Source: Limibacter armeniacum
GTDB lineage: Bacteria > Bacteroidota > Bacteroidia > Cytophagales > Flammeovirgaceae
DNA length: 64,000 bases
Direction of reading: 5' to 3'
Assembly: GCF_036880985.1 (NCBI RefSeq)
Contig: NZ_JBAJNO010000009.1
Location: 3,260,501-3,324,500 of the forward strand
The notes under the pieces are model-generated. The model was not told where the DNA came from. It saw only the letters and a list, made by a program, of their open reading frames with translations, and searched no databases. Every line of letters starts with the position of its first letter. Positions within the stretch are counted from its first letter, which is position 1. This document shows positions 1 through 64,000 of the stretch, piece after piece. A program made the position numbers and the translations under genes.

Positions 1-21
1 CAATTTTAGAGAAGGTGCCAT
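1..21 (-). CDS. Start of an unidentified gene (partial)
   Basis: An ATG on the minus strand lies 6 bp beyond the dapF stop codon and opens a frame that runs off the window edge after seven codons (MAPSLKL). The close spacing to dapF suggests the next gene of the same operon. Seven residues are too few to name a family. Confidence 0.3.
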
Positions 22-27
22 AACCAG

Positions 28-801
28 TTACAGAGACCATTCTCCTTTAAATACCATCTGTGCAGGACCGATCAAAAATACATTACTGTATTGCTCACCT
101 TCTTTGTCGAAAGAGACTTGAAGCTGACCGCCCATCACTTTGACAGCAACAGGGCTGCTGGCACCTTGTAGGCTTGCCGCAATTGCACAAGCTGTAACGC
201 CAGTACCACATGAGAGTGTTTCGTCCTCTACACCTCTTTCGTATGTACGAACTGTCAGTGATTGAGGCGCTGTTTGCTCTACGAAGTTGACATTGGTTCC
301 TGTAGCCTTGAAACGGTCATTGTAACGGATATTTCGACCTTCCTTAAAGACATCCAGTTCCATTACCTCAGGTAAAAACTGAACATAGTGTGGAGACCCA
401 GTATCCATAAAGAAATAATCATCCCCTTGCTCAATTTCAGCAGGAGCATTCATTTTGAGGTGTACGAGTCCGTCTTCAATAAAAGCTTCATGTAGTCCAT
501 CCGCTGCCCAGAAAGTTGTGCTGTTATTGAATAATCCTAAGAAGTGAGCAAAGTGTACTGTACATCTTCCGCCATTTCCACACATGGACCCGACTTTTCC
601 GTCAGCATTGAAATATACCATTTCAAAATCATGCTCAGTATGATTTCTGAGTAAAATTAATCCATCTGCACCTACACCAAATCGGCGATGACAAAGCAAC
701 TCTACCAACTTTTGGTCATTGATATCAAACTGTTCGTTGCGGTCATCAATCATGACAAAGTCATTTCCAGTGCCTTGGTATTTATAGAATGTTAATTTCA
801 T
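28..801 (-). CDS. dapF: Diaminopimelate epimerase
   Basis: Interconverts LL- and meso-diaminopimelate, the penultimate step of the lysine/peptidoglycan precursor pathway in the cytosol. At 257 residues it is near family length. Both halves of the duplicated DapF fold are visible, and the catalytic cysteine pair is present: Cys74 in the SMCGNGGR motif and Cys198 in the SCGTGVTA motif. The substrate-gripping YERGVEDE segment lies just before Cys198, and the N-terminal YQGTGNDF motif is canonical. The ATG start gives the expected MKLTFYKYQGTGNDF opening. It is transcribed away from the outer-membrane protein gene at 1012. A possible downstream partner starts 6 bp after its stop. The assignment is secure. 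Confidence 0.97.
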   Translation of the reverse strand: MKLTFYKYQGTGNDFVMIDDRNEQFDINDQKLVELLCHRRFGVGADGLILLRNHTEHDFEMVYFNADGKVGSMCGNGGRCTVHFAHFLGLFNNSTTFWAADGLHEAFIEDGLVHLKMNAPAEIEQGDDYFFMDTGSPHYVQFLPEVMELDVFKEGRNIRYNDRFKATGTNVNFVEQTAPQSLTVRTYERGVEDETLSCGTGVTACAIAASLQGASSPVAVKVMGGQLQVSFDKEGEQYSNVFLIGPAQMVFKGEWSL

Positions 802-858
802 TTTATGAACTAGTGATTAAGTGTCGAATTCAGTAGTTTATTGAACTGTTAAAGCCCT

Positions 859-927
859 ATCTTTGCCCTGTAATGTTGGTAAGAAACTTGCTTCATTCCA
901 GATAACAAAAATATACTTGTACTTTTG
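859..927 (+). promoter_or_regulatory. Candidate -7 boxes ahead of the gene at 1012
   Basis: Two exact matches to the Bacteroidota -7 consensus TAnnTTTG occur on the plus strand in the 210-bp divergent region: TATCTTTG at 859-866 and TACTTTTG at 920-927. Neither has a TTG at the usual 17-23 bp upstream (the nearest to the first box is 15 bp away), so these are candidates only. Confidence 0.3.
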
Positions 928-1011
928 TAACTGCAAAACTTTAAAAAGTCCTATTGTTGTTACACTCGTTAATCAATGAACTGTACGAAATTGCAGGAAA
1001 ACCTTTTTTGA

Positions 1012-1989
1012 ATGAAAATATTACTGATTGCATTCTTTCTACTCTTTTCAGGAACCAGCCTTTTTGCGCAACATGCTGTTTTGAAAGCAGGAGCAGGAGT
1101 TGGTTATGAATATATGCTTTCATCCAAATGGAATAAGGCCATTGATGAATTTAATAACCAACCTGATAATGCTTTGTTTTTACCCAACTTGGAGCATGGC
1201 TTCCGTTTTGGGGCAGCTGCAGACTTTCTGGTGTATGATGGTATTACGGTAGGTGCTTCCTTTACAGTTTCGAAATTCAAGACATCGTCATCGGGTGCTG
1301 AGGGACAATCTGCAGTTGATATGAAAGTCAGGTTCAATAATATCTCATTGGATGGAGATGTTTACCTATTCAAGTTTTTTGAAAACAGATTGTTGCCTAA
1401 GGTGAAAGAAAGCTTTTTTGTGAGGGTTTCGCCGACATTCTATATGATGAAAGCCAATGTAAATGGCTTGGAGTTACCCGCTAATGATCCGAACAATCCG
1501 ACAGCACCTCCTGTAACTTCATTTACATCAAGCAGCAATGGTTTTGGGCTTGGACTCGGAGCAGGTTATCAGGTGTATGTAACAGACCGACTTTTGTTGA
1601 CGCCACTTGTCAAGATGGATTTTGCCATTGGAAACCAGATTGAAGGACTTTCAGCAGCACTAAATACAACATCAAACTACGACAAGTCAGGTACGATTCG
1701 TCCATCGTTTGAAGTGAAACTTTCATATGCCATCTTACAAAGGTTACCTATTTGCCCTATTAAGAGCTGTAAGGTACAGCAAGAACACAGGCATGGTATG
1801 TTTGGTGAAAAAGCATTGAGAGGAAATCCATACACCTTGAGACAGAACCAAAAGTATGGAGATATTCATAGAGGAGATGCAAAGCATACACAAAAGACAA
1901 AACCTTACTCTACTGAAAAAGATGTCAAGAAACGTGTGAATAAGAGAAAGAAAAGAAAGCGTAGACTTATCATCATTGGTGGAGAATAA
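1012..1989 (+). CDS. Outer-membrane beta-barrel protein with polybasic C-terminal tail
   Basis: This 325-residue secreted protein starts with a clear signal peptide (hydrophobic residues 3-18, then SLFAQ). Residues ~20-240 alternate short amphipathic strands with Gly/aromatic turns (GAGVGYEY, GLGLGAGYQVY, KLSYAIL), as in the small porin-like barrels common in Bacteroidota. The last ~80 residues are unlike a barrel: a Cys pair (C248, C253), a His-containing QEHRHG segment, then a Lys/Arg-rich end (KKRVNKRKKRKRR). Such a tail would normally follow the last strand and so sit in the periplasm or at the surface; its role is unknown. I recognise no named family. A rho-independent terminator follows directly, so it is probably monocistronic. 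Confidence 0.7.
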   Translation: MKILLIAFFLLFSGTSLFAQHAVLKAGAGVGYEYMLSSKWNKAIDEFNNQPDNALFLPNLEHGFRFGAAADFLVYDGITVGASFTVSKFKTSSSGAEGQSAVDMKVRFNNISLDGDVYLFKFFENRLLPKVKESFFVRVSPTFYMMKANVNGLELPANDPNNPTAPPVTSFTSSSNGFGLGLGAGYQVYVTDRLLLTPLVKMDFAIGNQIEGLSAALNTTSNYDKSGTIRPSFEVKLSYAILQRLPICPIKSCKVQQEHRHGMFGEKALRGNPYTLRQNQKYGDIHRGDAKHTQKTKPYSTEKDVKKRVNKRKKRKRRLIIIGGE

Positions 1990-2009
1990 AAACCATAATA
2001 AAGGGAAGC

Positions 2010-2044
2010 AGCTCGGTGACTAAACAGTGGCCGAGCTTTTTTAT
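2010..2044 (+). terminator. Rho-independent terminator after the outer-membrane protein gene
   Basis: A 7-bp GC-rich stem (AGCTCGG / CCGAGCT) with a 14-nt loop is followed by a T-rich run on the plus strand. It separates the convergent genes ending at 1989 and 2045. Confidence 0.8.
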
Positions 2045-2767
2045 TTATTTGCCTACATATTTTCCTTTGAATATTCTGTCCATCACTTCTTGCTTGAGAC
2101 TACGGCTCATCGTGATGGCAGTATCGCCAACCATTAGCATATTCCCCTCTACAGCATCGACATGTTTTATGTTGACTATAAAAGATTTCTGAACACGGAG
2201 GAATTTTTTTTCAGGCAGTCTTTTTTCAATTTCCTTGAGCGTATAGAGCGTTTGGTGTTCCCCATCAGTTGTGATAATGCGTATGTAGTTGTTTTGAGCT
2301 TCTACATATTGAATATCGGTAAGCTTGATCTTGCGGTATTGAAAATCTTCCTTGATGAAAATGTAATCTTCGTTGTCAACAGGTGGGGAAACTTCTTTGT
2401 GCAAAAGCTCAAACTGTTCATAGGCTTTGTTGACAGCTTTCAGAAAGCGTTCGAAAGGAATGGGTTTGACAAGGTAATCCAAGACGTTGAGTTCGTACCC
2501 TTCCAGGGCATATTGAGGGTAGGCAGTAGTGATGATGACCATAGGTGGGTTAGCCTGCATTTTCAGAAAATCCAGCCCTGAGATACGAGGCATATTTATA
2601 TCCAGAAAGATCAGGTCAACTTTATGTTCCAGTAGGACCTGTTGAGCTTGTATGGCACTTTCGCAGGTACATACTGTATTCAGAAATGGAACATCTGTTA
2701 CATATTCGGCTATACCTTCTCTAGCCAGCTCTTCATCGTCAATAATCAGGCACTGAATTTTTCTCAT
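2045..2767 (-). CDS. LytTR-family response regulator
   Basis: A 240-residue DNA-binding response regulator. The receiver domain covers ~3-120, with acidic residues D10/D11, the phosphoacceptor D56 (LIFLDINMP) and K101 (YLVKP). A LytTR DNA-binding domain covers ~136-237, with the characteristic YVEAQNNYIRI and FLRVQKSFIVN segments. It lies 27 bp downstream of the membrane histidine kinase at 2795 on the same strand, the standard LytS/LytR-type arrangement. The kinase presumably phosphorylates D56. The regulon cannot be read from the sequence; the adjacent outer-membrane protein and lipoprotein genes are reasonable candidates. Confidence 0.93.
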   Translation of the reverse strand: MRKIQCLIIDDEELAREGIAEYVTDVPFLNTVCTCESAIQAQQVLLEHKVDLIFLDINMPRISGLDFLKMQANPPMVIITTAYPQYALEGYELNVLDYLVKPIPFERFLKAVNKAYEQFELLHKEVSPPVDNEDYIFIKEDFQYRKIKLTDIQYVEAQNNYIRIITTDGEHQTLYTLKEIEKRLPEKKFLRVQKSFIVNIKHVDAVEGNMLMVGDTAITMSRSLKQEVMDRIFKGKYVGK

Positions 2768-2794
2768 AACCAGTATCTCTAGTGTAGCAGAAAT

Positions 2795-3862
2795 TTATTC
2801 CTGTATGGAAAGTTTAAGTTTAACGGTATAGCACTCTGTAACATCTTTAACATCCAGCTGGTATTGCTCAGGGTAAAGTAACTCGAGGCGTCTTTTGACA
2901 TTCTTGATGCCAATACCTTTGTATTTTTTTTCCACGTCAGGAGCTTCAAAGTTTTTGGTCTCCTTTGAATTGGAAATATGGAAAACGAGGTCATTGCTTT
3001 CCCGTCTCAGGTCAATATCTACGTAATTCCGCTTATTAGGAAAGTGGGAGACATATTTGAACGCATTTTCTACAAATGGCAGGAGCATTAATGGAGCTAC
3101 CTGAAAGTTATTGAGGTTACTGTCAAAATTGGCATTGATGTCTATCAGCTTGCTTTTCCGCATACGCTGTATGCCTATATAGTTTTTGAGATAGTCCACT
3201 TCCTGTTCAATATTGATATACTTCCCATTACATTCATAGAGTTGATACCTGAGCATCTCAGATAGCGTAAGTAGCGTTTCTTTGGCTCTTTGAGAGTCTT
3301 TTCCAATTAGCAGAAAAATGGTGTTGATGGTATTGAAAAGAAAGTGAGGACTGAATTGGGCTCGTAAAAACTGAACCTCAGCAAAGTGTTGTTTCTCTTT
3401 TATTTCTAAGCGTAATTTTTCTTCCTGAATCCGTCGTAATACGCTGTTGATAGCAAACACCAAAGTAGAGTAGAAGATAATCAGTAAAGAGTTGTTGAGC
3501 CATGTCCAGTTGATTGCCCTTTCCCATTCTTTCAATACATAGTATTTGATCATATAGTGGTACTCTATCTGAGAGACCACCCAACCCAAAGAGACAGCAC
3601 AAAGCAGGAAAAAGAGAATGAAAAGTTTGTAGCGTTTTCTATAAAGTAGGTTTGGAACAAGAAAACCAATATTGATAAAGACCGCAATAGTGTAAACTAC
3701 CATCATCAGCAGAATCGTACCTGCATAGTAAAAGAAGCTACCGAGGTAATGTACCTCGTAGAAGGTATTCTGGTAAAGGTAAAAGCCATATACAGCTAGC
3801 CAAAGCAGTATGTACCAGAATATGTCTTTTCTTAGGAACTGTTTTATGGGGATGAAAGTCAT
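2795..3862 (-). CDS. Membrane sensor histidine kinase, LytS/YehU type
   Basis: This 355-residue protein has four predicted membrane helices in residues ~15-135 and no extracellular sensor domain. A cytoplasmic His_kinase domain follows, with the phosphoacceptor H173 in the diagnostic QFSPHFLFNTIN motif. An HATPase domain with an N-box (LPFVENAFKYV) and a G-box (GIGIKNVKRRLELLYP) closes the protein. It is the first gene of a two-gene operon with the LytTR regulator. The signal is probably sensed in or at the membrane, as in the cell-envelope-sensing LytS group, but nothing in the sequence identifies a ligand. Confidence 0.92.
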   Translation of the reverse strand: MTFIPIKQFLRKDIFWYILLWLAVYGFYLYQNTFYEVHYLGSFFYYAGTILLMMVVYTIAVFINIGFLVPNLLYRKRYKLFILFFLLCAVSLGWVVSQIEYHYMIKYYVLKEWERAINWTWLNNSLLIIFYSTLVFAINSVLRRIQEEKLRLEIKEKQHFAEVQFLRAQFSPHFLFNTINTIFLLIGKDSQRAKETLLTLSEMLRYQLYECNGKYINIEQEVDYLKNYIGIQRMRKSKLIDINANFDSNLNNFQVAPLMLLPFVENAFKYVSHFPNKRNYVDIDLRRESNDLVFHISNSKETKNFEAPDVEKKYKGIGIKNVKRRLELLYPEQYQLDVKDVTECYTVKLKLSIQE

Positions 3863-4026
3863 ATACTTTACGGCTTATTTATAGAATAACAAAACAGGAA
3901 TCAGATTCAGTGCATTTCACTTTATTGAAGATATCAAACAGATTTGAGAAGGACAGGCGAAAAGGGTGAGAAGCATAAAGGGCAGGGTGTAAAGCAAAAA
4001 GCAAGACTTATGGTTGCCGTTCACCA

Positions 4027-4059
4027 TTGTACCGGTGCATTTTACCCTCACTATTTTTG
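4027..4059 (+). promoter_or_regulatory. Candidate Bacteroidota promoter for the lipoprotein gene at 4117
   Basis: A TTG at 4027-4029, a 22-bp spacer and TATTTTTG at 4052-4059 match the Bacteroidota -33/-7 pattern (TTG, then TAnnTTTG). The predicted start site would fall near 4066, about 50 bp before the ATG. Confidence 0.45.
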
Positions 4060-4116
4060 TTTTGGTGAAAAAGGAGAGAATTTAAATTTAAGCAGACTCC
4101 GTTTTGCGCTACAACT

Positions 4117-5421
4117 TTGAAACTCCAGTCAGGTATGTTTAGGTTAATGATATTCATAATGATGCTGTTATTGTTCTCTTGTAATGATGGTCCTAATTTG
4201 GTCCTTCAGGAATTGAAGAAAGAGAATGGTAGCCAGAAATCCCAGACGATTGCTTACAGGCTGGAAGGAGATACGGTTGTTTTTTATTTCGATGTAACTG
4301 AGTATAATTTTTACCATAAGACTTTTGATGGGAAGCATTGTTTTCATGATTTCTGGGGAGACTATATGGACTTGCAACACTTGGTTTATGGTAAGTTTAT
4401 TTTTGATAAGGATGAGGTAGATATTGAAACAGTACATTTGCTTGGAGACTTCAACTTCTGGACTGAGCCGGGCTGGAAAATGGATAAGGTCAGAGATGGT
4501 TACTATCAGCTTAAAGTCCACAAAAAGGATTTGAATAATAAGTATGGTGCTGAATTCACATTTCTGATCAATAATACTTTTGTTGTTTTCTCTGATATAG
4601 CTGAAAATGCCATCCATGCCCTACCTTTCTCTGTCTTGGTTTTGGAGCTGCCCAATGTGGTAGACCGACCTGAGTTGGGTTATAAGCTTTCGGATAGTAC
4701 TGTCACGTTTTATTTTGATAAAGATGATTATGTATCCACTACTGATAAGGATAATGGTATCAAGGCCTTTTTGGATACGATGAACATTGAAACGGTAGAT
4801 ATTGCGGGAGAGTTCAATGCATGGGAGCGCGAGCCAATGTTTCGTCAGCCTGATGGTACTTATACATTTACCAAACCACTTTCTGCGATACAGAATACAG
4901 AGTTCAAGTTTAGGGTCAATGGAGAGAACTGGGTAGAACCACCTTTTTATGTCAGCAATGCTATTGGCACGCCTTACCATTTCCGTTTTTATAATTCAAA
5001 AAACTTTCTTTTCAGATCAGAAAGAGAACTAGTTCAGCAAGGGTATTATAAGGAAGGAAGAAATGTGGTTTTCCGCTGTGACTTGAACAAATTCACGGAT
5101 ATTATTCCATTGGAATGGTCACATGTGTATGTGACGAATATCTATGTGAAGACTGTATGTCTGGTAGGAGATATAAGTGATTGGAAAGTGGGGAATATGG
5201 AAATGGAAGAAGTGGCAGAAGGAGTTTATGAATATGCGATTCCGATTGAGCAATTTGAAGTGGGAAAAAGTTATGAGTTTCTGTTTATGATCAATGGGAT
5301 GTTTTTTGTGAAAGTGCCAACAAAGACAGCTAACATAACCAAAGGGTATTTGTGGAAAGATCGGGGAATGTTCAGCTTTTCACTAACCTTGGATGACCAG
5401 AGTTTTAGTCAGGTGAATTGA
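4117..5421 (+). CDS. Lipoprotein with three tandem glycogen-binding-like (E-set/CBM48-like) modules
   Basis: A 434-residue lipoprotein: the signal peptide ends in a lipobox (LLFSC) with the lipidated cysteine at C22. An internal ATG at 4135 would also leave a usable signal peptide. The rest is three repeats beginning near residues 47, 189 and 310. Each has an opening strand (VVFYFDV, VTFYFDK, VVFRCDL), then the core of an AMPK-type glycogen-binding/E-set fold: TVHLLGDFNFW, TVDIAGEFNAW and TVCLVGDISDW. Each core is followed by a G-x-Y strand and an E-F-x-F/L-x-x-N-G turn. In this superfamily the first motif and the following Trp help hold glucan. Direct glucan binding is inferred, and a purely structural role is possible. 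No enzyme domain is attached. Confidence 0.75.
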   Translation: MKLQSGMFRLMIFIMMLLLFSCNDGPNLVLQELKKENGSQKSQTIAYRLEGDTVVFYFDVTEYNFYHKTFDGKHCFHDFWGDYMDLQHLVYGKFIFDKDEVDIETVHLLGDFNFWTEPGWKMDKVRDGYYQLKVHKKDLNNKYGAEFTFLINNTFVVFSDIAENAIHALPFSVLVLELPNVVDRPELGYKLSDSTVTFYFDKDDYVSTTDKDNGIKAFLDTMNIETVDIAGEFNAWEREPMFRQPDGTYTFTKPLSAIQNTEFKFRVNGENWVEPPFYVSNAIGTPYHFRFYNSKNFLFRSERELVQQGYYKEGRNVVFRCDLNKFTDIIPLEWSHVYVTNIYVKTVCLVGDISDWKVGNMEMEEVAEGVYEYAIPIEQFEVGKSYEFLFMINGMFFVKVPTKTANITKGYLWKDRGMFSFSLTLDDQSFSQVN

Positions 5422-5595
5422 TTACCGACTTTTATCCCTGCTCTTATGATTAATGGAGGTACAGTAGTGGGCTTTACACTTTTTAGCCTTTAGAATTAAG
5501 GTAAGTTCTTTACTATTTTGTATTTTCATTACACCAACCTAAAGGTTCTATCCAGAGCCTGTTATTCTAATCTCATCGCATAAAAATAAACAGCT

Positions 5596-6162
5596 ATGAA
5601 AATTTTTGTTGTGTATCACAGCCAATATGGGCATACCGAAAAAGTTGCCAAATCAGTTGCGGATGGTGCTAAAAAAGGAGGTGCAGATGTTACGTTACTG
5701 ACAGCCAAAGAAGCAATTGATCAGTTAGACAGTCTGGACGGAGCTGACGCTATTATTTTTGGGTCTCCTACTTATATGGGCAGTGTCTCGGCAGGGTTAA
5801 AGGAGTTTTTGGAAGCTGCATCCAAAAAATGGCAGAGCCAGGCATGGAAAGACAAGATTGCGGCAGGTTTTACCAATTCAGGTTCACAGAGTGGGGACAA
5901 GCTAAATACATTGGGAGATATTTACCTTTTTGCCATGCAGCAGAGTATGATCTGGACAAGTATGGGCATACTGCCTGGCAATAACTCCTCAGGAGGAAGT
6001 GTAGATGATTTGAATAGGATAGGAGCCTACTCAGGTTTAATGACACAGTCGAATGTAGATGAAGGACCTGATAAAGCACCTTTGGACAGTGATCTTAAAA
6101 CTGCTGAGTTTTTAGGGGAGAGAGTAGCTCAGGTTACAAAAAGGTGGATTAACGGAAAATAA
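5596..6162 (+). CDS. Flavodoxin-fold NAD(P)H:quinone/FMN oxidoreductase family protein
   Basis: This 188-residue cytosolic protein has the flavodoxin/WrbA fold. The N-terminal FMN phosphate-binding loop is SQYGHTEKVA (residues ~9-18). The second FMN loop is GSPTYMGSVSAGLKEF (~59-74), and GFTNSGSQSGDK (~95-106) contacts the isoalloxazine ring in the family. The likely role is two-electron reduction of quinones or other acceptors using NAD(P)H. The protein lacks full WrbA hallmarks, so a general flavodoxin-family label is safer. It stands alone, with its own terminator downstream. Confidence 0.85.
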   Translation: MKIFVVYHSQYGHTEKVAKSVADGAKKGGADVTLLTAKEAIDQLDSLDGADAIIFGSPTYMGSVSAGLKEFLEAASKKWQSQAWKDKIAAGFTNSGSQSGDKLNTLGDIYLFAMQQSMIWTSMGILPGNNSSGGSVDDLNRIGAYSGLMTQSNVDEGPDKAPLDSDLKTAEFLGERVAQVTKRWINGK

Positions 6163-6190
6163 GGCATTGACATAGTCACGCTGAAGAAAG

Positions 6191-6226
6191 GCATAAAACA
6201 AAATGGATGTTTTATGCTTTTTATTT
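6191..6226 (+). terminator. Terminator after the flavodoxin-family gene
   Basis: A 10-bp perfect stem (GCATAAAACA / TGTTTTATGC) with a 7-nt loop runs into a T-rich stretch on the plus strand, 28 bp after the stop codon at 6162. Confidence 0.8.
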
Positions 6227-6370
6227 TTATGAATATGTAAATAGATGTAAGCAAAGCAATGGCTTATATCCTATTTTTCAGAAACATTTTTATATTAGTC
6301 AGTTGTCTTGATTATCAATTGAAAAGGTAATAGGATAACTACTTTTTTGGGTTTTACTAACAGACAGACT

Positions 6371-7303
6371 ATGGCAAAGGAAGTGAAAGACCCGGGGTTA
6401 GGTGTAAAATATTATCAGAAAGCCCGCAGGATTATCAATAAGGATGGAAGTTTTAATGTACACCGTATAGGGGTTGAATCTAGAGGCAAAGCCATGTACC
6501 ATTGGCTGCTGACCACTTCGTGGACTAATTTTTTGGTAATGCTGATTGGTTTACTGTTAGGAATCAATGTTGTATTTGCTGTTGTTTATTTCCTGATAGG
6601 AGTTGAGCATATTTCAGGAGCAGTACCATTGGGAGGTACGAAAGACTTTGCTACTACCTTTTTCTTTAGTGTTCAAACTTTTACAACAGTAGGGTATGGG
6701 GCATTATCTCCAGAAGGAATGCTAACGAGTATGGTTGCCAGCTTGGAAGCACTTACAGGCTTGATGATCTCGGCTATGGCAACAGGTTTGCTATTTGCCC
6801 GATTCTCCAAGCCATCGGCCAATATTCTTTACAGTGAAAGCTTATTGATCACCCCTTATCGAGGTAGTTCCACGCCAAGTTTACAATTCAGAATTGCGAA
6901 TAAGCGAAAAAATACCCTGATGGAGATGGAGGCGATCGTCATTTTTGCGATTGAACAAAAGGAAGAAGATGGTTTGTTTCACCGACATTATTACGAATTA
7001 ACGTTAGAGATTGACAAGATTCACTTCTTTCCGCTAAGCTGGACGATTGTACATGTTATTGATGCGGATAGTCCATTGTATGGTGTGACCAAAGAAGAGA
7101 TGCTTGAGAATGAGGCAGAAGTGTTAATCTTGACAAAAGGTTACGACGATAGTTATGGAGAAGTATTGCATTCAAGACATTCTTATTATGTATCAGAATT
7201 CGTTTGGGACAAGCGTTTCAAACGTGCTTATAGGGTAAACAAGGAAGGGAATTTTGTGATGGACTTGAAAGACCTGCATGCAACTGAGCCAATCTTCGAG
7301 TAA
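6371..7303 (+). CDS. Inward-rectifier potassium channel (KirBac type)
   Basis: A 310-residue K+ channel subunit of the bacterial Kir family. The slide-helix/N-terminal region is residues ~30-50, TM1 ~52-76, the pore helix ~93-105, and the selectivity filter TVGYG is at 106-110. TM2 follows at ~118-143. The remaining ~160 residues form the cytoplasmic immunoglobulin-like Kir domain (SLLITPYRG, LQFRIANKRKNTLMEMEA). Kir channels form tetramers in the inner membrane. I chose the ATG at 6371; an upstream in-frame TTG at 6347 adds eight unconvincing residues. Gating ligands are not evident. Confidence 0.93.
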   Translation: MAKEVKDPGLGVKYYQKARRIINKDGSFNVHRIGVESRGKAMYHWLLTTSWTNFLVMLIGLLLGINVVFAVVYFLIGVEHISGAVPLGGTKDFATTFFFSVQTFTTVGYGALSPEGMLTSMVASLEALTGLMISAMATGLLFARFSKPSANILYSESLLITPYRGSSTPSLQFRIANKRKNTLMEMEAIVIFAIEQKEEDGLFHRHYYELTLEIDKIHFFPLSWTIVHVIDADSPLYGVTKEEMLENEAEVLILTKGYDDSYGEVLHSRHSYYVSEFVWDKRFKRAYRVNKEGNFVMDLKDLHATEPIFE

Positions 7304-7405
7304 GAATAATTTGATGGTGGAAATAAATCACCTATATAAATTGAGATAAATAGAAATTTAGTCTAACATGTTGATAGTTAAGCCCTATTTACTACATTGT
7401 CTCAA

Positions 7406-7588
7406 ATGAAATCTGAAGCGCAAAAAGCAATCGAGACCAAACTCTTCTACTATGAACATCATTTAGAGGATAAGAAGAAGTATAGAGCAATTTCTATTAA
7501 GAAAGAGGAAGAAGAAAGGCTAACGGTAGAAATACAATGTTTTCAGGCTTTTATTGATGACCTGAAAAGTATTTTACAGAAGTTTTAG
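7406..7588 (+). CDS. Small hypothetical protein, helical and charged
   Basis: A 60-residue frame starts at the ATG at 7406 (an in-frame TTG lies 9 bp upstream). The product is Lys/Glu-rich and predicted to be almost all helix, with no signal peptide or membrane segment. It lies 102 bp after the Kir channel gene and directly before a strong terminator, which supports it being expressed, possibly with the channel. I do not recognise a family. Confidence 0.5.
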   Translation: MKSEAQKAIETKLFYYEHHLEDKKKYRAISIKKEEEERLTVEIQCFQAFIDDLKSILQKF

Positions 7589-7610
7589 TTATGAATGAAC
7601 TTCTAAAAAC

Positions 7611-7645
7611 AAAAGGCACTGTAACCTCAAGTTACAGTGCCTTTT
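7611..7645. terminator. Bidirectional terminator between convergent genes
   Basis: A perfect 15-bp stem (AAAAGGCACTGTAAC / GTTACAGTGCCTTTT) with a 5-nt loop has T-rich ends on both strands. It serves the small gene at 7406 (plus) and the nfu-type gene at 7666 (minus). Confidence 0.9.
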
Positions 7646-7665
7646 ATCTTTTACTGTGTTGCTTT

Positions 7666-8277
7666 TTACACACCTTCAGCAACTACTTCCTTCACTGAAG
7701 GGACCATGCGTTTGAGCATGTTTTCAATGCCTGCTTTCAGTGTAACAGTGGAAGAAGGACAGCCACTGCAAGAACCTTGAAGCAAAACCTTTACAACACC
7801 GCTTTCTTCGTCAAAAGAGTGGAACTGAATAGCACCGCCATCCATTTCTACAGCTGGTTTGATGTACTCATCCAATACACCTTTGATTTTTTTGACAGCT
7901 TCAGAGTCAGTATCAATGATCAACTGTTGCTCTGGTTGGTTTGCATTGAAAACCTCTTGACCTGTTTCAAAGAAATTCTTGATAAAGGCTTTGACATCAT
8001 TGATTACTTCAATCCATTCTGTGCTGTCATTTTTCGTAAGCGTAACGAAGTTGCTCATGAAAAATACACGCTCAACAAATGGGAATTCTTGAAATAAAGA
8101 TGTTGCCAAAGGAGAGTTTTTCGCACTTTCCAGATCAGGGAAGTCAAAGTTGTCCCCATTTTCTATCAGCATAAAGCTCAACATGAACTTCATGGAGTTA
8201 GGGTTAGGGTTTGCTTCTGTGTATATAGATACGTTTTTTGGATACAGTTCGTCCTTGTTGTATTTGATATCAGGCAT
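7666..8277 (-). CDS. Nfu-type iron-sulfur cluster carrier protein
   Basis: This 203-residue protein has two domains. Residues ~15-100 match the Nfu N-terminal domain (YTEANPNPNSMKFM). Residues ~125-200 are a NifU C-terminal domain with the cluster-binding CxxC pair C170/C173 in the GSCSGCPSS motif. Such proteins receive Fe-S clusters from the scaffold system and deliver them to apo-proteins in the cytosol. There is no suf/isc operon next to it in the window. Start and length fit the mitochondrial NFU1-like arrangement that is common in Bacteroidota. Confidence 0.93.
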   Translation of the reverse strand: MPDIKYNKDELYPKNVSIYTEANPNPNSMKFMLSFMLIENGDNFDFPDLESAKNSPLATSLFQEFPFVERVFFMSNFVTLTKNDSTEWIEVINDVKAFIKNFFETGQEVFNANQPEQQLIIDTDSEAVKKIKGVLDEYIKPAVEMDGGAIQFHSFDEESGVVKVLLQGSCSGCPSSTVTLKAGIENMLKRMVPSVKEVVAEGV

Positions 8278-8595
8278 CTTGAAAAGAATCGTTTGTTAGA
8301 TATTAATACCTTGTTTAGGTGCTAAACTCTCCAAGTCAATGAATTGTTCAGCGAATTAAATAACAAAGGAACGGTGAAAATCATTCCTGTCAAAGAATAG
8401 GGATTGGAAAAAGGCAAATGTTTGCAAAAGGTAAACGGGTATTCGCCCTAAGACCGAGGGGTGTTAATTATAAATTTTGATGAATGACATTAGAGTTTGC
8501 AGAGAGATATTAAATTGCAGGATAAATTTTTTATGAAATCCCAAAAAATGAAGTGGGACAGCGAATTGACCACTTCTATGATGATTCTTTAAGAT
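8278..8595. other. Divergent intergenic region, 318 bp
   Basis: This is the upstream region of the nfu-type gene (minus) and the symporter gene (plus). The only structure seen is a short dyad, GCAAA-TG-TTTGC at 8414-8425, which could be an operator but is weak. There is no clear TTG/TAnnTTTG pair and no coding signal. Confidence 0.5.
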
Positions 8596-10077
8596 ATGAC
8601 ACCAACATTGGTCTTGCTTCTGATAGGCATCTATTTTTCAGGAGTGTTGTTGATATCCTATGTAACGGCAAGAGGTGCAACACAGACAACATTTTTTACT
8701 GCTGACAAGAATTCTCCTTGGTATCTTGTGGCTTATGGAATGATTGGAGCAACCTTATCGGGCGTAACATTTGTATCCCTTCCAGGATGGGTAGGGACAT
8801 CAGGCTTTAGCTATTTCCAAACAACAATGGGGTATGTATTGGGGTATGCTGTGATAGCAACAGTATTGTTACCCTTGTATTATAAGCTGAACCTTGTTTC
8901 TATTTACTCTTTTCTAGAAGACCGATTCGGTTTTTGGTCATATAAAACAGCGGCATTTTTCTTCTTGTTATCCCGTACTATTCAAGCTGCGGCAAAGCTT
9001 TATATTGTTTCAATCGTACTTCAGACTTTTCTGTTTGATGAGTTGAATGTGCCTTATTTTTGGACAGTATTTATTACAATAGCTTTGATTTGGCTGTACA
9101 CCTTCAGAGGTGGCATCAAAACGGTAGTTTGGACGGATGTTCTTCAAACTACATTTATGCTGCTGGCTGCGGGAATCACGGTGTATATTATTGCAAAAGA
9201 CCTAGGGTTAGGTTTCAGCGAAATGCTACAAACCATTCAGGAAAACGGGAAATATTCTAAGACGTTTTTCTGGGATCCATCTCAGCCAAGTTATTTCTTC
9301 ACCCAGTTTATATCGGGAGCATTTTTAGCCTTGGTGATGACAGGTCTTGATCAGGATATGATGCAGAAAAACCTTACTTGCCGTACAGCTCCAGATGCCC
9401 AAAAGAACATGTTTTGGTTTAGCTTGATACTGGTTGCTGTGAATATTCTTTTCCTGACATTGGGGGCTATGCTGTACATTTATACAGATAGAATGGGTAT
9501 TCCATTGCCCGCCAAAGGAGATGAGCTGTTCCCGATGTTAGCCAAAGACTATTTGGGGGTATTTGCGGCTTCTGTTTTTCTTTTGGGTATTATAGCTGCT
9601 GCTTATTCTAGTGCAGACTCGGCTCTGACCTCACTAACTACCTCGTTTTGTATTGACTTCCTTAATTTTGGAAAAACCAAAACAGGAAGTGCCCAAAAGC
9701 GCACAAGACGTATTCAGGTACACATGATGTTTTCTCTGATTCTGTTGTTGACAGTGATATTATTTAAATTGATCAACAATACATCAGCTCTGGATGCGGT
9801 GTTGAAGGTAGCTACTTATACTTATGGGCCTTTATTGGGCCTTTTTGCCTTTGGGTTGCTTACCCGAAAGAAACTCAAAGACAAATGGGTACCTGTGGTT
9901 TGTGCATTGTCACCACTTTTATGCTTTCTGATGAATTTCTTTTCTGAAGAGTTATTCAATGGTTACCGTTTCGGTTACGAGTTGCTAATGCTAAATGGAG
10001 CCATGACTTTCTTGGGGCTGTTGCTACTCAGCAAAAAAGGAGAGCTTTATGAAAAACGGTTGTTGGAGTGGAAATAA
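8596..10077 (+). CDS. Sodium:solute symporter (SSS family)
   Basis: A 493-residue inner-membrane protein of the SSS/SSF (LeuT-fold) family with about 13 hydrophobic segments across its length. Family landmarks are the N-terminal TAD-containing region after TM1, the TM2 segment MIGATLSGVTFVSLPGW, and the later GLDQDMMQKNLTCRTAPDAQKN loop. TM8 carries AAAYSSADSALTSLTTSF, the usual Na+-site helix with adjacent Ser/Thr. It would import an organic solute with Na+, consistent with a marine lifestyle alongside NhaD. The substrate (sugar, amino acid or other) cannot be assigned from sequence. The ATG at 8596 places the first TM helix immediately at the N terminus, as expected. Confidence 0.92.
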   Translation: MTPTLVLLLIGIYFSGVLLISYVTARGATQTTFFTADKNSPWYLVAYGMIGATLSGVTFVSLPGWVGTSGFSYFQTTMGYVLGYAVIATVLLPLYYKLNLVSIYSFLEDRFGFWSYKTAAFFFLLSRTIQAAAKLYIVSIVLQTFLFDELNVPYFWTVFITIALIWLYTFRGGIKTVVWTDVLQTTFMLLAAGITVYIIAKDLGLGFSEMLQTIQENGKYSKTFFWDPSQPSYFFTQFISGAFLALVMTGLDQDMMQKNLTCRTAPDAQKNMFWFSLILVAVNILFLTLGAMLYIYTDRMGIPLPAKGDELFPMLAKDYLGVFAASVFLLGIIAAAYSSADSALTSLTTSFCIDFLNFGKTKTGSAQKRTRRIQVHMMFSLILLLTVILFKLINNTSALDAVLKVATYTYGPLLGLFAFGLLTRKKLKDKWVPVVCALSPLLCFLMNFFSEELFNGYRFGYELLMLNGAMTFLGLLLLSKKGELYEKRLLEWK

Positions 10078-10161
10078 GTATGGCTATTGGTTTTGTGTCC
10101 TGATTGATCACATTTAAATTAAAAGCTGTATTTTCTCATTATCAAATACAACCGAATTTAT

Positions 10162-10563
10162 ATGAAGCAATACAAAATAAGCTTTCTCCTGATATTATTG
10201 TTTGCCATGTTGGGAAGCTGTAAATCCCAACAGGAGCAAACAGTTGTTCCTGATTACTTTTATCAGACTTGGGTACATAGTTTGGAAGAAGATAATGATA
10301 GTGTGGTGGTCATGCGAAATGAGCAGTTTGACTTCCCGGTGATTAGGGGAGGCAGAAGTGCACTGACTTTCGAGAAAGATGGAACTGTCAAGAAAAGGGA
10401 AATGGCGCCAAATGATGGCCATTATTTGATAACGGAGGGGAAATGGTCTTATATTCCGAAAAACTATTTACTGAAAGTAGAGTTGGAAGATGGTCGGGAA
10501 GAGGAGTATACAGTAGTAGTGATGAAGGAGGAAATAATGAAGCTAAAGGAAGTAGCTAACTGA
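10162..10563 (+). CDS. Small lipoprotein, lipocalin-like
   Basis: A 133-residue lipoprotein with a signal peptide and lipobox MLGSC (lipidated C20). The mature part is strand-rich, with a YQTWVHSLEED segment, a LTFEKDGTVKKRE hairpin, a GKWSYIPKNYLLKVE strand and a final V-V-V-M-K-E strand. This is the pattern of small lipocalin/META-like domains that compare a residue composition with 'no change' conditions, but no named family is certain. It lies 84 bp after the symporter gene and is followed by a strong terminator, so it may be co-transcribed with the symporter. Confidence 0.7.
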   Translation: MKQYKISFLLILLFAMLGSCKSQQEQTVVPDYFYQTWVHSLEEDNDSVVVMRNEQFDFPVIRGGRSALTFEKDGTVKKREMAPNDGHYLITEGKWSYIPKNYLLKVELEDGREEEYTVVVMKEEIMKLKEVAN

Positions 10564-10572
10564 TATAAAAGT

Positions 10573-10607
10573 AAAAGCCAAGAACGGTTCAGGTTCTTGG
10601 CTTTTTT
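10573..10607. terminator. Terminator between convergent genes
   Basis: An 11-bp perfect stem (AAGCCAAGAAC / GTTCTTGGCTT) with a 7-nt loop is followed by T6 on the plus strand. The minus strand also ends T-rich, so it may serve nhaD too. Confidence 0.85.
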
Positions 10608-10609
10608 GT

Positions 10610-11914
10610 TTAATAAGCAAATAGCGTGATAAAAATAACAGCTCCTGTAAAGTACCCAATCAAGGCAAGCCAACTGACTTCTCTCAAGTACCAGCCAAAA
10701 GGTATTTTTTCCATTCCCATGGCAGCAACTCCAGCAGCAGACCCGATAATCAAAGCACTTCCACCTGTTCCGGAGCAATACGCTATAAGCTCCCACATAA
10801 TATGATCAGTAGGGAATAAAGTTAACTCATACATCCCCATGGTAGCAGCTACTAGAGGAACGTTGTCAACAACTGCGGAAAGCAAACCAAGGGATAGCGC
10901 AATGGTATAGATATTGCCAATATGATGGTCAAGCAACAATGCCATTTCCTTTAATATTCCTGTAGCTTGTAAACTTGATATGGCTACTAGTATTCCGAAG
11001 AAAAACAGGACACTAGGTACATCAACCCGCTTCAGGACACCCATTACTGACAAGGGGTGTTTTTGTTCTGTGTTCTTGCTCTTGTGCATAATTTCGGTCA
11101 GCAACCATAAAGCGCCTAACCCAAGTAAAATCCCCATAAAAGGAGGTAGGTGCGTTACAGACTTGAAAAATGGAACAAAGATCAGGCATGCAAGTCCTGC
11201 AAAAAGCACAATTCTTCTTTCAGCTACCGAAACAGGTTCCTGATGATCAAAATCGTTGTTTAAGTTGTCTGTATTTCCCCTTTCATTTGGATAACTGTAT
11301 AGCTTTTTGCGGTACGCAAAGGTGATGACCATCAAAGGAGCAAAGATGCAAGCAAGGCTGGGTAGAATTAGTTTGGTAATAATACTCTCGGCTGTAATCT
11401 GTCCACCAATCCACAACATGGTGGTGGTTACATCTCCAATCGGTGACCATGCTCCCCCTGCATTGGCTGCTATAACGACCATGCATACAAAAAACATCCT
11501 TGTCTGTCGGTCTTTTAGTAGCTTCCTTAGAATGGACACCATGACAATTGTTGTTGTCAGGTTATCCAGTGCTGCTGAGAGGAAAAAGGTAAGCATACAG
11601 ACCATCCAGAGGAGCTTGATACGTTTTTGGGTTGTGATAAACTGAGTGATATCCTCAAAACCCTGATGTGCATCAATCAGCTCAACGATAGTCATGGCTC
11701 CAAGTAGGAAAAACAGTATGCCAGAAATTTCTCCTAAATATTCATACAGCTCATGAACAATCGTATGGGCTTGCTTATCTGCCATCAAAATATAGACTGT
11801 CCAGCAAAGTACACCCACAATCAAGGAAGGAGCAGACTTGTCAATTTTGATATTGTGTTCTAAGGCGATGGCCATATAGCCAAGCACGAAAATGGAAAGG
11901 ATGATAGTAATCAT
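10610..11914 (-). CDS. nhaD: NhaD-type sodium:proton antiporter
   Basis: This 434-residue inner-membrane protein of the ion-transporter superfamily has about 11-12 hydrophobic segments. NhaD-type features include LDNLTTTIVMVSILRKLL after the third helix, AANAGGAWSPIGDVTTTMLWI in the first half, VVDNVPLVAATMGM in the second, and a C-terminal GTGGSALIIGSAAGVAAMGM. It expels Na+ (or Li+) in exchange for H+ and supports pH and sodium homeostasis. Length and motif order fit well. The gene stands alone, with a 395-bp upstream region that shows no recognised regulator site. Confidence 0.92.
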   Translation of the reverse strand: MITIILSIFVLGYMAIALEHNIKIDKSAPSLIVGVLCWTVYILMADKQAHTIVHELYEYLGEISGILFFLLGAMTIVELIDAHQGFEDITQFITTQKRIKLLWMVCMLTFFLSAALDNLTTTIVMVSILRKLLKDRQTRMFFVCMVVIAANAGGAWSPIGDVTTTMLWIGGQITAESIITKLILPSLACIFAPLMVITFAYRKKLYSYPNERGNTDNLNNDFDHQEPVSVAERRIVLFAGLACLIFVPFFKSVTHLPPFMGILLGLGALWLLTEIMHKSKNTEQKHPLSVMGVLKRVDVPSVLFFFGILVAISSLQATGILKEMALLLDHHIGNIYTIALSLGLLSAVVDNVPLVAATMGMYELTLFPTDHIMWELIAYCSGTGGSALIIGSAAGVAAMGMEKIPFGWYLREVSWLALIGYFTGAVIFITLFAY

Positions 11915-12309
11915 AAAGGTTTTCTGGTTGAAAGTACAAGCACTTTATTAGATAGAATGATTAAGTAGTGAGTGCCTTAGTAGTATGGTTGAAAGTTATG
12001 CTGTTGAAGCTGTGGTACTGGATAGAAAATGAAGTGAGTTGGGTTTTTGAAAAACCAGTTAAAACTAAAGATGAAAATGTTTCCCATCAATAATCGTTTT
12101 ATCTAAAAACTTGCATTGGATTAAGTACAAAGTAATAGTGACCTTTCGCCCTTGAGGTAAATTCTTTATTGATATAATCTTATATTATTCTCATGTTTGT
12201 TAATTCTACTGCACTTGATTTAGAGTGAAAAGCCTTGTTCAGGTTGAAGGATTTGGGGATAATACCCTATTTTGCACTTTAAACAGTGAGCAAACAAACC
12301 AAATAGACT
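11915..12309. other. Divergent intergenic region, 395 bp
   Basis: This AT-rich region lies between nhaD (minus) and the thioesterase gene (plus). I see no open frame of note, no repeat and no strong hairpin. CCTATTTTGC around 12268 resembles a -7 box but misses the TAnnTTTG spacing. Confidence 0.5.
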
Positions 12310-12741
12310 ATGTATTCACACGAAGTGAAAGAGCGAATAAGGTATGCTGATACTGACCAGATGGGTTTTGTGTACTATGGAAATTATGCCCGTTTTTATG
12401 AGATAGGTCGAGTAGAAGCTCTTAGAGCGTTGGGAGTCAAATACAAGCAGATGGAAGAGGAAGGAATTATGCTCCCTGTTCTTGAATGCTACTCTAAATA
12501 TATCAAACCTGCAAAGTATGATGACTTGATTACCATCAAAACGATGATCAAGGAATTACCTTCAGCAAGGATTTTTTTCGAATATGAAATTCTGTCTGAA
12601 GATGGGCAGTTGCTAAACCAAGGGAAGACAACACTTGTTTTTATGCGTAGTGATTCGCATCGACCTTGTAAAGCACCAGAAGAAATACTGAAACTTTTGG
12701 AACCATATTTTGCAGATAATTACGAAAAAGAAATCTCATGA
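12310..12741 (+). CDS. Acyl-CoA thioesterase, YbgC/4-HBT family
   Basis: A 143-residue hot-dog-fold thioesterase. The N-terminal signature YADTDQMGFVYYGNYARFYE contains the catalytic aspartate (D16) and the conserved Tyr/Asn that shape the acyl-CoA site. It hydrolyses acyl-CoA or acyl-ACP in the cytosol; in Proteobacteria YbgC works with the Tol-Pal locus, but no tol genes are present here. Its stop overlaps the start of the YihY-family gene by 4 bp, so the two are translationally coupled. Confidence 0.92.
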   Translation: MYSHEVKERIRYADTDQMGFVYYGNYARFYEIGRVEALRALGVKYKQMEEEGIMLPVLECYSKYIKPAKYDDLITIKTMIKELPSARIFFEYEILSEDGQLLNQGKTTLVFMRSDSHRPCKAPEEILKLLEPYFADNYEKEIS

Positions 12742-13700
12742 GCGTTCTTGAAGAATGGCTGCATGAAAGTAAACCAGGAAGCAAGGTTGTAGGGTATCTG
12801 AAATCTATAAGGTTCAAGTCACTAGACGTTTCATTGTATACAATCCTGTATATCTTTCTTAAGAAGCTGGATGAAGATGATACGTTACAGAGGGCTCAGG
12901 CAGTGGCTTTTAATTTTACATTGGCAGTACTGCCAACCATTATCTTTGTTTTTACCCTGATACCTTACTTGCCGATTGACAACTTTGATGCAATGATTTT
13001 TGACTTTCTGGATGAAATGTTGCCAGAGTATGTCACCTATGCAGTCAATAAAGTCATAGTGGATATTGTAAGTCGCCCTAGAGGAGGGTTGTTGTCATTT
13101 GGTTTCTTTCTAGCAGCATTTATGGCAACAAGTGGTATGCGTTCACTGATGGATGCATTTAATAGTTGTACGCACTCATTTGAGGGAAGAACTATTTGGA
13201 AACAGTATAGTATTGCTTTCCTGCTCACAGCACAGTTGGCATTTACCATGTTTTCGGCTATTATTCTGTTGATATACGGTAAAGTAATTTTGAATGCTCT
13301 GGTAGAGTACGGGTATGTGGATACCTTCTTTGTTTATCTGCTTTTGCATATCCTCAGAATTATAGTCATTACGTTTATGTTCTTCCTCAACACTGCACTA
13401 ATTTACTATTTGGCTCCGGCTATTAAGGTAAGGTGGAAGCTGATTTCACCAGGTTCAGTGATCGCAACTACGTTAGGAATCCTGACATCAAGCGTTTTTT
13501 CTTATTATCTGGAAAATTTTAATACCTACAACAAACTGTATGGGTCAATAGGTGCTGTGATAGGTGTAATGTTCTGGATATTAACGGTTTCATATATTTT
13601 GTTGATAGGTTTTCAGGTGAATACAACCTTGGATATGACAAAAGAGCGATTGAGTATTTTTGAAGAAAAACAGAAAAAAACTGAAGAAGGGGTTGTGTGA
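12738..13700 (+). CDS. YihY/BrkB-family membrane protein
   Basis: A 320-residue inner-membrane protein with six hydrophobic segments between ~50 and 305. It has the family's RAQAVAFNFTLAVLPTIIF first-helix motif, PRGGLLSFGFFLAAFMATSGM, and the last-helix region NKLYGSIGAVIGVMFWI. The family was once annotated as ribonuclease BN in error; its biochemical role is unsettled (a transporter or lipid-related role is proposed). The N-terminal ~45 residues and C-terminal ~20 are charged and cytoplasmic. It is coupled to the thioesterase upstream. The promoter for the tRNA cluster appears to overlap its last codons. Confidence 0.88.
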   Translation: MSVLEEWLHESKPGSKVVGYLKSIRFKSLDVSLYTILYIFLKKLDEDDTLQRAQAVAFNFTLAVLPTIIFVFTLIPYLPIDNFDAMIFDFLDEMLPEYVTYAVNKVIVDIVSRPRGGLLSFGFFLAAFMATSGMRSLMDAFNSCTHSFEGRTIWKQYSIAFLLTAQLAFTMFSAIILLIYGKVILNALVEYGYVDTFFVYLLLHILRIIVITFMFFLNTALIYYLAPAIKVRWKLISPGSVIATTLGILTSSVFSYYLENFNTYNKLYGSIGAVIGVMFWILTVSYILLIGFQVNTTLDMTKERLSIFEEKQKKTEEGVV

Positions 13701-13723
13701 TATAAAAAAACCTCACATATTTG
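13693..13723 (+). promoter_or_regulatory. Candidate promoter of the tRNA-Ser cluster
   Basis: A TTG at 13693-13695 lies within the last codons of the YihY-family gene. A 20-bp spacer and CATATTTG at 13716-13723 follow, one mismatch from TAnnTTTG. The spacing fits the Bacteroidota promoter and would start transcription ~20 nt before the first tRNA. Confidence 0.4.
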
Positions 13724-13749
13724 CACTCGCAATAACGAAATGGCCATTC

Positions 13750-13834
13750 AGAGGGTTGGCGGAGTGGTCGAACGCGGCGGTCTTGAAAACCGTTGTGCCG
13801 AAAGGTACCGGGGGTTCGAATCCCTCACCCTCTG
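13750..13834 (+). tRNA. tRNA-Ser(TGA), copy 1
   Basis: An 85-nt serine tRNA with a full cloverleaf: acceptor AGAGGGT/ACCCTCT, a 3-bp D stem GCG/CGC, and anticodon stem GCGGT/ACCGT around loop CTTGAAA (anticodon TGA, reading TCN codons, chiefly UCA). It has a long class-II variable arm (GTGCC-GAAA-GGTAC) and T arm GGGGG-TTCGAAT-CCCTC. The discriminator is G, as expected for SerRS. The CCA is not encoded (CA follows the discriminator). The first pair A1-U72 is less common than G1-C72. Confidence 0.96.
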
Positions 13835-13891
13835 CACATACAGACCAGTTCGGTCTTTGATGATCGAATGAAGCAACTAAAAAAATTATCC

Positions 13892-13976
13892 AGAGAGTTG
13901 GCGGAGTGGTCGAACGCGGCGGTCTTGAAAACCGTTGTGCCGAAAGGTACCGGGGGTTCGAATCCCTCACTCTCTG
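13892..13976 (+). tRNA. tRNA-Ser(TGA), copy 2
   Basis: Identical to copy 1 except for one compensatory acceptor-stem change: pair 5-68 is A-U (AGAGAGT/ACTCTCT) instead of G-C. Anticodon TGA, long variable arm, no encoded CCA. It lies 57 nt after copy 1. Confidence 0.96.
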
Positions 13977-14017
13977 CAATAAGACCTTGATCATGATGAT
14001 GATCTAAAAAACCATCC

Positions 14018-14102
14018 AGAGGGTTGGCGGAGTGGTCGAACGCGGCGGTCTTGAAAACCGTTGTGCCGAAAGGTACCGGGGGTTCGAATCCCTCACCCTC
14101 TG
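14018..14102 (+). tRNA. tRNA-Ser(TGA), copy 3
   Basis: Sequence-identical to copy 1 (AGAGGGT/ACCCTCT acceptor). It lies 41 nt after copy 2. The spacer before it is very similar to the spacer before copy 4 (shared AAGACCTTGATCATGAT). Confidence 0.96.
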
Positions 14103-14140
14103 CATATAAGACCTTGATCATGATATTGATCTAAATCCCT

Positions 14141-14225
14141 AGAGAGTTGGCGGAGTGGTCGAACGCGGCGGTCTTGAAAACCGTTGTGCCGAAAGGTACC
14201 GGGGGTTCGAATCCCTCACTCTCTG
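14141..14225 (+). tRNA. tRNA-Ser(TGA), copy 4
   Basis: Sequence-identical to copy 2 (AGAGAGT/ACTCTCT acceptor). It lies 38 nt after copy 3 and is directly followed by the cluster's terminator. Confidence 0.96.
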
Positions 14226-14263
14226 CACAAAGCGATAATCAAAAGATTATCGCTTTTTTTGTG
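14226..14263 (+). terminator. Terminator of the tRNA-Ser cluster
   Basis: A long stem (CACAAAGCGATAATC pairing with GATTATCGC and the T-rich end) with an AAAA loop and a T7 run on the plus strand begins one base after the discriminator of copy 4. Confidence 0.9.
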
Positions 14264-14266
14264 CCC

Positions 14267-15454
14267 TTAAAGATCTAATGAGCTGTCAGCTTGTGTGAGC
14301 ACCCATTTGGAGTCAATGGTGTCATACATGTACTCAAAAACCCCTTTGTTGTATTTTTGAAAGAAGTGTCTATACTTTTTTGTATAAAGCGCCCTCGGGC
14401 TTTTAGGGGTTGTTTTTACTTTGTCTACAGGAACTACCTGATATAGCCTTTTACCATTCTTGTAAGGCTTGTCAATCCAAGTCAGAATATAGCCGCATTC
14501 GCTTAGCTCTAGTTTATGATCTATTTTTTGCAGTTTCATCCTGAAAATAGCCCCCATCCGTTTCTCATTAGCCTGTCCTGCTACAAAATTTCCGAGTGAA
14601 TAGACTGTCACTTGCTTTTTAGCTTTGGTAGAGTCATTGAAGGTCTCCATAGGCTGTAGTACATGAGGGTGGGCACCGATAACGTAGTCAATACCCTTTT
14701 GGTGAAGAAGTCGACTGATACTTTTCTGATATGAGTTTGGTTGATCAGTATATTCATCTCCCCAATGCATAAAGGCAATAATGGCATCCACATTCGATGC
14801 TTTAGATTTATGAATGTCTCGTAGTATTTGGGCAGTGTCGATAGCACAAACAACATTTGGCGGTCTTACCCGAATCCCATTCGTGCTGAATGTGTAATTG
14901 AGGAGTGCCAATCGGATACTGTCTTTTTGCAATATTAAAGGGGTGCTATTCAAATATTCTGTAGTATCACGATAAGTGCCAGCCCGAAGTATTTTTAAGC
15001 TGTCTAGTACATCTAATGTGCGAATCAGTCCTTTCTTCCCTTTGTCGTAGCTATGGTTATTAGCTGTTGCCATGACATTGACGCCTGAGTAGACTAAGTC
15101 TTGGACGAGCTTATCAGGTGCTGAGAATGTAGGGTAACTAGTATAAGGCTCTCCTGCCAATGTCAACTCCAAGTTGGCGATGGTGAAATCAGCTTCTTTC
15201 AATTCATCAGCTACCAGCTCGAAGCAGGACTTGTAATTAAACTTGGTAGTGTCTTCTAGCATTGCAGCTCTACGTTGAGAGCCATGTTGCATAATATCTC
15301 CTACAAACTGAAGTGTAACATGCGTTGTGTCTGTACTGACAGGAGATGCTAGACTTCTATGGTGCTGAAAGGGTTGAGTAGCTGTCGCTATAAGTGCAAT
15401 CAGCAAAAAGTTGATCCCTATATAGGAGCCAAAAAATAAAAAGTTCTTCTTCAC
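14267..15454 (-). CDS. CapA-family (poly-gamma-glutamate synthesis-type) metallophosphatase-fold protein
   Basis: This 395-residue protein has an N-terminal membrane anchor or signal (residues ~4-27). A CapA/PgsA calcineurin-like domain follows, with [72 protein letters not shown] and [10 protein letters not shown]. All metal-ligand motifs of the fold appear intact. CapA takes part in export or ligation of poly-gamma-glutamate in Bacillus, but no capB, capC or pgsB-type genes lie nearby. A lone periplasmic phosphoesterase-like role is equally possible. Confidence 0.87.
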
Positions 15455-15530
15455 AGGTTATTAAAAAATAGTTTGTTACTGTTTTAAACGCTGATAAAGA
15501 AGCTTTTTGTATTAGAATATTAAAAATGAA

Positions 15531-15561
15531 TATAAAAAAAACGCAAAGTCTAACTTTGCGT
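15531..15561 (-). terminator. Terminator of the ECF sigma operon
   Basis: An 8-bp core stem (ACGCAAAG / CTTTGCGT), extended by A/T pairs, with a TCTAA loop. On the minus strand it runs into T7, 12 bp beyond the stop codon at 15573. Confidence 0.85.
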
Positions 15562-15572
15562 TTTTGAGGTTG

Positions 15573-15992
15573 TTATCGTCGTCTCCTATTGGCGACTTGT
15601 TCCAGTAGTTTCCGTTTTAGTTTTTCCTCGACTTGTAATAGTGCCGCCAGTTGCCGTACAGTGAGTACACTGCTGAGTTTATTCATGTATGTCTTTTTAA
15701 GATCAAGAGACTCTTGCTCCAAAGCCAAGGTTCTGTCAATGTCTTTCTTGAGTTGTTCATCGCTTTTGGCAATACTTCCTGTAGCGAGTTCTCTCATTTC
15801 ATTTCTGATGGCAACCTGTTTTTCGGTATACTCATCATAGACCTTCCAAAACTGGGCAGAATCTTTTGTAGAGAGTGCCAATTGTTCTGTAATAAAGTTT
15901 TTTCTGTATGCTTCTATCCGTCCTTGTCTTACTTGAGCCACAGAGACACTGCTGAGAGCCAGTAAGACGAGTAAAATAAGGAGTCTATTCAT
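15573..15992 (-). CDS. Periplasmic Spy/CpxP-like protein of an ECF sigma operon
   Basis: A 139-residue exported protein: the signal peptide spans ~1-19 (ending SVSVAQ), and the rest is helical, rich in charged residues and ends in VANRRRR. The layout (N-terminal RIEAYRKNFITEQLALSTKDSAQFW, later LTVRQLAALLQVEEKLK) fits the Spy/CpxP/LTxxQ-type small periplasmic proteins that Bacteroidota often encode beside ECF sigma factors. In that family they bind unfolded proteins or metals and can feed back on the envelope-stress response. It is the third gene of the sigma/anti-sigma operon, 15 bp after the second. Confidence 0.75.
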   Translation of the reverse strand: MNRLLILLVLLALSSVSVAQVRQGRIEAYRKNFITEQLALSTKDSAQFWKVYDEYTEKQVAIRNEMRELATGSIAKSDEQLKKDIDRTLALEQESLDLKKTYMNKLSSVLTVRQLAALLQVEEKLKRKLLEQVANRRRR

Positions 15993-16007
15993 TTTTTATG
16001 GTAAATT

Positions 16008-16451
16008 TTATAAGAGGTCTTCTATATCTGATATTTCAATTTCGCTTTCTAAATATTGTTCTAATTCTGACTCATGCCCTTCTGAGATTTCAATATCTTC
16101 TTCTTCTACAAATAGTGCTACATCATAGGCAGAAATACCACTGTGTAACAAATAGAGTTCGGCATCTGTAGCTGTAATATCTTCAGGTAGTGGAGGAGCT
16201 TCTGCCACAACATCATCTGATTTGAACGGATGTGGATCCTCAGCTAAGAAAAGTGCTGTAAATGCTACCAAAATACAAGCAGCTACAGCTGCGGCAACCC
16301 ACCTTCTTCGGTAATCCCTAAGTTTTACTTCCTTGGTAAGTGGAGCGTTTGTATCCTTCGCTTTGTCAACGATCTTATCCGTGACCTTGTCAAAGTATCC
16401 CTCAGGTACTTTAAAAGGCTTTGGGTTTTTATTTATATCGTCAAGTTTCAT
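16008..16451 (-). CDS. Probable anti-sigma factor (single-pass membrane protein)
   Basis: A 147-residue protein with a cytoplasmic N terminus (~1-50, with KPFKVPEGYFDKVTDKIVDKA), one transmembrane helix at ~51-70 (WVAAAVAACILVAFTALFL), and a very acidic extracytoplasmic C terminus. Motifs like the N-terminal VPEGYFD segment recur in Bacteroidota membrane proteins encoded directly after ECF sigma genes. Its position 4 bp after the sigma gene argues that it holds the sigma factor at the membrane. There is no zinc-finger anti-sigma motif (HxxxCxxC), so the mode of binding would differ from the RsrA/ChrR type. Confidence 0.65.
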   Translation of the reverse strand: MKLDDINKNPKPFKVPEGYFDKVTDKIVDKAKDTNAPLTKEVKLRDYRRRWVAAAVAACILVAFTALFLAEDPHPFKSDDVVAEAPPLPEDITATDAELYLLHSGISAYDVALFVEEEDIEISEGHESELEQYLESEIEISDIEDLL

Positions 16452-16455
16452 GGTA

Positions 16456-17052
16456 TCAGCTATTGGTTAAAATATGCTCAATCTTTTTTACAGCATGATG
16501 GTAAGAAGCTTTCAGGGCGCCAACGGAAGTGTCCAGTACTTCTGAAATGTCCTGATAGCTCATGTCCTCAAAATATTTCATATTGAAAACCAGTCGTTGC
16601 TTTTCAGGTAGCTTCAGAATAGCCTTTTGGAGCTTTATCTGTATTTCATCTCCTGATATTAATTCGCTTTCATCAAGCTTATTAGCCAGTTCCTTGTTTA
16701 CATCATGTATAGATAAAAAGAATCTTTTCTTCTTTTTGTTTAGAAAATTTAAACTATGGTTTGTGGCAATGCGGTACAACCAAGTATAGAGCTGTGATTT
16801 TCCTTCAAAACCGTTCAGGTTATGCCATGCCTTAATAAAGGTTTCCTGTGTTAGGTCATCTGCATCTTCATGAGTAATGACCAGCTTACGTATATGCCAG
16901 TAAACACGTTCCTGATACTTCTCAAGCAAGGCCCTAAAAGCCTCCTCTTTGGTAGAGGACAGTGAGAACTTACGTAGTATTTCGGTGTCTTCGAGTGTTT
17001 CTGAATTCACAATCGTTGTAAAGTTGGGCATCATGGTCATTTGACAGACCAT
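16456..17052 (-). CDS. ECF-subfamily RNA polymerase sigma factor
   Basis: A 198-residue sigma-70 family protein. Region 2 covers ~40-110 (YQERVYWHIRKLVITHEDADDLTQETF, then KSQLYTWLYRIATNHSLNFL), and region 4 covers ~140-195 (LPEKQRLVFNMKYFEDMSYQDISEVL, then KASYHHAVKKIE). It lacks regions 1 and 3, as ECF factors do. The true start is uncertain: ATG codons at 17052, 17040, 17034 and 17031 are all in frame, and only the last ~20 residues before region 2 are affected. It heads an operon with the anti-sigma and Spy-like genes, and probably controls envelope-stress genes including its own operon. Confidence 0.92.
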   Translation of the reverse strand: MVCQMTMMPNFTTIVNSETLEDTEILRKFSLSSTKEEAFRALLEKYQERVYWHIRKLVITHEDADDLTQETFIKAWHNLNGFEGKSQLYTWLYRIATNHSLNFLNKKKKRFFLSIHDVNKELANKLDESELISGDEIQIKLQKAILKLPEKQRLVFNMKYFEDMSYQDISEVLDTSVGALKASYHHAVKKIEHILTNS

Positions 17053-17111
17053 TTGAAGAAAGGTTTAATACTAAACAAAAAAAAATTGAAATAGTAAGGA
17101 AAGTAGGGAAA

Positions 17112-17149
17112 GAAAAAATCCACGCCAGCGAATAGCCAACGTGGATTTT
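17112..17149 (-). terminator. Terminator after lpdA
   Basis: A 10-bp stem (AAAATCCACG / CGTGGATTTT) with a 15-nt loop, followed by a T-rich run on the minus strand. It lies 42 bp downstream of the lpdA stop. Confidence 0.85.
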
Positions 17150-17191
17150 GAAGATTTATCTTGTAGCAGTAAATATACTGCAATTAGATGC

Positions 17192-18592
17192 TTACAAGTG
17201 GATACACTCACCGTATGCCTCTGCAACTGCTTCCATAACAGCTTCAGACAATGTCGGGTGAGGGTGAACCGCTGTGATGATCTCGTGACCTGTAGCTTCC
17301 AACTTACGGGCAGCAACTGCTTCAGCAACCATTTCAGTTACGTTGGCACCGATCATGTGACAACCTAACCATTCGCCGTATTTAGCGTCAAAGATTACTT
17401 TCACGAAGCCTTCCTTGTGACCCGCAGCACTTGCTTTACCTGAAGCAGAGAATGGGAATTTACCCACTTTGATCTCGTAACCAGCTTCTTTCGCTTGCTC
17501 TTCAGTGTAACCTACAGATGCGATTTCAGGAGCACAGTATGTACAACCAGGGATGTTTTTGTAATCCATTGGCTCAGGGTTCAGACCTGCAATTTTCTCC
17601 ACACAAATGATGCCTTCGTGAGAAGCAACGTGTGCAAGAGCAGGACCGTGAACGATGTCACCAATTGCATAAACATTTGGAATGTTAGTTTTGTAGAAGT
17701 CGTCTACTAGGATTTTGCCTGCGTCATGAGCAACACCTGCCTCTTCCAGACCAATGCCTTCAATGTTTGTAGCAACACCAACAGCAGAAAGTACAACATC
17801 ACACTCAATAGTAGTTTCTTCGCCTTTCTTGTTGCTTTTCACTGTCACTACACAGCCTTCACCTGAAGTGTCAACGTTAGTTACAGCAGCATCAGTCATC
17901 ACCTTGATGCCTTGCTTCTTGAAGCTCTTAGCCAGCTCTTTTGAAATATCAGCGTCCTCTACAGGTACGATACGTGGCAAGTACTCTACGATTGTTACTT
18001 CAGTACCGATTGAGTTGTAGAAGTAAGCAAACTCAACACCGATAGCACCCGATCCCATTACAACCATTTTCTTAGGTTGTTTTTCCATTGTCATGGCTTT
18101 GCGGTAGCCAATTACTTTTTCGTTGTCGATCGGAATGTGAGGAAGTTCTTTTGAACGGCCACCAGTTGCCAAGATGATGTTGTCAGCTTCATAAACAGTT
18201 TTAGTACCGTCAGCAGCTTCTACTTCTACTTTCTTGTCTGATGTCAGACGACCGAAACCTAAAAGCTTCTCGATTTTATTTTTCTTCAAAAGGAACTCGA
18301 TACCCTTGCTCATGCCATTGGCTACACCACGGCTACGCTGTACCATTGCCTCAAAGTTTACGTTCGCGTCACCTACCGTTACACCGTAATCCTGAGCATG
18401 TCTGATGTATTCAAACACCTGTGCACTTTTCAACAGGGCTTTTGTAGGAATACAACCCCAGTTCAAGCAGATACCCCCTAGTTCAGCTTTTTCTACAACA
18501 GCTGTTTTCAGACCCAATTGAGAAGCTCTGATCGCTGCTACATAACCACCAGGACCGCTACCAATTACAATTACATCAAATTTTGCCGACAT
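17192..18592 (-). CDS. lpdA: Dihydrolipoyl dehydrogenase (E3)
   Basis: A 466-residue flavoenzyme that reoxidises dihydrolipoamide in pyruvate, 2-oxoglutarate and branched-chain dehydrogenase complexes and in the glycine cleavage system. The N-terminal FAD Rossmann motif is VIGSGPGGYVAA, the redox disulfide is C42/C47 in GGICLNWGCIP, the NAD-binding motif is GSGAIGVEFAYFY, and the C-terminal catalytic His-Glu dyad lies in AVHPHPTLSEA (the His is near residue 445). Length is typical. No E1/E2 genes are adjacent, so this is probably the shared E3. A candidate -7 box on the minus strand (TATTTTTG, 18677-18670) lies ~75 bp upstream of the ATG. Confidence 0.96.
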   Translation of the reverse strand: MSAKFDVIVIGSGPGGYVAAIRASQLGLKTAVVEKAELGGICLNWGCIPTKALLKSAQVFEYIRHAQDYGVTVGDANVNFEAMVQRSRGVANGMSKGIEFLLKKNKIEKLLGFGRLTSDKKVEVEAADGTKTVYEADNIILATGGRSKELPHIPIDNEKVIGYRKAMTMEKQPKKMVVMGSGAIGVEFAYFYNSIGTEVTIVEYLPRIVPVEDADISKELAKSFKKQGIKVMTDAAVTNVDTSGEGCVVTVKSNKKGEETTIECDVVLSAVGVATNIEGIGLEEAGVAHDAGKILVDDFYKTNIPNVYAIGDIVHGPALAHVASHEGIICVEKIAGLNPEPMDYKNIPGCTYCAPEIASVGYTEEQAKEAGYEIKVGKFPFSASGKASAAGHKEGFVKVIFDAKYGEWLGCHMIGANVTEMVAEAVAARKLEATGHEIITAVHPHPTLSEAVMEAVAEAYGECIHL

Positions 18593-18736
18593 AACAGTTA
18601 ATTATTTAGATGCTTAAAAATATCTTTCGTTTTCATTAGCCAAAAAGACAAGAAGTCTTGATGACCGCACAAAAATAAGTGTTTAAGGGAGATTAAAAAA
18701 CTGTAAGACTAATTGCAGTTTAACTGTATATCAATA

Positions 18737-18766
18737 GAAAAGGCATTGCTGTCAACAATGCCTTTC
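18737..18766 (-). terminator. Terminator after the 156-residue coiled-coil gene
   Basis: A near-perfect stem (GAAAAGGCATTG / CAATGCCTTTC) with a 7-nt loop lies 17 bp past the stop at 18784 on the minus strand. Confidence 0.8.
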
Positions 18767-18783
18767 TTGATTCAATATGCAAT

Positions 18784-19254
18784 TTACTCTGTGTCTCCGT
18801 CTATTTCAGGAGCCTGCGAAGTTCCAAAAAATGTACTTGGAAGAATCTTACGAATAAAAGATTTGCCTTCTTCAATTTCTTTGACTTCAAGCTGTGATTC
18901 CTGAAGTGCTTTTTGCCAAGCAGGAGGAAAGCCAATCAAAGAGCCTGAGAGTGAGTCAATAGCTTTTTGGTATACTTGTAAGGTTATCATCTCTTTTCTG
19001 CCAGGCTTTTGCATTAATACCTGATTGCTGATACGCAGGTTCTCGTTTTCCTTCTTGAGCATTTCCATTTCCTTCTTACGTTGGTCAATGGCTTCTGCAT
19101 CCAATTCCATTTTTTGGTGAAGGTGTTTTTTAAGGTCTTTGATTTCCTTCTTGAGCTGATCCCGCTTGATCATTTGCTGTATATACAAAATAAGGCATAA
19201 GACAAGTCCAATACCTAAACCTATAAGGAAGTCCTCCAATGAAAAATTTTCCAT
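18784..19254 (-). CDS. Membrane-anchored coiled-coil protein, unknown function
   Basis: A 156-residue protein with one N-terminal transmembrane helix (~8-26, FLIGLGIGLVLCLILYIQQ) and a Lys/Glu-rich coiled coil from ~28 to ~80 (heptads of L/I/M). The C-terminal part carries an FPPAWQKALQESQLEVKEIEEGK segment and an IRKILPSTFFG tail. This looks like a single-pass cytosolic-facing scaffold. I recognise no family. It is separated from the upstream lipoprotein gene by a large hairpin, so it may be a separate transcription unit. Confidence 0.6.
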   Translation of the reverse strand: MENFSLEDFLIGLGIGLVLCLILYIQQMIKRDQLKKEIKDLKKHLHQKMELDAEAIDQRKKEMEMLKKENENLRISNQVLMQKPGRKEMITLQVYQKAIDSLSGSLIGFPPAWQKALQESQLEVKEIEEGKSFIRKILPSTFFGTSQAPEIDGDTE

Positions 19255-19277
19255 GCTGATTTTAATTAAAATAATAA

Positions 19278-19356
19278 AGCCGAAAGCGCTATCCAGTTAA
19301 ACAACTTAGTAACAAAAGCTGAGAAATTTAACTATTTGAAGATAGTACTTTCGGCT
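19278..19356 (-). terminator. Long structured hairpin downstream of the T9SS/lipoprotein operon
   Basis: Outer arms AGCCGAAAGCGCTATC (19278-19293) and GATAGTACTTTCGGCT (19341-19356) pair with two mismatches. Inside are a second arm pair (AGTTAAA / TTTAACT) and a third (CTTAG / CTGAG). On the minus strand the stem ends in a T-rich stretch, consistent with termination of the operon ending at 19394. The 79-nt nested structure is larger than the other terminators here. Confidence 0.6.
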
Positions 19357-19393
19357 GAAAAGTGAAAAACTAGTGCCCTAAACGGAGTAGCAG

Positions 19394-20140
19394 CTAGATT
19401 CCCTGAGAAGTCAGTTCAATATCTACGGATGTATCAATATTAATGGCTTTTACCAAAATAGCGTTATAGTCTCCTGGACGGACATCGTTCAAGACCAACG
19501 TTTTCTTTTTGACGATTCCATTTTTAGTCATCGTGACATTGATGGTAATCGGTGAAGCTGAGAAATACCCAACCCTTTGTTCATCACCTGTATAAGTAAG
19601 AGAACCATCACTTGAAGAAGCTGTCATTTCATAAGTATCAAAGAACGCTTGGGTTTCAGGAGTGTAGTCGATCGTTAGTAAGGTATTTAAGACCTCAAAA
19701 TCGATACTTTTGATAGCGACTACAGCGTCACCTACTTCAAAACCTTGTTGACCTTTAAGCTGTGGTGCATCAAAGGCAGGCATGGTCGGTGTTCCATTAT
19801 CAACATGAAGTGTATACTGACCTTCAAAGAGTGTGATAGGGAATGGCACCTTGGTCATGTCTTCAAAATAGGCAATCTGTTTTCCTGAAGAATCATTGAC
19901 AATAGCTAAGTGAAACCCTTCCAATGATAGTTGAGATAGGTCTACTCCGGCTTTAGCTAATACGTTGTAACCTAAGTCAAGGTCAAGTGTATTGAGTGTG
20001 ACCTTACCTTCTGAAGGAAGTTGTTCAGCTTTCGCTGTTTCTTCTTCGGGCTCCACAATGAAAATGGGAATACACGATTGCCAGATTGTAGAAAGCAAGA
20101 CGAAAAGCAGTAAGCGATATGAATATTTTATTTTGTTCAT
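19394..20140 (-). CDS. DUF4493-like lipoprotein
   Basis: A 248-residue lipoprotein with signal peptide and lipobox WQSC (lipidated C23). The mature region starts with a G-x-V-x-L-N-T-L-x-L-D-L-G strand, then an Ile/Gly-rich second part: ITLFEGQYTLHVDNG (the usual 'gives a PG/EG-x-Y' motif), FDAPQLKGQQGFEVGD, then DFEVLNTLLTIDYTPE and MTKNGIVKKKTLVLNDVRPGDYNAI. This matches the DUF4493 pattern of Bacteroidota surface lipoproteins (function unknown). Its start lies 29 bp after the stop of the giant T9SS protein, so the two are likely co-transcribed and possibly surface partners. Confidence 0.65.
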   Translation of the reverse strand: MNKIKYSYRLLLFVLLSTIWQSCIPIFIVEPEEETAKAEQLPSEGKVTLNTLDLDLGYNVLAKAGVDLSQLSLEGFHLAIVNDSSGKQIAYFEDMTKVPFPITLFEGQYTLHVDNGTPTMPAFDAPQLKGQQGFEVGDAVVAIKSIDFEVLNTLLTIDYTPETQAFFDTYEMTASSSDGSLTYTGDEQRVGYFSASPITINVTMTKNGIVKKKTLVLNDVRPGDYNAILVKAINIDTSVDIELTSQGI

Positions 20141-20169
20141 GGCTTTATCTGTAATCTATAATGAGTCAG

Positions 20170-23100
20170 TTACCTTTTCAATAATTGAAGAGCCGAAACT
20201 CCTTTGTCTGTTTTGATCATTAAATGGTATAAACCATTTGGAAGCTGTGCTACAGTGATTGTTTGCTGTAAGCCTTCCAAAGACTGAACCAATACCAATC
20301 TGCCTGTTGCATCGAAGATCGATAGTTGTGAACCCGTACTGAAGTTGCCTTCAAGGTTAATGATATCGACAGCAGGGTTAGGATAGAGCTTGATATTTGA
20401 TTTGAATTCATCGTCAACACCCAAGACAATCCTATTGGATGGAGCATATGCAAATATTTCAGACGGAATCAGGAAATGTAACTCTATAATTCTCTCTTCA
20501 CCTGTAACTCTGATGAGCAGACTTAAATCGTCATTTGATATACCTGAAATATCTCTGTCAATGATTACCTGAGAAGAGTCAGTACTTAGTGTTAGCCATT
20601 CGGGAACAGCAGTACTGTCTTCAAGGGTCATATCAAAGTCAAGAATTGATTTGAGTACATCAAGCCTGTCCGCAGGAAGCTGAACCAAAAGTTGGTTTCC
20701 ACTGCCAAGGGAAAGGTCTGCTTCAGTAGCCTTGACATAGATAGAGGTCACTGCATACACATTATATTCAGATTCTGTCACGTAGAAAGAGACGTTGACA
20801 GAAGCCGCTGCTTCAAAATTAAGGTCACCTATTTGGTATGCAGCTATCGTCACTTTTCCTGTATCATATAGAGAAACTAAACCTCCATTTATGGTGGCAT
20901 TACCTTCCAGTACTTCAAAACTTACAGGTAAGCCTGAAGTTGCTTCTGCCTGAAGACTGAATTCAGGTTTAACAAGTAAGTCAATATCCTCAATTGGTGT
21001 AAAGGAAATACTTTGTGTTTGCTTGACAACCTCTAGTGTGCTATTGATATAATTGAATGTATAGTGACTGTCATTTCCTCCTGAAATGGTAACAGGATAA
21101 ATACCAACATTTGAAGAAAGTGTTGCAGTAGTAGAGACAGTTGGCAGTGTTGCCAATACTGTTTTATTCTCACCAACCTTAAATCCGCTGAAGTATAGGT
21201 TAAAGGTTGGATTTGCAGTATTGTAAGGTCTGCTAAGTGTATCTGTACTGACTGTCAATAATGCAGGCTCTACAATAATAGAGAATGATGCAGCTGCTTG
21301 AGCTCCCAAATCATCGGTTGCTACAACACTAATTACAGTGGTGCCAATATCTTGAATACTGAATGATAATTGGTCACCAGTCAATGAATAAGTGACTGAG
21401 CTGCCTGTTCCGTCTATTGTATAGGATAACGTTGCACCTTCTTCATCATAGAAATAGTCAGAAAATACAATGCTTGAGTCGGCTGCATTGTATGGCATTA
21501 CAATATCACTGATTACTGTTTCTAAAATAGGAGGATCATTAGCCTCCAATACATTGAATGTGATGGTGGATGCTATGTCTGCAATACCTGTATCATCAGC
21601 AGAAATAGATGATTGTACATCAAAGGATGCTGTTCCGAAGAATGCCAATGTAGGAATAAAAACAATTGGGTTCTCTGCAGGGATGAAGGTGCCTGCTGGT
21701 ATTATGGTAATACTGTCAGGTTGATAAAGCACTCCATTGGTAATGTTGGATACTTTAAAGTGTGTAACATTGGCATCATCATTTGGATCTTTTTCTATAG
21801 AAACTTCTAGTGTGGAGTCCTCTATGATATTGTAGGTTCTTGCTACAGGTTTGTTTGCAAAAGCGTCTACTAAGATACCGGAAGTGTTTCCATTATTGGC
21901 TAAGTCTAGGGTGGCAGCGTTTCCGACGATATCTGTGATACTGCCACCATTCAACATCATTGGAAGTGGCAAGGTAATACCATCCTTATCTTCATCTCTT
22001 GCTTGGACAGTATAAGCAAAGGTAATGGAGCTGTCTGATGCACTTTGATAAGAAGCTTCCCATGTACCGCTTCCTTGTAGGTTGTTGAAGCCTAGAGCCA
22101 ATGAAGGAGAGCCCGAAACCTGAATTGCTTCATTAAAATTGACAGTGATGGAAAGTGTTTCGCCAGCTTGGTAAATTTTGTTTGCAGGAAGTACCTCTGA
22201 TCGTACAATAGGTCCTGTAATATCATATACAACCATTACTGTATCTGATAGTGTGTTTCCATTTCCTAAACTATCTGTTAAGGCTCCTGCTTCTATCCAA
22301 GCTTCCATATTACCTTCAGTAATTGGTAATAGGTCTGCTGAATAACTGGAAGGTGTTAACTGCTGAAAGTTGCTGATAGTAGCATTCGATACAGAAATAT
22401 CAGCAATTGTGAAACCAGTAACATTATCATCAAAGTCAATACTGAATGGTACAGGTGTTAAAATATCATTCGTGATGTTTTTACTGGCCTGAAGTGTAGC
22501 AACAGGTCCTGTGAAGTCTCCTACAATTGAAAAAGTGGCTTCAGCGTTACTGTTTCCAGCTGGGTCGTAATGTATGTCAGCAGGTACTGTTACACTTGCC
22601 ATACCATCTGAAAGGATGTTCATGGTAAGTGTGTAAAGTCCCTCTCCATTGTAATCGAGACTGTCTATCGTCGCATTAGTGGTAATAAGGTCAGCCAATG
22701 TGAAGTTTTCAAAGTATTCATTAAAAGCTAACTCTATCAAGAAACTACTATTGCTAGTTGGCGATAGTTCGTTGGAATTGAAAATAGGCTGTGGTTTTAT
22801 GATATCATAAAACGTATAGAAATAATCAATATTAACGATGTTGCCAGCCAAGTCAGTGATGTTACCGGTTTCACCATCAATTTCCATATCAATATATTCT
22901 TCAACAACACCAGCATTAGGTAGAATATTAAAAGTATACTCCTTGTTGGCGGTAACTTCAGCCAATGAACCTGCTTCTATTGTAGCATTAGCACCATAGA
23001 AATAAAAATCACTTTCATCAAACCCTATTACATCTTCACTGAAAGTGATTTTGGCAGGAATTGGGCTGATATTGGTTGCTTCGCCGTTAGGGAATTCGAT

Positions 23101-25125
23101 GGTATAGCTAGGACCTGTAATATCATAATTGATAGTTAAAGTATCTGACAGGATATTATCGTTGAAAAGTGAATCGGAAAGTGCAGATGGCTCAATCCAA
23201 ACTTTCATAATACTGTCAGAAGCAGTTACTGTAGGGTAAATGTCTGCTGTAAAACTTTTTACTGAAACCTGCTGGAAATTACTCACCGTAGCATTTATTG
23301 TTGCTAGGTCAGTTGAATCAAAGCCTACAACAGCTTCGTCAAAATCGATAGTGATTGATGCTGATGAATTGGTTAATGAAGTTGAAGAACTAAATGTGGC
23401 AACAGGTCCTGTGAAGTCACCTACTACTGAGAATATAGCAGCCTCATTGCCGTTGCCAGCCCAATCTGCTCTGGTGTTGGCAGGTAAGGAAACAGTAGCA
23501 ACACCATCTGCTAAAATGTTTAGATTTAGCATATAAGGTCCTTCTCCAAGATATTCTACACTGTCAATTGTAGCGTTTGTCGTCACCAAATCACTCAGGG
23601 TAAACCCTATTAAGTCTTCATCCAATAAAAATTCAAGAGGTATGGAGCTATTACTGGTTGGTGACACTTCATTAGAATTGAAGGAAGGTTGTGGCTTTAC
23701 AATATCATAATATGTGTAGAAGTAATCCCAAATAAGGTCATTGCCAGCCATGTCGGTGATATCAATTACTTCACCATCAATCTCAATGTCGATATATTCA
23801 TCTACGATACCTGAATTAGGAGAAATATTAAAAGTATATTCCTTGTTAGCGATAACTTCAACCAGTGAACCTGTTTCTATTGTGGCATTAGCACCGTAGA
23901 AATAAAAATCACTTTCGTCAAACCCTATTACCTCTTCACTAAAGATAATTTTAGCAGGAATTGGGGTTGCATTGGTTGCTTCGCCATTAGGAAATTCAAT
24001 GACATAAGTAGGAGCTGTCTGATCAAATTCAATAGAAAATATAGTCTCAGGGTTTACCTCTCCTGCTAAATTAGAAGCGGTACTTTCAGGAATTACAAAT
24101 CCTACACTGCCATCAGCGTCAGGGTAAACGTTGAGGGTAGCTTCCGGGGTCAATAAATCAATATAAGCTGAGAAAGGTTCAGGCGTGTCTGAAGCATAGA
24201 TTCTTCCGTCGTTAGCCACGCATACAGCTTGTGGATTTTTAAAAGGGTTACTTGGCGAGATCGACTCAACGATTACTCCATTAGTGTCAATCTTAAGTAA
24301 TTTGAAACTGCCTTTGTCCAGTGTGTAGATATAACCAAAGCCATCAATTGTAAGATCATTAATAGCACCATAACTTCCGTCTAGTGTTTTCACGGAGTAT
24401 GAGTTGGCAGGATCTACTATGTAAATGGTATTGGAGCTGTCATCAGCTAAATAGATGTAACCATTAGGACCTCCAACTTCAAGGAAGGTGCAAAAAGGAA
24501 TATCCCAATACCCAGTTTCTAGTCCATCCAAGGAAGGGTCATGTTGTGTTAATACTCCTCCACCTCCATCTAAAATATACACCATGCCATCAGGTGTTAC
24601 TGCTATGTCACTAGCACTTTCAAAAGAGAGGTCCCACAATACAGCATTACCGTTAGGATCATACATAAAGACCTCGTTGTTATCTGTAATGATATAAACG
24701 TTCTCGTCTTTATCAGCTGTGATACCTATTACGTTTCCTGTTGCAGTTATGTCCCATTCGGCAATTATATCTCCTTCAGGAACAACCTTCTTGATTAGGC
24801 TCGCCCCTTGATCCACAACAAATACATTCCTAAGTGGGGAAACGCAAATGACCGTAGCATCAACTAGACTATCTTCCAGTATCGCTTTGCTTGGGTATGC
24901 AAATTTGAAGTCAGCAACTGTCGCATTAAACGGTTCCAGCTTATCTACATGCAAACCATCAATAAGTTGATTGTAATTGATAGTAACTGGAATCGGGTTT
25001 GTGTTTGTAGGGGAGCTGGCTGTAGAACTTATGTTCAGCTGAGGAGCCTGCCCAAAGGTGAGCAGTGGAAATATCAACAAAAGCAGATATAACCACATAG
25101 CTTTAAAAGGTAGAATTCGGATCAT
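20170..25125 (-). CDS. Giant T9SS-exported protein with beta-propeller, Ig-like repeats and sorting domain
   Basis: A 1651-residue secreted protein. Order: signal peptide ~1-25; the first half of an Ig-like domain ~30-75; an NHL-like beta-propeller ~75-312 (repeats of D-x-x-G-x-I/V-Y-x-x-D); then the second half of that Ig domain to ~365. Two 300-residue repeats of Ig-like modules follow (~368-668 and ~668-968; IEFPNGEATN starts each). After these come further Ig/cadherin-like modules, an MBG-type domain near 1280-1360 (RPYNTANPTFNLYFSGF), and a T9SS type A sorting domain from ~1578 (KLYPNPAVDIINLEG ... GLYHLMIKTDKGV). In T9SS substrates this last domain is cleaved at the outer membrane and the protein is anchored or released. 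Likely an adhesin/cell-surface scaffold; ligand unknown. Confidence 0.85.
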   Translation of the reverse strand: MIRILPFKAMWLYLLLLIFPLLTFGQAPQLNISSTASSPTNTNPIPVTINYNQLIDGLHVDKLEPFNATVADFKFAYPSKAILEDSLVDATVICVSPLRNVFVVDQGASLIKKVVPEGDIIAEWDITATGNVIGITADKDENVYIITDNNEVFMYDPNGNAVLWDLSFESASDIAVTPDGMVYILDGGGGVLTQHDPSLDGLETGYWDIPFCTFLEVGGPNGYIYLADDSSNTIYIVDPANSYSVKTLDGSYGAINDLTIDGFGYIYTLDKGSFKLLKIDTNGVIVESISPSNPFKNPQAVCVANDGRIYASDTPEPFSAYIDLLTPEATLNVYPDADGSVGFVIPESTASNLAGEVNPETIFSIEFDQTAPTYVIEFPNGEATNATPIPAKIIFSEEVIGFDESDFYFYGANATIETGSLVEVIANKEYTFNISPNSGIVDEYIDIEIDGEVIDITDMAGNDLIWDYFYTYYDIVKPQPSFNSNEVSPTSNSSIPLEFLLDEDLIGFTLSDLVTTNATIDSVEYLGEGPYMLNLNILADGVATVSLPANTRADWAGNGNEAAIFSVVGDFTGPVATFSSSTSLTNSSASITIDFDEAVVGFDSTDLATINATVSNFQQVSVKSFTADIYPTVTASDSIMKVWIEPSALSDSLFNDNILSDTLTINYDITGPSYTIEFPNGEATNISPIPAKITFSEDVIGFDESDFYFYGANATIEAGSLAEVTANKEYTFNILPNAGVVEEYIDMEIDGETGNITDLAGNIVNIDYFYTFYDIIKPQPIFNSNELSPTSNSSFLIELAFNEYFENFTLADLITTNATIDSLDYNGEGLYTLTMNILSDGMASVTVPADIHYDPAGNSNAEATFSIVGDFTGPVATLQASKNITNDILTPVPFSIDFDDNVTGFTIADISVSNATISNFQQLTPSSYSADLLPITEGNMEAWIEAGALTDSLGNGNTLSDTVMVVYDITGPIVRSEVLPANKIYQAGETLSITVNFNEAIQVSGSPSLALGFNNLQGSGTWEASYQSASDSSITFAYTVQARDEDKDGITLPLPMMLNGGSITDIVGNAATLDLANNGNTSGILVDAFANKPVARTYNIIEDSTLEVSIEKDPNDDANVTHFKVSNITNGVLYQPDSITIIPAGTFIPAENPIVFIPTLAFFGTASFDVQSSISADDTGIADIASTITFNVLEANDPPILETVISDIVMPYNAADSSIVFSDYFYDEEGATLSYTIDGTGSSVTYSLTGDQLSFSIQDIGTTVISVVATDDLGAQAAASFSIIVEPALLTVSTDTLSRPYNTANPTFNLYFSGFKVGENKTVLATLPTVSTTATLSSNVGIYPVTISGGNDSHYTFNYINSTLEVVKQTQSISFTPIEDIDLLVKPEFSLQAEATSGLPVSFEVLEGNATINGGLVSLYDTGKVTIAAYQIGDLNFEAAASVNVSFYVTESEYNVYAVTSIYVKATEADLSLGSGNQLLVQLPADRLDVLKSILDFDMTLEDSTAVPEWLTLSTDSSQVIIDRDISGISNDDLSLLIRVTGEERIIELHFLIPSEIFAYAPSNRIVLGVDDEFKSNIKLYPNPAVDIINLEGNFSTGSQLSIFDATGRLVLVQSLEGLQQTITVAQLPNGLYHLMIKTDKGVSALQLLKR
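22221..24020 (-). repeat. Two tandem 900-bp units inside the T9SS protein gene
   Basis: Corresponding codons lie exactly 900 bp apart (for example around 23060 and 23960), giving two ~300-residue units with high identity across FDESDFYFYGANATIE and SPTSNSS. They encode three Ig-like modules each. The exact 900-bp phase implies a duplication without indels since it occurred. Confidence 0.75.
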
Positions 25126-25749
25126 ATGTATGGTACTCTTAATCGGTTTTAGTGTATTTGAGCAACGAGCTTTTTTGGTGCTGCTTGTCAGTTTAAGTCA
25201 GTAAAATTGTGAATAAATTTAAAAAATAGATTCAAATACCTTCTAAAGGTAAAATAAATCCTTCTTTTTACCTTATAAAATGGGTCTGTAATGCTTTCTT
25301 TCCTAAGAATTACTAGCCTGAATCCCTCAAAATATACCCGTCAGGAGGTGCATTGTTATATGTTTTAAAAATGTTGTACCTAGTTTTACCGTAGCTAATG
25401 AATAATTGTTTTTGCTTAAGGGCTATTGTGTAAGGTATTAGGTTATAATTTTCTTAATTCGGAGTTGTAAGAAAGAGTGTATTTAAACATCCCGTTCTTT
25501 TTTTAGTTCAATATTTGACCTTATACCCATTTTATTCTGAAATTGTAATAAAACTAGGTCTTGCCACATTACTGTGGTGAATCTTCTAGTGAATCTATTA
25601 AGCAACGAAGAATTATTCTTTAACCTTTTTCTTCATGACTCTGCGATTCTTGCATGATTTTAGAGACTAGAATAGTGTTGCTGCATCACATTTACGAATA
25701 CTATACAATTAAGCCCTATTCCTTTTACCTGACTTCACCTTTAATAACC
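25126..25749. other. Divergent intergenic region, 624 bp
   Basis: This AT-rich region separates the T9SS protein (minus) and the TPR-CHAT gene (plus). A frame continuous with the TPR-CHAT gene extends to 25654 without signal-peptide character and is treated as untranslated. I see no recognised promoter pair, repeat or RNA structure. Confidence 0.5.
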
Positions 25750-28700
25750 ATGAGAACGCTGTTTTCCTTTTATCTGCTGATGCTGCTCATTGTGCCTGTA
25801 CATGCGCAAAAAAGTATCGGAGAACTAAATCAACAAATCAATGAACTCTGCCGTGCTGGAAAGTATACGGAAGCATCCGCTTTTGCAGAACAATATCTGG
25901 CACAAGCCGCAGAGAAATTGGGAACCAAGCACCCCCATTATTTGGAAGCCCTTAAGTGGACCATCAATATTTATAAAAAAGCCAACCTTAACGATAAAGC
26001 TGAGACGGGATATCAGGAATTGCTTTACCTGAAGGAGCAGTCGGAAGGTAAGGATAGCTCCAGTTATGCCCAGACACTGAATAATTTAGGTTTACTCTAC
26101 TTTGGACTGGAACGGTACAAAGAGGCAGAACCATTGTTTGAGTCAGCTTTGGAAATCGTTACGCTTGCACCGGGAAAGGAACATCCTTATTATATCAGAA
26201 CGAAGAATAACCTAGCGATGCTCTACAAAAGTATGGGGCGCTATAAGGAAGCGGAAACGGCTTTTAGTGAGACGTTAGAGTTAGTAAAGACAGTTCTGGG
26301 AGAAGAAGATAAGGAGTATGCAAGTACTTTGAATAATCTGGGGTTGCTTTATATGACGACGGGTGATTATGCCAAGTCGGAAGATATGTTGGTGAGAGCC
26401 TTACAATTGAAAGACTCCATTTATGGACGAGAAACCCCTGAGTATGGAGCAAGTCTACATAACTTGGGGATGCTTTGCCAAGAAAAAGGATTATACAAGA
26501 AGGCTGAACAGCTGTACAAGAAGGCATTGGAAATAGCAGAAGCGTCATTTGGTAAAGAGCATTTGTATTATACCAATAGCTTACGAAACTTGGCTGAGCT
26601 TTATCAGAGAATGGGTTTATACCCTGAAGCGGAGCAGAGGTTTAAGGAGGCCATAACATTGAAAGAAAGGGTTAATGGAAAAGACCATACGACCTATGCC
26701 AAAAGTATTTCTAACCTGGCAGTATTATATACTGAGATGGGACGCTATCAGGAAGCAGAGCCTCTTTATAAAGAAGCTATGGAAATAAAGGCACGCAAGC
26801 TAGGTTATTGGCACCCGGAGTATGCTGAAAGCTTAAATAGCTTGGGTGACTTATACAGAAGTATGGCAAGGTATGAGGAAGCGGAACCACTTTATACCAC
26901 TGCACAGAAAATTAATAGAGAGCAGTTGGGAATGTACCATCCTGCCTATGCGGGAAGCTTACACAGGTTAGCGATACTGAATCAGGATTTGGGTAGGTTT
27001 GATACAGCAGAATACCTGTTCAAGAAAGCACTTAGGTTTAGGGAAAGTATATTGGGAACTTCACACCCTGCATATGCACAAAGTTTAGGCAGGTTAGCCA
27101 CTCTTTATTTCAGGGAAGGTGATTATGATAAGGCTGAGCCACTTTTTAAAGAATCATTGGCTGTTAAGGAAAAAAGCTTGGGACGTATACACCCTGCATA
27201 TGCCGAAGGATTGAATGACTTGTCATTGTTGTACAGTAACACTGGAAGGTGGAGTGATGCTGAGAGCTTGTATAAAGAAGCGATGTTTATTAGGGGTAAG
27301 GTGCTTGGAACACACCATCCGGCATATGCTGAAAGCTTGCATAATTTGGCAGGGCTATATCAGAAAATGGGAAAGTATGGATCTGCTGAAAGCCTTTACC
27401 AGCAAGCTTTAGAGCTTAAAAAAGAAACATTAAATACCACTCACCCTTCATATGCTGAAAGTTTACACCAACTAGCTGAGCTATACCGTAAAACAGGACA
27501 GTATCAAATGGCTGAATCCATGATGGTTCAAGCTGCAAAGATTAAGCTTTCGGAGTATAAGAATGAGTTAGGGGGAAGTAGTGAAGCGGAGAAGAAACAG
27601 TTTTTGGAAGCCAATCAGGGATTTTTTGAGAACCTTGACCATATTTTTATTGAACAGACCAATAAGTGGTCTGATTCTTTGCTGGAATCCCGATTTGAGA
27701 TACAGTTGGCTTTAAAAGGCTTTCTCTTGAATAGTGTGCAAGGAATCAAGCACCGTATATTGAAAAGTGGCTCTCCTAAACTGATAGAGGAGTATCATAA
27801 GTGGCAGTCGGTACAGGAACAAATTGCCCGTGTTGGAAACCTGAGCGCTGAAGAGCGTAAAAAACAAGGGGTGAGCCTTCGTGAGCTGAAACGGCAAGCC
27901 AACAAGCTTGAGAAGTACCTTTCTCTGCGATCAGAAAGTTTTAGGGCTTCAGTAGAGGAGCAAGAAACTACATGGGAGGACATTCAAAAGTCTTTAGCAC
28001 AAGGTGAAGTAGCTGTTGAGTTGGTTAGAATGAGCTACAGAGATGAAAAAACAACTGGTAGCCAAATCTACTATACTGCATTTATCATCACACCTGAAGT
28101 TGAGATGCCTGTAGCGGTAGTACTGTCAGATGGTGATAAGATGGAACAACAGTACTTTAAGCAGTACTCAGGATATGTTTCGGGAGCAAGTAGGGGACTT
28201 ATTCTTGTAGATAACAAAATAGACCTTTATTCAGCTTATTGGCAGCCTATATGGAAGAAAATTCAACAATTACAACCTGATGCACAGCATATTTATATGG
28301 CTGCTGATGGGGTTTATAATCAGCTTAATCCAGCAATTCTTGAAAATACAATTACCAAACAATACCAATTGGATGAAGCAGATATCCATAGAATAACCAG
28401 TACACGTGATATTGTTAGTCTCAAACAGGCAAAAGTAGAGCCTTCAGGAGCAATAGAAGAGGCTGTATTGTTTGGAAGACCTTCTTTTGAGTTACAGAAG
28501 GCAGAACATATGATGTTGGCGTCACAAAGTGGAGAAAGGAATGCAGGGGTAAGGTTTGGTGGCATTTGGAAGGAATACTACTTTGAAGACTTGCCTGGTA
28601 CAGAAAAAGAGGTTCATGATATTGAAAAAATACTGCAACAAGAAGGTTGGAAAGTAACAACCCACTTTGGTAAAGAAGCATTGGAGGAAGAGGTAAAGGC

Positions 28701-29196
28701 CGTTAAGAGTCCAAGAGTATTGCATATAGCGACACATGGCTTTTTTATGAAAAGTGATTCCATAACCAAGCAGGATTTGACTGAGGCGATGTTGCGCTCA
28801 GGTCTGGTAATGGCTGGTGCGCAAACCTATTTCAGAGCAGAACAAAAGTATGATGTAGAGGATGGTATTCTGACAGCATATGAGGCTATGCATCTAGACC
28901 TTGAAAATACAGAATTGGTGGTGTTATCCGCTTGTGAAACAGGGCTCGGTCAGGTTGAAACAGGTGAAGGAGTATATGGCTTGGAAAGAGCATTTACGAT
29001 AGCAGGAGCGGATGCTGTACTTATTAGTTTGTGGCAAGTGGACGATTTCGCAACGCAAGAACTGATGACCGCTTTTTATCAGCAGTGGATGAAGACTGGA
29101 GATAAGCGTAAAGCATTTAGAGAAGCCCAATTGCAGCTCAAACAGAAATATAGAAGACCATATTATTGGGGAGGGTTTATTATGATAGGAGAGTAG
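25750..29196 (+). CDS. Exported TPR-CHAT protein (caspase-like peptidase fold)
   Basis: 1148 residues from the ATG at 25750, chosen because it gives a clean signal peptide (MRTLFSFYLLMLLIVPVHAQ). Residues ~20-590 hold about 13 kinesin-light-chain-type TPRs of ~42 residues (LGxxHPxYAxSLxxLAxLYxxxGxYxxAExLYKxAL). A helical linker follows. The C-terminal ~270 residues are a CHAT domain with the His motif VLHIATHGFF (H996) and the Cys motif VVLSACETGLG (C1062), the catalytic dyad of caspase-HetF-type peptidases. Cytosolic relatives include the Cas-associated TPR-CHAT of type III-E systems. Here export would place the peptidase in the periplasm or outside. Substrate unknown. It has its own terminator. 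Confidence 0.85.
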   Translation: MRTLFSFYLLMLLIVPVHAQKSIGELNQQINELCRAGKYTEASAFAEQYLAQAAEKLGTKHPHYLEALKWTINIYKKANLNDKAETGYQELLYLKEQSEGKDSSSYAQTLNNLGLLYFGLERYKEAEPLFESALEIVTLAPGKEHPYYIRTKNNLAMLYKSMGRYKEAETAFSETLELVKTVLGEEDKEYASTLNNLGLLYMTTGDYAKSEDMLVRALQLKDSIYGRETPEYGASLHNLGMLCQEKGLYKKAEQLYKKALEIAEASFGKEHLYYTNSLRNLAELYQRMGLYPEAEQRFKEAITLKERVNGKDHTTYAKSISNLAVLYTEMGRYQEAEPLYKEAMEIKARKLGYWHPEYAESLNSLGDLYRSMARYEEAEPLYTTAQKINREQLGMYHPAYAGSLHRLAILNQDLGRFDTAEYLFKKALRFRESILGTSHPAYAQSLGRLATLYFREGDYDKAEPLFKESLAVKEKSLGRIHPAYAEGLNDLSLLYSNTGRWSDAESLYKEAMFIRGKVLGTHHPAYAESLHNLAGLYQKMGKYGSAESLYQQALELKKETLNTTHPSYAESLHQLAELYRKTGQYQMAESMMVQAAKIKLSEYKNELGGSSEAEKKQFLEANQGFFENLDHIFIEQTNKWSDSLLESRFEIQLALKGFLLNSVQGIKHRILKSGSPKLIEEYHKWQSVQEQIARVGNLSAEERKKQGVSLRELKRQANKLEKYLSLRSESFRASVEEQETTWEDIQKSLAQGEVAVELVRMSYRDEKTTGSQIYYTAFIITPEVEMPVAVVLSDGDKMEQQYFKQYSGYVSGASRGLILVDNKIDLYSAYWQPIWKKIQQLQPDAQHIYMAADGVYNQLNPAILENTITKQYQLDEADIHRITSTRDIVSLKQAKVEPSGAIEEAVLFGRPSFELQKAEHMMLASQSGERNAGVRFGGIWKEYYFEDLPGTEKEVHDIEKILQQEGWKVTTHFGKEALEEEVKAVKSPRVLHIATHGFFMKSDSITKQDLTEAMLRSGLVMAGAQTYFRAEQKYDVEDGILTAYEAMHLDLENTELVVLSACETGLGQVETGEGVYGLERAFTIAGADAVLISLWQVDDFATQELMTAFYQQWMKTGDKRKAFREAQLQLKQKYRRPYYWGGFIMIGE

Positions 29197-29202
29197 AGAT
29201 AA

Positions 29203-29247
29203 AAAAGCTCTCATCACTAGTCTGTGTCTGTGATGAGAGCTTTTTAT
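29203..29247. terminator. Bidirectional terminator between TPR-CHAT and cysQ-like genes
   Basis: A perfect 15-bp stem (AAAAGCTCTCATCAC / GTGATGAGAGCTTTT) with a 12-nt loop has T-rich ends on both strands. It lies between convergent genes ending at 29196 and 29266. Confidence 0.92.
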
Positions 29248-29265
29248 TTATAAAGAAAAACTCAA

Positions 29266-30030
29266 TTATAGCCCTAAGCAAAGGAAACTGGAGTTTAGCA
29301 GATTTTCTTTAGTGTAAGTAAATAGCTCTTCTTCCGTATTTCCTTTATAGACTTTTCCTCCTGCTGCCATTACAACTGCTTGTCCAGCGGCAGTGTCCCA
29401 TTCCATTGTAGGTCCATGTCTGTAGTAGACATCTGCTTTGCCTTCAGCAACCATACAGAACTTAAGGGAACTTCCTACAGAAATACTGTCTGATACATTG
29501 TAGCGAGCAAGTACTTCTTCCTCTTCTGGAGCAGCATGTGATTTGCTTCTGACAGCAACAATATTTTCTGTAGCTTTCCTTACAAATAACTGAGTATCCT
29601 CACCATTGACTCTCTTAAAAGAGCCCATACCAATTTCAGCGTAGTATGTAATACCCTTGGCAGGAACATGAACCACTCCCATTACAGGAAGGTTGTTTTC
29701 AATCAAGGCGATATTAACAGTAAATTCACCATTTTTCTTGATAAACTCTTTGGTTCCATCCAATGGATCAACCATCCAATATTGTGTCCAGTTTTTACGG
29801 GTTTCATAATCTGGTAGACCTCCTTCTTCTGAAAGTACAGGAATATTTGAAGAGAGGTTTACTAATGCTTTTTCAATCACTACATGCGCTGCCTTATCCG
29901 CTTTTGTAAGAGGAGAGTTGTCATCTTTCTTCTCAATACCAAAGTCAGACTGAGGGTCGTCATAAATGTTCATGATTGCTTGACCTGCAGCTTCTGCAAT
30001 TTCAATGATTGATTCAATTTCAATATTCAT
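29266..30030 (-). CDS. cysQ: 3'(2'),5'-bisphosphate nucleotidase, CysQ family
   Basis: A 254-residue enzyme of the inositol-monophosphatase/FBPase superfamily. Metal-site motifs are SEEGG (residues ~67-71), WMVDPLDGTKEF (D88, D91), and MEWDTAAGQAVVMAAGGKVY near the C terminus. CysQ removes the 3'-phosphate from PAP (and PAPS), preventing inhibition of sulfur-assimilation and RNA-processing enzymes. An inositol-monophosphatase activity is the main alternative. It lies 25 bp after the metallo-hydrolase gene on the same strand and is probably co-transcribed. Confidence 0.9.
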   Translation of the reverse strand: MNIEIESIIEIAEAAGQAIMNIYDDPQSDFGIEKKDDNSPLTKADKAAHVVIEKALVNLSSNIPVLSEEGGLPDYETRKNWTQYWMVDPLDGTKEFIKKNGEFTVNIALIENNLPVMGVVHVPAKGITYYAEIGMGSFKRVNGEDTQLFVRKATENIVAVRSKSHAAPEEEEVLARYNVSDSISVGSSLKFCMVAEGKADVYYRHGPTMEWDTAAGQAVVMAAGGKVYKGNTEEELFTYTKENLLNSSFLCLGL

Positions 30031-30055
30031 CTAAATAAGGATATTTGGTTTTAGT

Positions 30056-30826
30056 TTAAATCGTTATCTGTAACCCATCGTATGCAAGGTGAACGCCATC
30101 AGGAAGTGATTCTTCCACGTCCTTATGTAGTCCTAGACTATGGCTAATATGAGTGAAATAAGCTTGTTTTGGCTGTATTTCAGCTACAATTTCCAATGCT
30201 TCTTCTAACGTGAAGTGTGAGTAGTGCTTCTCATGGTGTAGTGCATTCAGTACCAATATCTCAGTTCCTCTAATTTTATCCATTTGGTCAGGCTCTATTT
30301 TATTGGCATCCGTGATATAGGTGAAATTACCAATTCTAAAGCCTAATACTCGCATCTTACCATGTAGTACTTCTATGGGGTTGAAGGTTGTATCACCAAT
30401 ATTAAAGTTGGTATCACGATCAATCATATGTATGTCTACCGAAGGGACTCCTGGATACTTTTCCTCAGCAAAGAAGTAGTTGTATTCTAGTTTCAACTGT
30501 TCCAAAACAGGGAGCGTGCAATAAACAGGGATAGGCTGAAGCTCCTGAGCAAAATAGTATCCACGAATATCATCTAACCCTGCCGTATGGTCTTTGTGTT
30601 GGTGTGTGAAAACAACAGCATCAAGGTGACGTATTTTTTCTCTCAGCATCTGTTGCCTGAAGTCAGGTCCTGTATCCAATACGACGCTCAACCCATCATC
30701 TGTCATGATATGAAGAGAGGTTCTGAGCCGTTTGTCTCTGAAATCTATCGAACGGCATACGTCACAGTTACAGGTTAATGTCGGAACTCCTTGTGATGTT
30801 CCTGTTCCCAAAAAGGTAACTTTCAT
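30056..30826 (-). CDS. PhnP-like metallo-beta-lactamase-fold hydrolase
   Basis: A 256-residue cytosolic hydrolase. The metal motif HxHxDH is THQHKDH (H75, H77, D79, H80); further histidines lie at NALHHEKHYSHF and YFTHISHSLG. The opening FLGTGTSQGVPTLTCNCDVC, with a Cys-rich loop (C20, C21, C24), is typical of PhnP and related phosphodiesterases that hydrolyse cyclic or 2',3'-type phosphates. PhnP proper needs a phn operon, absent here, so a general cyclic-phosphate or nucleotide phosphodiesterase is more likely. The neighbour CysQ also acts on nucleotide phosphates. Confidence 0.87.
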   Translation of the reverse strand: MKVTFLGTGTSQGVPTLTCNCDVCRSIDFRDKRLRTSLHIMTDDGLSVVLDTGPDFRQQMLREKIRHLDAVVFTHQHKDHTAGLDDIRGYYFAQELQPIPVYCTLPVLEQLKLEYNYFFAEEKYPGVPSVDIHMIDRDTNFNIGDTTFNPIEVLHGKMRVLGFRIGNFTYITDANKIEPDQMDKIRGTEILVLNALHHEKHYSHFTLEEALEIVAEIQPKQAYFTHISHSLGLHKDVEESLPDGVHLAYDGLQITI

Positions 30827-30909
30827 AGTATCATGGGTTGCCAGTTGTCCATAGACAAGCTGACACTGCTTTATTTATAGATTAGGATAAAAAAAGATTC
30901 AGGAATTAA

Positions 30910-31173
30910 TTATTGTGCCAGTAACTGCTCAAGCAGCGATTGATTTTTCTCTGACAACTTTGACACATCAATATCAGGTTTCAGTTGCCTGAGTATTTCG
31001 GTCAGTGAATTAATTTTCCCTTCTACTGAGTAGTATTTGTTGACTACTACAACCTTGGTACTTTTCAGAATGCAATATCCAGACTTAAAACTACCTTTTT
31101 CATATCGGAGTACATAGTCTGTTTCGGCAAACAGATCTTCTATCTTATTCAGTAGGTTTTTCGTCGGTTTCAT
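30910..31173 (-). CDS. Small conserved-looking protein upstream of the metallo-hydrolase gene
   Basis: An 87-residue soluble protein; the start is taken at the ATG at 31173 (MKPTKNLLNKIEDLF) rather than the in-frame TTG two codons upstream. The strand-turn pattern YVLRYEKGSFKSGYCILKSTKVVVVNKYYSVEGKINSL suggests a small alpha/beta domain. There is no signal peptide. It is 83 bp before the MBL-fold gene on the same strand and may be the first gene of that operon. I cannot name its function. Confidence 0.6.
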   Translation of the reverse strand: MKPTKNLLNKIEDLFAETDYVLRYEKGSFKSGYCILKSTKVVVVNKYYSVEGKINSLTEILRQLKPDIDVSKLSEKNQSLLEQLLAQ

Positions 31174-31303
31174 GCACAATTTTCTTTAAAGGTAAGGACA
31201 TACCTTTGCCCACAAGCCGAAAATTTAATAAACCTTCTGAATTTTTTTATATAAAATTCATTCCATTTCTACTAAATATACAATTACAAGGAAGCAAAAG
31301 GCA

Positions 31304-31330
31304 TAAAAAAAGCCTGACAGGTGCCAGGCT
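31304..31330 (-). terminator. Terminator after the single-domain receiver gene
   Basis: A 6-bp stem (AGCCTG / CAGGCT) with an 8-nt loop. The minus strand continues into T7. It lies 22 bp beyond the stop at 31353. Confidence 0.75.
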
Positions 31331-31352
31331 AACTCAAGTATCGTCCTAATGC

Positions 31353-31727
31353 TTAATTGTTGGTAACTTGGTTAACGGTGTTCACCAAACTATCAAAGTT
31401 AAGCGGCTTTTGGAGGTAAATATCGATTCCTACAGCCTTAAACTCATCCATAGTATAATTTTTGGCATTTCCTGTAATAGCGACAATTGGAATTTTTGCT
31501 TTGGAAGGATCGTCTAGAGACCTGACTTTGCGGGCACATTCCATTCCATCCATTACAGGCATGCTGATATCCAGCAGGATAGCATCAAAGTTTTCTTTTG
31601 CAAGCTTATCAAGCACTTGCTGTCCGTTTTTAACAGAGACAATTTCATAGTTCTGAAACTGCAAAACTTTTTTGGTGATATTCTGAATAACGGAACTATC
31701 TTCGGCGACCAATATTCTTTTTGCCAT
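31353..31727 (-). CDS. Single-domain response regulator (CheY-like receiver)
   Basis: A 124-residue receiver with the canonical start MAKRILVAEDSSVIQ (ATG at 31727). An upstream ATG at 31772 would add 15 non-conserved residues and is less likely. Phosphoacceptor D53 lies in AILLDISMP, and the conserved lysine is K107 in YLQKPL. There is no output domain, so it works by protein contact or as a phosphorelay shuttle. The large hybrid kinase with an Hpt domain 258 bp upstream is the obvious partner. Confidence 0.9.
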   Translation of the reverse strand: MAKRILVAEDSSVIQNITKKVLQFQNYEIVSVKNGQQVLDKLAKENFDAILLDISMPVMDGMECARKVRSLDDPSKAKIPIVAITGNAKNYTMDEFKAVGIDIYLQKPLNFDSLVNTVNQVTNN

Positions 31728-31984
31728 AGATTTAAGGGTTTGTGGTTTTAGTTCGGTTAAGATGGATTCCATTCAGCAAGCCAGATCAAAGATGGTCTGG
31801 CAACGATGGCGCTGTGTATATAAGCAGATCAAATAGACCTGAATTTTGGAAATATCTGTAAACCAATACGATTCTTGTAGAATTTATAAAATATTTAGTG
31901 GTTAGTACAACAAAGATAACTTTTTTTCTTCTCCTTTTAGCTTAACGCACGATGTTTTATAGGCTCAGAACGGACAGAAAAATA

Positions 31985-34900
31985 CTATTCTTCAGGGGGC
32001 ATCCATTTCTGGTATAACTCCTTGAATTCATTATAGTACAGTAAAACTTTGTCAACATCCTCTTTCAGGTCAGATACATCTCCTGCCTTTAGTTTGCCCT
32101 CTCCACTTTTAGCTGCTTGAGCTAGTTTTTCAACACCAAGTGTACCGGCAGTCCCTTTAATAGTATGCATACTTGCTCGCACTCCTTCAGGGTCGTTAGT
32201 AGCCATAGCGGTATTTATTTCTTCAATCAGCTCATCTGTTTCTTCCAAAAAGCCTTCAAAAGTATCTCTTACGATTTCCGTACCTCCATATTTTGCCAGT
32301 TCAGCTACAGTACTTACTCTCAATGCAACTTCATTAGAAGTGTCCAAAAGGTCGTCTTTAAGGTTTAGTTCCTTACTTTCAACAGAAGTTTCTGCCTCTT
32401 GATTGGAGATCGTTTCCTCCTGCTGTTGGGTTGACTTGACAATCTCTTCTGTCAGAATTACATCTTTGTTTTCGGGTTTTTCCTGTAAATATTTCTTGAC
32501 CATTCCGATAAGGTCATCAGCTTTGACAGGCTTGGTGATAACGTCGTTCATACCTGCTGCTGTAAACTCTACCATCTGCTCTTTCATGGTAAAGGCTGTT
32601 AGCGCAATAATGGGTAGTTCTAGTTTGTTATATTTCTCTCTTAGCTCTTTGGTAGCCGTTACACCATCCTTTACAGGCATTTGTATGTCCATAATGATTA
32701 GGTCATACATTTTGGAAGTAGCTTTCTTGACGGCATCGTCGCCATCCACACTCTCTTCAATCAAACAGCCAGCTTTCTCAAGAAATGCCCTTCCAACTTT
32801 TCTGTTGGTCGCATTGTCATCTACAAAAAGGATAGAAGGGGGCTTTTTGAACCGTTCCTTGAATGCATTTTCTTCTATTGCAGGCTGATTAGTAGGAGCG
32901 GCACCCTGTGCATCTTCAGCCTCTACTGTAAACCAGAAAACACTTCCTTTTCCAAGTTCAGATTCGACATAAATCTCTCCTTCCATCATGTGGCAAAGCT
33001 CTCGAGCAATCGCAAGCCCAAGCCCTGTTCCTTTTAGCATTTTGGAATAAGGATTGTCTAATCGAAGGTAGCTGTCAAACATTAAAGTACGGTCCCTGTC
33101 ACTGATTCCGACACCTGTATCCTCAATTTCAAACATAAGAATATGTTTTTTGAACTTACGAGAGCCTTTCATCCTGACTGTAACAGAGCCTTCCTTCGTA
33201 TATTTGATGGCATTACTGACAAGGTTATTCAGAATCTGTATAATACGGATTTCGTCTGCCAAAATTACTTCAGGAGTTGTAGGATCAATTTCACAGATGA
33301 AATGGAGGTTTTTTTCCCTTGCCGATTGCAGGTTGATATCATACACTTTTTCCATTGTCAGCCTAGGATCAATAGGTACAGGCTCGATTTTCATTCGTCC
33401 TGCTTCGATCTTTGACCAATCCAAGATGTCATCAATAATACTTTGAAGCGTATTGGTAGAATTGATGATAGTACGGATGTATTTGCGCTGTTCATCATCC
33501 AAATGAGTGTCTTGCATTAGTTGCAGGATACCAATAATACCATTGAGAGGAGTGCGCATCTCATGGCTCATTTTGGATAAGAATTGCCTTTTTACTTCAG
33601 AGGCTTCTTTAGCTTTCTCTTTCTCTTCTTCTAGCTTGATGTTGATGTTTCTGAGGTCGGTAATATCTTTGGCTACACCTTGTACAACATGTTTCCCTTC
33701 ATGGTTACGGGAGAGCCAAAAAGTAATAGAGACATACCTTTCTTCGCCTGTTTTCCGGTGTATAACCCTATGCGAATAATTTCTAATCTCTTTATCAACA
33801 AGTAGTTTGGGTGCTATTTCTTCCTTAATGGCTGTTTCACTGACATAAAAATCGGCTAAAGACATTGTGGAAGCTTCTTCAGCAGTCCATCCAGTCATTT
33901 CATAGATAGAAGGCGTTACCATCAGGATATTGCCTTGCAGGTCAGATTGGAAGTAAACCACATCTCTCAAGCTACTGAAGACAGAGCTGAATTTGGTTTC
34001 ACTTGCTTTCAGTTCCAGTTCAGTTTGCTTCTCTTCGGTAATATCTTGGGCGATGGCATAAACTTCTTTGACACTGTCGCCATAGCGTACAGGACTAAAT
34101 ACTACATCTAGCCAACGGGATTCATGATTACGAGTTTTGATGGGTAACTGAAAGTGTCTTGAGTTACCATCCAATGCTTTTGCGTACTGGATATCCCAAA
34201 ACCCAGAGAAGTCTTTACGAGCTAGATGTAGCTCATGTGTTTGCATGCCTTTATAGACATCTACATCGTATATATTCTTATAGGCTCTTCTAAAGTTTTC
34301 GTTGAATCTGACAAGTCTGAAGTTACGATCAATCACCCACTTGATCTGATTGCCACTTTCAAACATGGCTTCCAGACGAGCTTCCTGTTTGTTGATGATC
34401 TTTTCAGTAGCTAACAGTTCCGTGACGTTGGTTAGAAACATCCTGTAGATATTAGGTTGTTTCGAATTATAGGATTTGCGGCAAGTTACTTGTCCTTTCA
34501 GGCTGATCTGGTTTTGATCATGACTTACCATGCTAAGGTTGACAGTAGTGGGTTTTCCTGTTTCACAAGCTCGCTTTAACCTCATCTTGAGCAGGTCAAC
34601 CTCAGCCGAATTGTCTGTTAGCAATTCAAAGAGGTTTTTCTCTACCATCTCTTTGTCAGGGTACCCTAGTGCATTGGAGCATGTATCATTAACAAATAGC
34701 AGGTTGCCTATTTCATCAAACACAAGGATAAAGTCACTGGAACGGGCAAAGAAATCACGAAGCTCTTGGTCATCACGTTTATATTTCTCAGCTGCTGCAA
34801 CATACTCCGTAATATCTTCCAATAGTAAAATGAGATGGTTTCCATCATTCATTAGTCTAATGCTGACATTACGGATACCATGATGGCTTTTCAGCCTTAC

Positions 34901-35275
34901 TTTAGAGTAAGTAGGGAGTTCTGTGATGGCAATATTCTCTTGAGAAGTAATGATGAGATCAGAAAAATTTTCACCAATAATTTCTTGTGTATTGAAGCCT
35001 GTTAGTTCAAAGAAAGCACTATTAACCTCTTGTATAACTCCTTTTTGGCTGAGTTGCAAAGCGGGCAGCAGGTTCTGGCTGATAGTTTCCCAAAGGGAAG
35101 TATCAGAGGAAATATTGTTCTCATCAAGTGTATGTAACACTTCTTCCAACAACCCCATTACACGAGTGTCAGGTTGTCTGGCATCTGGAGTTTTCCACTC
35201 ATTTTTGAGTAGGTTCAGCTGCTCCTGTAGTTTTTCTAGCTTGTCTTGCAACGTTGTTTTTTGGGTGTCATCCAT
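31985..35275 (-). CDS. Hybrid sensor histidine kinase with multiple PAS domains, receiver and Hpt
   Basis: A 1096-residue cytosolic kinase; no membrane segment is seen. Order: N-terminal coiled coil; four PAS-type domains (~60-160, 165-290, 295-420, 420-545, the last with VVYFQSDLQGN); HisKA with H571 in KMSHEMRTPLNG; HATPase with N-box and G-box (LMFDSYLRL, GTGLGLAIA); a receiver with D863 in LIIMDIQMPVKDG; and a C-terminal Hpt domain with H1037 in MHTIKGTAGTLG. The full His-Asp-His chain is therefore in one protein, with the final phosphate likely going to the receiver at 31353 or another regulator. Ligand or redox input is not visible. Confidence 0.93.
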   Translation of the reverse strand: MDDTQKTTLQDKLEKLQEQLNLLKNEWKTPDARQPDTRVMGLLEEVLHTLDENNISSDTSLWETISQNLLPALQLSQKGVIQEVNSAFFELTGFNTQEIIGENFSDLIITSQENIAITELPTYSKVRLKSHHGIRNVSIRLMNDGNHLILLLEDITEYVAAAEKYKRDDQELRDFFARSSDFILVFDEIGNLLFVNDTCSNALGYPDKEMVEKNLFELLTDNSAEVDLLKMRLKRACETGKPTTVNLSMVSHDQNQISLKGQVTCRKSYNSKQPNIYRMFLTNVTELLATEKIINKQEARLEAMFESGNQIKWVIDRNFRLVRFNENFRRAYKNIYDVDVYKGMQTHELHLARKDFSGFWDIQYAKALDGNSRHFQLPIKTRNHESRWLDVVFSPVRYGDSVKEVYAIAQDITEEKQTELELKASETKFSSVFSSLRDVVYFQSDLQGNILMVTPSIYEMTGWTAEEASTMSLADFYVSETAIKEEIAPKLLVDKEIRNYSHRVIHRKTGEERYVSITFWLSRNHEGKHVVQGVAKDITDLRNINIKLEEEKEKAKEASEVKRQFLSKMSHEMRTPLNGIIGILQLMQDTHLDDEQRKYIRTIINSTNTLQSIIDDILDWSKIEAGRMKIEPVPIDPRLTMEKVYDINLQSAREKNLHFICEIDPTTPEVILADEIRIIQILNNLVSNAIKYTKEGSVTVRMKGSRKFKKHILMFEIEDTGVGISDRDRTLMFDSYLRLDNPYSKMLKGTGLGLAIARELCHMMEGEIYVESELGKGSVFWFTVEAEDAQGAAPTNQPAIEENAFKERFKKPPSILFVDDNATNRKVGRAFLEKAGCLIEESVDGDDAVKKATSKMYDLIIMDIQMPVKDGVTATKELREKYNKLELPIIALTAFTMKEQMVEFTAAGMNDVITKPVKADDLIGMVKKYLQEKPENKDVILTEEIVKSTQQQEETISNQEAETSVESKELNLKDDLLDTSNEVALRVSTVAELAKYGGTEIVRDTFEGFLEETDELIEEINTAMATNDPEGVRASMHTIKGTAGTLGVEKLAQAAKSGEGKLKAGDVSDLKEDVDKVLLYYNEFKELYQKWMPPEE

Positions 35276-35398
35276 ATTGAGTAATCAGTCTTGCTCTTAC
35301 GATTTGGAGCGCAGCACTTTCAATATTTACGCCTCCTCTTTTGACAGGATGTCTTGAAAAGAGAGTATAAAAATTACATTAAAATATTGATATGTACT

Positions 35399-35441
35399 AA
35401 AAAAAAGCGTTTGCTGCTCATGTACGTGCAGCAAACGCTTT
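35399..35441 (-). terminator. Terminator after the MscS-family gene
   Basis: A perfect stem (AAAGCGTTTGCTGC / GCAGCAAACGCTTT) with a 10-nt loop, running into T7 on the minus strand, 25 bp beyond the stop at 35467. Confidence 0.92.
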
Positions 35442-35466
35442 GAGTTCGGGTACGGATGAAGTTTTT

Positions 35467-37227
35467 CTAGTTCCTGTTGTTAACAATTTCGACCCAATTA
35501 TCACGGTTTTGCTCATAAGTGGGTGTAAGTGAGGACTGTCCAGGGAATGTTTCCATATGTAATGTTTGAGTAGGAAATGCAAACCTGATATTCAAGTCAT
35601 CAGCCAATCTGATAACCTCAAGCATGACTTCGTGTCTGGCTTTAAGTTCAGCTCCCCAGTCAGGTACTTCAAAGAAGATATAAAACAGTACATCCAATGA
35701 AGATGCGCCAAATGAATTGAGGTGAATCTGATGAAAGTCCTTTCGTGTATTTGGATGCTTCATGACAATATCCTCCAATCCCTTTACGAATACCTCAATC
35801 AAATCAGGAGGCGTATCATATGTGATGGATATCTTAGTGTTGAAACGACGGTACTTTCTGCTACCCATATTGTCCACTACAAGGTCAGACATCTTGCCAT
35901 TAGGCACACTGACCACTGAGTCATGGAATGTTCTTATTCGGGTAGAACGGAAACCAACTTCCTCAACAGTACCATCGACGTTATTCGATACAACCCAGTC
36001 GCCAACTTTAAAAGGCTTGTCAATGAAAATCATAAGCGAACCAAAAAGGTGCTTCAGTGTATCTTGGGCTGCCAATGCCAATGCCAAACCACCAATTGAA
36101 ATACCGGCAAGTAGTCCTGTGACGTCATAGTCAAAGCTATCCAAAGCCAGAATAACAATTGAAACTAAAATAACCAATTTGGTCAATACCCTAATGACAG
36201 GGATTAGCTGTCTTTCCAATAGTTTGTTGTCACTACTCAGTCGTGTTTCAACCTTATCCAATACGCCAGAAGAGAGCCTGAGTGTGGCTTTTATCAGGGC
36301 ATAATACATCAATACCTTTAGGGTAATTGTGACAATCTTCCATATTCCCATTGGTAATTGAAGCACCGGAAGCAGGAAAAACAGCAGAAGGTATACTAGT
36401 AAGGAACCAATAGGCTTTGCTGTAGGGCGAACCACTCTGTCAGCCATATGCTTGAAACCAAATCTCTTGAAGACTTCATGCATAACCCTTAAGGACATGA
36501 ACAAAAAGAAGTGGTAAGACAGGTATGCGAGCAAAGTAACTAAAGCAATTCCTAGATACTGCCAGACTTTCAGCCCAAGAATTACCTGATGACCAGACTG
36601 GTTGCTGAGTTGTTGAGCCAAGTCAACAAGTGTATAAGTATGAAGTGGGTAAGCATCTTCTATAAGTTCGTCAATATGACTGACCGTAAAGTCTGCATAT
36701 ACCCATTTGTCATTTTTTTTGACCAGATATATTTCAGGAATATCTTCAAAAACAGTATACTTATGAGAGCTGCTACCATCAGGAGCGTAGTTTTTGTCTC
36801 TGGATATTGACTCCGGAGAAAAGTACTTCCCTTTGGCTAAGTATATTTGAAATAGCTTTTGAGCAATCTCCTGTCTTTTCTTTTTGGTCAAATTAGGAGC
36901 TACTATTGTTTGTGCCGCAATCTCTGGGTGAAAGTTTTCAGGAGATAGGTTGTCAAAATGAGTTTTCAAGGTATGGTAAGGAGAGCTTAAGCTGAACTCA
37001 ATACCGTCGATTTCCTTGAATTTGTAAAACTCGTGGTCATCTGGAAAACTTTCTTGCTTGATCGGTTTTCTTACTCTTTGCTTTCCTTCTTCCTGATTCG
37101 TTACGGTCTTTAGCACAGCAGAAATTTGTGCGCTCGCTTGACCAGCGTAACCAATGACGGATACCGTGAGTAGTATAAAGGGTACAAGTCTTTTGATGGA
37201 CATGTTATGGTAGTTACGTCTTTTCAT
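35467..37227 (-). CDS. MscS-family mechanosensitive ion channel with large exported N-terminal domain
   Basis: A 586-residue membrane protein. A signal peptide (ending YAGQASAQ) is followed by a ~180-residue extracytoplasmic region, then about five transmembrane helices. The MscS core has its Gly/Ala-rich pore helix at GLLAGISIGGLALALAAQDTL and the beta domain starting FKVGDWV, and a cytoplasmic cage domain ends with LNIRFAFPTQTLHM. It releases solutes on hypo-osmotic shock. The start may be the ATG at 37203 instead; both keep the signal peptide. The large periplasmic domain sets it apart from the minimal E. coli MscS. Confidence 0.88.
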   Translation of the reverse strand: MKRRNYHNMSIKRLVPFILLTVSVIGYAGQASAQISAVLKTVTNQEEGKQRVRKPIKQESFPDDHEFYKFKEIDGIEFSLSSPYHTLKTHFDNLSPENFHPEIAAQTIVAPNLTKKKRQEIAQKLFQIYLAKGKYFSPESISRDKNYAPDGSSSHKYTVFEDIPEIYLVKKNDKWVYADFTVSHIDELIEDAYPLHTYTLVDLAQQLSNQSGHQVILGLKVWQYLGIALVTLLAYLSYHFFLFMSLRVMHEVFKRFGFKHMADRVVRPTAKPIGSLLVYLLLFFLLPVLQLPMGIWKIVTITLKVLMYYALIKATLRLSSGVLDKVETRLSSDNKLLERQLIPVIRVLTKLVILVSIVILALDSFDYDVTGLLAGISIGGLALALAAQDTLKHLFGSLMIFIDKPFKVGDWVVSNNVDGTVEEVGFRSTRIRTFHDSVVSVPNGKMSDLVVDNMGSRKYRRFNTKISITYDTPPDLIEVFVKGLEDIVMKHPNTRKDFHQIHLNSFGASSLDVLFYIFFEVPDWGAELKARHEVMLEVIRLADDLNIRFAFPTQTLHMETFPGQSSLTPTYEQNRDNWVEIVNNRN

Positions 37228-37376
37228 GTAGTCGATTAATCGTTTGGGAGTTTAAAATTCAGGAATCCAATGGGATTCTGCTAATTTTTTATTCTAATCT
37301 CCCTTAATAATTTATAATCAATCTAAATTTTATCCCATCGTGCAGTTGGGGCAGTGAATTCCTCCTTGTAATTGGC

Positions 37377-37384
37377 TATATTTG
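37377..37384 (+). promoter_or_regulatory. Candidate -7 box for hemA
   Basis: An exact TAnnTTTG match (TATATTTG), ~140 bp before the hemA ATG. The nearest upstream TTG elements are 8 and 28 bp away, outside the usual spacing, so support is partial. A small hairpin (GAATCC-AATG-GGATTC at 37263-37278) lies in the same 297-bp gap. Confidence 0.35.
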
Positions 37385-37524
37385 TGCGAGTTTGGAGTTT
37401 TATGTTCTTGCACGAAAAACCGTTGACCAAAATCATTGGTTTTGCAGACGAAGGATATTTCATTTATCATTCAAAACCTGCATCAGAGTTAGTTTCTGAT
37501 TGCTGCAAGCCTTAAATCTAGGAG

Positions 37525-38790
37525 ATGATGCAAAACAACTTTAAAGCCATATCGCTTTCTTACAAGTCAGCACCACTTGAAGTAAGAGGGTCTCTTTCTG
37601 TAGGAGAAGGAGAATACGGTACCTTGTTGGAGAAAGTCAAAGAAGTCCTTGGAGTTCAGGAAGCACTAGTAGTGTCTACTTGTAACCGCACAGAGGTATA
37701 TTATTCATCAGAAAATGATAAGTCAGAAGAACTGATCAAGTTACTTTGTGCTTTGAAAGGCTTAGACCCTTCGGAGTATGCACAGTACTTTCTGAATATA
37801 CCGAACAAGCACGAGGCGCTTCAGCACCTTTTTAGGGTATCAATGGGACTAGAGTCTCAGGTTGTTGGTGATTTGCAGATCTCCAATCAGATCAAACGTT
37901 CTTACCAGTGGACAGCGGATACAGAAATGGCAGGACCGTTTTTGCACCGTCTGATGCACACGGTGTTCTTTACTAATAAGAGAGTGACACAGGAAACACC
38001 ATTTCGTGATGGCGCTGCATCTGTATCGTATGCAGCTGTTGAGATGGTGGAAGAGTTAACAAACGATCTCCTAGATCCTAAAGTATTAGTAGTAGGCGTA
38101 GGCGAAATTGGTGCAGACGTTGTACGTAACCTACAAAATACAGACATCACGAATGTTCAGATTACCAACCGTACTTTCTCCAAGGCGGAAGAATTGGCAA
38201 ATGAATGTGAGTTTGAAGCCATTCCATTTGAGAATATATGGAAGGCAGCAAAAGAAGCTGATGTTATCATCTCATCTGTAGCAAAAGCAGATTTCTTTGA
38301 CAAGGCAAACGTAAAGGATCTGGATGTGTTGGCATTCAAATGCTTTATGGATTTATCTGTTCCAAGAAGTGTAGCCACAGACGTAGAATCGATTCCAGGT
38401 GTGTTGGTATATGATATTGATGATATCAATACTCGCGCAACTAAAGCTTTGGAAAGAAGAAAACAGGCAATGCCTGATGTTGAGCGTATTATTGGAGAGT
38501 CAATTGAAGAGTTTGGCTCTTGGGCACAGAATATGGTATTCTCTCCAACAATTCAGAAGCTGAAGCAATCTTTGGAGGCGATTAGGCAAGAGGAAATTGC
38601 GAAAAGCATCAAAGACCTTTCAGATGAAGAAAGAGAGAAGGTGGAGAAGATTACGCTTAGCATTATGAATAAGATTATCAAGATTCCTGTACTGCAACTA
38701 AAAGCTGCTTGTAAAAGGGATGATGCTGATGCGTTAGTAGATGTGCTAAATGACCTTTTTGATTTAGAAAAGAAAGCACAAAAGAAATAA
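37525..38790 (+). CDS. hemA: Glutamyl-tRNA reductase
   Basis: A 421-residue enzyme that reduces glutamyl-tRNA(Glu) to glutamate-1-semialdehyde, the first committed step of C5-pathway tetrapyrrole synthesis. The nucleophilic cysteine is C53 in STCNRTEVYY. GLESQVVGDLQISNQIK and the NADPH-binding VVGVGEIGADVV segment follow in order, and the C-terminal dimerisation helices are present. Length is normal. No other hem genes flank it in the window. Confidence 0.96.
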   Translation: MMQNNFKAISLSYKSAPLEVRGSLSVGEGEYGTLLEKVKEVLGVQEALVVSTCNRTEVYYSSENDKSEELIKLLCALKGLDPSEYAQYFLNIPNKHEALQHLFRVSMGLESQVVGDLQISNQIKRSYQWTADTEMAGPFLHRLMHTVFFTNKRVTQETPFRDGAASVSYAAVEMVEELTNDLLDPKVLVVGVGEIGADVVRNLQNTDITNVQITNRTFSKAEELANECEFEAIPFENIWKAAKEADVIISSVAKADFFDKANVKDLDVLAFKCFMDLSVPRSVATDVESIPGVLVYDIDDINTRATKALERRKQAMPDVERIIGESIEEFGSWAQNMVFSPTIQKLKQSLEAIRQEEIAKSIKDLSDEEREKVEKITLSIMNKIIKIPVLQLKAACKRDDADALVDVLNDLFDLEKKAQKK

Positions 38791-38817
38791 GAGTTTAGCT
38801 AAGAGTAGTTATATATC

Positions 38818-38861
38818 AAAGCAATTGCATTGGAGTTTATGCCAAAGCAATTGCTTTTTTT
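38818..38861 (+). terminator. Terminator after hemA
   Basis: A 16-bp stem (AAAGCAATTGCATTGG / CCAAAGCAATTGCTTT, one mismatch) with an 8-nt loop and T7 on the plus strand, 27 bp after the stop. Confidence 0.88.
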
Positions 38862-38944
38862 ATGCATTATATTTTGACATAAATAGCCTTTCCTAAAAAG
38901 GTATGTTATTTTTTGAGATGAAAGGAAAATAAGATCAATTACTA

Positions 38945-39391
38945 ATGGAGGGGATAATTTTTATTGGAATACAGGCAAGTGGGAAATCAACATTCTATAA
39001 GGAAAGGTTTTTTAATTCACATGTCAGGATCAGTATGGATTTGCTCAATACAAGAAACAAGGAAAATCAATTTATAGAAAAGTGTATAGAGCTTCATCAA
39101 AGGTTTGTTGTAGACAATACAAACCCAACTGTAGAAGAGAGACAAAGGTATATCACCAAACTGAAGGAGAGAAAGTATAAGGTGATTGGTTATTTTTTTA
39201 AGTCCATTGTACAGGATTCCCTGTTCAGAAATCAAGGTCGAGTAGGCAAGGAGAAAATTGCGGAAGTAGGCATTTTATCTACTTATAAAAAGCTGGAATT
39301 GCCTTCTTTTCAGGAAGGTTTTGATGAGCTGTATCAGGTCGAGATCGTGGATGGAATGTTTGAAATCAAAAAATGGAAAGATGAAATTTGA
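38945..39391 (+). CDS. P-loop polynucleotide-kinase-like protein
   Basis: A 148-residue P-loop phosphotransferase. Walker A is GIQASGKST (residues 8-16). The early RISMDLL and later VVDNTNPTVEERQRYI segments match the T4-Pnkp/PNKP kinase group, in which the first Asp contacts the 5'-OH and DNTNP-type residues and a later Arg line the active site. There is no phosphatase domain. It overlaps the start of the Thg1-like gene by 11 bp (ATGAAATTTGA), indicating translational coupling and a shared process. The likely reaction is phosphorylation of RNA or DNA 5'-OH ends; a small-molecule kinase is not excluded. Confidence 0.8.
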   Translation: MEGIIFIGIQASGKSTFYKERFFNSHVRISMDLLNTRNKENQFIEKCIELHQRFVVDNTNPTVEERQRYITKLKERKYKVIGYFFKSIVQDSLFRNQGRVGKEKIAEVGILSTYKKLELPSFQEGFDELYQVEIVDGMFEIKKWKDEI

Positions 39392-40145
39392 CGATTTGGA
39401 TAAGAAAATGAGGGTATTTGAAACCTCACACGACTATTGTGTTCTGCCTAAAATATATATGGTCGCAAGGATTGACGGACGAAATTTTACAAGACTGACA
39501 AAAGAGGTTCATCAGTTTGAAGCACCATTCGATGAACGTTTCAGGGATTATATGGTACAGACAGTAGAGCACCTGATGCAATGCGGGTTCAAAGTGATCT
39601 ATGGGTATACGGAGAGTGATGAGATCTCCTTGTTGTTTGCCCAAAATGAAACGGTATTCTCAAGAAAGCTAAGAAAATACAATTCGGTGTTGGCAGGAGA
39701 AGCCAGTGCTAAATTTTCAATGCAACTGAATGATGTGGCAGCTTTTGACTGTAGGATTTCTCAGTTGCCAACAAAGGAAGATGTGATTGATTACTTCAGA
39801 TGGAGAAACGAAGATGCATTCAGGAATGCGCTGAATTCACATTGCTATTGGAACCTCAGAAAAAATGGTGCATCGGTGAAAAATGCAACCCGAAACCTGG
39901 AGGGAATGTCAGTTGCGGATAAAAATGAATTGCTTTTCAGTAACGGTATCAACTTCAATGATCTTCCAAATTGGCAAAAAAGAGGGGTCGGATTATATTG
40001 GAAAAGCTATCCATCTGACGGTGTAAATCCGAAAACCGGAGAAGTGGTACAGGGCGAAAAGAAAAAGATATGTATTGATTATGATCTTCCAATGAAGGAA
40101 AAGTATAGTGAGTTTATTCAAGCCATACTCGAGACAGAAGATTAA
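39381..40145 (+). CDS. Thg1-like protein (3'-5' nucleotide polymerase, tRNA repair)
   Basis: A 254-residue protein of the tRNA(His) guanylyltransferase superfamily. The metal-site aspartates are D32 in VARIDGRNFTRL and D80 in YTESDEISLLF. The fold continues with AFDCRISQLPT, HCYWNLRKNGAS, ATRNLEGMSV and a C-terminal basic KRGVGLYWKSY. It closely fits the bacterial Thg1-like proteins that extend RNA in the 3'-5' direction in a template-dependent way and repair tRNA 5' ends. The start was taken at the ATG at 39381, inside the end of the kinase gene; an upstream ATG at 39321 would only add shadow sequence. Thg1 enzymes act on 5'-phosphate RNA, so the upstream kinase makes sense. Confidence 0.9.
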   Translation: MKFDDLDKKMRVFETSHDYCVLPKIYMVARIDGRNFTRLTKEVHQFEAPFDERFRDYMVQTVEHLMQCGFKVIYGYTESDEISLLFAQNETVFSRKLRKYNSVLAGEASAKFSMQLNDVAAFDCRISQLPTKEDVIDYFRWRNEDAFRNALNSHCYWNLRKNGASVKNATRNLEGMSVADKNELLFSNGINFNDLPNWQKRGVGLYWKSYPSDGVNPKTGEVVQGEKKKICIDYDLPMKEKYSEFIQAILETED

Positions 40146-40174
40146 GAAGGAAACAATATGACCATTTGATTACC

Positions 40175-40767
40175 ATGAGACTAAAAGCACTCCTATTTGT
40201 AATTTTAAACTTGACCTTTCTTCAAGTAAGTTTCAGTCAGGATTCATTTTATTCAAATCTGGCGGAAGTGACAGTTTCCTTAACTCAGGATCAGGTAGTT
40301 TATGATCCTAGCTATTTTTCCATCACTTATCCAAATGGTGATGTGCCAAAAGGTAAAGGAGTGTGTACGGATGTGGTGATTAGGGCATATAGAAAATTGG
40401 GTGTTGACCTTCAGAAGGAGGTACGGTACATGAGGATATGGCAAAACACTTTGCTTTGTACCCTAAGGTATGGGGACTGAAAACTACTGACAAAAATATA
40501 GACCACAGGAGAGTACCTAACCTGATGAAATTTTTTGAGCGTCATGGAGAGGTATTAGCCATTTCTGATAATCCATCAGATTACCAGTCAGGCGATATTG
40601 TCTGTTGGAACCTTGGTGGAGCTATAACCCATATTGGCATTTTGGTAGATCAGAAATCTGATGATGGCATGCGGAATCTGGTAGTGCATAATATCGGATC
40701 TGGACAGGTAATGGAGGATATGCTTTTTGATTTTAAGGTGATTGGGCATTATCGGTATAAAAAATAG
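40175..40767 (+). pseudogene. DUF1287-family secreted protein broken by a 5-bp duplication
   Basis: A first frame (40175-40480) carries a signal peptide and the DUF1287 opening VVYDPSYFSITYPNGDVPKGKGVCTDVVIRAYRKLGVDLQKEV. It then goes out of frame. A second frame (used from ~40430 to 40767) continues with HEDMAKHFALYPKVWGLKT, NIDHRRVPNLMKFFERHGEVL, GDIVCWNLGGAITHIGILVD and VVHNIGSGQVMEDMLF. Removing one copy of the GGTAC-GGTAC repeat at 40420-40429 restores a 195-residue protein (588 nt). The protein is a predicted NlpC/P60-like or amidase-type fold with a Cys (CTDVV) and a His (THIG). It is a pseudogene, a phase-variable gene, or an assembly error. It lies 29 bp after the Thg1-like gene. Confidence 0.85.
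40420..40429. repeat. 5-bp tandem duplication (GGTAC x2)
   Basis: GGTAC occurs twice in a row. With one copy, codons read Q-K-E-V-H-E-D-M-A-K-H, exactly the DUF1287 core. The second copy shifts the frame by +5 (+2). Confidence 0.9.
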
Positions 40768-40779
40768 TGGAATAAAAAC

Positions 40780-41220
40780 ATGATCAGACCTTACACAACA
40801 AAAGACAAACAACAAGTAATAGCACTGCTTCGCCTTAATACCCCGCAGTATTTTGATGTATCTGAAGAAGCTGATTTACGCCATTACCTCGAAAATGAGC
40901 TGGAAAGTTATTTTGTAGCGGAAGAAAATAACCAAGTCGTTGGAGCTGGGGGGATTAATTATTTCCTGTCTGAACGGTTAGCCCGTATCTCATGGGATTT
41001 TGTACATCCGGACGTTCAAGGGAAAGGCATAGGGAAAGCCTTGTTACTTCACCGGATAAAGGAAATAAATAGTCATCCTGAAATAGAAACCATTATGGTC
41101 AGGACATCCCAACTGGCGTATAGGTTTTATGAGAAAGTAGGGTTCAAATTGGAGAAAACAGTAAAAGACTTTTGGGCAGAAGGATTTGATCTTTATCAGA
41201 TGAAGATGAGTAATAAGTAG
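40780..41220 (+). CDS. GNAT-family N-acetyltransferase
   Basis: A 146-residue acetyltransferase. The acetyl-CoA pyrophosphate loop is VHPDVQGKGIGKALL (R/Q-x-x-G-x-G/A pattern), with VVGAGGINYF and SRWDFVHP-like strands before it and AYRFYEKVGFKLEKTVKDFW after it, typical of the fold. The substrate is unknown. It starts 12 bp after the DUF1287 frame and is in the same run of plus-strand genes, so it is likely co-transcribed with the kinase/Thg1-like genes. Confidence 0.87.
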   Translation: MIRPYTTKDKQQVIALLRLNTPQYFDVSEEADLRHYLENELESYFVAEENNQVVGAGGINYFLSERLARISWDFVHPDVQGKGIGKALLLHRIKEINSHPEIETIMVRTSQLAYRFYEKVGFKLEKTVKDFWAEGFDLYQMKMSNK

Positions 41221-41282
41221 GCTATTCAATTCAATATTTTTTCAGCCTGAAATAGGGCTATCCATCGTAAAAACTAAACAGA

Positions 41283-42590
41283 ATGAAACTTCTCAAACTT
41301 ACTTTTCTCTATGCATTGCTCTTGTTTTGCCAAGTAGCCAATGCACAGCTTTCCTTAGGAAATTATGCCATTGAATCTGTCAATATAGTTGATGTAGAGC
41401 AAGGTGAAATCTTGTATAACTATACCATTATCATTACTGATGGCAAGATTTCCAGCTTACTTCCTTCATCTGAATATGTGGCAAATGATACGTTACATGC
41501 TATAAGGATGAAAGGGAAATACGTTATACCTGGCTTGATTGATACGCATGTGCATTTGGCGACTAACCCGACAGAAGAGATTAGGGCAAATGCGGAAAAA
41601 ACACTGCATGAAATGTTGCTATCAGGTGTGACTTCTGTCAGGGATATGGCAGGTGATACCAGAGCATTGTCAAGTCTTTCAAGGGATGCTTTGGTAGGAG
41701 ATATTGTATCACCAGACATATACTATTCAGCCTTGATGGCAGGCACAGTTTTCTTCAGTGATCCAAGGACAATCGCTTCAGCACAAGGAGGGGAAAGTGG
41801 CAAGATGCCTTATATGAGAGAGATTGCAGATGATACGGATTTGACTTTGGCTGTAGCTGAGGCAAGAGGAACAGGAGCAAAGGGTATCAAGCTGTATGCA
41901 AATCTAACTGAAAGCGAAATAGATGGAATAGGCACAGAAGCAGCAAGACAGGGGATTAAAGTGTGGGCACATGCAGCTTTACCTCCAACCAAGCCCTCAG
42001 CGGTTATTGGGGCTGGGGTAGTATCCGTTTCGCACTCACCGATGCTGGTACACGAAAAGTATCCGGAAAAGAAGGATTTGCCCAAATCTTGGTTGGAGCA
42101 AGACTTATCAAAAGACAACACCGCATTTTGGGATAAAGAATACAAGAAGCTAGGTGTCGAAAACCTGTATGAAGAGATGAAACAAAATGGGGTGATTTTG
42201 GATGCAACAGTTTCCGTCTACAAACATTTTGTGGCAGGCAATCAGCAACAGCATTGGAAATATGAGATGTGTAAGCGAATCACAGAAGCAGCGCATAAGG
42301 CAGGGGTAACCATCTCGGCAGGTTCGGATACTGATCAGGCTACATTCGTGCAGGAAGAAATGAAGTTGTTGGTTAATGAATGTGGCTTTGCACCAATGGA
42401 AGCGATAAAGGCAGCAACAGTTTATGCTGCTCAGGCAATTGCAATGGAGAAGTCTGAAGGAACCTTGGAAGAAGGGAAAAAAGCCAATCTTGTTATTCTG
42501 AATGGAAATCCCATTGAGAATATTAACAACATTGATCAGGTGGTATTGGTCATCAAATCAGGTAAGCTGTATACAGGAAAAGGGGCATAA
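41283..42590 (+). CDS. Exported amidohydrolase-family protein (imidazolonepropionase-like)
   Basis: A 435-residue metal-dependent hydrolase with a signal peptide (ends VANAQ). The first metal motif is GLIDTHVHLATNP, the next residues of the barrel include a lysine in GAKGIKLYANL, a HAALPPT histidine, an AGVVSVSHS histidine, and the final aspartate in SAGSDTDQATF. The C-terminal KANLVILNGNPIENINNI is a hallmark. It belongs to the imidazolonepropionase/dipeptidase-like branch. The substrate is unclear, but export suggests a periplasmic amide or peptide. Confidence 0.9.
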   Translation: MKLLKLTFLYALLLFCQVANAQLSLGNYAIESVNIVDVEQGEILYNYTIIITDGKISSLLPSSEYVANDTLHAIRMKGKYVIPGLIDTHVHLATNPTEEIRANAEKTLHEMLLSGVTSVRDMAGDTRALSSLSRDALVGDIVSPDIYYSALMAGTVFFSDPRTIASAQGGESGKMPYMREIADDTDLTLAVAEARGTGAKGIKLYANLTESEIDGIGTEAARQGIKVWAHAALPPTKPSAVIGAGVVSVSHSPMLVHEKYPEKKDLPKSWLEQDLSKDNTAFWDKEYKKLGVENLYEEMKQNGVILDATVSVYKHFVAGNQQQHWKYEMCKRITEAAHKAGVTISAGSDTDQATFVQEEMKLLVNECGFAPMEAIKAATVYAAQAIAMEKSEGTLEEGKKANLVILNGNPIENINNIDQVVLVIKSGKLYTGKGA

Positions 42591-42719
42591 AGAGGACGCT
42601 TGATATTTTCAGTGATCGAAGTATTTAGGCAGTCGCCAACTTTTTTGTCAGCTCTTTAGTTATAAGAATTCAATATTGAATTTTACAGACTAAACCAGCT
42701 GAATAAGCGAACAAGCAAT

Positions 42720-43724
42720 ATGTCACAACGAATAAAGCTGAGTATACTTGATCAGTCTCCTATTGCCGGAAGTGATACACCAGCACAGGCATTGGCGAAT
42801 ACTACAAGTTTGGCGAAGCATGCTGAGAAGTGGGGATATCACCGTTTTTGGGTGTCAGAACATCACAATACCAAGACACTGGCAGGATCAACTCCTGAAG
42901 TATTGATAGCCCATCTGGCTGCCAATACTGAAAAGATCAGGTTAGGTTCCGGAGGTGTGATGCTACCACATTACAGTGCCTACAAGGTTGCAGAAAACTT
43001 TAACCTGCTTGCTACCTTATACCCAGACAGAATTGATTTGGGGGTGGGAAGAGCACCAGGTACAGATGCGCCAGCTATTTATGCCCTGAATTCGCATAAG
43101 GGAAATTATGATACAGACCGTTTCCCGGAGCAGATTGCAGAACTGAAAGCCTTTACAAGTGGTCCGGTCAATGCAGGTGGCTCAAAACTTTATGCTTCAC
43201 CTGTACCGGAAGTAGCGCCACCAATTTGGGTATTGAGTTCTAGTGGGTTTGGTGCGCAGCATGCAGCAGGACAAGGCGTAGGTTTTGCTTTGGCACATTT
43301 CATCAATCCGTTGGGCGGGCCGGAAGCCATGCAAAAGTACCGTGAAGAGTTTATCCCTGAGCGGAAAACTGATCAACCGCAAGGTTTGGTTTGTGTCTTT
43401 GTGAATTGTGCAGATACGGAAGAGAAGGCGCTTGAACTTCAACGTACCATGGATATTCTAATGCTTTATGTGGAGACGGGTAGGAGAGTGCCTGTTTTGC
43501 CATATGAGGAGATACGGAAAATTCAGTTGTCACCGATGGAAGAGGCAAGGATAATGCATAACCGTAACCGGATGGTATTCGGAACACCAGCGTCTGTCAA
43601 AAAGCAACTGGAAAATTTGGCAGAGCAATATGGATCAGATGAAGTGATGGTTGTGACTATTACACATGATTTCAAGGATAGGCTTCGTTCCTATGAGCTG
43701 CTGGCAGAAGCATTTGCGTTATAA
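42720..43724 (+). CDS. LLM-class flavin-dependent oxidoreductase (luciferase-like)
   Basis: A 334-residue TIM-barrel monooxygenase-like protein. The opening LSILDQSPIAGSDTPAQAL, the WGYHRFWVSEHHNTKTLAGSTPEVL motif, IRLGSGGVMLPHYSAYKVAENFNLL and DLGVGRAPG are the standard order of the YhbW/luciferase-like subgroup. The last ~100 residues contain RRVPVLPYEEIRK and GTPASVKKQLENL. Bacterial luciferase activity itself is very unlikely (no luxA/luxB pair). Its physiological role is unknown. It is followed by a terminator. Confidence 0.9.
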   Translation: MSQRIKLSILDQSPIAGSDTPAQALANTTSLAKHAEKWGYHRFWVSEHHNTKTLAGSTPEVLIAHLAANTEKIRLGSGGVMLPHYSAYKVAENFNLLATLYPDRIDLGVGRAPGTDAPAIYALNSHKGNYDTDRFPEQIAELKAFTSGPVNAGGSKLYASPVPEVAPPIWVLSSSGFGAQHAAGQGVGFALAHFINPLGGPEAMQKYREEFIPERKTDQPQGLVCVFVNCADTEEKALELQRTMDILMLYVETGRRVPVLPYEEIRKIQLSPMEEARIMHNRNRMVFGTPASVKKQLENLAEQYGSDEVMVVTITHDFKDRLRSYELLAEAFAL

Positions 43725-43731
43725 TCATACT

Positions 43732-43771
43732 TCCCTGCATATTGTTGCCAAATAATATGCAGGGATTTTTT
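43732..43771 (+). terminator. Terminator after the LLM-family gene
   Basis: A 12-bp stem (TCCCTGCATATT / AATATGCAGGGA) with a 10-nt loop and T6 on the plus strand. The rest of this 328-bp gap (to 44052) is AT-rich with nothing else recognised. Confidence 0.9.
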
Positions 43772-44052
43772 GTTTGTTAACTGTTCATTCTTGTTTTTAA
43801 GATGGGACTATACTTACCATTTAGCCTCTCAAAGCGTTAAATTTCACTTTATCCAGTATTAAAATGTAGAATATCTGGAGAACTGTCTGTTTATCCGCTT
43901 TTTATTACTTAACTTCATAATATAGTACACAATGATATAGGCGAATCTACTGATGTATTTCAGTATTCGAGATTTAATAACCCATTAGGATGTTATGGAT
44001 ACATCCAATTATAGAACTTACACTAACTAGCTAAAAACCAATTAACCCTGTA

Positions 44053-44727
44053 ATGAGAATACTCATAACTTTACTGCTGATTTCAGTAGTACAACCATCT
44101 TATACCCAAAAGCTAAGAACCTACCATGAGTCAGACCTTATTTTTGTAGGTTCTGTCGTAAGCAGCACCGAAAGCATTACAGAAATTGTCGCTTTCAATG
44201 GTCAGCAAGTGATTTTTCGTATAGATAAGTTGATTAAAGGTAACATTGATGAGAAGGTAATGTTATTTTCTCCAATGCATTTGCGAGATGTTACTGTAGA
44301 TCGTTTTTTACACCAAGGAGATCAGTGGCTGGTCTATGCAAAGGGGAATCAGTTATTGGATCATAGCCGTTGTATCATTTGCCATACAGGGAAAGATGCT
44401 GCTATGACAATCAAACGGAATTTTGATGCCGAAATCCAATTGCTGACAGCCCTGACTGAAAAATCGGTGGTTACAGAAGAGGATGAAAATGGTACAATCG
44501 TAGCAAGATTTTCAGAAGGAAAACCCCATGGCATTTGGACGATTTATAATAAAAGGAAAGTGGTAGAACGTGTGATACACTATGACGATGGTTATATGGT
44601 GCTTCAGCAGTTTTATACCCGAGGAAAACTCAATAAGTTAGAGATGTATGACAGTGGTGGACATATGGATAGAGTCGTTTACTACAATGAAAAGGGCAAG
44701 GTAATGGGACTTATCTTAGAACAATAA
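44053..44727 (+). CDS. Exported NTR/TIMP-like protein with MORN-type C-terminal repeats
   Basis: A 224-residue protein with a signal peptide (ends SYTQ). Residues ~20-125 show the TIMP/NTR-like pattern YHESDLIFVGSVV, FRIDKLIKGNI, GDQWLVYAKG and a cysteine pair (C115/C118, RCIICHTG). Residues ~150-224 form MORN-2/YwqK-type strand pairs (EGKPHGIWTIYNKRKVVERVIHYDDG, YTRGKLNKLEMYDSGGHMDRVVYYNEKGK). Both modules are known separately in Bacteroidota secreted proteins; the function is unknown. It is monocistronic, closed by a terminator. Confidence 0.65.
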   Translation: MRILITLLLISVVQPSYTQKLRTYHESDLIFVGSVVSSTESITEIVAFNGQQVIFRIDKLIKGNIDEKVMLFSPMHLRDVTVDRFLHQGDQWLVYAKGNQLLDHSRCIICHTGKDAAMTIKRNFDAEIQLLTALTEKSVVTEEDENGTIVARFSEGKPHGIWTIYNKRKVVERVIHYDDGYMVLQQFYTRGKLNKLEMYDSGGHMDRVVYYNEKGKVMGLILEQ

Positions 44728-44747
44728 AATTTCTTGTCAAAGAAAGG

Positions 44748-44782
44748 AAAAGCACCATGACATTAAACATGGTGCTTTTCTT
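44748..44782. terminator. Terminator between convergent genes
   Basis: A 12-bp perfect stem (AAAAGCACCATG / CATGGTGCTTTT) with an 8-nt loop and T-rich flanks, between the NTR-like gene (plus) and the aldo/keto reductase (minus). Confidence 0.88.
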
Positions 44783-44795
44783 TTGTATAACTGAC

Positions 44796-45698
44796 TTATG
44801 GTATTGGATGACCTTGTGCAGCTACCAGAATTTCAAACCATTCATCTCTGCTAAGGTCAATATCAATGGCATCAGCTGCGGCCTTTATACGTTCAGGCTT
44901 GCTTGTACCAAGAATTGGCAGTATTTGAGAAGGGTGTTTCATCAGCCAAGCCAACAGGATCTGGTCAATGCCTGCATTATTATGGTTAGTAGCTATCTCA
45001 ATTACTTTATCTCGTAATCTCCTTACTGTAGGATCATCCGTTTCAGTGAAAATCTGTCCGCTTCCTAATGGTGACCAAGCCATCGGTACAATACTGTGTT
45101 GAATACATTGGTCCAAAGTTCCATCAAAGATTGTATCACGGTGAAGTGCAGAAATCTCTACTTGGTTTGTTACCAGTGTAAATCTTGAATTCAGCATTTC
45201 AAACTGAGACGGGGTAAAATTGGAAACACCGAAATGAAGAACCTTTCCACTTTTCTGTAACTGATAAAAAGCTTCAGCAATTTCATCAGGATGCATCAAA
45301 GGGTCAGGACGATGGATCAGTAACAAGTCAAGGTACTCCGTTTCGAGCATCTTAAGCGAGTTTTCAACAGAACTAACAATATGGCTTTTGCTAGTGTCAT
45401 AAGAGTGAACCTTATGATCAGGTCTGTTGGGAGAGAGCAGTTTGATGCCACATTTGGAAACCAGCTCTATCTTGTCTCTCAATGAGCTATCCTGACGAAG
45501 CACTTTTCCGAAAGCTTCTTCACATGTATAGCTTCCGTAAATATCCGCATGATCAAATGTGGTAATACCAGATTCAATTCCTGCCTTTACCAAAGTGTCA
45601 ATTTGTTGCGTATTAAGGTTGTCCCATTTCCAAACACCTGCTGCAACACGTGAAAACTCAGGTCCGGTTTTAGAGAGTTGAATTCTTTTTGCTGCCAT
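44796..45698 (-). CDS. Aldo/keto reductase
   Basis: A 300-residue NADPH-dependent oxidoreductase with the TIM-barrel fold. Family motifs are GITTFDHADIYGSYTCEEAFG (Asp/Tyr of the catalytic tetrad), ELVSKCGI (Lys), LLLIHRPDPLM (His), TLVTNQVEISALHRD and a final IPILGTSKPERIKAAADAI with NADPH-binding character. It resembles the YdhF subgroup. The substrate is unknown. It is transcribed toward the terminator at 44748. Confidence 0.92.
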   Translation of the reverse strand: MAAKRIQLSKTGPEFSRVAAGVWKWDNLNTQQIDTLVKAGIESGITTFDHADIYGSYTCEEAFGKVLRQDSSLRDKIELVSKCGIKLLSPNRPDHKVHSYDTSKSHIVSSVENSLKMLETEYLDLLLIHRPDPLMHPDEIAEAFYQLQKSGKVLHFGVSNFTPSQFEMLNSRFTLVTNQVEISALHRDTIFDGTLDQCIQHSIVPMAWSPLGSGQIFTETDDPTVRRLRDKVIEIATNHNNAGIDQILLAWLMKHPSQILPILGTSKPERIKAAADAIDIDLSRDEWFEILVAAQGHPIP

Positions 45699-45901
45699 TT
45701 CTATTTTAATTTTCCGTATCTATTAATTTTATTTTCCAACTTTTCCAGTCTTTGCACAGTACATCAATATAAATGATGATCTTGAGTGAATGGACTAACA
45801 CTTTACGATACTTTTTAATCTGAAAGTGATCGGGAAATTTGAATATCCAAATCTGCTTACTACTTATATTTAGCAGTACCAAAGCACACAAATCTAATGA
45901 T

Positions 45902-46270
45902 ATGTTATACTTTTTAGTAATACTGGTTCCGTTTCTGATCCTGATGGCTTTTTTACTTTATAGAAATAAAAAGGTGAAAGAGCTTTACAACAATCAGGTA
46001 ACAAAGCTTCGAAAGATAGGAGAAAGTTTTAAGGGAGATGCAGAGTTGCGAGAAATAGATAATTCTTTGTCTGAAGTGATGATCGTTTCGGATGAAGACG
46101 TGAAAAAATTAGAGAAGATGCTGCATAAGTTGCAGGAGCTTTATCAGTTACCGAAATCCAAAACCATAGCCAATACATATGGACTCAACTCTGAAAAGAC
46201 AAGGAAGCTGAAAAGGCAGATAGCCAAACTGGAAGAGTATATCAATAAACAGGGAAGCGAATCTAAATAG
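45902..46270 (+). CDS. Small membrane-anchored coiled-coil protein, unknown function
   Basis: 122 residues from the ATG at 45902 (the frame extends upstream to 45839 without a credible start). A single N-terminal membrane helix (MLYFLVILVPFLILMAFLLY) is followed by a charged, helical region with likely coiled coils (KKLEKMLHKLQELYQLPKSKT). No family recognised. It is closed by a strong terminator, which supports it being a real gene. Confidence 0.55.
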   Translation: MLYFLVILVPFLILMAFLLYRNKKVKELYNNQVTKLRKIGESFKGDAELREIDNSLSEVMIVSDEDVKKLEKMLHKLQELYQLPKSKTIANTYGLNSEKTRKLKRQIAKLEEYINKQGSESK

Positions 46271-46273
46271 ATA

Positions 46274-46307
46274 AAAAGGACAACACTTTTAAGCGTTGTC
46301 CTTTTTT
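46274..46307. terminator. Terminator between convergent genes
   Basis: A stem AAAAAGGACAAC / GTTGTCCTTTTTT around a short A/T-rich loop, with T-runs on both strands, between genes ending at 46270 (plus) and 46322 (minus). Confidence 0.88.
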
Positions 46308-46321
46308 CAGAAGGAGTTTTT

Positions 46322-47248
46322 CTAGAAAAATATGAGATAGAAAATTGAAACAAAAATGGCATACTTCAACCCATAGTAGACAGGTTTGTTTTTTTGCTTG
46401 ATTTCCTTTCCTAATAACCTAACTGAATATAAATAGCGGAAAGCCTTGTTGAGGTTTCCTGTCTTGTCGTTTTTCATGTTTGGAGAAGCAGCTGCTGCCA
46501 TAATAAACCAACTGAAAAAGCTGTTCAACCATTTTCCTATCACTAGCTTCATAGGTCGCTCTACATCGCAGAAGAAAATCAGGCGATCTTTCTCTGTTGC
46601 ATTTTCAGCATGATGTATATAAGTTTCATCAAACAATACATCTTCGCCATCTTTCCAAAAGTAGGATTGACCATCAACTACAATTTCACATTTTTCATCA
46701 TTTGGTGTAATCAGCCCTAAATGGTAGCGCAAAGATCCTGCATACGGGTCTCGGTGTTCCGGCAAAAAGCTACCGGCAGGAAGTACGACAAACATTGCAG
46801 CCTTGATGCCTGGCACCTGTCTGACCAATTCTATGGTTTTAGGACAGTATTCCAATGCAGATGGGTGAAAGTCATTGTACCATTTGAGGTAAAACCTTTT
46901 CCAGCCTCGCCTGAAAAAAGAGTTGAAACCAATGTCGTTGTATTTGTCAGCGCCTTTAATCAGTTCACTTTGTTCAAGTAGAAGAGCTTCTTCACGTATC
47001 GTTTCCCAATTGTCTTTCAGTAAACTCAATTGAGGAAAGTCAGCAGTGGAAAGGTATGGTTTTGACGGGGCGGAAGAAAACAGGTACATCAACAAATTGA
47101 TAGGTGCCATAAAAGTACTATGGTCTGTCAATTGTCTTAAAAACGAGTAACGGGTTTTGCCCCTAAAGTGAATGTAAATCGCTGATACAATTAGGAAAAG
47201 CAATAAAAAGCCTTTCCATGACAGGATAAAGGTCATGAACTGTTCCAT
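46322..47248 (-). CDS. Aspartyl/asparaginyl beta-hydroxylase family protein (LpxO-like)
   Basis: A 308-residue membrane-associated dioxygenase with a hydrophobic N-terminal helix (~11-27) and a hydrophobic C-terminal end. The Fe(II) motif is HRD (H165, D167) with the distal histidine in DETYIHHAENATEKDRLIFF (H212 or H213), in the order expected for the Asp/Asn beta-hydroxylase/LpxO group. LpxO 2-hydroxylates lipid A fatty acids in Gram-negatives; some homologues act on peptides or other lipids. Membrane anchoring fits a lipid substrate, but this is inference. Confidence 0.87.
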   Translation of the reverse strand: MEQFMTFILSWKGFLLLFLIVSAIYIHFRGKTRYSFLRQLTDHSTFMAPINLLMYLFSSAPSKPYLSTADFPQLSLLKDNWETIREEALLLEQSELIKGADKYNDIGFNSFFRRGWKRFYLKWYNDFHPSALEYCPKTIELVRQVPGIKAAMFVVLPAGSFLPEHRDPYAGSLRYHLGLITPNDEKCEIVVDGQSYFWKDGEDVLFDETYIHHAENATEKDRLIFFCDVERPMKLVIGKWLNSFFSWFIMAAAASPNMKNDKTGNLNKAFRYLYSVRLLGKEIKQKNKPVYYGLKYAIFVSIFYLIFF

Positions 47249-47377
47249 AAAAAGTGTTTGGGTTATGTAGTTAGTTACTAACTAAATATAAATACACTGA
47301 GACAAAAAATCATTGTTTTAAACAATTTCTTATCAATATGTTTCAATGAACTTTTTATGGAATAAGCTCTCTGTTTA

Positions 47378-49783
47378 TTATTTGATTTTAATAATGACTT
47401 CTTCTCCTTTTTTCCAGTTGAAAGGAATACTTAAGGTTTGCTTCTCAAGATTATAATGATAGTCTTTGGCGTCCAAGTGATCCTTGTTGACTTTTACTTT
47501 TTTTGGTGCGACCAGAACCTGATGGGCAACCAACTCGATTTTTCGGGTTTCGGGTTGCCCTGTATATACTCCTCCAGACTGGTTGAAAGTAAATGTCATG
47601 TTCCCTTTTTTATTCTCAGCACTGAATGTCATTAGTTCATATTGCCCTTTCTTGAAGGAGTCTTTTGTTTTACCATCATCATCATACATTTGCCCATTGC
47701 TTTCACTGACTTTTGGATCTGCAAAATAGTGTATGGTCAAGCTGTCAGAATTGTAGTTGGATAGGCTTTGAAACAGTGGAGACATAGGAATAAAACTACC
47801 TCCTTTTACAAAAACGGGGATGTCATCCATTGTTAGGGAAGTTGTTACCCACTGACCTCCGTTATAAGTCCTATCAGTCCAGAAATCTACCCATTGGTTG
47901 CCTTGAGGTAGGTATGTTTTGGCTGTCTTCTCTCCTTTGGAAGTGATGGGTGTCACAAGTATGTTGTCACCAAACAAGTAGCTCTTGTCATAGTTGAGTA
48001 ATTCTCTATTGTTTGGTTCTTCAAAAAAGAGTGGACGCATCAAAGGCATGCCTGTTTGACTGTTTTCAAAGGCAAGGGAGTAAATGTAAGGATGAAGCTT
48101 GTAGCGCATTTCAATATAGCGTTTGACGATGTCTTTCGTTTTTCCCTTAAAATAAATGACCTCTGAAGGAATACCTTCTTGGCTGTGTGGTCTGTAAATA
48201 GGCTGAAATACGCCATACTGCATCCATCTGATATACAATTCTTCGACTTCCTGAACAGTTTGCTCACCAATGGCAAAACCACCGAGGTCTGAGTGCATAT
48301 AGCCAAGTCCGCTCATGCCCATGGTCAAGGAAATATTTACTTGAGGTTTTAAACCTCCAAAGGTTCTGTTTACATCCCCAGACCAAGGTATTAGACCATA
48401 ACGTTGGGAGCCTACAAAACCCGATCGCATTAGCATGAATAGCCTTTTGTCAGGATAGTTTTTTTCATATCCTTCATATATCATTTTTGCCCATTCATGC
48501 CCGTAAGCATTATGAACCAAGTCAGCGCTGCCATTGATATGTTGTAATTCGCTAGGGTGGACTTCAGGTTCTCCAAGGTCACCCCACCATCCTTCAACAC
48601 CTTTTTTGACCTGTTTGTCGTAGAAGCTCCAAAACCACCTTTTGGCTCTTGGTTTAAAAATGTCTACCAACCCTGTTTCACCAAAAAAGAATTGATAGAC
48701 AAAGGCTTTACCTGAGCGGTCTGTCCCCAGTACTTTTTGACTTACAGCCTGAGGGAAGTTTTTGGAAGTGGTCAAAATAAAGGGTTCTGTGATAAGTACC
48801 GTTTTGATGCCTTTGTCATTCAGGTTTTCAATCATCTGGTCAGGGTTTGGAAATGCGTCACGGTACCAGTCAAGGTTTCCCATATAACCGACCACCTGAG
48901 GGCCGAACCAGAAAAGGTCTAGCACCACTGCATCCAGAGGTATATGCTCTTGGCGGAATTGGTCTGCAACCTGTTTGACTTGCTGTTGAGAATGGTATCC
49001 AAACCGTGAGGCAAAGTTTCCGAAAGCCCATCTTGGAGGTAGTGGTTGCCTGCCTGTCAGCTTTGTAAGGTGGGTTGTCACTTCGGCAGGCGTATTTCCT
49101 CCAATGATAAAGTAAGTCATGTTTCCTCCTAAAGCTTCAAAGGAAAGTACTCGTTTGTCTGTCTTGCCAAAGTCAATAAACCCACTAGTTGGATTGTCAA
49201 AGAGGATGGCGTAATTCTTTGATGAAATGACTAAAGGCATTCCATAATTCATCTGTTCACTGTGTTCCTCATAGCCATAATGTGCTTTGTTGTATAATGG
49301 AAGTCTATATCCAGACCGGTCAAGAGGAAGAGCCCTTTCTCCACCTCCGTACAGGTGTTCATCTTTTTCTGTGCTGAATTTGAAGCCTTTGAGTGAGTCT
49401 GTATCAAAGTAACCGTCAGCTTCGTAGGTGAGAGATTTATTGCCATAATAGAACCGAATATTAAAGGGTGTTTTAGTGATTTGGACATTTAAAGCGCCTT
49501 CTGTTTCCGTTCCATACTGGAGGGTGTTGCCTTTGGAAGCAAATGCTGTTTGAAGTTTTTGAGGAGGAGTAACTACAGCAAATGCAGGATAGTTGGTGGT
49601 GTCCTTGCTATGGAATTGTACCTGAAAAGCATCTTCAGTATATGGGGTAATCGTGATTTTACCGTCACTTGTTGTAATTTCTAGGGAATTACTGTTGAGT
49701 TGATGACTGAGGTATGTACGCTGTGCCATCAGCTGTAGAGAAACAAGGCACAGTAAGAGGAGTAAGTAAAGCTTATTGGACAT
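47378..49783 (-). CDS. GH31 family alpha-glycosidase (exported)
   Basis: An 801-residue glycoside hydrolase with a signal peptide (ends LMAQ). The N-terminal beta-sandwich (~20-230) carries the galactose-mutarotase-like fold, followed by the GH31 TIM barrel. The nucleophile is D402 in GWWGDLGEPEVHPS, and downstream barrel motifs include FMLMRSGFVGSQRYG and WSGDVNRTF (probable acid/base region), then HSDLGGF. The C-terminal beta domains include YDDDGKTKDSFKKG. It probably acts on alpha-glucans or xylosides in the periplasm. No sus-type transporter pair flanks it. Confidence 0.93.
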   Translation of the reverse strand: MSNKLYLLLLLCLVSLQLMAQRTYLSHQLNSNSLEITTSDGKITITPYTEDAFQVQFHSKDTTNYPAFAVVTPPQKLQTAFASKGNTLQYGTETEGALNVQITKTPFNIRFYYGNKSLTYEADGYFDTDSLKGFKFSTEKDEHLYGGGERALPLDRSGYRLPLYNKAHYGYEEHSEQMNYGMPLVISSKNYAILFDNPTSGFIDFGKTDKRVLSFEALGGNMTYFIIGGNTPAEVTTHLTKLTGRQPLPPRWAFGNFASRFGYHSQQQVKQVADQFRQEHIPLDAVVLDLFWFGPQVVGYMGNLDWYRDAFPNPDQMIENLNDKGIKTVLITEPFILTTSKNFPQAVSQKVLGTDRSGKAFVYQFFFGETGLVDIFKPRAKRWFWSFYDKQVKKGVEGWWGDLGEPEVHPSELQHINGSADLVHNAYGHEWAKMIYEGYEKNYPDKRLFMLMRSGFVGSQRYGLIPWSGDVNRTFGGLKPQVNISLTMGMSGLGYMHSDLGGFAIGEQTVQEVEELYIRWMQYGVFQPIYRPHSQEGIPSEVIYFKGKTKDIVKRYIEMRYKLHPYIYSLAFENSQTGMPLMRPLFFEEPNNRELLNYDKSYLFGDNILVTPITSKGEKTAKTYLPQGNQWVDFWTDRTYNGGQWVTTSLTMDDIPVFVKGGSFIPMSPLFQSLSNYNSDSLTIHYFADPKVSESNGQMYDDDGKTKDSFKKGQYELMTFSAENKKGNMTFTFNQSGGVYTGQPETRKIELVAHQVLVAPKKVKVNKDHLDAKDYHYNLEKQTLSIPFNWKKGEEVIIKIK

Positions 49784-49940
49784 AGATGGTGAAGTTACAG
49801 AGTGATAGTTAATAGCGAAGTTACAGCGTAAGAAAGGGAAATAGAATGCGGAAGGTCATTTTAGAAGAATTGTATCAATTATAATGAACAATAATCTATA
49901 GTAGATAAGTTTTGGAGGTGAAACTTCTTGACTAATCACA

Positions 49941-49972
49941 AAAAAAGGCTGCCCATTAATAGAGCAGCCTTT
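49941..49972 (-). terminator. Terminator after the GT117-family gene
   Basis: A 9-bp perfect stem (AAAGGCTGC / GCAGCCTTT) with an 11-nt loop, running into T-rich sequence on the minus strand, 31 bp past the stop at 50004. Confidence 0.85.
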
Positions 49973-50003
49973 ATATTAATTATTTCCGATGATGAATCTT
50001 ATT

Positions 50004-53000
50004 CTATCTTCCATACATATCACCATATACTTCAGCATAAATCTGACCGTATTTGTTGGCTCTTTCGTGGTAGATGTGAATCAACTCTTCATTGCGTTTA
50101 ATTTCCTGCATCAGTTGCGTTTCAGGAAGCTCCAGAATTTCCTGACCACGTTCCTTAAGCATTTTTACTTTTTGTTGCGCTTCTTCAGCATTGCTCTTAT
50201 ACATCATAGAAAGTTGCTGAAGTGTTACCATACTGCGTTGAGCTAGTGATTGCACACTTTCATCAGCGCTGTTATGGTTTAAGTAGTAAACGATTGTTTC
50301 TTTTGCTCGCTCAGCTACAGTATTGGCAATAGAGTCTGCCATTTTATGATCTCCAAGTCTGTGGTAAAGATCTGCATAGCGTGGAGCATAGAAGCTGTAT
50401 GGAATCGTATTGTCAGGAATATGGTACAATACAGAGTCCATTACTTGCTTAGCTTCAGCCTCACGGTCTTTCAGATATAGGTCTTCAGCCAAACGGTAGA
50501 AGTTGTAACGCGTATTGGCTCCAAACTTACGGTACTCATCATCATAGTAAACATCAGTGTTGTTCATCTCACGGAACTGGAAGTGCTTGATGTTTTCAAG
50601 CATTACATCAGTGTTTACTTCCCCTACATCACCAGTGTTTTCAGTTATAATAGGCATCAGACGGTAAGTCATGCCCTCCAGCATCATATATCTGCGAAGA
50701 TCCATGCTTAAGGTATTCGCTGATGTATTGTTGAAGTAAATCGGACGTTCCCAGTTTTTGTTGTTGGAAATCAGGTCCAGTAACGCCAATTCATTTTTGA
50801 AGATATGGCGTTTACCTCTTCCTAGTTTCCAAACCATTTTGCTGACAACCTGATCTTCTTTTCCTTTAGGAATAAAGCCTTGATTGATAACACCCGAGCT
50901 GTCTACATCCAAAACGAATGTATCTGAAAGTAGCATAGCTGTACGTGTTCCATCACTTAAAGGAACCTGTACGGCAGGGCTATTCTGGTTAACCAAAGAA
51001 AGGTAAGCACTCAGGTTAACACCGCCTTTAGCTCTGTCATCCGGTACAAGAGGAATATATTCGTTTTTACCTTCACGGTAGTTTTCCTGATCCAGTCCAA
51101 GTGGTAATGGAGCCGATTCATACTGTTGCTGACGCATTTGCTCTAGGTACCATCCTGTACTAAAGTAGCTCAATACGGCAACCCTTACATCCGTTCTGTA
51201 GCCTTCTACATTTTGTACATACCAAAGAGGGAACGTATCGTTATCACCACCTGTAAATAGGATAGCATTTGGTGCACAACTGGCTAAGGTGTTACGAGCC
51301 TGATCAATAGAGTGGAATCTATTAGAGCGGTTATGGCTCTCCCATCCGCTTGTACCCATCAGTACAGGAACTACCATACAAAGTGCTGTAGCTATGGCAG
51401 GGGCAGTAACGCCTTTAGCTTTACTTTGCAGAAGCTCTGAAATGGCCATTACACCCATTCCTATCCAAATAGCAAATACATAGAAGGACCCTACATAAAT
51501 GTAGTCACGCTCACGTGGCTCTACTGGAGGTGAGTTTAGGTAAAGTACAAGGGCTACACCTGTAAGGAAGAAGATCATCAGCATTACTAGGAAGCTTTTT
51601 TGATCTTTTGTCTGCTGGAAAAATAGTCCTAACAGACCCAGTAGCAGTGGCAACATAAAGAAGTTGGTTCTTGCCTTGTTGTTTTCCAATACACCAGGAA
51701 GGTCTGCAGCAAAAGCATCCCAAGGAGCGCTCCATCCTGCATCTTTATAGTCACTCTGTCTACCTGCAAAGTTCCACATAAAGTAGCGGGCATACATGTG
51801 GCCTAGCTGATAGTCAAACATGAAGTAAAGGTTGTCACCCATAGTAGGTTTCTCTCCTTGCTGCAAGCCTGTTTTTTCTTGATACAGTCTATCATGACCT
51901 GGTTGCTTGCTGTACATACGAGGCAGCAGCATCTCGTCTTTACGGTCGTAAATTTGTTTTACTTTGTGGTCATATACCTCATAGTAGTCTTTTCCATTTT
52001 TTGTAGCCTGACGGTATTTGTCACCTACCTGTTTTGTTTCAGTAGGCTGAGCTGTAAAGTTACGTCCGTAAAGCAGAGGTCTGTCACCATACTGCTCACG
52101 TTTCAGGTAAGATACGAAGCTCAGTAGGTCGTCAGGAGCATTTTCGTTAATTGGTGTCTCTTGATTGGAACGGATCAGTAGCAATGTATAAGAGCTATAA
52201 CCAATCAGGACGAAAGCCAAACCAAGGAAAATATTGTTCATGGTTACTTTGCCATGTACTTGGGAGTAATATATTCCGTATGCAACACCACCCAACAGCA
52301 ATATTGCGAAGAAAATACCACCAGTACTGAAAGGCATTCCCAATGTATTGACAAAGAACTTATCGAAGCCAAAAGTGATTTCAGGAAGTCCTTGGATTAC
52401 GCCAAACATAAATACCAAAATCAGTATGCCACCTATACCAATAGCAACAACCAACCCTTTCAAGTTTCCTTCAGGGTAGTGCTTGTTATAGAAAATCATG
52501 GCCATAGCAGGTAGTACCACAAGGTTCAACAAGTGAACACCCATTGAAAGACCAATGATATAGGCAATCAGGATTAGCCAACGGTTAGCGATAGCGGCTT
52601 TCTCAATACGTTCCCATTTCAGGATTGCCCAGATAATAGCGGCAGTCAGGAATGAGGACATTGCATATACTTCTGCTTCTACAGCGGAGAACCAGAAAGA
52701 GTCTGAGAAAGTATAAGCCAGCGCACCAACAGCACCTGCACCCATCAGGGTAATGATTTGCCCTGTAGAGTACTCTTTTCCATTGGCAGGCTTAATGATT
52801 TTCATGCCTAACAATACAATTGTCCAGTGAAGGAAAAGAATCGTTAACGCACTGAAAAATGCAGACGAGAAGTTGATCCAGAAAGCTACTCTTGTCACAT
52901 CACCTAGAGCAAGGAAAGAGAACATTCTGTTGATTAGCTGAAAAAATGGTGTACCAGGAGGGTGGGGTACCATCAGCTTGTAGGACACGGCAATAAACTC

Positions 53001-53168
53001 ACCACAGTCCCAAAAGCTGGCAGTTTCCTCCAGTGTGATTGTATAGACAATCAGCGCCACAAGGAACACCGCCCAACCGGTGATGTTGTTGATTTGCTTG
53101 AAGTTTTTCATAAGATCCATATTTGAGGCAGAAGCTTTTCCTCGCTTCTGTTTCTCCAGTATTTCCAT
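50004..53168 (-). CDS. DUF2723 / GT117-family membrane protein (TMEM260-like)
   Basis: A 1054-residue inner-membrane protein with about 12-14 helices in the first ~600 residues (for example WAVFLVALIVYTITL, IWAILKWERI, MFYNKHYPEG loops), followed by a large C-terminal hydrophilic region with TPR-like helices. The family opening TASFWDCGEFIAVSYKLMVPHPPGTPFF is the DUF2723 signature, including the acidic pair typical of C-type glycosyltransferases. It probably transfers a sugar from a lipid carrier to secreted proteins. It stands alone. Confidence 0.87.
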   Translation of the reverse strand: MEILEKQKRGKASASNMDLMKNFKQINNITGWAVFLVALIVYTITLEETASFWDCGEFIAVSYKLMVPHPPGTPFFQLINRMFSFLALGDVTRVAFWINFSSAFFSALTILFLHWTIVLLGMKIIKPANGKEYSTGQIITLMGAGAVGALAYTFSDSFWFSAVEAEVYAMSSFLTAAIIWAILKWERIEKAAIANRWLILIAYIIGLSMGVHLLNLVVLPAMAMIFYNKHYPEGNLKGLVVAIGIGGILILVFMFGVIQGLPEITFGFDKFFVNTLGMPFSTGGIFFAILLLGGVAYGIYYSQVHGKVTMNNIFLGLAFVLIGYSSYTLLLIRSNQETPINENAPDDLLSFVSYLKREQYGDRPLLYGRNFTAQPTETKQVGDKYRQATKNGKDYYEVYDHKVKQIYDRKDEMLLPRMYSKQPGHDRLYQEKTGLQQGEKPTMGDNLYFMFDYQLGHMYARYFMWNFAGRQSDYKDAGWSAPWDAFAADLPGVLENNKARTNFFMLPLLLGLLGLFFQQTKDQKSFLVMLMIFFLTGVALVLYLNSPPVEPRERDYIYVGSFYVFAIWIGMGVMAISELLQSKAKGVTAPAIATALCMVVPVLMGTSGWESHNRSNRFHSIDQARNTLASCAPNAILFTGGDNDTFPLWYVQNVEGYRTDVRVAVLSYFSTGWYLEQMRQQQYESAPLPLGLDQENYREGKNEYIPLVPDDRAKGGVNLSAYLSLVNQNSPAVQVPLSDGTRTAMLLSDTFVLDVDSSGVINQGFIPKGKEDQVVSKMVWKLGRGKRHIFKNELALLDLISNNKNWERPIYFNNTSANTLSMDLRRYMMLEGMTYRLMPIITENTGDVGEVNTDVMLENIKHFQFREMNNTDVYYDDEYRKFGANTRYNFYRLAEDLYLKDREAEAKQVMDSVLYHIPDNTIPYSFYAPRYADLYHRLGDHKMADSIANTVAERAKETIVYYLNHNSADESVQSLAQRSMVTLQQLSMMYKSNAEEAQQKVKMLKERGQEILELPETQLMQEIKRNEELIHIYHERANKYGQIYAEVYGDMYGR

Positions 53169-53610
53169 TGGTTTTTGTTTATGACTGAAAACAGATTCGC
53201 CAAAATATAAAATAATACCAAGACCGTAATGCTTTGTAGCCTAACAAAGGGTGATTATGTCTATGGTTTTAACTATTTGATCTCAGGTACGAGGTTTGAA
53301 TGGTTGAGAGTAAGCATTGTTAATGCTTTATCCTGATGGATATTCACTTCAACTTGCTCAAGCCTTTTTCCAGTTTCACAATTCCTTGCAATAATAATGA
53401 ATGGTAAAAATGGAAGCGGAAAAGATGCCTCATTAAAAAATGTTAAACACTGTGTGTCGTATAAAGAGGTACTGAGTAGGTAGAGATGTGTTTACGCAGT
53501 GAAGTTTAGTTTTATTGAGTTTTCGTGGAAATTTTTCAAGAATACAATCCATCACCTTTACCCTACTTCAAAGGGTGGAAAATTTGAAACCCATGATGAT
53601 ACTTTCCTAG
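53169..53610. other. Intergenic region before the gene remnant
   Basis: 442 bp with no credible gene. It contains two short hairpins (CTTTGT...ACAAAG at 53232-53249 and AAGCATT-GTT-AATGCTT at 53312-53328) of unknown meaning. Promoter elements for the GT117-family gene should be here, but no TTG/TAnnTTTG pair was found. Confidence 0.45.
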
Positions 53611-53802
53611 ATGAACATAGTTAGGGTAATGGTTTCAGCAGGTAGTGTTTATACTTATGTAGACTTCGCTATGGGTAAGAACCAGCCTTGGCTAGGTTCA
53701 GAGTATACCAATGTGCTTTCGGAAGGAGGGAGAGATGAATGGAAAACACGTTTTAATATTAATGTCAGTTCTATATTTCTAATGGCTTTATTTTTTGTAT
53801 GA
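53611..53802 (+). pseudogene. Short frame, possibly the remnant of an outer-membrane barrel gene
   Basis: A 63-codon frame containing SVYTYVDFAMGKNQPWLG and GGRDEWKTRFNINV, which reads like a conserved end of an outer-membrane beta-barrel protein (a final strand after a TRFN motif). It has no signal peptide. A stop lies immediately upstream, and no preceding strands are recognisable. It is followed by an imperfect terminator. Most likely a decayed gene end; an intact short peptide gene is less likely. Confidence 0.35.
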
Positions 53803-53814
53803 AAAAATAAATAT

Positions 53815-53877
53815 AAGCTCCTCGGAATCCTTCAATAATACATTAGAACTGAAGTATTTCGGAGAGTTCTTTTTTTA
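53815..53877 (+). terminator. Imperfect terminator-like hairpin after the remnant
   Basis: Arms at 53818-53834 and 53850-53866 match at 13 of 17 positions, followed by TTCTTTTTTT. It fits a decayed terminator for the frame ending at 53802. Confidence 0.5.
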
Positions 53878-53996
53878 AGCAATCCATTCGGGTTTTAAAA
53901 CCGATTTTACATTCCATTTATTCCTTTATTCATGCTGGTATTAATGTTGTGAGTTGCGCCTTGTTTTTGTATCTTGCCACTTCGTTAAAAGGCAAA

Positions 53997-54030
53997 AAAA
54001 ATCCTAGAAAAGTACATTTTTAGGATTTTT
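53997..54030. terminator. Hairpin in the gyrA upstream region (terminator or attenuator)
   Basis: AAAAATCCTAGAAAA pairs with TTTTTAGGATTTTT through one bulge around a GTACA loop, with T-rich sequence on both strands. It lies 136 bp before the gyrA ATG, so it could end stray transcription or lie in the gyrA leader. Confidence 0.55.
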
Positions 54031-54166
54031 GATTTGGGTGTCTGAATTCATGTCAAATGTATTTCAAGAACACCTGCCATATTGAATGCAGTCTGAAATG
54101 CGAAATCGGTACAAGCAGGCAAATAGAAGTCGCTTGAAATGAATCCGGAACTAATTATATAATAGA

Positions 54167-56710
54167 ATGGCAGAAGGAGAAAATATTATCCCGATCAATA
54201 TCGAGGACGAGATGAGAGGTGCCTACATTGACTATTCAATGTCGGTAATCATCTCAAGAGCCCTTCCTGATGTAAGGGATGGGCTTAAGCCAGTTCACCG
54301 CCGTGTGTTATACGGTATGTCTGAACTGGGACTAAGCTACAACAGACCATATAAGAAATCAGCAAGGATTGTAGGTGAGGTACTTGGTAAGTATCACCCT
54401 CATGGTGACTCGTCAGTATATGATACCATGGTACGTATGGCACAAGAGTGGTCACTGCGTTACCCATTGGTAGACGGTCAAGGTAACTTTGGCTCGGTTG
54501 ACGGTGATTCTGCCGCTGCGATGCGTTATACGGAGGCTCGTATGAAAGAAATCTCCAGTGAAATGCTGGCAGATTTGAAGAAAAATACGGTTGACTTCGT
54601 ACCAAACTTTGACGACTCCCTGAAGGAGCCTTCGGTATTGCCAGGTAAGATTCCTAACCTGTTGGTAAATGGATCTGCCGGTATTGCGGTAGGTATGGCC
54701 ACTAATATGGCTCCACACAACCTGACAGAGGTAATCAATGGCGTGGTTGCTTATATCGAGAACCCTGAAATTACGGTGGCAGAACTGATGGAGCACATCT
54801 CGGCTCCTGACTTCCCGACAGGAGGTATCATTTACGGATATGATGGCGTAAAGAAAGCCTATGAGACGGGACGTGGCAGGGTTGTGATGCGTGCGAAGTC
54901 ACACTTTGAAGAGAACAAGTCAGGCAGAGAAATGATCGTGGTAACGGAGATCCCTTATCAGGTGAACAAAGCTTCCATGATTGAGAAGACTGCTGAGTTG
55001 GTCAATGATAAGAAAATTGAAGGCATCAGCACGATTCGTGATGAGTCGGACCGTAGAGGTATCCGTATCGTTTACGAACTGAAGAAAGATGCAATGCCTG
55101 ATGTGGTGCTGAATACCCTGTTCAAGCATACACAACTTCAAACTTCTTTCAGTATCAATAACGTAGCGCTTGTTAAAGGAAAGCCAAGAACGCTGAACCT
55201 TTATGAGCTGATCAAATACTATGTAAGACACCGTCACGAAGTGGTGGTTCGTCGTACAGAGTTTGAACTGGAAGAAGCAGAAAAGCGTCTGCACATTCTG
55301 GAAGGCTACCTGAAAGCACTTGACAACCTTGATGAGGTGATTGCGCTGATCAGAAGCTCAAAGGATGGAGACATAGCAAGATTGGGCTTGATGGAGCAGT
55401 TTGACTTCTCAGAAGTACAGGCTAAAGCGATTCTGGATATGCGTCTGCAACGTCTGACAGGTCTGGAAAGAGAGAAACTTCAGCTTGAGTACGATGAAGT
55501 AACCAAGCAAGTAACTTACTTGAAAGAAGTGTTGGCAAGTGAGGAGATGCGTATGGGTATCATCAAGGACGAACTGGTAGAGCTGAGAGATAAATACGGT
55601 GATGAAAGACGTTCTGAGATTGAGATGAATGCAGATGATCTGGAAATCGAGGATTTGATTCCTGATGAAGAAATGATCATTACCATCTCTAAAGAAGGTT
55701 ATATCAAGCGTACAGCACTAAGAGAATATAGACAGCAAGGACGTGGTGGTGTAGGTTCACGTGGTGCAGCATCCAAAAGTGATGACTACACAGAACACCT
55801 ATTCTTGGCTACAAACCACAACTACCTGTTGTTCTTTACCAATGCAGGTAAAGTATACTGGCTGAAAGTATTCCGCTTGCCAGAAGGTAGCAAGACTTCC
55901 AAAGGACGTCCACTTCAGAACATGATCGAAATCTCTCCTGAAGAGAATGTACAGGCGGTCATCAGTGTGAAAACGCTTACTGATCCTGACTACGTAAATA
56001 ACCATTACCTAGTAATGTGTACGGAGAAGGGTATCATCAAGAAGACTACGCTGGAAGCTTATTCACGTCCAAGAACAAGTGGTATTGCAGCGATCAATAT
56101 CAATGAAGGAGACAAGCTACTGAATGTAAGCATGACTAATGGCAGCAGCGATATTGTTGTGGCAGCTAAGTCTGGTCTTGCTATCAGGTTCCCTGAAGAG
56201 AAAGTTCGTGCAATGGGACGTACTGCTACAGGTGTAAAGGCGATTACTTTGCAAGGCGATCAGGATAAGGTAGTTGGTATGGAATGTATCAGTGATCCTG
56301 AAACAACGTTGCTTGTGGTATCTGAAAAAGGTTACGGAAAGCGTACTGCAATTGAGGATTACCGTATCACAAACCGTGGTGGTAAAGGTGTCAAGACGAT
56401 GCAGGTAACAGAAAAAACAGGTAGCCTGATGGCAATCGAAACGGTTACTGATGCAGAGGACTTGATGATTATTACCAAGTCTGGTATCACGATCCGTATG
56501 GCTGTTGAAGGCTTGCGTGTCATGGGTAGAGCGACACAAGGAGTTAAACTGATCCGTCTGAATGATGGAGATGAGATTTCTTCAGTAGAAAAAGTAAATG
56601 CTCTTGAAAAAGAAGAGGAGATCCTTGAAGAAGGTGAAGTGTTGGAAACTCCTTCAACAGAAACGGAGAATCCTTCAGCAGAAAATACTGCCTCTGAAGA
56701 AGAAGAGTAA
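54167..56710 (+). CDS. gyrA: DNA gyrase subunit A
   Basis: 847 residues. The N-terminal winged-helix/tower region includes the active-site tyrosine Y121 ([10 protein letters not shown]). The quinolone-determining region reads [17 protein letters not shown], so it keeps Ser (82/83) and Asp86, the usual drug-sensitive state. The C-terminal six-bladed domain has the GyrA-box region [11 protein letters not shown]. An acidic tail follows ([18 protein letters not shown]...EEE). GyrA pairs with GyrB to introduce negative supercoils. gyrB is not nearby. Well-formed terminator after. Confidence 0.97.
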
Positions 56711-56749
56711 GCGAATATTTTTGAGAGACAATAAAGTGTCTCAAAGCCC

Positions 56750-56788
56750 AAAAGGACTGCTAGGTATTCTAGTAGTCCTTTTTTTGTT
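56750..56788 (+). terminator. Terminator after gyrA
   Basis: A 14-bp stem (AAAAGGACTGCTAG / CTAGTAGTCCTTTT, one G-T pair) with a 5-nt loop and T7. A smaller hairpin (TTGAGAgACA / TGTCTCAA) at 56721-56744 precedes it. Confidence 0.9.
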
Positions 56789-57105
56789 GGAGAAAACTTA
56801 ATTCCCAGAAATTAAACTGTTCTATTGGTGTGTTATAACAGTGTCTATAAGATGTGTGATATATTCAATATTAGGAAGGTATTGAAACCCTTTAACTTAA
56901 AGATCGGGTTTTAATGATAGTCACGATTAATGACAGAACACTTTAAATGGATAAAAGGGGTTTACAAAGCTTTAAAACGTGTTAAAAGAACAACTTGGAG
57001 GGTTAAAATAATGTTATTTGTCATCAATAGTTATGTATTTTTCTGCTAGTTTTGCGAACACCTTTTAAAAAAGTGCAATATAATTTAAGAAAAGTATAAT
57101 TTTCT
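56789..57105. other. Intergenic region, 317 bp
   Basis: Upstream region of the TPR protein gene. A -7 candidate TAGTTTTG lies at 57047-57054, 51 bp before the ATG; no TTG at usual spacing (a TTTG lies 26 bp upstream). Nothing else recognised. Confidence 0.45.
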
Positions 57106-58704
57106 ATGAAACTCCTAAGAATCACTTTTTTACTGTTGCTTTCTGTAACAGTATTATCAACATCATTTGCGCAGAACGGTACTCCTGCTGCACCACAAAA
57201 ATCTGTTGAGGAACTTAAAGCTGACCTGCAGGCAGTGCAGGAAAAAGCTGATCAAGAAGTTGCAAAAGTTGCAGCTAAAAACGAAAAGTACAAAGCAAAA
57301 GGTAAAACTGATAAAGTACAACCTGAAGTTGCGAGTGCTAAAACATTGAAAGAGCTAGGCGATGCATACACTGCATTGGCTACTTCAGAAGAAACTCCTG
57401 AAGAGCAAGTAGATGAGTATATCGAGCAAGCAAAAGCTTCTTACCTTAAAATCAAAGAGGTAGAAGAGGAGAAAGGCTCTGTATACCAAGAAGTGTTCAA
57501 CCCTGAGGCGCCAGCAAACGTGCTGAAAGGTGGACAGTCAAGCTACGATGTTCTTTACAACCACTTCTTCCAAGCAGGTGCTAACGCATTCAACGAAAAT
57601 GATTACCAAGCTGCATTGGAAAACTTGGAAAGAGCATTTAATGTAAAGCCAGAAGATACAACTGCTGGTAAATACGCTTTCTATGCTGCTGCTACTGTAG
57701 CAGGTGAGGCTTCAGACGAAGAGGCTATTGCTGCACAAGAAAAAACAGTGGAGTTGATCAACAAGCTGAAAGCTTTGGACTTTGTTGATCCTAACATGTA
57801 TTACCAAGAGCTTACTTTTGTTTCTAAGAAAGCAGCTCCTTACGAAGAAGAAATCTCTTCTAAGCAGTATGACATCAAAGAAGCAAAAGGTAACATCGAG
57901 AAGCTGAATAAAGAGCTTGAGCAAGCTACTGAAAGAGCTGATTACTACGGTAAAGGCGCTGGTAAGCGTTACAGAGGTTCTGCTCAAAAAGCAGCTGAAA
58001 ACAAGAAAGCTGCTGCTGATGCAAAAGCGCAATTGGAAGAGGAAAAAGCAAAATTGGCTAAGCTTGAGTCAGATGTAAAAGCTGCTCAAGAAAAAGCAAA
58101 TGAGGTTTACGCTCAAGCTTTGGAAGTTGCTAAACAAGGTCTGGAAGTAATGCCAGAAGACGAAACACTGAATGCTCAAGTTGTTTCTTACTATGCAAGA
58201 CTGGACAGACTTGACGATGCAATTGGATCTATCGAGTCACAATTGGCTGCTAAGCCTAAGGATGAAATGCTGAACTTCAACTTGGCTGTTCTTTATGACC
58301 AGTCTGCTGAGAAAGCTAGAGAAGATGGCGATATGGCAAAAAGCCAAGAGTACTTTGACAAAGCTGCTGCTCAGTACGACAACCTGTTGTCTATCAACCC
58401 TGAGAACACTGATGGTCTGTACAATGCAAGTGCACTGTACTACAACAGAGCAACAGTTTACAACAGAGAGCTGAACGACCTGCCAAGAAGTGCAAGCGGC
58501 TCTTTCAAAGACAAAGCAAAAGCGACTGAGCTGGAAGGTAAGATTGCTGAAATGACTGCAAAAGCAGAGCCTTTGGCAACTAAAGCGAAAGACGTGAAGC
58601 CAGACGAAGCAAAGTACTGGGAGCTGTTGGCTAGAATCTACACGCTGACTAAGAAATATGACGAGGCTGAAGCTGCTCTGAAAAAAGCAGATGAGCTGAG
58701 ATAA
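57106..58704 (+). CDS. Exported TPR/coiled-coil protein, probably abundant
   Basis: A 532-residue protein with a signal peptide (ends TSFAQ). Residues ~30-130 and ~230-345 are Ala/Lys/Glu-rich and helical, probably coiled coils (KKAAADAKAQLEEEKAKLAKLESDVKAAQEKA). TPR-like repeats lie near ~150-195 (YNHFFQAGANAFNENDYQAALENLERAF) and ~350-530 (PEDETLNAQVVSYYARLDRLDDAI, MLNFNLAVLYDQSAEKA, KYDEAEAALKKADEL). Codon use is strongly biased to a few codons (GCT, AAC, TAC, GGT) compared with neighbours, which suggests high expression. Function unknown; a periplasmic scaffold is likely. Terminator follows. Confidence 0.8.
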   Translation: MKLLRITFLLLLSVTVLSTSFAQNGTPAAPQKSVEELKADLQAVQEKADQEVAKVAAKNEKYKAKGKTDKVQPEVASAKTLKELGDAYTALATSEETPEEQVDEYIEQAKASYLKIKEVEEEKGSVYQEVFNPEAPANVLKGGQSSYDVLYNHFFQAGANAFNENDYQAALENLERAFNVKPEDTTAGKYAFYAAATVAGEASDEEAIAAQEKTVELINKLKALDFVDPNMYYQELTFVSKKAAPYEEEISSKQYDIKEAKGNIEKLNKELEQATERADYYGKGAGKRYRGSAQKAAENKKAAADAKAQLEEEKAKLAKLESDVKAAQEKANEVYAQALEVAKQGLEVMPEDETLNAQVVSYYARLDRLDDAIGSIESQLAAKPKDEMLNFNLAVLYDQSAEKAREDGDMAKSQEYFDKAAAQYDNLLSINPENTDGLYNASALYYNRATVYNRELNDLPRSASGSFKDKAKATELEGKIAEMTAKAEPLATKAKDVKPDEAKYWELLARIYTLTKKYDEAEAALKKADELR

Positions 58705-58774
58705 TTATACATTTCATTAAACTGGTTATAATCACCTGTTTAGGGTTTTTAGGCTGGTTTAGTATAATTCACAA

Positions 58775-58814
58775 AAAAACCTGAACTTATTTACTAGGTT
58801 CAGGTTTTTTTTGA
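58775..58814 (+). terminator. Terminator after the TPR protein gene
   Basis: A 12-bp stem (AAAAACCTGAAC / GTTCAGGTTTTT) with an 11-nt loop and T8 on the plus strand. Confidence 0.9.
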
Positions 58815-58857
58815 TTGAATAGTTTTAGAGATCAACAATGGTGAAATAGCTGAATGG

Positions 58858-58890
58858 TTGTCAGGTTGTAACCTTTTATGTGTAGCTTTG
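58858..58890 (+). promoter_or_regulatory. Promoter that fixes the rlmN start
   Basis: TTG at 58858-58860, a 22-bp spacer and an exact TAGCTTTG at 58883-58890 match the Bacteroidota consensus. The in-frame TTG that would extend the rlmN frame is this -33 element itself, so translation must begin downstream, at GTG 58921. Confidence 0.55.
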
Positions 58891-58920
58891 CACCATTCAA
58901 TTAAATCATCGAATCACACA

Positions 58921-59976
58921 GTGGAAGTAATCAAGAAGAAAGATATTAGGAAAGTGTCTCCGGAGGATATTAAACAGTTTCTGGAGGAAAACGGGGAGAA
59001 AGGGTTTAGAGCCAAGCAGGTTCAGGATTGGATCTGGAAGAAATCAGCACGCTCTTTTGAAGAGATGACAAACCTCTCAAAAAAGACAAGAGAGATGTTG
59101 GAAGAGCATTTCTTTTTTGCACCTATCTCTGTAGCTGACATGCAGCACAGTAACGATGGTACATTTAAGTCAGCCTTTAAGTTGCATGATGAACATTTGG
59201 TAGAAGGTGTACTGATTCCGACTGACACCCGTATGACTGCCTGTATCTCTTCTCAAGTAGGGTGCTCATTGACCTGTAAGTTCTGTGCGACAGGGTATAT
59301 GGACCGTAAGCGAAACCTTGATGCTGCCGAAATCTATGACCAAGTGGTTGAGATCAATAAGCAAGCACAAGATAACTACGGGATGAACCTTTCCAATATC
59401 GTGTATATGGGTATGGGAGAGCCATTGCTGAATTATGCTAACGTATTGAAGTCGGTTGAGTATATCACCTCAGACCTTGGATTGGGAATGTCAGCCAAGC
59501 GTATCACGGTATCAACGGCTGGTATTGCCAAGATGATCCGTAAGTTAGCAGACGAGGATGTGAAGTTTAACCTTGCACTTTCGTTGCATGCTGCCAATGA
59601 TGAGAAGCGTAACCAGATTATGCCAATCAATGAGCAGAACAGCTTGCCAGCCTTGAGAGATGCACTGAAGTACTTCTTTGCCAAGACAAAAAGCCCAGTT
59701 ACTTACGAATATATCGTATTCAATAATTTTAATGATTCACTTAAAGATGCGGATGAACTTTACAGATTCTGTAAGCATTTGCCTTGTAAAGTGAATATCA
59801 TTGAATACAATCCAATTGACAAAGCAGATTTCCTGAATGCTGAAAAGGACAAGATTGATCAGTTTGCCGAATACTTGCGCAAGAAAGGAGTAAATGTTCA
59901 TGTACGCCGTAGTAGAGGTAAAGACATTGACGCAGCATGTGGTCAGCTGGCTAACAAAAATAAAGCTAAGGCCTAG
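58921..59976 (+). CDS. rlmN: Dual-specificity 23S rRNA (A2503) / tRNA (A37) methyltransferase RlmN
   Basis: A 351-residue radical-SAM methyltransferase that makes 2-methyladenosine in 23S rRNA and certain tRNAs. The [4Fe-4S] motif is CSLTCKFC in QVGCSLTCKFCATG. It has the preceding EGVLIPTDTRMTACISSQ and the later SLHAANDEKRNQIMPIN. The C-terminal VRRSRGKDIDAACGQL contains the methyl-carrying cysteine region. The GTG start at 58921 is preferred because the promoter lies between it and the earlier TTG, and because it gives the normal length and N terminus (VEVIKKKDIRKV). Confidence 0.95.
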   Translation: MEVIKKKDIRKVSPEDIKQFLEENGEKGFRAKQVQDWIWKKSARSFEEMTNLSKKTREMLEEHFFFAPISVADMQHSNDGTFKSAFKLHDEHLVEGVLIPTDTRMTACISSQVGCSLTCKFCATGYMDRKRNLDAAEIYDQVVEINKQAQDNYGMNLSNIVYMGMGEPLLNYANVLKSVEYITSDLGLGMSAKRITVSTAGIAKMIRKLADEDVKFNLALSLHAANDEKRNQIMPINEQNSLPALRDALKYFFAKTKSPVTYEYIVFNNFNDSLKDADELYRFCKHLPCKVNIIEYNPIDKADFLNAEKDKIDQFAEYLRKKGVNVHVRRSRGKDIDAACGQLANKNKAKA

Positions 59977-60212
59977 TGAAATCTGAATTTAGGAGTTTCA
60001 GCAAAAAAACATTTCTATCCTAAGAGGATGTTGGTTAAATTAGGCGCCTGTTAATACTTTTTTGGAACCCTTACATACAAACAGGGAACGCTTTAACTGT
60101 TTTTATTGTCTCTGATAAGGGAATCGTAAACAACAGGCACTTTAACTTTTGTAACATCAAGGGTTGATAGAGCGTGCTTTAAACCTGATTGAAAAGAACA
60201 ACTACTTTTTAG

Positions 60213-60863
60213 ATGAAGAAATATAAAAAATATTATTTGGTGGCATTGCTGGTGATCCTGATCGACCAAGCTTCAAAAATGTTGGTGCATTTCAATATGG
60301 AAATGGGACCACTTGGAGAAGTAAACGTATTGGGAGACTGGTTTCGCCTTCATTACCTATTGAACCCAGGAATGGCATTCGGAATGCAGTTTGACATGGA
60401 GTTTGGCAAACTGATCCTTACCTTGTTCCGCATAGTAGCATCAGGTGGTATCGCTTATGCAATTGCCTACTTAGCAAGACGAAAGGCTCATTGGGGTTTT
60501 TTGGTTTGTTTGGCAATGATTCTAGGTGGAGCACTTGGTAATGTGATAGACAGTGTGTTTTATGGAGTATTGATTGATGGAAATGTGATTCCTAATTCTC
60601 CAACTCCTTGGTTCCATGGTAGAGTGATTGATATGCTTTATTTCCCAATGGTGTCAAGCACTTATCCATCTTGGGTACCTGTAGTGGGAGGAAATCACTT
60701 TATATTCTTTAGCCCTGTATTCAATATAGCTGATTCGGCAATTTTCTTGGGAGTGTTGTTTATTCTGGTTTTCCAGAAAAAATTCTCAGCACATGAAGAG
60801 GAGCAAAAAGCAGCTACTGAGTCATTGGAAATGAACAGAGAAATAGCAGGAAAGAGTGAGTAA
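60213..60863 (+). CDS. lspA: Lipoprotein signal peptidase (signal peptidase II)
   Basis: A 216-residue inner-membrane aspartyl peptidase with four hydrophobic segments. Catalytic aspartates: D113 in GNVIDSVFYG and D174 in FNIADSAIFLG. The family motif ILIDQASK is at the start and LNPGMAFGM in the first half. A loop of ~45 residues between the Asp motifs (VIPNSPTPWFHG...) is longer than in E. coli but usual in Bacteroidota. It matures the lipoproteins, several of which lie in this window. It is not linked to ileS or other genes here. Confidence 0.94.
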   Translation: MKKYKKYYLVALLVILIDQASKMLVHFNMEMGPLGEVNVLGDWFRLHYLLNPGMAFGMQFDMEFGKLILTLFRIVASGGIAYAIAYLARRKAHWGFLVCLAMILGGALGNVIDSVFYGVLIDGNVIPNSPTPWFHGRVIDMLYFPMVSSTYPSWVPVVGGNHFIFFSPVFNIADSAIFLGVLFILVFQKKFSAHEEEQKAATESLEMNREIAGKSE

Positions 60864-60889
60864 TTTACTTCCTGTTAGATAAAGAAATA

Positions 60890-60930
60890 AGAAAAGCCGT
60901 CTGTCAAAATACTGATAGACGGCTTTTCTA
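60890..60930. terminator. Terminator between lspA and nrdA
   Basis: A 17-bp stem (AGAAAAGCCGTCTGTCA / TGATAGACGGCTTTTCT, one mismatch) with a 6-nt loop between convergent genes; the T-rich ends are only moderate. Confidence 0.82.
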
Positions 60931-60988
60931 TATCTATAATTCCCTAATAAATCACAGTTGTATAGAGAATCAGTTTATCCTGTAGCTA

Positions 60989-63346
60989 TTAACCAGAGCA
61001 AGACATACAATCTGGATCATCCAAAGAACAGGATTGACCTGATACAGGAGCTTCTTCTGCTTGTGACTGTGATAGCTTCTGTGTGTCTACGGTAAATTTG
61101 ATAGCATCGGTCGCAGCCTTGGTTCTTAGGTAGTACATACCTGTTTTAAGACCTTTTTTCCAAGCATAGAAATGCATGGAAGTCAGTTTGCCGAAGTTAG
61201 GGTTCTCAATGAAAACGTTCAAGCTCTGACTCTGACAGATATATGCCCCACGGTCAGCCGACATATCAATGATATGTTTTTGACTGATTTCCCAAGCTGT
61301 TTTATAAAGGTCCTTGAGGTGTTGAGGAATGCGTCTGATATTTTGAACGGAGCCATTATTGGCAATCAGTTCATTTTTTAGGTCATCATTCCAAATTCCC
61401 ATTTCAACCAAATCTTTGAGCAGGTGCTTGTTTACAATGGTGAACTCACCAGAAAGTACCCTTCTGCTGTAGATATTGGAAGTGTATGGTTCAAAACATT
61501 CATTATTGCCCAAAATTTGAGAAGTAGATGCTGTTGGCATCGGAGCTAATAACAGGGAGTTTCGGATACCATGTTGCTTCACTTGTGCTTTGAGAGCATC
61601 CCAATTCCACCTGCCTGACTTCGGTTTTACTCCCCACATATCAAACTGGAAGGTGCCTTTAGAAGCAGGAGAGCCTTCATATGACTCATAAGGTCCTTGC
61701 ACTTGAGCCAGCTCCATAGACGCTTCCATAGCAGCAAAATAAATGGTCTCGAAAATATCTTCATTTAATCCTTTAGCCTCTTCAGAATCAAATGGCATAC
61801 GGAGTTTCAAAAACACATCAGCAAGTCCTTGTACCCCCAAACCAGTTGGCCTGTGACGTAGGTTTGAGTTTCTTGCTTCTGGAACAGGATAGTAATTGGT
61901 GTCAATAATTTTATTGAGGTTTCGAGTGACCACTTTTGTTACTTCGTACAAGCGTTTATGGTCAAAATTGCCTTCTTCAGTGACGTATTTAGGTAATGAA
62001 AGCGAAGCAAGGTTACATACAGCAACCTCGTCTTTTGATGTATACTCAATGATTTCTGTACACAAGTTACTTGACTTGATAGTACCAAGGTTTTGTTGGT
62101 TGGATTTGCCATTGGCTGCATCTTTATACAGCATATATGGTGTGCCAGTCTCCACTTGAGACTCCATTACTTCAAACCAAAGGTCTTGTGCTCTTACGAC
62201 TTTACGTGCCCTTCCTTCTCTCTCGTATTTTTCGTAAAGTTTCTCAAACTCTTCACCATGGCAGTCTGCCAATCCAGGTGCTTCATTTGGACAGAACAAA
62301 GACCACTCTTCATTGTTCTCCACACGTTTCATAAAAAGGTCGGAGACCCACAGTGCGTAGAACAGGTCTCTAGCACGTAATTCTTCCTTACCATGATTTT
62401 TCTTCAGGTCAAGGAATTCAAAGATATCAGCATGCCAAGGTTCAATATAAACAGCAAATGCACCTTTGCGCTTACCTCCACCCTGATCTACATAACGTGC
62501 TGTATCATTAAATACACGCAGCATAGGAATGATACCATTGGATGTGCCATTGGTACCTTTGATGTAAGAACCAGTGGCTCTCACATTGTGAATATTCAGT
62601 CCAATACCGCCTGCCGACTGTGAGATCAAAGCACACTGTTTTAATGTTTCATAAATGCCTGGAATGGAATCTTCCTGCATCGCTACAAGGAAGCAAGAGG
62701 ACATTTGAGGTTTTGGTGTAGCTGCATTGAAAAGTGTAGGAGTTGCATGAATGAACCACTTTTGGGACATAAGGTTGTATGTCTCAATAGCTGCTTCAAC
62801 ATCATCTAGGTGAATCCCAATGGCAACCCGCATAAAAAGGTGTTGAGGACGTTCAACAATTTTTCCATCAACTTTTAGCAGGTAAGACCTTTCTAAGGTC
62901 TTAAAGCCGAAGTAGTCAAAATCATAGTCCCTGTCGTAATGAATTGCTTCATCCAGTCGCTTTGCATTGGCACGTATTACTTCGTAAGCATCTTTTGAGA
63001 TAAGGGCAGCATTTTCACCTGTTTTTGGGTCTATGTAATTGTACAGGCGTTTGATAGTGCTTGAGAATGACTGACTGGTTGTCTTGTGTAAGTTTGAAAT
63101 AGAAATCCTGGCAGCCAATTGAGCGAAGTCAGGGTGCTTTGTCGTCATGGAAGCAGCTATCTCTGCGGCAAGACTGTCAAGTTCTGTGGTGGTAACACCA
63201 TCATAAAGCCCCATGATAACCTTTTTGGCTACCTCAACGGGGTCAACAAACTTGCGGTCAAAGCCATCGCAAAGAGCTTCAATCCTGCGTAGGATTTTGT
63301 CGAATTTGACGCTTTCTCGGCGTCCATCTCTTTTTAATACTAACAT
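60989..63346 (-). CDS. nrdA: Ribonucleoside-diphosphate reductase, large subunit (class I)
   Basis: 785 residues. An N-terminal ATP-cone ([22 protein letters not shown]) is followed by the ten-stranded barrel. Active-site pieces: MSSCFLV (first redox Cys), NLCTEI (the thiyl-radical Cys with Asn and Glu), [10 protein letters not shown] (second redox Cys), [15 protein letters not shown], and a C-terminal [13 protein letters not shown] redox-relay tail. It makes dNDPs from NDPs with a small subunit, NrdB, which is not in this window and must lie elsewhere. The ATG at 63346 gives the expected start. Confidence 0.95.
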
Positions 63347-63939
63347 AAGGGCACGAATGAGAATTTGAGAGATTTTATGATTAACTCGCTGCGGATCCGC
63401 AGTGATATGTTTAATGGCCTTTGCTACCTGTGGAGTTTTGGGTTCCGTAGTTGAGTCAGGCCTTTGTATTTGAGTTAAAGAACAATTAATGTGCTACTTT
63501 AAGTAACAATCATGATTAATGGTTAAAAATAATATCATTATATCATGAAAACCAAAATATCCTTGAAGGTGTTCAGTTAAGGAATGCTTTTTTTGTTAGC
63601 AGTATTATTCTAAGGAGAGATTATCTCATGGTTGCTGTTTATGCTAATTTATGTTGGGATAAAACTAATTAGGAGGTATGGAGAAATCAATATTTTATTT
63701 TTGGAAAAAATTTCTTACACGAACTAATTAAAAATTTTAGGATGTAACTTTTTGGGTTTTATGAACAGTTCTTAAACGCAAGATTAAAGAAGCGTTGCTA
63801 ATCCTAAAATAACTCTCATTCCCTATTTGTGAAATCCATGTATGTTTTCAGGTAAAAAGACATTTTTGTCTTGCTAATCAAACTCCTAACTAGTAGCACT
63901 ACATACGTTAAAGAGTTTGATAGTCTTACCTTGTCGTAA
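63347..63939. other. Intergenic region, 593 bp
   Basis: Upstream region of nrdA and of the partial gene at 63940. It has a perfect palindrome CTGCGGATCCGCAG (63389-63402) of unknown meaning, a hairpin AAGACA-TTTT-TGTCTT (63857-63872) and an 8-bp repeat pair TCAAACTC/GAGTTTGA (63878-63920). No NrdR-type box was found. No coding signal. Confidence 0.5.
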
Positions 63940-64000
63940 ATGGAAAAATTCTGGTCTTCTCATCCATTTGTTAGAATTGTAATCGCCCAGGTTTTCGGTA
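63940..64000 (+). CDS. Start of a gene, possibly ComEC/Rec2-like (partial)
   Basis: An ATG at 63940 opens a frame reading MEKFWSSHPFVRIVIAQVFG before the window ends. The polar start followed by a hydrophobic stretch fits the N terminus of Bacteroidota ComEC/Rec2-type membrane proteins (FW..PFxR), but 20 residues are not enough to be sure. Confidence 0.35.
   Translation, partial: MEKFWSSHPFVRIVIAQVFG

Follow-up and report, generated by a model that had tools for sequence, protein, structure and literature searches.

Two overlapping genes of Limibacter armeniacum, one for a stand-alone kinase of the polynucleotide kinase (PNKP) type and the other for a Thg1-like protein (TLP), probably form a two-enzyme module for the healing of RNA 5' ends, a reading to which we assign a probability of about 0.72. 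The idea that such a kinase feeds Thg1 is not new, as it was published in 2010 by Anantharaman, Iyer and Aravind from gene-neighbourhood logic, with a PNK-family kinase recognized as the most persistent bacterial neighbour of Thg1, PNK proposed to make the 5'-phosphate substrate of Thg1, and RNA ligases noted among the neighbours (PMC2904730). The pair described here consists of the same two genes with the same proposed logic, and the 2010 pattern was found again, namely adjacent co-directional PNK and Thg1 genes across distant bacteria with RNA ligase neighbours in some members; no RNA ligase lies beside the pair of the window (the whole 64,000-nt stretch of DNA that was analysed). MACRO-domain genes, listed as neighbours in 2010, are outside the 25 commonest immediate-neighbour families listed here. 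The present analysis adds a confirmed instance, scale, an overlap rule, fold evidence and, beyond the 2010 neighbourhood (PMC2904730), linkage to RlaP, to Hen1/Pnkp, to HD-PNK/ligase and to RtcR, backed by counts and by a test of co-occurrence.

No report of a published joint test of the kinase and the Thg1-like protein was found. Modular RNA-repair systems and RlaP are reportedly covered in a 2016 review by Burroughs and Aravind, so some of this wider linkage may already be in print. For bacterial Thg1-like proteins, whose role in the cell is considered open (PMC6471195), the conserved, coupled kinase together with the association with RlaP, RtcB and Pnkp/Hen1 provides a concrete, testable hypothesis. 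The host genome encodes all the candidate partners for this repair hypothesis, and a defined pathway from a 5'-OH through a 5'-phosphate to a reverse-polymerized end would serve RNA end engineering.

Gene pair in the window

The features of the locus are the following.

37525..38790, + strand: hemA, glutamyl-tRNA reductase (PF05201/PF01488/PF00745), upstream neighbour outside the module
38818..38857, + strand: stem-loop and T run 3' of hemA, probable intrinsic terminator (-20.6 kcal/mol, z -3.4)
38945..39391, + strand: kinase gene, 148 aa, coding for the first of the two enzymes, a predicted stand-alone polynucleotide 5'-kinase of PNKP type
39381..39391, + strand: 11-bp overlap ATGAAATTTGA between the end of the kinase gene and the start of the Thg1-like gene
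39381..40145, + strand: gene of the Thg1-like protein, predicted 3'-5' nucleotidyltransferase/polymerase, 254 aa, ATG at 39381 and stop at 40143-40145

The preliminary description of this DNA had reported a 148-residue kinase reading frame overlapping the start of the Thg1-like gene by 11 bp, and both frames and their shared stretch were confirmed at the coordinates above. The strong stem-loop with its T run after hemA, which was absent from the output of a simple terminator scanner, indicates that the pair is probably on its own transcript, hemA being separated from it by a probable intrinsic terminator. Downstream of the pair are an apparently frameshifted DUF1287 gene and a GNAT gene, neither with an evident connection to the pair. 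The DUF1287 gene (40175-40767) is apparently split into an N-terminal part (40175-40480) and a C-terminal part (40438-40767), which match consecutive parts of one profile.

The kinase

Fold and residues of the kinase point to a PNKP-type polynucleotide 5'-kinase with a predicted role in 5'-OH phosphorylation. By sequence, it matched AAA_33 (1.6e-6), the kinase part of the NCBIfam PNK-3'Pase model TIGR01663 (1.8e-10, under the cut-off of that whole-protein model) and mammalian PNKP in the PDB (4e-9, or 1.2e-20 with a 44-sequence profile), followed by the Pnkp of C. thermocellum, by fungal kinases, by PSTK and by T4 Pnk. The AlphaFold model (pLDDT 95.2, pTM 0.88) was superimposed on the mammalian PNKP kinase domain with Z 18.8 and an rmsd of 1.5 Å over 138 residues, and other matches were fungal kinases (Z 18.2-18.4) and the C. 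thermocellum Pnkp kinase (Z 18.0), while PSTK, zeta toxin and PFKFB reached Z 15.3 or less.

The motifs GIQASGKST, RISMD and VVDNTNP..R, which had been read from the translation earlier, were all found, and the protein possesses the Walker A motif GxxxxGKS/T, the catalytic Asp, DNTNP and the distal Arg of PNKP-type kinases. Twelve residues (G8, G13, K14, D32, T36, T59, R66, N96, R99, P120, E124 and G125) are invariant in 44 homologues, and G8, G13, K14, S15, D32, D57-N58-T59-N60, R66 and R99 showed 94-100% conservation. The window kinase resembles the kinase domains of mammalian PNKP and Clostridium thermocellum Pnkp in its fold (Z 18-18.8) and in possessing Walker A, the catalytic Asp and DNTNP, whereas it is a stand-alone enzyme in whose 148 residues no phosphatase or ligase domain was found. 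Neither the kinase nor the Thg1-like protein was recognized by the PADLOC models.

A substrate other than an RNA 5' end, such as a small molecule, the aminoacyl group on a tRNA (as with PSTK) or DNA 5' ends, could be imagined from the breadth of AAA_33 and from the fold shared with PSTK (Z 15), zeta toxin and sugar kinases. However, PNKP-type kinases scored clearly higher both in fold and in the profile search (1e-20 compared with 1e-7 for PSTK), and in other genomes the adjoining genes encode RNA enzymes, leaving such a substrate highly unlikely.

The Thg1-like protein

The second protein of the pair contains PF04446 (1.1e-33) and PF14413 (8.4e-16) with the three metal-binding catalytic carboxylates D32, D80 and E81, which are 99-100% conserved in 109 homologues. 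In the PDB it matched the Thg1-like protein 5axk (5e-31), the M. acetivorans TLP, followed by THG1 (3otb, 2.4e-23) and the B. thuringiensis TLP (4kgk, 1.5e-20), and is thus nearer by E-value to 5axk than to BtTLP. Both domains and the catalytic residues are shared with the bacterial and archaeal proteins BtTLP, MaTLP and MxTLP, whose family repairs 5'-truncated tRNA in vitro, and the window protein differs from them in being accompanied by a dedicated kinase gene. In vitro, bacterial members of the family favour tRNA with a truncated 5' end, and by analogy the window protein would be expected to carry out templated 3'-5' repair on tRNAs that are both 5'-truncated and 5'-phosphorylated (PMC6471195, PMC3701042).

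Maturation of tRNA-His through the addition of G-1, as carried out by eukaryotic Thg1, is brought to mind by the family name and by the ability of TLPs to add G-1 opposite C73 in vitro. Nevertheless, both host tRNA-His genes found by homology search already encode G-1 opposite C73, whereas a eukaryotic-type Thg1 goes with a host tRNA-His lacking an encoded G-1, so that maturation by the Thg1-like protein would be unlikely or redundant; in addition, Thg1 is missing from 254 of 291 genomes of the host's order. This role has very little probability.

Among other tRNA genes, four tandem tRNA-Ser(TGA) genes at 13750-14226 of the window alternate between two versions, whose acceptor stems (AGAGGGT/ACCCTCT and AGAGAGT/ACTCTCT) show compensatory differences, and further tandem arrays in the host genome carry Asn (x4), Phe (x6) and His (x2) genes.

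Conservation of the pair and of the overlap

When a genome collection was scanned with the Thg1-like protein as query, an approach that favours close relatives, 80 loci at 54-78% identity were returned. These were assigned to Bacteroidota, Chloroflexota, Cyanobacteriota, Planctomycetota, Bacillota, Myxococcota, Pseudomonadota, Campylobacterota, Synergistota, Acidobacteriota, Verrucomicrobiota and others, with individual taxon labels that may be wrong, many of the loci being metagenome bins. Together with 33 loci from genome searches, the set comprised 113 Thg1 loci, including the window (L001) and at least one contig counted twice, and an intact co-directional kinase was present at 97 of them in about a dozen phyla. 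Strains of Sphingobacterium, Chitinophaga and Corallococcus are among the carriers of the pair. The preliminary description had named a pair not conserved in related genomes as what would speak against its proposal; this objection is not borne out, and with its recurrence in many phyla the pairing is far beyond chance.

The overlap of these 97 pairs was 11 bp in 68, 4 bp in eight and 14 bp in six. The figure of exactly 11 bp is in part a consequence of coding, as the kinase stop arises from the conserved Thg1 N-terminus M-[KR]-F-[DN] when this is written ATGAARTTTRA. With the Phe codon TTC at the Thg1 start, the kinase stop shifts and the overlap becomes 4 or 14 bp, and the usual retention of an overlap despite this shifted stop speaks for coupling being under selection. 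Through the overlap, the kinase and the Thg1-like protein are probably translated in a coupled manner and hence co-produced.

The tree mixes phyla, with 24 label changes compared with a minimum of 12, which suggests transfer but is not proof of it. The patchy distribution, the label changes in excess of strict descent, the plasmid copies, the location of some neighbours in defence loci and the occurrence of TLPs in jumbo phages would all suit a mobile anti-toxin or phage-conflict cassette that is kept because it reverses the damage done to tRNAs by toxins or suicide systems. On the other hand, the similarity to phage TLPs is far lower (29-34% among the matches listed, all <60%), no annotated kinase of PNKP type was seen beside Thg1 in the two phage neighbourhoods inspected, and the recognized neighbours in the window are not defence-like. 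A kinase scan of viral contigs, which was empty, counts against the cassette as well, and with the different and far less similar group formed by the phage TLPs it led to the rejection of a phage origin of the pair. The cassette reading, which concerns the reason for retention and is compatible with a 5'-end healing module, is possible, if on the improbable side.

Defence-like genes beside the pair or beside Thg1 were observed at L058:3948-5405, L040:1217-2680, L049:6776-8395 and L105:6886-8601, the types encountered being an RT-associated protein, an AbiEii/AAA_21 ATPase, a type I methylase and a mad3-like protein. A mirror-tree comparison of kinase and Thg1 identities (r 0.63) was set aside, since shared species history alone can yield such values. 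In two Oscillospiraceae bins (L089:2951-4729 and L092:4314-5996), the kinase directly upstream of Thg1 bears a long N-terminal leucine-rich-repeat region of the BspA type. Single in-frame TAG codons at different positions were found in Thg1 of L010 (stop 1948-1950) and L111 (stop 6232-6234), recalling the TAG of M. acetivorans Thg1, but gene decay or sequencing error is the more likely explanation.

Repair genes beside the pair in other genomes and elsewhere in the host

Immediate neighbours were surveyed at 65 loci, with one downstream and one upstream gene per locus where available (125 genes), and RNA_ligase was the commonest Pfam family (8/125). The preliminary description had suggested looking in other Bacteroidota for the pair and for a nearby RNA ligase; in Planctomycetes, the order PNK-Thg1-RNA ligase-HD-PNK was found at L066, L067, L072, L073 and L077. 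Other arrangements include Hen1, RlaP, RlaP, PNK, Thg1, Pnkp at L041, Pnkp beside or near the pair with Hen1 nearby at L048, L042 and L108, PNK-Thg1-DUF705-Hen1 followed by two nucleotidyltransferases on a Deinococcus plasmid (L164), and Thg1 followed by a nucleotidyltransferase on a Thiodictyon plasmid. In Thiothrix (L070), Thg1 adjoins RtcR, which is activated by broken tRNAs (PMC7790460), and RtcB is near. An apparent PNK-Thg1 fusion at this Thiothrix locus was rejected, as it fits a frameshifted kinase whose first half is by chance in frame with Thg1.

In several genomes the PNK-Thg1 pair directly adjoins the Pnkp/Hen1/RlaP operon, and Thg1 lies inside this operon in two order-mates of the host (G356 and G381; loci L020 and L158 of the latter are apparently the same contig as L109). 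Replacement of the kinase by Pnkp in these two genomes, whose Thg1 within the operon has no adjacent kinase, was considered and dropped because each has, elsewhere and unlinked to its Thg1, a stand-alone kinase of 42-43% identity.

In the window itself, HMMs built here for RtcB, Rnl, Pnkp, RlaP and Hen1 gave no match, bearing out the earlier remark that it contains no ligase, and neither Pnkp, Hen1 nor RlaP is adjacent to the pair. Ligases do exist elsewhere in the host genome, where candidates of three kinds are recognizable by sequence: a Hen1-Pnkp-RlaP-RlaP operon (about C9:1654254-1660001), an RNA ligase with HD-PNK after it (about C8:119902-121618), and RtcB, with three matches. The host operon is, in contrast to the contiguous cases above, a separate locus about 1.6 Mb from the pair on the same contig. 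The lack of physical linkage between the window's pair and any ligase in the host genome is a point against the healing module.

Co-occurrence in the host's order

Among the 291 genomes surveyed in the host's order, 37 possess Thg1; kinase and Thg1 occur together in 32, Thg1 only in five and kinase only in six (p 2e-31; n=291). RlaP was found in 35 of the 37 Thg1 genomes and in 64 of the 254 others (p 1e-16), and RtcB in 36/37 and 115/254 (p 1e-10), compared with 20/37 and 96/254 (p 0.07) for P450, which was the one control family. At the level of genera, the only level at which shared ancestry was controlled, the figures were 17/17 versus 34/98 for RlaP and 17/17 versus 49/98 for RtcB.

The five order-mates with Thg1 and no kinase and the six with kinase and no Thg1 also weigh against the module, and the latter, with metabolic or unrecognized neighbours where checked, suggest that the kinase may act alone. 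These solitary genes, the kinase unlinked to Thg1 in two order-mates and the activity of TLPs on 5'-phosphorylated tRNAs in vitro would accord with separate roles, in which the kinase serves ligases elsewhere through general 5'-OH healing, the Thg1-like protein performs quality control of naturally truncated 5'-phosphorylated tRNAs, and the operon is shared through a common physiological condition rather than a reaction chain. Separate roles are nonetheless unlikely, for exactly these two genes overlap across phyla, genomes of the order with both outnumber those with one by 32 to 11, and the Planctomycete operons have a second PNK beside the ligase, making the ligase there independent of the first kinase.

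Kinase copies without adjacent Thg1 were recorded at L168-L176, the neighbours checked, at L170-L172, L174 and L175, being metabolic or unrecognized. A divergent Thg1 group without adjacent kinase also occurs in the host's order (L155 in G329, L156 in G316, L177 in G344, L178 in G408 and L179 in G349), and in G316 and G329 the divergent gene has an RtcB gene at a distance of about 0.6 kb.

Proposed route of 5'-end healing

The preliminary description had proposed, from the DNA letters and their translations, that the kinase converts 5'-OH ends into substrates of the Thg1-like protein, and this route gains support from the fold, the catalytic residues, the conserved coupling, the linkage to ligase, Hen1, RlaP and RtcR, and the co-occurrence with RlaP and RtcB. 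For the two window proteins, we infer the following steps. A metal-independent RNase would leave a 5'-OH on an RNA, most likely a tRNA, which the PNKP-type kinase would phosphorylate, as its fold and residues suggest; the Thg1-like protein, going by the biochemistry of its family, would then use ATP or GTP to activate the 5'-phosphate and add the missing nucleotides in the 3'-to-5' direction against the paired strand. The outcome would be a tRNA whose 5' end is whole again, or else a 5'-phosphorylated end suited to Pnkp or Rnl, ATP-dependent RNA ligases that require a 5'-phosphate and are encoded elsewhere in the host genome. A break in the anticodon loop lacks the template that a TLP needs, and damage to the acceptor stem or within a stem therefore fits the enzyme better.

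RtcB joins 5'-OH ends and requires them, so the kinase would block or compete with it, and the correlation with RtcB does not describe a simple chain from kinase through TLP to RtcB. Shared exposure to RNA damage is a more likely cause of this correlation than one linear pathway. The presence of RlaP in nearly all Thg1 genomes and the gene order at L041 are consistent with a two-sided filling of gaps in toxin-cleaved tRNAs, in which RlaP-type nucleotidyltransferases would rebuild the 3' side and PNK-Thg1, through reverse polymerization, the 5' side before sealing by Pnkp or Rnl, an extension of the healing module that is offered tentatively and is rather doubtful at present.
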